In this document: one piece after another, positions 1 to 28,217 of the stretch
Layout: the number at the start of each line of letters is the position of its first letter
Position numbering within the stretch: position 1 is the first letter of the stretch
Source of the DNA: a virus
IMG/VR virus record: IMGVR_UViG_3300009495_000054
Span: 1-28,217 of that record
Strand: one strand, 5' to 3'
Length of the DNA stretch: 28,217 nt
The notes under the pieces: generated by a model
What the model was told of the DNA's origin: nothing
The model's database searches: none
What the model saw: the letters and a program-made list of their open reading frames with translations, nothing else
Made by a program: the position numbers and the translations under genes

Positions 1-113
1 AAATTAGTACCAGACTGATCGATTTGAATCTCATTATCTGCCATAGCACTAAGTGCTACCATAGATAGAATGGTTACTACTGTCATCACTTGCCAAAATT
101 TATTTTCTTTCAT
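1..113 (-). CDS. Curlin-like secreted protein, N-terminal part (runs off window)
   Basis: Only the first 37 codons lie in the window, from the ATG at 113. They encode a signal peptide (a Lys/Asn start, a hydrophobic core around residues 10-22, and a likely cut after AMA) followed by DNEIQIDQSGTN. That mature start closely matches the beginning of the curlin-like protein at 1211-1939 (DNEINIDQTGN) and has the Q-x-G-x-x-N flavour of curlin repeats. The gene begins one base after the stop of the FecR-like gene, so it belongs to the same late operon. By position and sequence it is a second candidate substrate of the CsgG-like pore. Its repeat number and length cannot be judged because the 3' end is missing. 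Confidence 0.6.
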   Translation of the reverse strand, partial: MKENKFWQVMTVVTILSMVALSAMADNEIQIDQSGTN

Positions 114-114
114 A

Positions 115-1257
115 TTAATTACTCTGTTTAATAACAACTACTATATCACCACCACCATCGGCAGTAATGATCCCCTTGTACCCATCCACTTCGGTATCTA
201 CTGTGATACCACCACCAGATAGGAAACGTAAACTTATCACACCATTAACGTCCCTGTAAAATACAAGACCACCATCTTCATTAAAGATATTGTATTGACT
301 GTCATTATTTAGTCCATACGTAGCACCCTTTAATGTTGCTTTACCCATACCCGTACTTGCTTGTTGATCAGATAGATCACCCATAGTTCTTTCTAATTCT
401 TCTATTATATCGAGTAGGTCTACAAGGAAGTCTCCACCCAGAGCATCATAGTCCAGTCTGGTGAAATCATCCTCTTCGAGATAATCTTCGTAATCCTTAT
501 CTAACTCATCGAATGCAAGAAAGTCTGCATCCAGTTTACCATAGTCGAACCGTGCTTCCCGTACACGTTGATCTTCTATTGCCTGTGCTACCTCTTCGGG
601 TGGATTGACGATAAATATATTATCAATCATATTTGGTGTAATGTTATCTATCACTACTGTTTGAGTTGGCATTGTGGATATACTGGAGACCATAGTCGCC
701 GCATATGCTTGGGATAGTGTTACAGATCCTGCCTCATTAGATACTACAATCTCTCCAGACGGAGCACCGTACTCATCTGGAAGTAGAATCACAAGTGATC
801 TTCCCAGTTCATCGATTGTAGTTGTGAAATCTGTTCCCCGAACCGCAATGGTTGCGGTGGGTGTTTTGATATCGATATTAGATTTGTCTACCATACCCAA
901 ACGACCAGATGCAAATCTTGCAGTCCCAAGTGCCATCTTCATGACCATCTTGGACTTGCTCGGATCTGGGTCGTAATAGATCTTATCGATATAGACTTTG
1001 GTATGTTCTATCAAAGATAGTTCTGCATCATCAAGAAACTTAATGAGCATCCTACCCTTCGCAGTTTGTGCAGTGTCGTTTAGTTGGATTTCAGTCCCAA
1101 CTGCACCTTCCACAATTTGCTTGGATTCTCGTTCGAGTGATCCTACTCCCGTAGATTCGACTACCCCACCAATCGATTCGGCATTGACCGAACCAATTAG
1201 TAGAACAGTGCTAACTGTCGTTAGCAGTATCTTTTTGATTAATCTGGATGACAGCAT
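115..1257 (-). CDS. Secreted FecR-domain protein of the curli-like module
   Basis: A 380-residue protein with a clear signal peptide (residues 1-26, ending VNA). A FecR-type region covers roughly residues 30-160: the run RMLIKFLDDAELSL is followed by the hallmark TPTATIAVRGTDF at residues 132-144. FecR domains are best known from periplasmic signalling proteins, but here there is no membrane anchor after the signal peptide, so the protein should be periplasmic or exported. Residues 230-290 are very acidic (Asp/Glu/Leu rich), and the C-terminus is Gly/Val rich and probably beta-structured. The start overlaps the end of the curlin-like gene by 47 bases. It sits inside a csgF-csgG-curlin operon, so a role in assembling or anchoring the exported fibre is plausible but inferred. 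The FecR call is firm; the function is not known. Confidence 0.75.
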   Translation of the reverse strand: MLSSRLIKKILLTTVSTVLLIGSVNAESIGGVVESTGVGSLERESKQIVEGAVGTEIQLNDTAQTAKGRMLIKFLDDAELSLIEHTKVYIDKIYYDPDPSKSKMVMKMALGTARFASGRLGMVDKSNIDIKTPTATIAVRGTDFTTTIDELGRSLVILLPDEYGAPSGEIVVSNEAGSVTLSQAYAATMVSSISTMPTQTVVIDNITPNMIDNIFIVNPPEEVAQAIEDQRVREARFDYGKLDADFLAFDELDKDYEDYLEEDDFTRLDYDALGGDFLVDLLDIIEELERTMGDLSDQQASTGMGKATLKGATYGLNNDSQYNIFNEDGGLVFYRDVNGVISLRFLSGGGITVDTEVDGYKGIITADGGGDIVVVIKQSN

Positions 1258-1939
1258 TATCGGACGTAATATCTAAAGTGATGATACCCTTACAAGTAGT
1301 AATACCTGTAGGACATGTACCACTTAACTGATTAATGTCGATGTTTGCATTGTCTCCGTCAAACTCAACCGTTTGCGTTTGGTAAAACCCATCATTCTGT
1401 AAAGATTTAATGTCATTATTGTCACCAGTAATATCCCAGTTCCAAGTAACATCATCTGTTTCAATGTCTATATCAAATACGTTTGTTGATCCAAGAACAG
1501 ATAGATCGAAATCTAAACGTTCAGAAGATGCAACAGATCCTTGATCAAAATCGATTGTGTTAGAATCACCAGTCATAGTGATATCCATAGTTGTTGAATC
1601 AGAAGATCCAGTGTCACCAATCAAATAATCAAGAACGTTAGCATCACCAGTCCACGATAAATTATACGTAGAACTGTTTGCTGTTAGCGTACCATATAGT
1701 AAGTTTTCGTTACCAAGTTGATCTATATTAAAGGTCAACGAAGTACCAGTAATGGGTGTTGCCGCCGATGAGGTTTCAAAATTGTTTAAACCAATCTTGT
1801 TACCGTAACCAACTTGATCGATATAAAGAGTCAGAGTGTTACCAGTCTGATCTATATTAATCTCGTTATCATCAGTTGCCGCTGCCCACGCAAACGAAGT
1901 TAGCATTAATCCTGCCATAGCAATAAAATACTTATTCAT
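1211..1939 (-). CDS. Curlin-like (CsgA/CsgB-type) repeat protein
   Basis: A 242-residue secreted protein: signal peptide 1-19 ending SFAWA, then a mature region very rich in Asp, Asn, Thr, Ser, Ile and Gly. Several imperfect repeats of about 20 residues are visible, beginning INIDQTGNTLTLYIDQVG and continuing with FNIDQLGNENLL, LSWTGDANVLDY, ITMTGDSNTIDF, WDITGDNNDIKS and VEFDGDNANIDINQ. The first units carry the curlin signature (I-x-I-D-Q-x-G-x-x-N). Later units replace the Gln with acidic or other residues. Curlins are exported through CsgG and polymerise into amyloid; that is family knowledge. Here csgG ends inside the start of this gene (8-base overlap) and an AGGAG box precedes the ATG, so the two are probably translated together. 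It could instead be another beta-solenoid adhesin. Amyloid formation is inference. Confidence 0.72.
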   Translation of the reverse strand: MNKYFIAMAGLMLTSFAWAAATDDNEINIDQTGNTLTLYIDQVGYGNKIGLNNFETSSAATPITGTSLTFNIDQLGNENLLYGTLTANSSTYNLSWTGDANVLDYLIGDTGSSDSTTMDITMTGDSNTIDFDQGSVASSERLDFDLSVLGSTNVFDIDIETDDVTWNWDITGDNNDIKSLQNDGFYQTQTVEFDGDNANIDINQLSGTCPTGITTCKGIITLDITSDNAVIQINQKDTANDS

Positions 1940-2885
1940 TTTTTTCTCCTAAAGGGTGTGCATCATTTTTCCCATCTGCTTGATGGGGGTGACGATGTCC
2001 TTGCCCTACTTTCCAAAGTCCTCTATCGTGACCTTGGTATATTAATTCCAGTACACTTGCTTCAATAGCAGAACGTACCGCATATGTCACTGACTCATTA
2101 TTACCCACTCCGTCCTCGTATTCCACGAGTTGGGTTCCCTGTTCATAAAACCTAAACAGATCCCCACCAGACCCATAAGACAAAATTGTCTTCTTCGTCT
2201 GGACGTTTAACAAAACTTCTCCCGTTAGCACAGAGACTGCTCGGACAGAGACGGTGACAATATCTTTGCGATACTGTCTGGTGAATCCAATGCCCAATGT
2301 TCTGGCACCTCGTCCACCACTTTCTACATTGGTGTCATAACCAATGATCCCACCTTCGATAATCATCCCCGCAAAAAGCAGAGGGGCAATGCCCTGCGAT
2401 TTCTCATCGGCATATTCTTTACGGGTACTTCTCACAATCTGGCGTTCTCTGACCAAATTGTCTATACCTTGTCTCTCAACTACACGGAACCATGTACCTT
2501 GTCCCGCAGTCTTGAGTGCATCGATCAGCATCTCAGTTCCACCTTGAGTGACAGCAGTACTAAAATCTGCAATACCGTCTCGTGCCTTTCTTTGTCCAGT
2601 AAGATCTTTGAACCCGTATACGGCAACAACTGGTTTTAGGGTCGCCGGTGGCACCTGTAGAAGTTCTACATACGCCGGTAGTTTAACCACTTCTGGTAGA
2701 TCCACACATATATATTTACGTGCCATCGTTTTTTGAAGACCCATCTGCAAATGCCGTTGGTAACCTTCAGAATATTTTCCTGCATTATCATTACAATCTT
2801 GAGGTTGATCCGACCACTGTGGTACGGATGCACAACCTGTCAAAAAAATGAACAGTACAGATAGTAGTAGCAAATTACGTGCCAT
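1932..2885 (-). CDS. csgG: CsgG-like outer-membrane curli secretion pore lipoprotein
   Basis: A 317-residue lipoprotein with signal peptide and lipobox LTGC (lipidated Cys18). Core CsgG motifs are present in order: VVAVYGFKDLTGQ, DFSTAVTQGGTEMLIDALK, WFRVVERQGIDNLVRERQI, EGGIIGYDTNVESGG, GARTLGIG, LTGEVLLNVQTKKTILSY, and a C-terminal YQGHDRGLW. CsgG forms a nonameric outer-membrane channel that exports curlin subunits. The ATG at 2885 was chosen because it puts the signal peptide at the N-terminus; it overlaps the csgF end by 11 bases. A His/Asp/Lys-rich tail of about 22 residues follows the canonical end, making it longer than the roughly 277-residue E. coli protein. In the constriction loop the Phe is kept, but the neighbouring Asn and the Tyr appear to be replaced by Asp. 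Family assignment is very secure; the role in the phage is inferred. Confidence 0.93.
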   Translation of the reverse strand: MARNLLLLSVLFIFLTGCASVPQWSDQPQDCNDNAGKYSEGYQRHLQMGLQKTMARKYICVDLPEVVKLPAYVELLQVPPATLKPVVAVYGFKDLTGQRKARDGIADFSTAVTQGGTEMLIDALKTAGQGTWFRVVERQGIDNLVRERQIVRSTRKEYADEKSQGIAPLLFAGMIIEGGIIGYDTNVESGGRGARTLGIGFTRQYRKDIVTVSVRAVSVLTGEVLLNVQTKKTILSYGSGGDLFRFYEQGTQLVEYEDGVGNNESVTYAVRSAIEASVLELIYQGHDRGLWKVGQGHRHPHQADGKNDAHPLGEKNE

Positions 2886-3372
2886 CTCCACCATCTCCTG
2901 TATCTCCATCCGAACCAAAGTTACCAGTTCCGATTGGAATCTCAATTATTGTTTCAGTACCATCACTATCAATGATGGTCATCTTAATAAATTCTGTTCC
3001 GTCTTCTCCCGTAATTACTTCATAGGTTATAACGGATCCTTCTAATGTAAATGACCCGAACGTTACCGCACTATCATTGCTAAACATATTATCTACCAAT
3101 TGCTTAGATAACTGAGCATAGATTCGTGATTCCAGATTACGTATAAATTTTGCCAATACGGTGTTATCTGCTTCACGTTCTGCCGCCTTCTGTGCCGCCT
3201 CTAAAGCATCGGCAATTGCTTTCTTCCTTGAATGCTCTTGGTTCTCAATTGTTAAATAATGTGCCCCAGTTCCTATTCCACTAAATGACGGGTTCTTAAA
3301 CCCATGTACTATCTCAGTTGCTTGGGTCTGAGTAGTCACTATCATCAATGTGAGTAATACTAATCTTTTCAT
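2875..3372 (-). CDS. csgF: CsgF-like curli assembly factor
   Basis: A 165-residue secreted protein. The signal peptide (residues 1-18) ends TQTQA. The mature N-terminus carries the CsgF hallmark, HGFKNPSFSG followed by GAHYLTIENQEHS, equivalent to the FRNPNFGG...LLNSAQAQN region of E. coli CsgF, the part known to plug into and cap the CsgG channel. A helical, Ala/Glu-rich segment (residues 45-95) and a beta-rich C-terminal domain follow. Compared with E. coli CsgF (138 residues) it has a longer central helix and an acidic Gly/Asp tail (GSDGDTGDGGDGT). Its start overlaps the preceding small membrane-protein gene by 59 bases in another frame, and its end overlaps csgG. CsgF links CsgG to the nucleating curlin, so its presence beside csgG makes a working export complex likely. 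Confidence 0.88.
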   Translation of the reverse strand: MKRLVLLTLMIVTTQTQATEIVHGFKNPSFSGIGTGAHYLTIENQEHSRKKAIADALEAAQKAAEREADNTVLAKFIRNLESRIYAQLSKQLVDNMFSNDSAVTFGSFTLEGSVITYEVITGEDGTEFIKMTIIDSDGTETIIEIPIGTGNFGSDGDTGDGGDGT

Positions 3373-3607
3373 TGTCTTTATCCTGTTGTTGTAGCAACAT
3401 ATCTAATTTAACATTTAGTCTTATTAAATCGTTATCCAACATACGTACTTTATCAATTAGGTCAATTAAGGTCATGTGGGATTCTTCTATCACTGGATTC
3501 ACTTCCTGTGTTACCCAGATCCATATGTAGTATATGAAGTATCCTAACCCTATTGCCGCCATTATAGGAAACCCATAGGTTCCTACTGCTTCTACTATTG
3601 TTTCCAT
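3314..3607 (-). CDS. Small holin-like membrane protein B
   Basis: A 97-residue protein with one N-terminal transmembrane helix (about residues 12-33, FPIMAAIGLGYFIYYIWIW). A predicted coiled-coil stretch (residues 45-75, rich in Leu, Asp, Lys and Gln) and a polar acidic tail follow. The layout, with a short N-terminus starting MET-VEAVGTYGFPI, resembles the BhlA/UviB holin-like family. It is paralogous to the gene just upstream at 3611-3889 (GYFGFPI-type start, one helix, then coiled coil). An AGGA box precedes the ATG. As part of the late operon leading into csgF and csgG it may be a holin, or a membrane partner of the export pore. I cannot tell these apart from sequence. Confidence 0.6.
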   Translation of the reverse strand: METIVEAVGTYGFPIMAAIGLGYFIYYIWIWVTQEVNPVIEESHMTLIDLIDKVRMLDNDLIRLNVKLDMLLQQQDKDNEKISITHIDDSDYSDPSN

Positions 3608-3610
3608 TCT

Positions 3611-3889
3611 CTAATCCTTTCTGTGATCCTCTTGCCCTTTAGACCTTGCTACTCTGTTCATATCTGGTCTAATACTAAATGCATGGGATATCATAATGTC
3701 TATCTTTAATAGTTCATTATTCATAGTACCAATTCGATTCTGCAATGATTTCACAAACATACGTTGTGTCTTGATGTCATCAAGTACACCTGCGAGAATA
3801 AACTTTAGAGTAAGGAACACGAAGAATCCACCTGCGAGTGCAGATGCTATAGGGAAACCAACGTCTCCTATTAATTCTAAATATTCCAT
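3611..3889 (-). CDS. Small holin-like membrane protein A
   Basis: A 92-residue protein, first gene after the late promoter at 3919-3926, with an AGGG box seven bases before its ATG. It has one transmembrane segment (about residues 11-34, VGFPIASALAGGFFVFLTLKF), then an amphipathic helical stretch with Leu/Ile heptads and a basic, charged tail (SKGQEDHRKD). It is a diverged paralogue of the protein encoded at 3314-3607, sharing the N-terminal GFPI motif and the same layout. Tandem one-helix proteins with cytoplasmic coiled coils fit a BhlA/UviB-type holin pair, but neither has a decisive motif. Its lead position in the curli-like operon may mean that it conditions the inner membrane for export or lysis. 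Confidence 0.6.
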   Translation of the reverse strand: MEYLELIGDVGFPIASALAGGFFVFLTLKFILAGVLDDIKTQRMFVKSLQNRIGTMNNELLKIDIMISHAFSIRPDMNRVARSKGQEDHRKD

Positions 3890-3918
3890 AAATACCCTGT
3901 TGTAATAGTTTACGTATC

Positions 3919-3926
3919 TATTTATA
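3919..3926 (-). promoter_or_regulatory. T4-type late promoter of the curli-like module
   Basis: On the minus strand this reads TATAAATA, exactly the T4 late promoter box recognised by the phage sigma factor gp55 with clamp help. It lies 29 bases before the start of the first module gene (3889) in the only real gap of this area (3890-3951), and the upstream gene ends at 3952. It predicts that the whole 3889-to-1 operon is expressed late in infection. Confidence 0.75.
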
Positions 3927-3951
3927 CAATCGGGTATTAGAAGATGTTATT

Positions 3952-4173
3952 TTATTGAACTTTCCAGTCGGTAATAGTAGACACACGAATGTCCATCCAC
4001 ATCTCTTTATCTGTATCATAAACAATAATAGTGTGACTATCATGCTGTTGTTTAATTGTTGTTTTACTAACAAGAGTACCATTGACATTTAATGGTTCTT
4101 CTGTTAACCAATGTTTAAACTTTATAAGTACATTACCTTTCTGTAATGCCTCTAACAAGTTTGCCGTGCTCAT
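3952..4173 (-). CDS. Small SH3-barrel-like phage protein
   Basis: A 73-residue basic/acidic mixed protein with no signal peptide. It begins with a helix (LLEALQKGNVLIKFK) and then alternates short beta stretches (TLVSKTTIKQ, HTIIVYDTD, WMDIRVSTITDWKV). This resembles the small SH3-like phage proteins grouped under DUF2693, although the similarity is only by eye. Its ATG overlaps the stop of the SGNH-like gene (TAATG), indicating translational coupling. It is the last gene before the late promoter of the curli-like module, so it ends the early or middle operon. Function unknown. Confidence 0.55.
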   Translation of the reverse strand: MSTANLLEALQKGNVLIKFKHWLTEEPLNVNGTLVSKTTIKQQHDSHTIIVYDTDKEMWMDIRVSTITDWKVQ

Positions 4174-4919
4174 TAAAATTTAGTTGTCCTGTAAATGTGA
4201 TGTAATAGTCCTGCGTATTCTTCATGAGTTTCTTCGTCTGGGTGCCCAAATGGTTTTACCTTATACTTAGTTCTTGCGAGTTTAAATAGATCAGTGTATT
4301 TGCCCATACCCAATCTATGATGATCTGGGAAAGAATCAATTTTCCTCTTTACCCAATCATTATACTCACCCCAATTCAACTTTCTGGTATTTCGAGGGGT
4401 AAAACAATCTATGTAGTTTACCCACATGCGTTCATGGAATACACCTTGTATTAACTTTATACCTTTTGCTTCGCATAAAAGACCCAGTGTTTCCATGTAA
4501 GTTATTGTACTAATGATACCATCACGAGTAGACTCGACAACATCATAGTATGGGTCAAGTACATTACTCAGATCTGGATGTAGATATTCCAACCTACTCG
4601 GAGATATCTGAGTCATGCACTGCCATCGTTGAATCTTCATCTCCTCTTCATAACCTGTAGGGTGAGTCTCTGCCGTTTCATGACGTTGCCATGCTGACCA
4701 TATGATAACCAAATGTGTTACATCATCGTGTCTACTCAAATAATCTATAGTATCTCTAAAGATCTTTTGATTACATGCACCACATGTTGCAATATTTACA
4801 AAAGGTATTTCGAGATGTTCTGCAAGTATGCTTGGGAATGCAAGATGTTCGTGTTGATTGTCTTCATAACCATCCAACTCATCTCCCCATACAAAACTAC
4901 ACCCGTTAGTAACTAACAT
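4173..4919 (-). CDS. SGNH/GDSL-hydrolase-like protein, copy 1
   Basis: A 248-residue cytoplasmic protein. The N-terminus MLVTNGCSFVWGDELDGYE matches block I of SGNH hydrolases, with Ser8 as the possible nucleophile in a GCSF context. VNIATCGACNQKI resembles the Gly/Asn block, VTHLVIIWSAWQRHE the third block, and GHPDEETHEEYA near the C-terminus holds the likely catalytic His. The usual Asp-x-x-His reads Glu-Glu-Thr-His here. It is clearly paralogous to the next gene upstream (4906-5679), which it overlaps by 14 bases. SGNH enzymes are esterases or acyl-chain hydrolases, and marine T4-like phages often carry such proteins of unknown substrate. Given the altered catalytic dyad, activity is uncertain. 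Confidence 0.65.
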   Translation of the reverse strand: MLVTNGCSFVWGDELDGYEDNQHEHLAFPSILAEHLEIPFVNIATCGACNQKIFRDTIDYLSRHDDVTHLVIIWSAWQRHETAETHPTGYEEEMKIQRWQCMTQISPSRLEYLHPDLSNVLDPYYDVVESTRDGIISTITYMETLGLLCEAKGIKLIQGVFHERMWVNYIDCFTPRNTRKLNWGEYNDWVKRKIDSFPDHHRLGMGKYTDLFKLARTKYKVKPFGHPDEETHEEYAGLLHHIYRTTKF

Positions 4920-5679
4920 TATGTTCCTTGATTATATCAATTAATTGGTTTGCAAACTCCGTGTGAGAATCCTCACAAGCATGACCACGTGGTTTAATAC
5001 TATTCTTATTTGCTGACATAGTATATATATCCGAATATCTTCCCAGTCCTATACGACATTCATCTCTGAGGTAAGACATAGATTTTGTAATAGCAGACTT
5101 GTACTGTTCATAGTCTTTAGACTTTAATGTGCTCAGAAAATTACGATACATGTCTCCATGTATAACACTTTGTATGACACCTATACCCATCTGGTCACAT
5201 AGGAATTGTATGTTTTTCATATACATCAATGTGTGTACGATAGAGGTGTGCATAGTCCAGACGTTATCGATATACTCCTTGAGTATTCTCATACGTTTAG
5301 GACATTCCTCAGATCGGTTGTCAAACCTAAAACTGTCAGAACGATGATTAGCAATGATCTGGTTCATATTAGATTCACGGTGAATGTTAATCTCCAGATC
5401 TGATTGTAGTGTGAAGGGTTCACATAATTCGAAACGACCAAAGTTGCTCCACATGATAACAATCATGTCGATCTTCTTATTGGTTTCTTGTAGGAATTCT
5501 GTTGTAGTGCGGTAGATCTTTGAATTAGAGCAACCGTTCTGTGCGAGGTTTATATACTTAGAATTAAGTTCGTTAGATAATTTATATGCATACGTGTGAG
5601 CGTGATGGGTATTTGTTTCATACCCATCCAACTCATCACCGTATGTAAAACTGTCACCGTTAAATAGTATCGTTCTCAT
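4906..5679 (-). CDS. SGNH/GDSL-hydrolase-like protein, copy 2
   Basis: A 257-residue protein. The start at 5679 was chosen because it puts the block I motif RTILFNGDSFTYGDEL directly at the N-terminus, as in its paralogue; an in-frame start 36 bases upstream would add a 12-residue low-complexity tail. It has the canonical GDS motif (Ser11), INLAQNGCSNSKI as the Gly/Asn block, MIVIMWSNFGRFE, and a C-terminal GHACEDSHTEFA with the likely His. Relative to copy 1 the core is conserved but the central 80 residues differ strongly, suggesting different substrates. Its first 20 bases overlap the 3' end of the DUF3310-like gene. Function unknown; an esterase-like fold is the best reading. Confidence 0.68.
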   Translation of the reverse strand: MRTILFNGDSFTYGDELDGYETNTHHAHTYAYKLSNELNSKYINLAQNGCSNSKIYRTTTEFLQETNKKIDMIVIMWSNFGRFELCEPFTLQSDLEINIHRESNMNQIIANHRSDSFRFDNRSEECPKRMRILKEYIDNVWTMHTSIVHTLMYMKNIQFLCDQMGIGVIQSVIHGDMYRNFLSTLKSKDYEQYKSAITKSMSYLRDECRIGLGRYSDIYTMSANKNSIKPRGHACEDSHTEFANQLIDIIKEHNVSY

Positions 5680-6061
5680 GGATCCTGTCATGCTCGTATA
5701 GTGCGAGGAATCCATAATGAATGATTTTCATTATATCTTTTCGATGGTCTGCGGGAGTACCTTTCTTACCATATCGTCCGTTGTACTTATCGACATTGCC
5801 AAGGAAGAATCCCATACCATGCCCACGGTCAACAATGACTTCAGAAGATTGTAAACCGCCTTGACCATAGTGTCCCCCATATGTATTATCTATATAATCA
5901 GCAAACTCACGAATGAGGTTATTCTCATTGAATTTGTAATCTGGAGCATCAACAACATTGACTCTCTTGAGATCTTCGGAATGCATATGGATTCTACCTT
6001 GACCTAATTTCTGGGTGGCATCATCTACTGAAGTAAACGGAGGTACGTGTGCTTTAACCAT
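5660..6061 (-). CDS. DUF3310-like phage protein
   Basis: A 133-residue protein. The start at 6061 was chosen because it follows the end of the dsbA-like gene with an 8-base overlap; longer in-frame starts would run through that gene. The C-terminal half has the pattern typical of DUF3310 proteins: NTYGGHYGQGGLQSSEVIVDRGHGMGFFLGNVDKY, shown here only by its key pieces YGGHY, GMGFFLGNVDKY and NGRYGKKG, then ADHRKDIMKIIHY. These are common in phages and sometimes labelled nucleotide kinase, without proven activity. It lies between DsbA and the SGNH pair in a tightly overlapping operon. Function unknown. Confidence 0.65.
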   Translation of the reverse strand: MVKAHVPPFTSVDDATQKLGQGRIHMHSEDLKRVNVVDAPDYKFNENNLIREFADYIDNTYGGHYGQGGLQSSEVIVDRGHGMGFFLGNVDKYNGRYGKKGTPADHRKDIMKIIHYGFLALYEHDRIHENDTI

Positions 6062-6305
6062 TGAACAACTCCTCATACAAAGTGTCGATGTCATCGTTCT
6101 CGGTACGTACTTCTGCCATGTTAGACTTGTGGTAGATACTTGCAAGTTTACGTAGATGCTTCTTATCTACTCCATGGTTCTCGAAGGTCACCTGTACGAT
6201 GTCCTTGATTAAATCTTTCTCTGCGTCCATGCGTGTCATGGAATCAGACATTTCTTTGATTGCGTTACCAATCCTTTTCTTATCATCTGGTGTTAATGTG
6301 ATCAT
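6054..6305 (-). CDS. dsbA: DsbA-like double-stranded DNA binding protein
   Basis: An 83-residue protein closely following T4 DsbA: KDLIKDIVQVTFENHGVDKK matches the central helix, then LRKLASIYHKSNMAEVRTEN and a C-terminal TLYEELFNG (DDIDTLYEELF) replace the T4 equivalents YHKQ...ETDEVVELYDAIF. T4 DsbA binds double-stranded DNA at late promoters and helps late transcription. T4-type late boxes elsewhere in this window fit that role. The ATG overlaps the stop of the 2OG oxygenase-like gene and the 3' end overlaps the next gene by 8 bases. Length is close to the T4 protein (89 residues). Confidence 0.82.
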   Translation of the reverse strand: MITLTPDDKKRIGNAIKEMSDSMTRMDAEKDLIKDIVQVTFENHGVDKKHLRKLASIYHKSNMAEVRTENDDIDTLYEELFNG

Positions 6306-6967
6306 AATGTTTCTATATCCTCAATTAATAAATCTCTTAAATCTCGTGCTTGTTGATCACGAGGGTCATTTATACCATAACCACAGAACTTATATGCCAA
6401 GGTGATTCTATCATCCCCTGCATATGCACTGTGCCAACAATGGTGCTCTTTCTCTTCTTCACTACCGAAGTAGTAATGTCGGCATTGCCAACCTGCCACA
6501 TCTTGATGAGTGACAAGTTTCCCAGTCTCGTTATCTAAGTATCGGAAGAACCCTTTACCCGTAGACCACGTAAATAAGACTTGGTAGGCAGATGCGTCAT
6601 AGTTAGTGTGCCATCCGACAAATCCCCCTTTGGGATAGTATGATAGCAGGGCACTGGTATGTGCACCTATCTCTGAAGCAAAATCATATTTCACCCGTTG
6701 CATATAATCCTTCCATTTAGGATCTATACGCACCATCTTAGAGATGGGTTGGGCAAAGTGTCGATCTGGCACTCCAACTAACTTGTCTCTGGATAAACAT
6801 TCATCCAGATATTCTTGAGAGCAAAAGTATTCACCGTTGCTCTTATCTTCTTCACTACTATACACGTGTGCGTCTGGATTGTTATAATCCTTCTCAGCAA
6901 AGAATCTATCAGAGAATCCGTTAAGAGTCTCCAACAATTCTTTATTGCGTATAGTAACTTCGGACAT
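6302..6967 (-). CDS. 2-oxoglutarate/Fe(II) oxygenase-like protein
   Basis: A 221-residue protein resembling the 2OG-Fe(II) oxygenases common in marine T4-like phages. Motifs are GGFVGWHTNYDASAYQVLF (first metal ligand His in a His-x-Asn context), GFFRYLDNETGKLV, and a distal CWHSAYAGDDRITLAYKF with the second His and the Arg that would bind 2-oxoglutarate. The first metal motif lacks the usual Asp (HTN instead of HxD), although an Asp follows two residues later, so activity is uncertain. The ATG overlaps the stop of the Sm-like gene. Substrate unknown: possibilities include protein, nucleic acid or small-molecule hydroxylation. Confidence 0.65.
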   Translation of the reverse strand: MSEVTIRNKELLETLNGFSDRFFAEKDYNNPDAHVYSSEEDKSNGEYFCSQEYLDECLSRDKLVGVPDRHFAQPISKMVRIDPKWKDYMQRVKYDFASEIGAHTSALLSYYPKGGFVGWHTNYDASAYQVLFTWSTGKGFFRYLDNETGKLVTHQDVAGWQCRHYYFGSEEEKEHHCWHSAYAGDDRITLAYKFCGYGINDPRDQQARDLRDLLIEDIETL

Positions 6968-7245
6968 TAGATAATAATTCCACTGGTTGCTTCAATGTAT
7001 GACTTCTGGAATGACTCATTAGTCTCTACAACAAATAATACATCCAAGAATGTTACCTGCTCTGGGTTTTCCTTTGCAGACATACATACACCACGACCAA
7101 ATCCAATATTACCTTCTGGGTCTTGGACAATTAGTCTTGGGTTATCGGCAACTACATTGTCACCATCAATTTGATTCAACTTACCGATATATTCACCGAT
7201 ACCTGTCATTATGGTGACGATGTCACCTTTTTTCATTTTACTCAT
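6967..7245 (-). CDS. Sm-like small phage protein
   Basis: A 92-residue protein. The start at 7245 was chosen because it follows a GGAG-type box (GGAGAAGAAG) and lies 8 bases inside the preceding small gene. An N-terminal MKKGDIVTIMTGIGEYIGKL, then GDNVVADNPRLIVQDPEG and IGFGRGVCMSAKENPEQVTF, give a short five-strand pattern like the Sm/LSm-type barrel proteins reported in cyanophages and relatives. Such proteins may bind RNA, but this family has no proven role in phages. The Sm label is tentative. Confidence 0.55.
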   Translation of the reverse strand: MSKMKKGDIVTIMTGIGEYIGKLNQIDGDNVVADNPRLIVQDPEGNIGFGRGVCMSAKENPEQVTFLDVLFVVETNESFQKSYIEATSGIII

Positions 7246-7405
7246 CTTCTTCTCCGATTTTAATAAGTTTCCATTCATTATTTGGAAGTTGTTCCCATTG
7301 TAACACATCTCCCACCTTAAAGTCAAGCGTTTCCATCAATTCATCTGAAAACTCTATACACAATTCTCCGTCACTATCTTTGACGATTGGACACGTAAAC
7401 TTCAT
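7238..7405 (-). CDS. 55-residue AbrB-like small protein
   Basis: A short gene (MKFTCPIVKDSDGELCIEF at the start) whose ATG overlaps the ThyX stop as ATGA, so it is translationally coupled to thyX. It ends inside the start of the Sm-like gene. The pattern of an early beta hairpin followed by LDFKVGDVLQWEQL and WKLIKI is that of AbrB/MazE-type swapped-hairpin proteins, where a Gly-Asp turn follows a helix. Such proteins bind DNA as dimers. The similarity is by pattern only; the gene itself is well supported by its tight junctions and by the lack of any alternative in this space. Confidence 0.6.
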   Translation of the reverse strand: MKFTCPIVKDSDGELCIEFSDELMETLDFKVGDVLQWEQLPNNEWKLIKIGEEDE

Positions 7406-8121
7406 CCTAAGAACTTCCCTGTCTCAACATCACAACCCGCATCATCTACAACCCGCACCTTTGGTTTAGGTTCCAGTGCTTCCACAACATCTGGGAAGTG
7501 AACACCAACATGTTTCCAACATTTTAATGCTACTTCTCTGTGTTCTTTTTGAGTCTCGATACCCATACGCAACTGGCAGTAGTGAATCCACGAACGTAAC
7601 GATCCTGCCATATACAATGTAGTCTCAGTATTACCTTCGGGTAACAGCACACGTGCTTGTTCTTTTGCAATACCATTATCTAGTGCCCAGTTATAGTTCT
7701 TCTTCGCAATATTGATAACTTCACGTTGTTTCATATTCCAGTCTTCTGCCAGTGTTCGATCATCTGTCTCAACAGATGCTTGTCTATTCTTGGCATCCTG
7801 CATACGTGCTTCTCTGGTATCGAAGTCTTCTGACTCAGCATACCTCTGTGAGAACTCTTGATATGAAAACGAGCGATGACGTAAGATCTGTCTACTAATA
7901 TCACGAGTAGTCTTGATCTCCAAAGTCATATGCACCATCTCGAACGGTGACCAATGACCATGTTTAATCAGATACTTGATCAACCGTGGGGCAGTCTCAT
8001 TATTACTTTGGTTAGCAGGATTAGATACACGTGCGGTATATGCAACTAATTCATTTGCATCCCACACACTAGTATGTCCCACGTTTGGTTTGGTTACACC
8101 AACCAGATTTACTTCACTCAT
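7402..8121 (-). CDS. thyX: Flavin-dependent thymidylate synthase ThyX
   Basis: A 239-residue enzyme that makes dTMP from dUMP using FAD and methylene-tetrahydrofolate. The ThyX signature RHRSFSYQEFSQRY is intact, including both Arg and the activating Ser. SNPANQSN, HWSPFEMVHMTLEI and the C-terminal WIHYCQLRMGIETQKEHREVA region are also typical, and the length is normal. The start at 8121 was preferred to 8127 because a GGAG box sits nine bases before it but only three before the other. Together with dCMP deaminase (22628-23074) and MazG it forms a phage nucleotide supply set. Its 5' region carries the 22-base repeat described separately. Confidence 0.93.
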   Translation of the reverse strand: MSEVNLVGVTKPNVGHTSVWDANELVAYTARVSNPANQSNNETAPRLIKYLIKHGHWSPFEMVHMTLEIKTTRDISRQILRHRSFSYQEFSQRYAESEDFDTREARMQDAKNRQASVETDDRTLAEDWNMKQREVINIAKKNYNWALDNGIAKEQARVLLPEGNTETTLYMAGSLRSWIHYCQLRMGIETQKEHREVALKCWKHVGVHFPDVVEALEPKPKVRVVDDAGCDVETGKFLG

Positions 8122-8140
8122 CCTCATAGTCTCCTTTCAT
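8119..8140 (-). repeat. 22-base repeat, copy 1 (thyX translation start)
   Basis: On the minus strand this reads ATGAAAGGAGAC, one variable base, then ATGAGGATG: Shine-Dalgarno plus start region of thyX. It matches 8547-8568 at 21 of 22 positions (the sole difference is T versus G in this strand). Confidence 0.85.
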
Positions 8141-8159
8141 AGGTATTCTCTCTTTCTTT

Positions 8160-8549
8160 TTAGACACGATATTCTAACTCCTGCTCCATAGCAATTTTAA
8201 TCCCTGTATTGATTGACGGCACATTCTTTAGAACTGCTTCAATGTGATCAGTAGTCATATCACACAATGTAATATATGCTAATGGTTGATCTCCGTTAAT
8301 ACCGTATGTTCCCCAATCACATGCTTCCCGAATAACTTCGTGTGTATCTTCTAATGTAACGACCAAGTGTTCTTCATCACCATTAGCACTACAACGAACA
8401 TAGTCTAGTCCACCGTCAAGCATATATGTCTTGCCATTAGTATCAGTGTGCGTGACATAATCATGTCGGTGACGGCTTTGTAATATTGTGCCGTCTGGTG
8501 TGCGAAGGGCATTGCGTATCAATAAATATTTATCAGTCATTACTGCCAT
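8160..8549 (-). CDS. Conserved-looking phage protein of unknown function
   Basis: A 129-residue soluble protein without a motif I can name. It starts MAVMTDKYLLIRNALRTPDG, then SRHRHDYVTHTDTNGKTYM and a Cys/Trp segment EACDWGTYGINGDQPLAYI, ending with a helical stretch. The start is uncertain: ATG 8549 lies nine bases after a GGAG box, while ATG 8540 and ATG 8555 are also in frame. Whichever start is used, it overlaps the end of the small membrane-protein gene. A gap of 38 bases separates it from thyX, partly filled by a mini reading frame ending at the repeat. Similar proteins seem to accompany T4-like marine phage metabolism genes, but I cannot give a role. Confidence 0.6.
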   Translation of the reverse strand: MAVMTDKYLLIRNALRTPDGTILQSRHRHDYVTHTDTNGKTYMLDGGLDYVRCSANGDEEHLVVTLEDTHEVIREACDWGTYGINGDQPLAYITLCDMTTDHIEAVLKNVPSINTGIKIAMEQELEYRV

Positions 8550-8715
8550 CCTCATCGTCTCCTTTCATTACACGCATTAGATCTGCGTCATTCATATGCC
8601 TTAGAGTTATCTCTATGCCCCTAATCTTACCTAGATAATATCCAACATAGTTAGATACCCCCATTAGTGCCATGACAAAGAGTGTCATCTCCCATGGTTG
8701 CCATACAGTCATCAT
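8533..8715 (-). CDS. 60-residue one-helix membrane protein
   Basis: A short protein with one transmembrane helix (about residues 9-29, MTLFVMALMGVSNYVGYYLG) and a charged C-terminal tail (RVMKGDDEDGSND). Its ATG overlaps the stop of gp41 (ATGA), so it is coupled to the helicase gene; a second ATG three bases later is equally possible. The coding end contains copy 2 of the 22-base repeat, used as the translation start of the next gene. No family recognised. Confidence 0.55.
   Translation of the reverse strand: MMTVWQPWEMTLFVMALMGVSNYVGYYLGKIRGIEITLRHMNDADLMRVMKGDDEDGSND
8547..8568 (-). repeat. 22-base repeat, copy 2 (start of 8160-8549 gene)
   Basis: On the minus strand this reads ATGAAAGGAGAC, one variable base, then ATGAGGATG. 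It covers the ribosome binding site and start of the 8160-8549 gene while also coding for the tail of the upstream membrane protein. It matches 8119-8140 at 21 of 22 positions. Confidence 0.85.
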
Positions 8716-10118
8716 AGTTTAAAGTCTCCAAACCTATTCTCTTGATTTAACCGTTGACCACTTGCACTGTTATCGAATGCAGGGCCGTTGTCTTCTTCAC
8801 GATTCATAGGATTAGTAGACTGATCTACATCATACAAACGCATCTTGGATCTATCTACACCGACCACAAACCTACCATTAGCAACTGGATCATTGTATCG
8901 ATTCTTCAATTGCTTCACAAGGATCTGTCTATTGTTTGACAATTCTTCATTTGAAATCAAGGCAAACATTAGATCCGCAGTAGCAGGTAGACCAAATGAT
9001 TCAGAAGTATCTTCCAAACCAACATCATCATTACTGTATCCAGATCTTGTAGTCTGTGTTGCAGATACTACTGGTACATCAAACTCAACTGCGAGTCCAC
9101 GTAGTTCTTCTGCAATAGACTTGATGTATGTATATGAATTGATTGATCCGCCCATTGCTTTCATACGAGATGATGAGCAGATGTTTAGATAATCAATATA
9201 GATCATGTCTGGCACAAAGTTCTTCTTGAGTTTCAACTCATTCAGTAGTGCACGGAAGTGAGAGGCATTTGCACCCCCAGTCGGATATTCTTTAATGATC
9301 AACTTACCGTTGGTCTTTGCAGAGATCTGACCTACCTTGTCTGTGAACATATCACGTGACATATTCTCTAACTGATCAATAGGTATGTTCAGAAGATTAG
9401 CATCGATACGTTCTGCGATTCTTTCTTCTGCCATCTCCATAGTAATGTACAATACGTTCTTACCCATAGTAAGAGCGGCACCTGCACAGTGACACATAAA
9501 GAGAGACTTACCAACACCTGTACCTGCCAGTGCAATGTTCAGAGTCTTGTTAGGTAAACCACCCTTGGTGATCTTGTTGAATAGGTCAAGGTCAAACGGT
9601 AGTCTTTCCTCAGTAGTTGTATAGAAGTCATAACGATCATCGACATTCTCAATGTAGTCGTGACCAATGTTTGTATCAAAAGTAACTGCCAGTGCTTTGG
9701 ATAGAATATCTGGAAGTGCGTTCTTGGTTAGTGTCTGGTGCTTACCATCAATGACTTGAATAGATTCCATGATAGCATTATATACTGCACGGTCTTGGCA
9801 CCACTTCTCGGTACGATCAATCAACCATTCAAGGTTCTCTTTCTCATAGTTAAAGATGTTAGGAAGGATCTCCATGGCATGACGATAGTGTTCGTCAGAC
9901 ATTCTGTCTGCTTCATCGATCTCAATCTTGAATGATTCTTGCGTAGGAAGTTTGTTATACTTCGCAATGAACTTAGTAAACTCTGAGAACAGTCCTTTGT
10001 ATACACCCTCGAAATATTCGGGTGCTAAGAATGCGGCGACCTTACGGGTGTACGCATCATTCGTTAGTAGATTCCGCAGAATCGTTTGTTCCAGTTTTAT
10101 TTCCAATTGCTTCTCCAT
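8712..10118 (-). CDS. 41: Replicative DNA helicase gp41 (DnaB-like)
   Basis: A 468-residue replicative helicase, close to T4 gp41 (475 residues). The N-terminal helical domain spans about residues 1-150. The RecA-like C-terminal domain holds Walker A GTGVGKS (residues 199-205), Walker B MIYIDYLNI, the sensor-type VPVVSATQTTRSGYS, and the Arg-rich LVKQLKNRYNDP. It unwinds the fork ahead of gp43. The start at 10118 was chosen because it begins MEKQLEIKLEQTIL as in the family; longer frames reach into unrelated sequence. It overlaps the preceding gene by 62 bases. There is no T4 gp61-type primase gene in the window, so its primase partner may be the AEP-like protein at 13342-14286. Confidence 0.93.
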   Translation of the reverse strand: MEKQLEIKLEQTILRNLLTNDAYTRKVAAFLAPEYFEGVYKGLFSEFTKFIAKYNKLPTQESFKIEIDEADRMSDEHYRHAMEILPNIFNYEKENLEWLIDRTEKWCQDRAVYNAIMESIQVIDGKHQTLTKNALPDILSKALAVTFDTNIGHDYIENVDDRYDFYTTTEERLPFDLDLFNKITKGGLPNKTLNIALAGTGVGKSLFMCHCAGAALTMGKNVLYITMEMAEERIAERIDANLLNIPIDQLENMSRDMFTDKVGQISAKTNGKLIIKEYPTGGANASHFRALLNELKLKKNFVPDMIYIDYLNICSSSRMKAMGGSINSYTYIKSIAEELRGLAVEFDVPVVSATQTTRSGYSNDDVGLEDTSESFGLPATADLMFALISNEELSNNRQILVKQLKNRYNDPVANGRFVVGVDRSKMRLYDVDQSTNPMNREEDNGPAFDNSASGQRLNQENRFGDFKL

Positions 10119-10440
10119 TATCTTTAGATTTATCAGTTCCGTATACCCATCCTTCATCCATTCCACGTTCAAGAATATCAAACAGGATATCACCTGCATG
10201 TTCTTGTAGTGGCACATCATCTGAACTCAGTCCAGACTCTGGTGACTCCACAACACGGAAGTCAAAGGATAAGTGATCCTTCTCACCATCGACACGGATA
10301 GTTCCGTATCGGATCACTGTCTCGGTAAAGGAACCACGTAGGATGCGAACATCCCACGCTGCTTCATTATCGACATACTCAACAGGTATCAACTCATAGT
10401 CGAGACCTTCGGACGGTTTGTTAAGATCCAGTGTTTTCAT
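10057..10440 (-). CDS. Unknown protein between uvsX and gp41
   Basis: A 127-residue acidic protein starting MKTLDLNKPSEGLDYEL, with beta-like stretches (AWDVRILRGSFTETVIRYG, DHLSFDFRVVESP) and a Lys/Asn/Asp-rich tail of about 25 residues that is probably disordered. It overlaps uvsX by 20 bases and gp41 by 62. In T4 the gene in this place is 40, which encodes a small head-assembly accessory factor; here I see no clear sequence match, only the same position. No ribosome box is evident before the ATG, so translation is probably coupled to uvsX. Confidence 0.6.
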   Translation of the reverse strand: MKTLDLNKPSEGLDYELIPVEYVDNEAAWDVRILRGSFTETVIRYGTIRVDGEKDHLSFDFRVVESPESGLSSDDVPLQEHAGDILFDILERGMDEGWVYGTDKSKDNGEAIGNKTGTNDSAESTNE

Positions 10441-11464
10441 TTTCAACCATTATATCAAGTTCTACGACACTTTGCAAGCCTATCTGGTATTGTTTCTTCA
10501 GAAATTCTTTGAAGTCTGTCTCAGCAAAGATAGGTGCCCAGAACTCTTCGGTTAGGGTTACATCTTTACGGACTTTATTCTCAGTACCTGCACGTTGATA
10601 CCAACCATTACTTGGTTTAGTAACATACCCACCTGCCAGACCTACATCCAGTAGACCAGACCATTTCTCTACACCACCATCCCACGATACACTAATAGGT
10701 ATCTTAGAATTTTCTTTGGCAAATCGAGACTTCTCTACCTTGATTACAAAGTCATAACCCGTAACCTCAGTACCAGTCTTGTTCTGTCTACGACCAATGA
10801 TCCATACATTATCAGCACTATACATGATACCAGTACCACCAGATACGATGTCTTTAGGATATAGACCGATCTCTTTGTAGGTATGGTTGATAGCAATCAA
10901 TGGGATCTTCTTCATATTCAAGTATGGAGTTACCATTCTGAATAATGATTTGAATGCTTTCGCACGTGACATATCTGCAACTGACTTACCGTCAAGTGCA
11001 TCATCCAGTTCTTTCTTAGATGCAAGGTTACCGACAGAGTCGATTACAATGATAACATCATCGGATGCTTCTAAGTTTTCCAGTTGACCGACAATGTCAA
11101 TCTTTAACTGCTCGACATCTTTTACTGGTGTGTGTAATACACGTTCAGTATCAATACCGAATGTTTCGAAGTATGATTGCGGTGAACCAAACTCAGAATC
11201 ATAGAACAACATTACTGCGTCCTTCTTTTGTTTTAAGTACGCACTTGCCATAAGCAATGCGAACGAAGTTTTGAAATGCTTAGACGGCCCTGCAAGGACT
11301 GTTAATCCTGGCGTTACACCACCATCCGCATCTCCACTCAGTGCTACGTTTACCATAGGGACATCGGTTGGTACCATGTCCGTTACACCAAAGAACTTGC
11401 TTGTCGCAAGTGTTGCAGTATCCTTTACAGTAGACTGCTTTTTCAATTTATCCATTAAACCCAT
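10421..11464 (-). CDS. uvsX: UvsX recombinase (RecA-like)
   Basis: A 347-residue strand-exchange protein. It has the UvsX form of Walker A, AGPSKHFKTSFALL, then MLFYDSEFGSPQSYFETFGID, a Walker B-like VIIVIDSVGNL, and IPLIAINHTYKEIG, all as in T4 UvsX. The C-terminus is acidic (VVELDIMVENENTGS), typical of T4 UvsX. The start at 11464 follows a GGAG box; an in-frame start at 11482 lies inside the upstream gene. A sigma70 promoter (11524-11552) lies inside the end of the preceding dehydrogenase gene. It is slightly shorter than T4 UvsX (about 390 residues). It works with gp46/gp47, gp43 and gp41 in recombination-dependent replication. Confidence 0.95.
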   Translation of the reverse strand: MGLMDKLKKQSTVKDTATLATSKFFGVTDMVPTDVPMVNVALSGDADGGVTPGLTVLAGPSKHFKTSFALLMASAYLKQKKDAVMLFYDSEFGSPQSYFETFGIDTERVLHTPVKDVEQLKIDIVGQLENLEASDDVIIVIDSVGNLASKKELDDALDGKSVADMSRAKAFKSLFRMVTPYLNMKKIPLIAINHTYKEIGLYPKDIVSGGTGIMYSADNVWIIGRRQNKTGTEVTGYDFVIKVEKSRFAKENSKIPISVSWDGGVEKWSGLLDVGLAGGYVTKPSNGWYQRAGTENKVRKDVTLTEEFWAPIFAETDFKEFLKKQYQIGLQSVVELDIMVENENTGS

Positions 11465-11465
11465 A

Positions 11466-12404
11466 TTATTCACTTTCTCCAAATGTTATATTATTAACCT
11501 TTTCACGTTCATCTATATCATACATTATACGATATTTTCCGTTGATTGTCAAGACTTTTTCCAATAAATCGAAAGTATTTTCACTACCTCTTGACTCCGA
11601 AAACTTTAGCAGTGCCATAGTGTCTTTGGGTAGACATGCGCCACCGAACCCCTTCTTCTTATCTGGGCCTGGGACTCTTGTATGTTTGATACCGATACGA
11701 TCATCTGCACCCATGGCACGAGTGACCACATTGTAACTACAATCAAATCCATCAACCAGATCTTTCAACTGATTAAAGAATGTGAGTTTAGTTGCAAGGT
11801 ATGCATTCGTGGCATACTTAACAAACGATGCTTCACATCCAGACATCTTATAATACTTGTCACTCTTACATAGAGAGAAGATGTCATAGAGTTGTGCCAG
11901 TTCGTCACATGCATTTACAGTGCCACCGAACACATGGTGTTCAGCATTCACAAAGTCTTCACATGCAGACTTCTCAGTTAGGAACTCTGGATTATAAATG
12001 AACCTATCCATATCTTCTGGTTCTACAGAGTTATAGAGTCTGTCGATTATATCTGGTGTTACTGTTGATTTGACAACAACAAATGCGTTCGTATTGTATA
12101 TGAGTTTCAGTACAGCATCTTCTACAATAGATGCATCAACAAATCCACTCTTAGGATTCTGTGGTGTTGGTGCACATATAAAGACTATAGATGGATCCCA
12201 TTTAATAAGGTCATCTATGTTTGTATCATAGTTAGGATCAACTAAGAAGTGTTCTATCATGTGGTGATGGAATGCATATTCCACTGCCTTACCTACAAAC
12301 CCATGACCGACAATACCCATCTTCAATGGGTTCTCTTTACTTACTGTGTCGGGTTGTGGTTCCCCATCTGTCTTGGGGACGAACTTATCAAAATCATCTG
12401 CCAT
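11466..12404 (-). CDS. ugd: UDP-glucose 6-dehydrogenase, short phage form
   Basis: A 312-residue enzyme of the UDP-glucose/GDP-mannose dehydrogenase family, which oxidises UDP-glucose to UDP-glucuronate with NAD. Visible motifs: NAD-binding GIVGHGFVGKAVE (around residue 31), FICAPTP, VVVKSTVTP, YNPEFLTEKSA, EASFVKYATNAYLATK, and the catalytic GFGGACLPKD with its Cys. Family members are usually 390-450 residues. This one ends about 55 residues after the catalytic Cys and so lacks the usual C-terminal UDP-binding domain. The start at 12404 follows the stop of the epimerase gene by two bases. The neighbouring epimerase uses its product, so the two form a pathway. Because of the missing domain, substrate choice is inferred. 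Confidence 0.85.
   Translation of the reverse strand: MADDFDKFVPKTDGEPQPDTVSKENPLKMGIVGHGFVGKAVEYAFHHHMIEHFLVDPNYDTNIDDLIKWDPSIVFICAPTPQNPKSGFVDASIVEDAVLKLIYNTNAFVVVKSTVTPDIIDRLYNSVEPEDMDRFIYNPEFLTEKSACEDFVNAEHHVFGGTVNACDELAQLYDIFSLCKSDKYYKMSGCEASFVKYATNAYLATKLTFFNQLKDLVDGFDCSYNVVTRAMGADDRIGIKHTRVPGPDKKKGFGGACLPKDTMALLKFSESRGSENTFDLLEKVLTINGKYRIMYDIDEREKVNNITFGESE
11524..11552 (-). promoter_or_regulatory. Sigma70 promoter for uvsX
   Basis: Minus strand: -35 TTGACA at 11552-11547, a 17-base spacer, -10 TATAAT at 11529-11524. It lies within the 3' part of ugd, 60 bases before the uvsX start, so the leader is long enough for the GGAG box. TATATC and GATAT arms flank the -10, but this repeat is weak. 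Confidence 0.85.
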
Positions 12405-12406
12405 AA

Positions 12407-13342
12407 TTATACTCCGTGATATTCCTTGTACCATTTATAAAAGTTTGCAATGCCCTCTGGGATACTTGTAGTTGGATGGTAACCCAGTGATTCTAATTTA
12501 CCAGTGTTACTCCAAGTCTCTAATGTATCCGCAGGATGTTTGGGTTGCAAATCCTTGATTGCTTTCTTACCAGTGTTCTTTTCAATCTCAGTAATAAAGT
12601 CCATGAGGTTAACTTGTTGACCCCGTCCAATATTAAAGATCTCTCCAGACTTAACATCTTCTTCTAATATGAGTTCGATTCCCTTAATGATATCTTGCAC
12701 GTAAGTGAAATCACGTTTCATATTACCATAATTATACACTGTTATTGGGAGTTCGTCAAGTATATTTTGAGTAAATGTGAACAGTGCCATGTCTGGTCTG
12801 CCCCACTCACCGTATACTGTAAAGAACCTTAGACCTGTAACATTCAAACCAGATGCAGTGAACTGACATTCGTTTGTCCACTTAGACCATCCATAAGGAT
12901 TCAATTGTTTGCCACCCTCATTACCTTCAGTCCATGGTAATTCAGATCCTGCATATACACATGAGGTTGATGCATACACAATACGTACTTCTGGACAATG
13001 CACCTTGCATAGATCAATTAAGTTTTGTGTACCATCAATATTATTGGAATGATATGCTTTCTCTTTACCGAACGAATCACGTACACCCGCATATGCAGCG
13101 AGGTGGACAATGTGTGTGGGTTTCTCTTTTGATAGGAGTTGTGCAAGTTTGCTTTCATCTCTTAGATCTACTGGTCTTACATCCAGACCAAAATGAATTA
13201 CCCTATCCTCTTTTAGAGATGGGTCATATAGATGATCGTTATAGTTATCGAGTCCGACAACATCTTCACCTGCTTCCTGTAGTTTACTTGCGAGTTGAGA
13301 TCCAATGAATCCCGCCGCACCTGTTATTAAATATTTTCTCAT
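12407..13342 (-). CDS. UDP-glucuronate 4-epimerase (SDR family)
   Basis: A 311-residue extended short-chain dehydrogenase. N-terminal KYLITGAAGFIGSQLA is the NAD-binding Gly motif. VYASTSCVYAG supplies the catalytic Ser/Thr region, and NPYGWSKWTNE the Tyr-x-x-x-Lys. The segment LRFFTVYGEWGRPDMALFTF with VYNYGNMKRDFTYV is typical of UDP-glucuronate 4-epimerases (CapI/LspL type), which make UDP-galacturonate. This is more specific than a general GalE assignment. Full length for the family. Its stop and start overlap the neighbouring genes by a base or two, next to ugd, which makes its substrate. Use could be glycosylation of phage or host surface, or of a phage protein; that is inferred. Confidence 0.87.
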   Translation of the reverse strand: MRKYLITGAAGFIGSQLASKLQEAGEDVVGLDNYNDHLYDPSLKEDRVIHFGLDVRPVDLRDESKLAQLLSKEKPTHIVHLAAYAGVRDSFGKEKAYHSNNIDGTQNLIDLCKVHCPEVRIVYASTSCVYAGSELPWTEGNEGGKQLNPYGWSKWTNECQFTASGLNVTGLRFFTVYGEWGRPDMALFTFTQNILDELPITVYNYGNMKRDFTYVQDIIKGIELILEEDVKSGEIFNIGRGQQVNLMDFITEIEKNTGKKAIKDLQPKHPADTLETWSNTGKLESLGYHPTTSIPEGIANFYKWYKEYHGV

Positions 13343-14286
13343 TATCCGTTCCTGTAAATATATTCCAATGCTCTATCTGCTTCTGTCTGGATTGGTCGAT
13401 TCTCATACCAGTTACCAGTCTCAGAGTCAAACTCCTTACACAGTGTTGCAATTTCAGATGCCGTGATCGGGTATCCTTTTGCGACTGCGTGACCTGCTAT
13501 TGCCACCATGATTTGATACATCTTTAAGTACCAACCTGTGTCTGTGATTGCTCTATATTCCATACCCATACGTTTAGGGAAGAATGGGCAGTCACGATAT
13601 GATGTCCATGTGTAGTCGGTATTATTTAGACTTTCCTTACGATGTTCGATTACTGCTTTCTGCATCTCTGGTGGAAGTCTATCAAGAAACGAGTTACCTG
13701 TCTTCTCCACGTATGGATGCTTCGCACATAACTCAGATACGTTTATCGCATTACCACCAGAATGAGCAAAGAAAAAATCAAGAGCATTTGGATATTGTGC
13801 AGGAACGTAGTACATACGAGCAAGGTCTTTCGTTTGCGGATCACCAATCTCACCGAGTTCGGTGTTAAGTGCGAACCAGAACGATTTGATTCTATCTTGT
13901 TCAACAGTTTCGTCAAGTCGGAAGACCAGACGGAATTTAAGTAACTCAGCACGAGACCCAGCGGTACTGTAACAAACAAAATCCAAATCAGAAAATTGTT
14001 CACTTAGGTTCTCCTTTAAAGTCCCAACGTCATTAGTGAAATCATGATCGTCCACATCAACAGCACACCAACCACCCCAATGACTAACAGATCTATTAGC
14101 ACGTGTCTCACCGTCTTGGAAAACAGCAGGACTAATAAGAGGACTACTATCCACTCCACCTTTCTCTCCTTTCTGATTACTCAGACCTTTCAGCAGTTGA
14201 ACGAACTCACCCCACGTAGGCAGGGATACTGTCTTGTGGGTCTTGTTGTCGAACTGACTTTTAAATATAGTTAATTCATAATTCAT
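13342..14286 (-). CDS. AEP-type primase-like replication protein
   Basis: A 314-residue protein. Its N-terminal half looks like the archaeo-eukaryotic primase fold seen in phage and plasmid replication proteins: GGWCAVDVDDHDF (residues 71-83) gives the paired acidic metal-binding motif. FVCYSTAGSRAELLKFRLVF and KDLARMYYVPAQYPN match the later conserved blocks of that domain. The C-terminal 120 residues are helical (EMEYRAITDTGWYLKMYQI is part of this) and may act in DNA binding. It would substitute for the absent T4 gp61 primase, in a window that contains the helicase and polymerase. The ATG lies only six bases after a perfect -10 box, so its mRNA is probably leaderless. Which activity is retained is inferred. 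Confidence 0.65.
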   Translation of the reverse strand: MNYELTIFKSQFDNKTHKTVSLPTWGEFVQLLKGLSNQKGEKGGVDSSPLISPAVFQDGETRANRSVSHWGGWCAVDVDDHDFTNDVGTLKENLSEQFSDLDFVCYSTAGSRAELLKFRLVFRLDETVEQDRIKSFWFALNTELGEIGDPQTKDLARMYYVPAQYPNALDFFFAHSGGNAINVSELCAKHPYVEKTGNSFLDRLPPEMQKAVIEHRKESLNNTDYTWTSYRDCPFFPKRMGMEYRAITDTGWYLKMYQIMVAIAGHAVAKGYPITASEIATLCKEFDSETGNWYENRPIQTEADRALEYIYRNG

Positions 14287-14292
14287 AGAGGC

Positions 14293-14321
14293 ATTATATC
14301 ATATCTATTGGGTCTTGTCAA
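14293..14321 (-). promoter_or_regulatory. Sigma70 promoter for the AEP-like gene, probably leaderless
   Basis: Minus strand: TTGACA at 14321-14316, a 17-base spacer, TATAAT at 14298-14293, then GCCTCT and directly the ATG at 14286. The transcript should therefore start at or within a base of the start codon. The -35 lies in the last codons of the endonuclease VII gene. Confidence 0.88.
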
Positions 14322-14742
14322 GGTATTTAACCGCACGTTCTGTGATGTCCTTTCTGTCCTTAAATCCAGATAAACCATTATTACAATCATAACATATCCA
14401 ACCACGGAAACTGTTAGTGACATGACAGTGATCTAACACCCAAGGTGATTTTCTTTTACTGGTACCTTGACTACGTCCTATCATTAAATCATGACCCTGT
14501 TCCTCACATATTTGACAGTGATCATCTAATGTTGGTTTTAGGTGGGCATAGTCTTTCTTCAGTCTAGTAATGTCCTTACTTATTTGTCTTCTACATGCCT
14601 TACATTCGTTGCGGTAACCTTTACCCTGCGGTGCAGTGTGTGGTCTATCCACGTCCATTTCTTCGAGTGGTTTTCTCTTCTTACAGTGAATACATAGTCT
14701 GGTTTCATCTGTACCCAGTTCTTCACCCCATAAGTTAATCAT
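14305..14742 (-). CDS. 49: Recombination endonuclease VII (T4 gp49-like)
   Basis: A 145-residue Holliday-junction resolvase, close to T4 endonuclease VII (157 residues). Zinc-binding pairs are visible as CIHCKK...CKACRR and HCQICEE...ICYDC. The His-Asn-His-type core VLDHCHVTNSFRGWICYDCNNGL has the Asp-His pair and the Asn following the second Cys pair. Endonuclease VII cuts branched DNA before packaging and in recombination. The gene begins inside the last codons of the HNH-type gene (ATGA overlap). Cysteine count suggests two zinc sites, an N-terminal one in addition to the core. The same fold occurs in free-standing HNH enzymes, so a mobile-endonuclease origin cannot be excluded. Confidence 0.82.
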   Translation of the reverse strand: MINLWGEELGTDETRLCIHCKKRKPLEEMDVDRPHTAPQGKGYRNECKACRRQISKDITRLKKDYAHLKPTLDDHCQICEEQGHDLMIGRSQGTSKRKSPWVLDHCHVTNSFRGWICYDCNNGLSGFKDRKDITERAVKYLDKTQ

Positions 14743-15224
14743 CCGACTAATTCCTTCAGTTCTTTCTCAAGACTATCTTCTTTCCATTTTACGAACTCAT
14801 CTATAATCCATTCTTTCGTTGATTGGTTCATTGGTTCAAATCCATGTTGACCAGTTTTATCGAATAGTTCTTCGATTTTATTTCTATGTTTCCAGTAGGT
14901 ATTATAAAATTTATGAAGATTATATTTTTCTGCCGATTCTATAATCCATTTGTCCATTGCAGTTTCTTCCATAACATTGGGTGCTTCTGCATGACATTCA
15001 CTACAAAGTAATCTGTAGTATCGTGGTGAATCGTACTTGGGATCATAATCATAATTCGACCAAGGGACAGTATGTGCCCGTTCAGTTGGTCTTTCATAAC
15101 CACATCTAAAACAATGTGTGTCCATCTCTGAGGCATCTACTGGATAATCACATTCATCTATATGTCTTTCACACCAATCCACAATCTGTTTCTTGGTAGT
15201 TTTCATGGGTGGTCTTTTTCTCAT
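14739..15224 (-). CDS. Zinc-ribbon HNH-type endonuclease-like protein
   Basis: A 161-residue protein. The start at 15224 overlaps the polymerase stop as ATGA, implying coupling. A Cys pair CFRCGYERPTERAHTVPWS followed by YYRLLCSECHAEAPNV is the HNH layout, with the His of AHTVP as the likely first catalytic His and two CxxC-like pairs binding zinc. A helical, Lys/Glu-rich region of about 80 residues follows. T4-like phages often carry such proteins as homing or group-I-type endonucleases, but there is no sign here of an intron or an interrupted target gene. It is unclear whether this is a mobile or a resident enzyme. Confidence 0.6.
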   Translation of the reverse strand: MRKRPPMKTTKKQIVDWCERHIDECDYPVDASEMDTHCFRCGYERPTERAHTVPWSNYDYDPKYDSPRYYRLLCSECHAEAPNVMEETAMDKWIIESAEKYNLHKFYNTYWKHRNKIEELFDKTGQHGFEPMNQSTKEWIIDEFVKWKEDSLEKELKELVG

Positions 15225-17692
15225 CCAAAAAAGTCCTCCAGTGATGCTACGGGTTCTGCGTCCCAACCGACTGCGTCCAGAATTACTTGGATCGGATCGA
15301 GGAAGGATTTAGTAAACATCATATCGTAGTCAATGTATTTGTGTAGTCCCAGTTCCTTGGGGATGTTCAGTGGATATGACACCACGTTTTCCTGTAATGG
15401 GTTTGGTCGTTTGAGATAACAGAATTTAATCTTGTCACCATTCTTGACCAGTTCGAACCTCTTACCCAGACCCTGCTTCTTGACTTGTTTATTAAACAAG
15501 AGTGCACCACGAACATGGATCGGGGTACCCTTACTGTAGACGGTCTTGGTGTTGTGCCACTTGGTTATGTTGGTGACACCACGAGGGAATGAAATATCTT
15601 CGGGGGGCATTTTCTTGAATGCTTTCTTGAAGTCGGCAATGTGTGCTTGAGTCGCAGTCTCATCTGAGTTGATGATAACACCGAACGTTTCCTTGAATGC
15701 ATTACGCACAACCTGCGGTGTACTGGATTTGATTGCTTCGATACCCATCATCTTTAACTTGGGAGTTTTGTACTGGACACCCTCGTTGTTGTGGACGTTG
15801 AGAATGTATCTCTTCTTGGCAGTCCAGATCCCACGAGAGGCAATCACCTCACGTCCCATCTCCATACGGTTATCATATGCACCAGTGACTTTTGCCATAG
15901 TATCGTATGACTTTACCAGAAGTTTCTCGAAGTGGTCTGCACAGATCTTGTCAAGAAACTTAACTGGATCTTTGGGGTTGAACTGGTCAACCAGTGCACC
16001 CATTCGAATGTAAACGGAGTCAGTGTCAATCGCAACAACGTAGTCTTCGTCAGTCTTGAGAATTGTCTGCATCTCATCATTGACGGCACGTTCTGCCCAC
16101 TTGATTGCCAACTGACCCGCAAGGGTGATACTCTCTGCCACACGTTGATCAAAGTAACGGAAGTACTTGTTACCTAGTGCACCATAGAGGGAGTTCATAA
16201 GAATCTTGATTGCCATCTGCTGATTGTTCAACGAGGTGATCTTGTACTCAAGTTCTTTAGTAGGATTGTTTTGGTTCTCTTGCTCCAGACGTAGCATCTC
16301 ATTCTTCACAAGTCTACGTTCTGAGTAATACTTCTTAATGATCGTGGGAATAACACCCTCACGTGCGTGTGTGAATCTTACACCAGTAGGTGCGACAGAG
16401 TAACCGTCTTCACTGATAGTGGCAGATCCATCAAGAAACTTATCAACACTCACGTTGTTAACGAACCCGTCCATGACAGTTTCGGGTGACATGTTGTATT
16501 GTACAATGATGTTAGGATACAGGGAGTTCAAGTCGAACGAGGTAACCCAGTCATGAGATCCAACCTGTGGTTCTTTAACGTAACCGCCTGGATATGGAGT
16601 CTTGGGTTTCTCTACCTTGGGTGGTACCGCAACCTTCTGCTTACATAGCAAACGGTAGATGATAGCATCCCAGATAGCAGTCGTACCCAGAGTGTCGGTA
16701 TAGTTCACACCACCACGGTATGCCATGGTAAGCACCAGAGTAATTAGATCTAACTTCTCATCGATCTTGTGAACCAACTCCACGTCCTTGATGTTGTAGT
16801 CAATAAACTTCTGGTAGTCTTCCTTGTACAGAGTGAACAGGTTGCCATGCTCTTCATACGAGAGTTTGTTCTCACCAAGTTCTACGTGGGCAATGTGATC
16901 CAGTCTGTAGGATGCTTGTAGGTTGTAGGTAAACTTCTTGTAGACTTCAAGGTAGTCAAGTACCTCGATGCCTTCGATGTTATAGAACTGGTTCTGCTTA
17001 CCATTCATAAGTAGAGTGCGTTCTTTGACGTTGCCCCACGGAGACCATTGCTTGACACGTTGGTCACCAAGGATCTTGAGAGTCCTGTTGATTAGGTATG
17101 GCATATCGAAGAACCGTACGTTCCAACCAGTGATTACATCTGGAGAGTGATGTCTCCAGTGCTCAAGGAATTTAGATAGTAGGTCATGCTCAGAATCACA
17201 CTGCACAAACAATACATCGTCACGAGAATTCTCGTAGTGCTCCAGACCCCAGACACGGTAGATGCCATCGTTCTGTCGTAGACAAATACTAATGACAGGA
17301 TACTCTGCTTTGTCTGGTTCGGGGAATCCGTCCTCTGACTCAACCTCAATATCAAGATTGTTTACACGGATCAGAGATCTGTCGAACTTGATGTCATTGG
17401 GGTATTGCTCTTGGATGTACTGTGCAATGTAGTTGGTGTTACCGTAGATAGACATGTTGCTCACATGTTCGTATCTTTTGTAGAAGTCGGTTGCCTCCTT
17501 CATGTTCTCGAAGGGGATTGCTTCTACCTTGTTGCCATCCAGAGTAGACCATGACATAGAGGATCCACCAACTTTAGATGGGATGAATAGGGTAGGTTCA
17601 AACGGAACTTTGCGTTGGGCAGGTTGCCCGTTCTGGTATCCACGTACCAGTAGGTTGTTTCCATAACGAGAAACGTTGGTGTAAAAATCCAT
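15221..17692 (-). CDS. 43: DNA polymerase gp43 (family B)
   Basis: An 823-residue replicative polymerase. The 3'-5' exonuclease carries NLDIEVES (Asp114, Glu116), VITGWNVRFFDMPYL and YNIKDVELV. The polymerase carries SFDLNSLYPNII (residues 386-396, motif A), KILMNSLYGALGNKYF (496-511, motif B), and VAIDTDSVYI (553-562, motif C). The C-terminal SLEDFFG is a likely clamp-binding peptide, comparable to the terminal peptide of T4 gp43. It is a little shorter than T4 gp43 (898 residues). An AAGGA box seven bases before the ATG gives normal initiation, with its own sigma70 promoter at 17716-17744. RegA, encoded at 21208-21618, represses early mRNAs in T4 and could act on this one. Confidence 0.97.
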   Translation of the reverse strand: MDFYTNVSRYGNNLLVRGYQNGQPAQRKVPFEPTLFIPSKVGGSSMSWSTLDGNKVEAIPFENMKEATDFYKRYEHVSNMSIYGNTNYIAQYIQEQYPNDIKFDRSLIRVNNLDIEVESEDGFPEPDKAEYPVISICLRQNDGIYRVWGLEHYENSRDDVLFVQCDSEHDLLSKFLEHWRHHSPDVITGWNVRFFDMPYLINRTLKILGDQRVKQWSPWGNVKERTLLMNGKQNQFYNIEGIEVLDYLEVYKKFTYNLQASYRLDHIAHVELGENKLSYEEHGNLFTLYKEDYQKFIDYNIKDVELVHKIDEKLDLITLVLTMAYRGGVNYTDTLGTTAIWDAIIYRLLCKQKVAVPPKVEKPKTPYPGGYVKEPQVGSHDWVTSFDLNSLYPNIIVQYNMSPETVMDGFVNNVSVDKFLDGSATISEDGYSVAPTGVRFTHAREGVIPTIIKKYYSERRLVKNEMLRLEQENQNNPTKELEYKITSLNNQQMAIKILMNSLYGALGNKYFRYFDQRVAESITLAGQLAIKWAERAVNDEMQTILKTDEDYVVAIDTDSVYIRMGALVDQFNPKDPVKFLDKICADHFEKLLVKSYDTMAKVTGAYDNRMEMGREVIASRGIWTAKKRYILNVHNNEGVQYKTPKLKMMGIEAIKSSTPQVVRNAFKETFGVIINSDETATQAHIADFKKAFKKMPPEDISFPRGVTNITKWHNTKTVYSKGTPIHVRGALLFNKQVKKQGLGKRFELVKNGDKIKFCYLKRPNPLQENVVSYPLNIPKELGLHKYIDYDMMFTKSFLDPIQVILDAVGWDAEPVASLEDFFG

Positions 17693-17715
17693 AAGTAATC
17701 CTTCAATAATGTTTC

Positions 17716-17744
17716 ATTATAACAAATAGGTGGGGCAATGTCAA
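17716..17744 (-). promoter_or_regulatory. Sigma70 promoter for gp43
   Basis: Minus strand: TTGACA at 17744-17739, a 17-base spacer, TATAAT at 17721-17716. The TGA at 17743-17741 is also the stop codon of the methyltransferase gene. A short inverted repeat ATAATG/CATTAT (17706-17711 and 17715-17720) overlaps the -10. Confidence 0.9.
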
Positions 17745-18991
17745 GGTTTTATTACGTATATTGGTTCGATAAAGTTTAACTTCTTATCGTCCTCTACTCT
17801 GTAGTGATCTGACATGTCACTTGAATTTGGTCTCTTGGATATCATCATACCTACAACATAGTCTATGCCATATCGGTCTATGATATCTTTCTCAATATAA
17901 TTACGTTTACCATTAACCACAGGGTCAACAATATTAATCATAACTTTCTTGCAGTGCTTCTTCATAGCATCCATAACAGGATAGAAGAATGTGTCTCTCC
18001 ACTGGTCGTACTGGTTGTATCTTTTCCAAGACTGATCGTCTTCGGATGCAGATCCTTCTGCATACTTCTCGATTCCAAAATAAGGGGGTGAAGTAAACAT
18101 TAGATCATATTGACCGTCACATATATTATCCCAGTCCATATCTTCGGCAGGTTTGTTATATATGCGTACCCTCTTAGATCCAGTCACCTCGAACCAATCA
18201 CCATGATCGGTGAAGGTAGTTTCTACAGGAAACAATGGTGACTGCAATAACTCTTCGTATGCAACACACTGCTTCTTGTATAACTCATATGATTCGGTGT
18301 TGGGATCACATCCAAGATACTCTGAGGTATTATTAGATGTATAGAAACCCGCAAGTCTGTCACCCCATCCACAAGAGATGTCGATTACTTTCCTCGCACC
18401 TTCGGTCTCGTATATAGTTTTAGCAACAGATGGTTTGAACTGTGTAGCAACATATCCAGAGAGTCTGAACATAGCACGATACTTTTGCTCATCAATCGGA
18501 GAGGTTTCTCCTTTGAACTCACGGAACAGATACAACATCATAGAATGAAATCTTGAAGAGTATGGATTGTCCCATGCATATTGAGATGATGCGGCGGTAG
18601 CATGACCACAAGTGTAACGATTATCACAGTGGAAATGATTACTCACATCATTGAAGTTATGACCGCATGACATAGCATACTTAACTTCTACCTTCTCATC
18701 AAACTTATTACGTACAGTAGTAGGATCCAGATTCTTCTTGAGATTGGACTTGCTGTTACTGTTTAATAGTTTATTGAATGAGTCCGACATCTCATTTATA
18801 GTCGGTCTCTTGATAGGTAATGGGGGTTTGTGATTATTGACATAATCCTTCACCTGCTCCATAAACCAAACTGATCCAGTATGTTGATCATCTGGATGTG
18901 TATTACGTGCACGTATGTCCTGCCATTCCTTATGAGTGAACATAGGAACTTTGTATGGATTGTTACAGTAATCTATAATATTATCTTTCAT
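17741..18991 (-). CDS. DNA methyltransferase (amino-group type)
   Basis: A 416-residue SAM-dependent methyltransferase. SAM-binding motif I KVIDISCGWGDRLAGFY lies around residue 205 and motif IV LMFTSPPYFGI around 300. SPPY is typical of N4-cytosine and some N6-adenine enzymes, and the order I then IV fits the gamma-like class. The 200 residues before motif I contain SCGHNFND...HFHCDNRYTCGH, a possible metal-binding or recognition region. No restriction partner is nearby, so it probably modifies phage DNA for protection. The ATG at 18991 was chosen because the -10 box ends only seven bases before it; the alternative ATG at 19000 overlaps the -10. This predicts a leaderless mRNA. Confidence 0.82.
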   Translation of the reverse strand: MKDNIIDYCNNPYKVPMFTHKEWQDIRARNTHPDDQHTGSVWFMEQVKDYVNNHKPPLPIKRPTINEMSDSFNKLLNSNSKSNLKKNLDPTTVRNKFDEKVEVKYAMSCGHNFNDVSNHFHCDNRYTCGHATAASSQYAWDNPYSSRFHSMMLYLFREFKGETSPIDEQKYRAMFRLSGYVATQFKPSVAKTIYETEGARKVIDISCGWGDRLAGFYTSNNTSEYLGCDPNTESYELYKKQCVAYEELLQSPLFPVETTFTDHGDWFEVTGSKRVRIYNKPAEDMDWDNICDGQYDLMFTSPPYFGIEKYAEGSASEDDQSWKRYNQYDQWRDTFFYPVMDAMKKHCKKVMINIVDPVVNGKRNYIEKDIIDRYGIDYVVGMMISKRPNSSDMSDHYRVEDDKKLNFIEPIYVIKP

Positions 18992-18998
18992 GGTGACC

Positions 18999-19027
18999 AT
19001 TATAACAGGTTAGACAGTAAATGTCAA
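18999..19027 (-). promoter_or_regulatory. Sigma70 promoter for the methyltransferase, probably leaderless
   Basis: Minus strand: TTGACA at 19027-19022, a 17-base spacer, TATAAT at 19004-18999, then GGTCACC and the ATG at 18991. The TGA at 19026-19024 is the stop of the glycosyltransferase-like gene. ATGGTGACCAT (18990-19000) is an 11-base palindrome across the start site. Confidence 0.88.
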
Positions 19028-19833
19028 GGGACAATATGAAATAATTTATGTCTCGTCCAAGGTTCATTTTGTTGCTCATCACTATATGAATGATGGTTTT
19101 GAGTCACCTTCAATTGTTTTGACATTACTTGGGTTGTTGGTGTATACCATTCATTCTTTTCTCTATATGGATCATATTCATTGAATGGTTTTCGTACATC
19201 CCAACCAAGATGTAGAGTGTCACAATGGTGCCACGGATGTACCGCAGTTACTTCCCTTCCCCTATACTTTATTTCTTCGAGTTGTAGATATCTTGTAGTA
19301 TATGTCTGAAACAATCTATTGAGAACACAGTAGGGCCCACAGTTGATTGGGAAGTCTCGTTCTGATAACAACTCATATTGATATTGGGCGGTCTGTTTTT
19401 CAAATCCATAACACCCCATAAACAATCCAATGTTTAAATACAGGACATCCATCTCAATAAGTTTCTTGAAGTATTCGATGTCACCACCATTATACCAAGT
19501 GTCGTGTTCGAGTACAAGGAACATCTCATCCGTCTCGGATTGCATACGCATAAGTTCCCAGTGAGAACACATACCTGCCATCTCTGTTAGAGAATGCATG
19601 GGGATGTCTTTACCACCAAAGATTTTTGAATCTCCTTTCATCAAAGACTTTTCCCAGACGTATCTGTTCTTATGTTCTTCGAATTCGGGGGAGTCTGGTG
19701 TTATAGCATCGAACGTACGTATCTCAAGGATACCTGCGTCTGTTAAAGGTTTGAAGGATTCACGAGATAACTGTGCGTATTCTTCAGAGACTGGATCGTC
19801 TTTTATTATAATTTGATAAGCAATCATACTCAT
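19024..19833 (-). CDS. Glycosyltransferase-like protein (GT25-like)
   Basis: A 269-residue protein resembling family 25 and related glycosyltransferases. The N-terminal IRTFDAITPDSPEF matches the 'DAI.p' region. LTEMAGMCSHWELMRMQSE matches the gE-x-G-C-x-x-SH helix, and MFLVLEHDTW matches the acidic motif where nucleotide-sugar metal sits. It has no signal peptide or membrane anchor. With the UDP-glucuronate pathway in the same genome it could use a UDP-uronic acid, but that link is inference since the genes are 6 kb apart. The ATG has an AGGAT box six bases before it. The stop codon is shared with the promoter of the methyltransferase gene. Confidence 0.6.
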   Translation of the reverse strand: MSMIAYQIIIKDDPVSEEYAQLSRESFKPLTDAGILEIRTFDAITPDSPEFEEHKNRYVWEKSLMKGDSKIFGGKDIPMHSLTEMAGMCSHWELMRMQSETDEMFLVLEHDTWYNGGDIEYFKKLIEMDVLYLNIGLFMGCYGFEKQTAQYQYELLSERDFPINCGPYCVLNRLFQTYTTRYLQLEEIKYRGREVTAVHPWHHCDTLHLGWDVRKPFNEYDPYREKNEWYTPTTQVMSKQLKVTQNHHSYSDEQQNEPWTRHKLFHIVP

Positions 19834-19850
19834 TATATATCCTATAGATT

Positions 19851-19870
19851 AGAGGGACTTGCATCCCTCT
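19851..19870 (-). terminator. Hairpin without U-tract after the 37-residue gene
   Basis: AGAGGGA, a 6-base loop, and TCCCTCT form a perfect 7-bp stem, 12 bases after the stop of the small membrane gene. No run of T follows on the minus strand, so it is not a classical intrinsic terminator. It may protect the 3' end of the hsp20 message or mark a processing site. Confidence 0.5.
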
Positions 19871-19881
19871 AAACTTGTCAA

Positions 19882-19995
19882 TTAGACCAGTGGTGCTATA
19901 GCAATTGCCATGGTAAACATAGTAACAACTAGTAACATCACACTCCCAACTGACTCACTTCGACTGAAGCGTTTTACAGTTTTGCTTGGGTTCAT
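19882..19995 (-). CDS. 37-residue membrane peptide
   Basis: MNPSKTVKRFSRSES is a basic start followed by one hydrophobic segment, VGSVMLLVVTMFTMAIAIAP, ending the protein. A very strong GGAGG box sits six bases before the ATG. It lies 19 bases after hsp20, so it is on the same late transcript. Its ribosome site partly falls within the hairpin at 20005-20038. Such small one-helix peptides can be holin- or toxin-like, or chaperone partners; no family recognised. Being flanked by hairpins on both sides is unusual. Confidence 0.6.
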   Translation of the reverse strand: MNPSKTVKRFSRSESVGSVMLLVVTMFTMAIAIAPLV

Positions 19996-20004
19996 GATTT
20001 TCCT

Positions 20005-20038
20005 CCACGAAAATTTATGAAATACTTATTTTTCGTGG
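20005..20038 (-). promoter_or_regulatory. Inverted repeat covering the ribosome site of the 37-residue gene
   Basis: CCACGAAAA (20005-20013) and TTTTCGTGG (20030-20038) are perfect 9-bp arms with a 16-base loop. The 5' arm in the mRNA lies in the last codons of hsp20. The 3' arm ends at GTGG, immediately before and overlapping the GGAGG box of the small gene. Folding could hide part of the ribosome site. Confidence 0.65.
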
Positions 20039-20416
20039 TCGCTTCTCATCTGGCACGACAACCTTCAGACTGACTGACAGGATGCCATCGACATGTGAAG
20101 CACCGTTTACTTCTACGTACTCGGATAGTCGGAATTGTCGTTTGAACTGTTTTTGTGAGATTCCTTGATGGACATATTCCCTATCACGTTTCTCATGTTT
20201 TCCAGAAACCGACAAGGTTCTTTCTTTCTGTTCAATTTCTATTTCGTCCTTCGTAAACCCAGACACAGCAAGTTCGATGAGGAATTCTCCCTCTGCGACC
20301 TTTACTATATTATGGGGTGGGTAGTTGTCGTGAGAACTCCTACCGATGAAGTCCAGTTCGTTTAGTAGATGTTCAAAACCTACAAAAGTTTGTGGTGGAA
20401 ATAAAGTTTTAGTCAT
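20015..20416 (-). CDS. Small heat-shock protein Hsp20 (IbpA-like)
   Basis: A 133-residue alpha-crystallin-domain chaperone. The domain begins around residue 35 (NIVKVAEGEFLIELAVSGF), with EIEIEQKERTLSVSGKHEKR and the closing SHVDGILSVSLKVVVP. The C-terminal KISIS carries the I-x-I motif that links oligomers. Hsp20 genes are typical of T4-like cyanophages and their relatives, probably helping head or scaffold assembly. An AGGAG box precedes the ATG. The late box at 20478-20485 predicts late expression, in line with an assembly role. Length is normal for phage Hsp20 proteins. Confidence 0.93.
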   Translation of the reverse strand: MTKTLFPPQTFVGFEHLLNELDFIGRSSHDNYPPHNIVKVAEGEFLIELAVSGFTKDEIEIEQKERTLSVSGKHEKRDREYVHQGISQKQFKRQFRLSEYVEVNGASHVDGILSVSLKVVVPDEKRPRKISIS

Positions 20417-20446
20417 AGTTTTCTCCTATTAAATAGCAAGTTAAAT

Positions 20447-20472
20447 GGATACCCGACCTATTCGGCATATCC
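20447..20472 (-). promoter_or_regulatory. Stem-loop at the predicted 5' end of hsp20 mRNA
   Basis: GGATA with TATCC, and CCGA with TCGG inside, form a two-step stem of 5 and 4 bp around a 5-base loop. It starts within a base or two of the expected late transcription start and does not include the ribosome box. It probably stabilises the mRNA 5' end. Confidence 0.5.
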
Positions 20473-20477
20473 GACTG

Positions 20478-20485
20478 TATTTATA
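20478..20485 (-). promoter_or_regulatory. T4-type late promoter of hsp20
   Basis: Minus strand TATAAATA, an exact T4 late box, in the 97-base gap between the cupin-like gene and hsp20, 62 bases before the hsp20 ATG. Confidence 0.8.
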
Positions 20486-20513
20486 CAAATTAGAATCTTA
20501 AAAACAAACTAAT

Positions 20514-21044
20514 TTAAAAATAAATACTTGGATCTGGATCCCCTTCGACCCCGAAGGAAAAACTGACCCGACTGTCGTGGGGTATCACTTGATGGTGAGT
20601 CCCACGAGGCAACCATACATAGTCGCCTGGATTGAACCAGAATGGTTCATCGTTATTATGACCTTCCACTCGCATTTCAACGGATGCCAGAACTTGTACT
20701 AAAAACACGTCCATGGTATCACAATGCCAAGGGTAAGAGTCAGAATTCTTTCCAATGCCAGTAAAGGCAATGTTTGTAATTTTGTTTCCGTGCAGGGAAA
20801 ATACATCCTGCATCTCTTGCTCGATATCACGAGCAAACTGTGGAGCAGACGGTCTATTATGAAAACAGTTAAGACCTATCCTAAATTTTTTACTGTTGGA
20901 ATCAACCAACTCATCGGGATGAGTGTTGAGTAAATCTATATGCTTATTCCAGTCATATACATCTTTTACCTCAAGGGGGAGTTTACCAAAGAAAGGTTTC
21001 TTCTCTGATATCTCTTCATCTTTATTATCAAATATACCAAACAT
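20514..21044 (-). CDS. Cupin/JmjC-like oxygenase-fold protein
   Basis: A 176-residue protein starting MFGIFDNKDEEISEKKPFFG. The start at 21044 was preferred because the longer frame overlaps a separate small gene. Metal-binding motifs of the cupin/JmjC fold are clear: SYPWHCDTMDVFLVQVL (His-x-Asp) and LPRGTHHQVIPHDSRVSFSFG (distal His, then Arg/Ser). FWFNPGDYVW is the strand-turn between them. This fold covers 2-oxoglutarate hydroxylases that act on ribosomal proteins, tRNA or other substrates; the substrate here is unknown. It lies last in the regA operon, just before the hsp20 late promoter. Confidence 0.65.
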   Translation of the reverse strand: MFGIFDNKDEEISEKKPFFGKLPLEVKDVYDWNKHIDLLNTHPDELVDSNSKKFRIGLNCFHNRPSAPQFARDIEQEMQDVFSLHGNKITNIAFTGIGKNSDSYPWHCDTMDVFLVQVLASVEMRVEGHNNDEPFWFNPGDYVWLPRGTHHQVIPHDSRVSFSFGVEGDPDPSIYF

Positions 21045-21046
21045 AT

Positions 21047-21211
21047 TTACTGAACCCAACAAACAGGATAGACACACCAATAAGGATTAAAGACACCTAA
21101 CATCCATGCAATAAGGATCCATAACGGAACCTTTACCCAGAGTTTATTCTTAGACCATTCTCTAAACTTAATAGCATAAGGTGCTAACTTTTCAAATATC
21201 CACTGACTCAT
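21047..21211 (-). CDS. 54-residue Trp-rich membrane protein
   Basis: A short protein with six Trp and one hydrophobic segment, roughly residues 28-40 (VPLWILIAWMLGVF), preceded by a basic amphipathic helix KFREWSKNKLWVK. It ends CVYPVCWVQ, with two Cys. Its ATG overlaps the regA stop region by four bases and its stop comes two bases before the next start, so it is a tightly packed gene. Function unknown; it may act at the inner membrane. Confidence 0.6.
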   Translation of the reverse strand: MSQWIFEKLAPYAIKFREWSKNKLWVKVPLWILIAWMLGVFNPYWCVYPVCWVQ

Positions 21212-21618
21212 TTATTACCTATATTATATTTAGGACATAGTTCCCATTGATCTTTATCTTTGAAACCAATGATCTTGATAGTCCTCATAGGTGCACACTC
21301 TTTTGCAACTTCTTTATTCTGGATCTCCACGAGTCCCCAGTCTTGTAGTAGTGTTGCGATTGTGTTCCTACGTTGTACATCACCGTCTTCGAGATTAGAC
21401 TTCTTACCGTCTAACATGAAGAGTTCTTTGAAGTGTACAATGAAGTATCGACCTTGCTTGTGTAGAATATGACAAGACTGAAATAGTTTGTTGTCACGTC
21501 TACTGGCAATACCAATACGAGTTAATGTTTCTTTTACTTTGAGGAAGTCATCTGGTTCTGCGAGAGTAACCTCAAGCATCAACCCCGAATTCCATTCCAC
21601 GATATTATTTTCTTCCAC
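21208..21618 (-). CDS. regA: RegA translational repressor
   Basis: A 136-residue protein that in T4 binds early mRNA start sites to repress translation, including rIIB, 44 and others. The match to T4 RegA is very strong: FLKVKETLTRIGIASRRDNK, LFQSCHILHKQGRYFIVHFK, and DWGLVEI with WELCPKYNIGN at the end. It is about a dozen residues longer at the N-terminus if the GTG at 21618 is used; ATG 21579 gives MLEVTLAEPDDFL, matching the T4 start. I report the longer form, but the start is undecided. It overlaps gp62 by 14 bases, as regA follows 62 in T4. Confidence 0.92.
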   Translation of the reverse strand: MEENNIVEWNSGLMLEVTLAEPDDFLKVKETLTRIGIASRRDNKLFQSCHILHKQGRYFIVHFKELFMLDGKKSNLEDGDVQRRNTIATLLQDWGLVEIQNKEVAKECAPMRTIKIIGFKDKDQWELCPKYNIGNK

Positions 21619-22006
21619 CTTTATCCACCTTATTAATTATTATGTTAAGTTGATCAGTGGAGAGTAGTGGCATAACTTGGCGTGCTTTATCCATGCTGTA
21701 ACCATAATACTCTTTCACTTTCTCAATATTATTTTCCAAATCAGATTTAATCCATTTAGAGAAACGTTTTCGTTTCCTAACTATATTTATAAGAAAATGA
21801 TATTGTAACTTAGCATCAAGGTGGTGATACCGATTCATCTCATTTGCGATTGCAACAGTATCGGGGAAGTAAGAAAGACTTCTGTTTGTAACAAATGGTA
21901 CATACATCTTTTCGTGTTCGGGTAACTCCATGATATTCTTCTTAGTATCATTGATACTCTTGAGGAAATCAAAAGGGGATAAAGTCGTCTTGTTTGCACC
22001 AACCAT
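21605..22006 (-). CDS. 62: Clamp loader small subunit gp62
   Basis: A 133-residue protein in the T4 order 44-62-regA. LSPFDFLKSINDTKKN, NRSLSYFPDTVAIANEMNRY, HHLDAKLQYHFLINIVRKRK and WIKSDLENNIEKVKEYYGYS match the shorter gp62 proteins of marine T4-like phages. It is shorter than T4 gp62 (187 residues). It forms the clamp loader with gp44 to place gp45. The ATG at 22006 overlaps the sulfotransferase-like gene by 38 bases and has an AAGGA box nine bases upstream. Confidence 0.82.
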   Translation of the reverse strand: MVGANKTTLSPFDFLKSINDTKKNIMELPEHEKMYVPFVTNRSLSYFPDTVAIANEMNRYHHLDAKLQYHFLINIVRKRKRFSKWIKSDLENNIEKVKEYYGYSMDKARQVMPLLSTDQLNIIINKVDKGGRK

Positions 22007-22631
22007 TGATGTAGTCCTTTAAATAAAAATTACGAAGTTTAGTCATATGTTCGGGGTCAATCGCACCGTTGTATAACTTCAATTTGGTCTTGTTCTCATG
22101 TAGACTTATTAAGTCGTCTCTGTCAGTCTCAGTTGCATCTTGTAGGAATGCAAGTAAATTGGGTAACTCGTCAATATGATAGACCATATCATAATCTTGA
22201 GGTAGTCCCATATAGTAGGTTTGAGTATAGAAGTGGTTGTCTCTATACTTACCTTGTTCTAGATCATCAATCACTTGATCTAACTCTAAAGCAATATCGG
22301 GAAGAAACTTACCCATCTTGATATAGTATGCTCGTGAGTCCATGATAAACTCACACGCAGACTTGAACCTATCAATCGGATCACGCCTTACTGCAATACG
22401 ATAAGAACCCTTGCGGAAAGGTATGTCGAACATATCACATTTCTTTGATACGTTTATGATCCTTTCGGTAAGGGGTTCAGCCAAACGATGACCACAGACC
22501 CTTCGGTATGCTTCCTTTAGAGTAGACATTCCATTCTTGGGACACATACGCACATCAATATTATTAGGAAAGTATAGGATATTATCCTCTCGCCCAATCT
22601 CAATACTGCCGTTCATATTCTTAGTAGTCAT
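21969..22631 (-). CDS. Sulfotransferase-family-like protein
   Basis: A 220-residue protein. VRMCPKNGMSTLKEAYR resembles the PAPS 5'-phosphosulfate-binding loop (P-K-x-G-x-S/T), and YRIAVRRDPIDRFKSACEFI the 3'-phosphate-binding motif (R-x-P-x-x-R-x-x-S). These are hallmarks of sulfotransferases and related phage proteins. A C-terminal YINGWCKQDDFI may form a surface segment. It lies between dCMP deaminase and gp62, interrupting the T4 order 44-62. The acceptor is unknown; PAPS-using activity is inferred from motifs. An in-frame start at residue 6 is possible. Confidence 0.65.
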   Translation of the reverse strand: MTTKNMNGSIEIGREDNILYFPNNIDVRMCPKNGMSTLKEAYRRVCGHRLAEPLTERIINVSKKCDMFDIPFRKGSYRIAVRRDPIDRFKSACEFIMDSRAYYIKMGKFLPDIALELDQVIDDLEQGKYRDNHFYTQTYYMGLPQDYDMVYHIDELPNLLAFLQDATETDRDDLISLHENKTKLKLYNGAIDPEHMTKLRNFYLKDYINGWCKQDDFIPF

Positions 22632-23074
22632 AATTGTATCACATTTATACCAGATTTTTGTAGAAATACGATACCATCATCGCATCTCAAATGTTTAGTT
22701 TTATAATATACTTTACTTATACCACTCTGATAGATTAGTTTAGCACAATCTAAACAGGGTGCTGTAGTAGTATATATGGTAGCATTATAGCATGATTCCG
22801 AGGACATTGCAACCTTTGTGATTGCATTAGATTCAGCATGAATTACTGTATCATATGTTACCAGATCATTTTTCTTCTCATCAAAATGTTCGCACTTGTT
22901 GTCCCAACCTGCGGGTTGTCCATTGTAACCAATAGATATAATCCTATGGTCTTTTACAATGACACAACCAACCTTGAGTCTTTGGGCATGAGAAAGATAG
23001 GCATAGTTCATTGCCGTTCTCATGTGTGCGAAATCCCATTTGGTAGGTTTATTCCTCTTTAATGAAAATACCAT
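22628..23074 (-). CDS. cd: dCMP deaminase
   Basis: A 148-residue zinc enzyme that deaminates dCMP to dUMP, which feeds ThyX. Motifs: KVGCVIVKDHRIISIGYNGQP, then HAESNAI (zinc His and catalytic Glu) and TTAPCLDCAKLI (two zinc Cys), ending with KVYYKTKHL. It is shorter than T4 deoxycytidylate deaminase (193 residues) and lacks a long insertion. It overlaps the MazG gene by 26 bases, so its start could be later, but the residues KPTKWDFAHMRTAMNYAYL look like the normal N-terminal helix. Confidence 0.92.
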   Translation of the reverse strand: MVFSLKRNKPTKWDFAHMRTAMNYAYLSHAQRLKVGCVIVKDHRIISIGYNGQPAGWDNKCEHFDEKKNDLVTYDTVIHAESNAITKVAMSSESCYNATIYTTTAPCLDCAKLIYQSGISKVYYKTKHLRCDDGIVFLQKSGINVIQL

Positions 23075-23372
23075 CTACCATTTTTCCTTTACGATCTTTA
23101 ATATCAGCATAGGCAACTGCGAGGCAATGTGCCAGAGGTAACCCATTACGTTTAGCAATGTTAATTAACACCACCATGATGTCACCGATATCATCTGCCA
23201 CGTCACGTTCTTTACATACGTTATCAGATAACTCACCGACTTCTTGGATCAACTTACATACTTGATCTTTATCAGTAGCACCCTCTATCAAGTTACGATC
23301 TTGGTGCCATTGCTCAACCTTACTAATCAGTTCTTCTAAAGCAGATGATGGAAACATATCTGTCTGTCTCAT
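23049..23372 (-). CDS. mazG: MazG-like nucleotide pyrophosphohydrolase
   Basis: A 107-residue all-alpha NTP-PPase. KLIQEVGELSDNVCKER and VADDIGDIMVVLINIAKRNG are the metal-binding E-x-x-E and E/D-x-x-D helices. A family-typical IKDRKGKMVDGIFIKE closes the protein. Phage MazG proteins hydrolyse nucleotides such as dGTP or (p)ppGpp-like compounds; the substrate here is not known. The ATG overlaps the gp44 stop (TAATG), giving coupled translation directly downstream of the clamp loader. Confidence 0.87.
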   Translation of the reverse strand: MRQTDMFPSSALEELISKVEQWHQDRNLIEGATDKDQVCKLIQEVGELSDNVCKERDVADDIGDIMVVLINIAKRNGLPLAHCLAVAYADIKDRKGKMVDGIFIKEE

Positions 23373-24310
23373 TATTTAATCTCCACGTTTGCCATGATCT
23401 CAGTCATACAGGCAACTAAGTTAAGTTCGTGATCTGCCACGAACGCATTTTTGTATTGATAGTCTGCGAGAATCAACACAAGTTGGGGAATACTGGCGGG
23501 TGCCACGTATTCATACATGCCATCATAGATGCCACGAAATATTGATGCGGGTTCCATGTCCATATTCTCTACTACCCATCCACGCATCTTCTTAAAATCT
23601 TTGATCTTTAATGATCGGAAAAGGGCACTATAGTTATCATTTATATCACTTATGATACATCTAAGATTCAATGTACCACCAATAGAATGACGTTGCAACT
23701 CATTAAGTACACGTCTCCAGTCGGGAGCATGTTTCATAATCAACTGTGCAAGAGTATCTTTATTATACTCGACACCCTCACCCTTCAGTATCTCATCCGC
23801 ACGGGTCATGAACTGTCCACACAATCCTGCCATAACTTTCTTAGAGAAGTTAAACTCGTAATTAGAACAACGAGAGTGTAGGGGTTCGATCACTTTGTTC
23901 TTGAAGTTACATGTCAGAATAAACCGACAGTTCTTACTGAACTCTTCGATGAAACCACGCAGTGCGGGTTGAGTTGATTGGGGATTAAGGTAGTCTGCTT
24001 CGTCAAGGATTACGACCTTATAACCGCCAGAGAGGGAGACGGACGAAGCAAACTGTTTGATCTTGCCACGGAGAGTATCAATGTTACCCTCTTCAGAACC
24101 GTTGATGACTATATAGTCAAGACCCAGTTGTTCGCACATGGCACGTGCGATTGTAGTTTTACCAGTACCTGCGGTACCAGAGAGTAGCATGTTCGGTAAC
24201 TCTTTACCGTCAACTACTGCTTGAAATGTGTTCTTGAGATTATCGGGTAGGATAGTCTCGGATATTTTTTGGGGACGATACTTTTCGACCCAGAGAAATT
24301 CATCTCGCAT
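23372..24310 (-). CDS. 44: Clamp loader large subunit gp44
   Basis: A 312-residue AAA+ ATPase. Walker A GTAGTGKTTIARAM (around residue 45), Walker B VVILDEADYL, sensor 1 FILTCNF and the Ser-Arg-Cys finger HSRCSNYEF are all intact. DFLWVEKYRPQKI is the usual N-terminus. It loads the sliding clamp with gp62. A GGAG box lies eight bases before the ATG, after a leader of about 30 bases. Its sigma70 promoter (24349-24377) lies in the end of panD and carries a 9-bp inverted repeat. Length matches T4 gp44 (319 residues). Confidence 0.96.
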   Translation of the reverse strand: MRDEFLWVEKYRPQKISETILPDNLKNTFQAVVDGKELPNMLLSGTAGTGKTTIARAMCEQLGLDYIVINGSEEGNIDTLRGKIKQFASSVSLSGGYKVVILDEADYLNPQSTQPALRGFIEEFSKNCRFILTCNFKNKVIEPLHSRCSNYEFNFSKKVMAGLCGQFMTRADEILKGEGVEYNKDTLAQLIMKHAPDWRRVLNELQRHSIGGTLNLRCIISDINDNYSALFRSLKIKDFKKMRGWVVENMDMEPASIFRGIYDGMYEYVAPASIPQLVLILADYQYKNAFVADHELNLVACMTEIMANVEIK

Positions 24311-24332
24311 AGATACTCCATAATTAAAAAGT

Positions 24333-24367
24333 GTTTCTTATACTATACATTGTACAGCATAAGAAAC
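24333..24367. repeat. 9-bp inverted repeat centred on the gp44 -10 box
   Basis: GTTTCTTAT (24333-24341) and ATAAGAAAC (24359-24367) are perfect arms with a 17-base centre that contains the -10 box (24349-24354). The transcription start should fall near 24342, so only one arm would be in RNA. It is therefore more likely a DNA operator than an RNA hairpin. Confidence 0.7.
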
Positions 24368-24377
24368 GTTTTGTCAA
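24349..24377 (-). promoter_or_regulatory. Sigma70 promoter for gp44
   Basis: Minus strand: TTGACA at 24377-24372, a 17-base spacer, TACAAT at 24354-24349. The TGA at 24376-24374 is the panD stop codon. The promoter overlaps a 9-bp inverted repeat. Confidence 0.88.
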
Positions 24378-24748
24378 TGTGTTTGTGTAGGTATTGTGTT
24401 ACCAATACGACAGATAGTATTATCTGCTGTTACATACACCAGTTTAGGCATTACTACCCAATCGTCTGGTATATTTTCATATACACAGATGATGAGGTTA
24501 TCACCTACCTCTGCCTTTCTTGCACCTGCTCCATTGACGGAGATGATGCCAGAATCTTCTTCTGCGAGAATGGCATAGGTTTCCCACCGTTCACCGTTAG
24601 TGACATTGTATACAAAAATATGTTCATACTCTTTTATACCTGCCGCTTTTAGTAGACCAATATCAATAGCAATGCTACCATCATAATCTAACTCAGTTCG
24701 GGTTACGGAAACCCCGTGCAATTTTCCTGTCAGAAATTGCTTACTCAC
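24374..24748 (-). CDS. panD: Aspartate 1-decarboxylase PanD (auxiliary metabolic gene)
   Basis: A 124-residue pyruvoyl enzyme that converts aspartate to beta-alanine, the precursor of pantothenate and CoA. The match to E. coli PanD (126 residues) is clear: LTGKLHGVSVTRTELDYDGS, AIDIGLLKAAGI, VYNVTNGERWETYAI, ISVNGAGARKAEVGDNLII, MPKLVYV. The GTG at 24748 is the best start, because it places the self-cleavage site exactly at Gly24-Ser25, as in E. coli, and lies two bases after the upstream stop. Tyr58-like VTNGERWETYA and Thr57-type residues are kept. It lies in the gp45-to-gp44 interval, so it is probably expressed early with the clamp. No ribosome box is obvious, and coupling to the previous gene is likely. 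Confidence 0.92.
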   Translation of the reverse strand: MSKQFLTGKLHGVSVTRTELDYDGSIAIDIGLLKAAGIKEYEHIFVYNVTNGERWETYAILAEEDSGIISVNGAGARKAEVGDNLIICVYENIPDDWVVMPKLVYVTADNTICRIGNTIPTQTH

Positions 24749-24750
24749 AA

Positions 24751-24975
24751 CTATTGCTGATCGTTTTGTAACTGCTCCACGAGTTGAATACACTCGATAG
24801 ATTGGTCACGCAACTGCCCAATAGTAGAAAGTTCTTCTCCTTTAAAACCACCACGTTGTACAACTGTATCAATTACTGCTACAGTAGAACGTGCTACACG
24901 GTTTGCGAGATCCTGCAACACTGCCAGACGTTCGTCTACCTGTGGTGCTTCTGTTTTTGCTTCTTGTTTTGCCAT
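24751..24975 (-). CDS. Unknown 74-residue protein after gp45
   Basis: A short helical protein starting MAKQEAKTEAPQVDERLAVL, with a GGAG box and an ATG one base after the gp45 stop. Long heptad-like helices (LQDLANRVARSTVAVIDTVV, IGQLRDQSIECIQLVEQLQ) suggest a coiled-coil or helical bundle. No family recognised. Location directly after the clamp, where T4 has the RNA polymerase-binding protein RpbA before gp45, raises but does not show a role in clamp-dependent transcription. Confidence 0.6.
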   Translation of the reverse strand: MAKQEAKTEAPQVDERLAVLQDLANRVARSTVAVIDTVVQRGGFKGEELSTIGQLRDQSIECIQLVEQLQNDQQ

Positions 24976-24976
24976 G

Positions 24977-25660
24977 TTATTCTCCATAAGTTGATGCTTC
25001 AAGTGCGATAAAATATTCAATAGACGATTGCTTACTTGCAAAGTGTGAGATCCTCTTAGAAGATACCCCCACCATGAAGTCTTCATTGACTATCTTTAGG
25101 TTGTTAACGTTTATTACAAAGTTGAAATCAACTCCTTCATCATAAACTCCTTCTACAAAAGTGAAGAAACTATTAGACGTTGCATCGTCTTTGTCAATTA
25201 CAGTTAACTTGACAGATCCACCACTCTTACCGTTTGGGGTAATCGAAATAAGATCATGACCAAGGACTGCACTTGCACGTTTCAATCTACTTAGTGTATC
25301 AGTATCTAAGGTAAACTGCACTTCTGGTTCTGGCATGATAACATCCTTTGTAGGGGACGATAACATATCGATGTCAGAGAAGAAGTACTTATTACCACGT
25401 AAACCCGTGGAATCAGAGATCACCACGTGCTTGTCTTCGAACTTCAGAGATGGGTTGTCTACCAATCCCATGATGTTCAAAAATTCATGTAAGTCATAAA
25501 TACCAAACTCATTGGGTATAGACTCATCCAGTGATGCTTTCGCAAGGATGTTCTTTGCCATTGAGATGGTCTTCAGTTCGTTGCCTTCACGGAACACAAT
25601 ATTACTATTAATGTTTGCAAAGTTTTTTAGTACTCCAAGAGTACGATCAGATAATTCCAT
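24977..25660 (-). CDS. 45: Sliding clamp gp45
   Basis: A 227-residue trimeric clamp, matching T4 gp45 (228 residues). The N-terminal LSDRTLGVLKNFANINSNIV and the loop-rich IYDLHEFLNIMGLVDNPSL are typical, with C-terminal FNFVINVNNLKIVNEDF and YFIALEAS. It holds gp43 on DNA and, in T4, activates late transcription by contacting gp33 and gp55. The TATAAATA boxes in this window suit that dual role. A sigma70 promoter (25695-25723) precedes it, with a GAGAG ribosome box. Confidence 0.95.
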   Translation of the reverse strand: MELSDRTLGVLKNFANINSNIVFREGNELKTISMAKNILAKASLDESIPNEFGIYDLHEFLNIMGLVDNPSLKFEDKHVVISDSTGLRGNKYFFSDIDMLSSPTKDVIMPEPEVQFTLDTDTLSRLKRASAVLGHDLISITPNGKSGGSVKLTVIDKDDATSNSFFTFVEGVYDEGVDFNFVINVNNLKIVNEDFMVGVSSKRISHFASKQSSIEYFIALEASTYGE

Positions 25661-25694
25661 AATAAATCTCTCTAGTTTTAGTTAATATACGGTC

Positions 25695-25723
25695 ATTGTA
25701 ACACAAAGGAATCGACATGTCAA
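25695..25723 (-). promoter_or_regulatory. Sigma70 promoter for gp45
   Basis: Minus strand: TTGACA at 25723-25718, a 17-base spacer, TACAAT at 25700-25695, in the 66-base gap after gp46. It drives gp45, the small unknown gene and panD. Confidence 0.88.
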
Positions 25724-25726
25724 CCC

Positions 25727-27448
25727 CTATGCTACTTTTAATTTGGAGAAGTTTTTCTCCTTCACAAATTCTAACTTGCGTTGGAACTGTGCGTCTTCCA
25801 ATTCTGCTTTGTGTGAGATAACAAACACGTTGGTCTCTTCTCCCAAACTATACAGGATCTTCATTAGATTGTCAACCCCATCATCATCCAGAGATGAATC
25901 AAAAGTTTCATCAAGTATGAGTAAGTTGGTTGCCACACTATTCTTCATCTTAGCAATCTGTCTCCACGTAAATAGTAGGGACAAATCGATACGTTGTTTC
26001 TCACCTTCAGAGAAAGAATCATAAGAGAAGTTGTCACGGAAACGTGAACGTATGGTCTCTTGGAAACTCTCATCCAGATCAAAGTGGACGAAGAAATCTA
26101 ATATCTGTAAGTACTGGTTAGTCAACTGATTGATGACAGGTATGTACTGTTTAATAATTTTGGTCTTGATACCAGTATCACGTAGCAACTCACTTGCCAC
26201 TTGATTGTATGAGTACTGCTCATTAAGTTTGTACTTGGCATCTTGTGTCGTGTGCAGTTCATTGGACAACGTTTCGAGACTATCGTTTGCTTGTTTAAGA
26301 TCACCAGTGTTATCTGATAGACCGTCAATCTCTTTACGTATTCTATCTACCTGCTTGTATGTGCGGGTGATAGTGCTGTTGTTATTGTTAACCTCGTTCT
26401 GCCAGTTACGTATTGCTTCTGCCATTGCAGTCAGTGATTCTTGTATTGATTCATACTCATCATTCTTGACCTTTGCTTTGGACATAGCATCGTTAAGATC
26501 TTTGGCACGTGCTTTTGCTTTTGCCACTTTATCTTTACGAATAGTCTCATCTATATCTTGGTCACATGACGGACACGTCTCGTTCTCTTCGAAGAACTTT
26601 GCCTCCTTAACTACAACCTTTGCCTGTGCTTTAAAGGTAGATAGGTATTCGTTTAGATCCTTTGACTTCTTACTTAGATCTGTAATCTGTTTAGTCAATG
26701 GTGGTTCTTTGGATGTAATATCATCAGATAGTTTTGTATTACGTGCTTGTAAAGTCTCCACCTCTGCCTGTAGTACTTCTATCTCTGTCTCTTTGTCCTT
26801 ACGGTATGTTGCATTGACGGCAGATAAATCACGAAGATACTTCTTCTGTGAGTTAATCTTAGTCTTGACCAGTTCTATCTGGTGACTGTTGGATTGCATT
26901 TCACCCTTGAGTATTGACATCTTCTCCTTTAGGATGCCGTTCATCTTAGAGAATATATTGATGTCGAGTAGATCCTCAATCACCTCACGTCTTGCACCCC
27001 CAGATAACTGCATGAAAGGAACGAATGAACTTGATCCCAAAACAACAATCTGGTGAAACGATTTGTGAGTCAACTTGAGTATGTTCTTCTCAAGCATCTG
27101 CTGATACTCTTTGGCATGGGATGCTTGGTTCATCATGTTGCCACCAACCCATATCTCAAACTTGTTAGGTTTAATCCCACGTACAATCTTATACTCTTGC
27201 TTACCAATAGCAAACTCTACTTCTACTTCTGTGCCTTTGGCATTGATTGTATTGACCAACTGTGGTTTAGAGATCTTACGGTGTGGTTTGCCAAATAGAG
27301 CAAACGACAGTGCGTCCAACATAGTGGACTTACCTGCACCGTTTTGACCTACAACCAGAGTGGTTGGAGATGCGTCAAAATCTATGTTGGTAAATGCATT
27401 ACCAGACGATAGAAAGTTTTTGTATCTAAGTTTCTGAAATTTTATCAT
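25727..27448 (-). CDS. 46: Recombination nuclease subunit gp46 (Rad50/SbcC-like)
   Basis: A 573-residue SMC-type ATPase. Walker A VVGQNGAGKSTMLDALSF (residues 33-50), a long coiled coil, the zinc hook CPSCDQD at 292-298, then the ABC signature FSEGEKQRIDLSLLF and Walker B LLILDETFDSSLD. It pairs with gp47 to resect DNA ends for UvsX-driven replication. Length is close to T4 gp46 (560). The ATG at 27448 lies six bases after TATAAT and encodes the standard N-terminus MIKFQKLRYKNFLS, so no later start is plausible and the mRNA is probably leaderless. Confidence 0.96.
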   Translation of the reverse strand: MIKFQKLRYKNFLSSGNAFTNIDFDASPTTLVVGQNGAGKSTMLDALSFALFGKPHRKISKPQLVNTINAKGTEVEVEFAIGKQEYKIVRGIKPNKFEIWVGGNMMNQASHAKEYQQMLEKNILKLTHKSFHQIVVLGSSSFVPFMQLSGGARREVIEDLLDINIFSKMNGILKEKMSILKGEMQSNSHQIELVKTKINSQKKYLRDLSAVNATYRKDKETEIEVLQAEVETLQARNTKLSDDITSKEPPLTKQITDLSKKSKDLNEYLSTFKAQAKVVVKEAKFFEENETCPSCDQDIDETIRKDKVAKAKARAKDLNDAMSKAKVKNDEYESIQESLTAMAEAIRNWQNEVNNNNSTITRTYKQVDRIRKEIDGLSDNTGDLKQANDSLETLSNELHTTQDAKYKLNEQYSYNQVASELLRDTGIKTKIIKQYIPVINQLTNQYLQILDFFVHFDLDESFQETIRSRFRDNFSYDSFSEGEKQRIDLSLLFTWRQIAKMKNSVATNLLILDETFDSSLDDDGVDNLMKILYSLGEETNVFVISHKAELEDAQFQRKLEFVKEKNFSKLKVA

Positions 27449-27454
27449 ATGCCT

Positions 27455-27483
27455 ATTATACTATACTAATTAGTATTTGTCAA
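27455..27483 (-). promoter_or_regulatory. Sigma70 promoter for gp46, probably leaderless
   Basis: Minus strand: TTGACA at 27483-27478, a 17-base spacer, TATAAT at 27460-27455, then AGGCAT and the ATG at 27448. The -35 lies in the last codons of the upstream gene. Confidence 0.9.
27463..27476. repeat. 14-bp perfect palindrome in the gp46 promoter spacer
   Basis: ATACTAATTAGTAT is a perfect palindrome that fills the spacer between the -35 and -10 boxes of the gp46 promoter. Its position suits a repressor operator, though AT-rich palindromes also arise by chance. Confidence 0.65.
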
Positions 27484-27996
27484 GTCCTTTATTTCCCAGT
27501 CCTGTTTTATGTCTTTTCGATATATCTTAGAGAACACATTAAATGGTATGTCCATATATCCGTTTGCTCTTTGGGTCATCGATCCATGAAAGTTCATATT
27601 ACATGCTACGTAAATAGTCCCGTCATGCATTCTACTATCAACAGATGTACAGATGTAGTCTGCTCCAGTCATCTTCATGGTACGGGACACAAACCACGAA
27701 GTGATGTTATACTCTTCACTGTCTACGGCAAGTCTTGATAACTCATAGTAATTAGAATAGTCGGAATCTTTGCATCCATAGTAAAACCTACACCATTCTT
27801 CACCACACCTTTTTTGACAATAAGATGTATATTGTACAGCACCAATCAGATCATCACCATTAAACAACCCATAGTATTTGTAATCACGTATAACAGCATC
27901 ATGCTCATCATATATTTTTCCAAGGTAATGGTGTTCTTCTATAATAGACTTTGCCATCCCCTTACTAATTGGACGTACATCAAAGTTAGACTTCAC
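27466..27996 (-). CDS. Mom/GNAT-like protein
   Basis: A 176-residue protein starting with GTG at 27996 (overlapping the gp47 stop as GTGA). SIIEEHHYLGK, YYGLFNGDDLIGAVQYTSY, YYELSRLAVDSEEYNITSWF and VSRTMKMTGADYICTSVD follow the pattern of Mom-type and related GNAT-fold phage proteins: the HHYLG, GLF-x-G-x-LIG and ELSRL-x-x blocks. Mu Mom modifies adenine in phage DNA to block restriction; other relatives have no known role. It is unclear whether this copy modifies DNA, RNA or protein. It lies between gp47 and gp46 in the recombination operon, where T4 has small unknown genes. Confidence 0.55.
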   Translation of the reverse strand: MKSNFDVRPISKGMAKSIIEEHHYLGKIYDEHDAVIRDYKYYGLFNGDDLIGAVQYTSYCQKRCGEEWCRFYYGCKDSDYSNYYELSRLAVDSEEYNITSWFVSRTMKMTGADYICTSVDSRMHDGTIYVACNMNFHGSMTQRANGYMDIPFNVFSKIYRKDIKQDWEIKDLTNTN

Positions 27997-28217
27997 ATGA
28001 TTTCCATATTCTGTGCTTCGGTCATGAGTGTAGATATTTCTAACTTGATTCGATCTTTATCAAGGTCTGTGCTTACTGCGTCAACATATTCATTTACAAG
28101 TGTAGCAGTATCGTCAACCTGTAGGTTGTCACTCACATTCTCACCAAGGAAGTCTTTGAAGTCTTCGGCAATCTTTAGTTCGTGGATCTTCTGATCCTGT
28201 ACACGACCTACAAACTT
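27993..28217 (-). CDS. 47: Recombination nuclease subunit gp47 (Mre11/SbcD-like), C-terminal part
   Basis: The last 74 codons of a gene running off the window's right end. The visible part starts KFVGRVQDQKIHELKIAED and ends in an acidic helical segment (TLVNEYVDAVSTDLDKD, then STLMTEAQNMEIM), which fits the C-terminal helices of T4-type gp47. The call rests mainly on position: gp47 stands just before gp46 in T4 and here. The nuclease motifs are outside the window. The stop overlaps the GTG of the next gene. Confidence 0.7.
   Translation of the reverse strand, partial: KFVGRVQDQKIHELKIAEDFKDFLGENVSDNLQVDDTATLVNEYVDAVSTDLDKDRIKLEISTLMTEAQNMEIM

Follow-up and report, generated by a model that had tools for sequence, protein, structure and literature searches.

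The window, by which we mean the whole stretch of DNA analysed here, is an IMG/VR virus record of 28,217 bases that carries T4-type replication genes. The G+C content of the phage is 40%, and its DNA polymerase and helicase are 69% and 80% identical, respectively, to those of the nearest phage, C48C1 (Kyanoviridae). At the left end of the window, on the minus strand, lies a block of genes whose adjacent frames overlap or sit a few bases apart:

3919..3926, minus strand: putative late promoter box TATAAATA, an exact match, 30 bases before the H1 start codon
3611..3889, minus strand: H1, 92 aa, one predicted N-terminal membrane helix followed by a soluble segment (phrog_18771, 5.4e-27; hydropathy; linkage)
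3314..3607, minus strand: H2, 97 aa, a paralogue of H1 (phrog_18771, 3e-27; hhalign)
2875..3372, minus strand: CsgF homologue (Pfam CsgF, 1.7e-15; conservation in 25 sequences)
1932..2885, minus strand: CsgG outer-membrane lipoprotein pore with a lipobox cysteine (Pfam CsgG, 1.7e-51; PDB CsgG 3x2r, 6e-47)
1211..1939, minus strand: Cur1, curlin-like secreted subunit with degenerate repeats (Curlin_rpt, 0.0056, below cut-off; relatives above)
115..1257, minus strand: secreted FecR-domain protein with a curlin-like C-terminal tail, IVVVIKQSN (Pfam FecR, 1.9e-7)
1..113, minus strand: Cur2, second curlin-like protein, start only, the open reading frame running off the window end

A preliminary description of this DNA had proposed an overlapping operon behind an exact late box, and every part of it was confirmed at the positions listed above. 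Its reading of the locus as a phage-encoded curli-type export module is well supported, as is the late-type promoter in front of it, and a Pfam profile search placed the CsgF, CsgG and FecR homologues that it had named all above the curated cut-offs. The start of CsgG was corrected to the ATG at 2885, which gives an L-T-G-C lipobox, of which the G-C is invariant across relatives. In CsgF, the pore-binding segment, of the form F-x-NP-x-F-x-G near the mature N-terminus, is conserved across the 25 sequences; a phmmer search with CsgF returned no match. CsgE, CsgC and CsgD had been reported missing from the window with the caution that its left end is cut. Reading on past that end in relatives, we recognised none of the three in the continuation of the module either, and the literature likewise reports them absent.

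The two curlin-like secreted proteins were upheld less evenly. Cur1 of the window matches the curlin repeat weakly (E 0.0056, 17.0 bits against a Pfam cut-off of 20.7 bits) and Cur2 is cut, but relatives of both proteins exceed the cut-off, at 33.1 bits in HTVC008M and at 26.0 and 21.8 bits in Melnitz. The Q, G and N positions are invariant in Cur1 relatives, and the predicted Cur1 model is all-beta (pLDDT 83, pTM 0.79); a fold search of this model against the PDB found nothing significant. Signal peptides were assessed by eye. Three relatives that are nearly identical to the window over the module (L001, L002 and L004) complete Cur2, its full length in L001 being 8758-9486.

The FecR protein has a leader of about 25 residues and a FecR domain at residues 63-150, the only domain matched. 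The sigma-binding N-terminal domain of classical FecR is absent, with no room for one, and we therefore rejected a role as an iron regulator. The predicted model matches the periplasmic domain of FecR/PupR (TM 0.52 by target length), PupR being an anti-sigma regulator; because of the low confidence of this model (pLDDT 67), interpretation was confined to the FecR domain. At the other end of the protein, the tail resembles the C-terminal ends of curlins (I-x-I-x-Q). The pattern [IVLFY]-x-[IVLFY]-x-Q occurs within the last 14 residues of 25 of 26 operon FecRs compared with 1 of 13 FecRs in a comparison set drawn away from curli, apart from one operon FecR, from Hyphomonas, that is without the tail; the background of the motif in open reading frames is 17.5%. 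This contrast, drawn between related sequences and so short of a formal test, is suggestive, and the curlin-like tail makes it probable that FecR is a component of a fibre or of its anchor.

In all three near-identical relatives (L001, L002 and L004) the gene after Cur2 has about 690 codons and encodes a CHASE2 domain (1.5e-28) and a nucleotide cyclase domain (3.9e-17). Its metal-binding and catalytic residues are conserved, as are the lysine and aspartate that mark adenylate cyclases. Pairing of these two genes extends beyond phages: FecR and a CHASE2 cyclase lie no more than a few kb apart in 16 of 22 Caulobacterales genomes that have a FecR match, and a FecR-CHASE2 adenylate cyclase pair has been reported for Campylobacterota (PMC9239204). 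The Campylobacterota pair is alike in gene adjacency but has no curli beside it, and the FecRs tested from there lack the curlin-like tail. Given this pairing outside phages, the module resembles the union of a curli exporter with a signalling pair that already existed.

Gene order is strongly maintained. The arrangement H1-H2-CsgF-CsgG-Cur1-FecR-Cur2 recurs in nearly all of 80 IMG/VR loci found via CsgG, the exceptions being contig ends and single inserted genes, and the isolates HTVC008M and Melnitz share it. Disrupted frames in related phages, which the preliminary description had named as grounds for doubting the module, were looked for, and frames proved intact in nearly all relatives. 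In unsaturated comparisons dN/dS does not exceed 0.16 for H1, H2, CsgF or CsgG, while for Cur1 and FecR it reaches 0.34; every module gene, curlins included, is under purifying selection. An acquired operon in decay and without function might be suspected from the weak curlin repeats of the window and the missing CsgE, but intact frames, low dN/dS and the persistence of the module despite several rearrangements, and also in very large phages, lead us to disfavour it strongly, as very improbable.

The 8-mer TATAAATA occurs in three copies on this strand of an AT-rich window and is thus weak evidence on its own. Of 76 relatives, 58 have an exact copy in the 110 bp upstream of H1, where about 0.011 would be expected per locus; the loci are related by descent and hence not independent. 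The other 18 lack an exact box near H1. The box stands at several distinct positions relative to H1 (-13/-14, -26/-27, -35 to -41 and -48). These observations point to a T4-type late promoter before the operon that has been kept in relatives, and predict late transcription. The predicted timing bears on suggestions that the curli genes of phages coat the cell surface or bar superinfection, or that the pore imports large nutrients (PMC9599517 and PMC7029224). Lacking a CsgE plug, a CsgG pore could indeed admit small molecules; a late promoter, however, fits a product of the end of infection better than exclusion or feeding, and import would leave purifying selection on the curlins unexplained. 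We consider such roles quite unlikely.

H1 and H2 are small proteins (about 90-100 residues) in each of which hydropathy shows a single hydrophobic helix, and they are paralogues of each other (hhalign probability 97.3, E 2.3e-11). No Pfam family scored above cut-off in 22 members of H1, and PDB profile searches with H1 and H2 gave no match. A gene labelled 'histidine kinase' has been published for the related pelagiphage module, which from its position would correspond to H1/H2. Fifty H1/H2 members gave no match to kinase, HATPase or HAMP families at E up to 1; we accordingly rejected a histidine kinase identity for H1/H2, and the published label looks wrong, if it was meant for these genes.

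The preliminary description had called H1 and H2 holin-like. Their size and single-helix shape agree with this, as does a T4-type lysozyme nearby in many relatives, but a match to any holin family is wanting: the best were phrog_4898 at 0.045 and YvrJ at 0.042-0.28, far below cut-off. Their distribution is also unlike that of a generic holin, an identity that we rejected because they almost never occur without curli genes. When loci were found by H1/H2 alone, with CsgG not required, a module gene lay within 4 kb of the pair in 146 of the 159 best-scoring loci, and 8 of the 13 exceptions have a contig end no more than about 310 bases from the pair. A second, more distant best-scoring sample gave a module gene with H1/H2 in 72 of 80, most exceptions again being cut by contig ends; the two samples partly overlap, and each is the best-scoring part of a longer list. 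The linkage is kept across arrangements, with pair and module in line or convergent, with H1 inside the module and with the module upstream. In the phage collection, H1 was found only in the HTVC008M and Melnitz isolates. It was found neither in 67 other cellular curli loci nor in 385 Alphaproteobacteria genomes; the model used does match the known phage records. H1 and H2 are phage-specific and nearly always accompany the curli module.

Might the locus instead be a lysis device, in which H1 and H2 act as holin and antiholin, the CsgG/CsgF pore times or completes lysis, and the curlins are secondary? The idea has been proposed for Melnitz (PMC9004378), and it accords with the late box and with the holin-like size and single membrane helix of the pair. 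In 34 viral loci the strand of H1 also encodes a T4-type lysozyme, 38-751 bp upstream of it; in a further three long contigs the lysozyme gene is placed past the opposite end of the module. No T4-type lysozyme was found, however, in long contigs from the lineage of the window itself (a search for the PF05838 endolysin was likewise empty in this lineage, its positive controls also being silent), and phage C48C1 has an endolysin with no H1/H2 or CsgG match. Furthermore, a lysis device would have no need of conserved curlins, FecR and cyclase, and H1/H2 match no holin family and keep almost exclusively to curli genes. Proximity to lysozyme, which is partial support, keeps this explanation alive without carrying it, and we judge it unlikely though credible.

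Closely similar operons exist in cellular genomes. In Hyphomonas TMED17 (L094, a 705-kb contig) and in two Caulobacteraceae assemblies (L092 and L093), csgF-csgG-curlin(s)-fecR-CHASE2 cyclase lie amid ordinary bacterial genes. FecR and the cyclase have been said to be absent from bacterial T8SS operons (PMC9599517); these three Caulobacterales loci contradict that statement. The csgF-csgG-curlin(s)-fecR-cyclase series is common to these alphaproteobacterial operons and the phage module, whereas H1 and H2 are confined to the phage side: neither was found in the whole genomes of the three, in which positive controls did match. A CsgG tree nests the three cellular proteins among those of the phages (99/84), but an alternative topology that keeps the phages together also passes the test (p-AU 0.305), so the tree fixes no direction of transfer.

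Considering these observations together, we think it probable that the module is a late-made secreted curlin fibre system, that is, a phage type VIII (curli) system. The sequences show directly which genes are present, in what order, how they are conserved and linked, and the promoter motif; the late timing, the export, the fibres and the parts played by FecR, cyclase and H1/H2 are what we infer. A T4-type late promoter would drive the module after DNA replication. CsgG would form the outer-membrane pore with CsgF as its cap, and at least two curlin-type subunits would leave through it to build fibres on the infected cell or in its surroundings shortly before it lyses. The secreted FecR protein would probably be part of the fibre or its anchor rather than an anti-sigma regulator, and the CHASE2 adenylate cyclase encoded downstream in relatives probably senses the condition of either the envelope or FecR and responds by making cAMP. 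H1 and H2 would be dedicated inner-membrane proteins, which perhaps time the opening of the module or couple it to lysis. The benefit might, for example, be to hold neighbouring cells or debris together.

In favour of fibres we count the CsgG and CsgF families, the invariant lipobox, the CsgF segment, the shared order and the purifying selection, together with the conserved late box, the linkage of H1/H2, the FecR tail, the FecR-cyclase pairing and the cyclase residues. Counted against them are the missing CsgE, the weak curlin matches of the window, the lack of a PDB fold match, the 18 of 76 relatives without an exact box, and the report that clumping was not seen in Melnitz-infected cultures (PMC9004378). 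A more specific proposal, which we offer tentatively as a possibility short of probable, is that phages possess their own type VIII subtype, spread over T4-like genomes from ordinary to very large, in which a required H1/H2 pair replaces CsgE or couples export to the end of infection and FecR is built into the fibre by its tail.

The system itself is already known, and the window is one further member. The preliminary description's remark on csgG-like genes in marine phages was correct: CsgF/CsgG were reported in pelagimyophages in 2020 (PMC7029224), a curli operon in the Methylophilales phage Melnitz in 2022 (PMC9004378), and a fuller pelagiphage set of CsgA/B, FecR, cyclase and 'histidine kinase', expressed in ocean metatranscriptomes, in 2022 (PMC9599517). 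The last of these already contains the combination of CsgF, curlins and FecR that had been thought new. Its order agrees with ours (small proteins, CsgF, CsgG, CsgA/B, FecR, CsgA/B, adenylate cyclase; PMC9599517, PMC7029224), with the cyclase, beyond the window end, read from relatives. The window differs in that its phage is nearest to C48C1, that kinase-less proteins hold the 'histidine kinase' place and that its FecR is without the sigma-binding part. Melnitz has H1, H2, CsgF, CsgG, two curlin-repeat proteins, FecR and cyclase in common with our module; csgA/csgB were treated as missing there (PMC9004378), but its GenBank record and Pfam reveal curlin repeats. What is added here is the linkage of H1/H2, the FecR tail, the bacterial sister operon and the very large phage carriers.

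Published work has described the function of phage curli as a mystery and given several candidate roles. That field is now narrowed, in that production is probably late, selection acts on the curlins, FecR appears fibre-like rather than an iron regulator and H1/H2 are near-constant. Four testable genes thereby replace a vague 'auxiliary metabolic gene' label, and the cellular operon of like build offers a bench model. With respect to spread, a CsgG match in Salmonella phage S.Kent was set aside, the source being a 1.5-kb unverified contig. T4-like contigs of 236, 259, 285, 349 and 358 kb, as assembled, each carry a T4-type major capsid gene together with H1/H2 and module genes; the literature searched did not mention curli in jumbo phages, and these very large phages broaden the range of hosts to examine.

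The spacing between the T4-type late promoter motif and the start codon of H1, the small membrane protein gene that opens the module, is 13-14 bases in 33 of the 76 relatives scored (L008-L014, L020, L032-L035 and others). Given T4 spacing, the messenger in these loci would be predicted to start at the AUG itself and to be leaderless. In the window the motif lies at -37 relative to H1, and a leader with AGGG remains. A T4-type lysozyme gene is found near H1, upstream and on the same strand, in L014 and 33 other loci, and in two relatives a radical-SAM gene separates CsgF from H2, the paralogue of H1. The genes concerned are:

L014:3729-4199, same strand as H1, T4-type lysozyme, a short distance upstream of H1
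window 4173-5715, two tandem DUF6071-like proteins, immediately upstream of the module, SGNH-hydrolase-like by eye
L041:4682-5596, radical-SAM gene between H2 and CsgF (PF04055, 8.8e-13)
L010:4660-5568, radical-SAM gene between H2 and CsgF

Several further loci have an H2-CsgF gap of comparable size.

The second curlin-like protein, Cur2, carries two invariant cysteines near its C-terminal end (alignment A4; C229 and C235 in L001 Cur2 numbering). A conserved cysteine pair is also present in the first, Cur1, of the window type, but is absent from Cur1 of phages HTVC008M and Melnitz. Melnitz has been described as lacking csgA/csgB (PMC9004378); its own record (L083, MZ577097), however, is at odds with this description, encoding at 6016-8810 two proteins with curlin repeats above the Pfam cut-off.

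Elsewhere, the window phage encodes:

window 11466-13342, genes for UDP-glucose dehydrogenase and nucleotide-sugar epimerase within the replication cluster (names from the C48C1 phage annotation)
window 27466-27996, DNA modification protein resembling Mom (PF25680, 2.2e-14)
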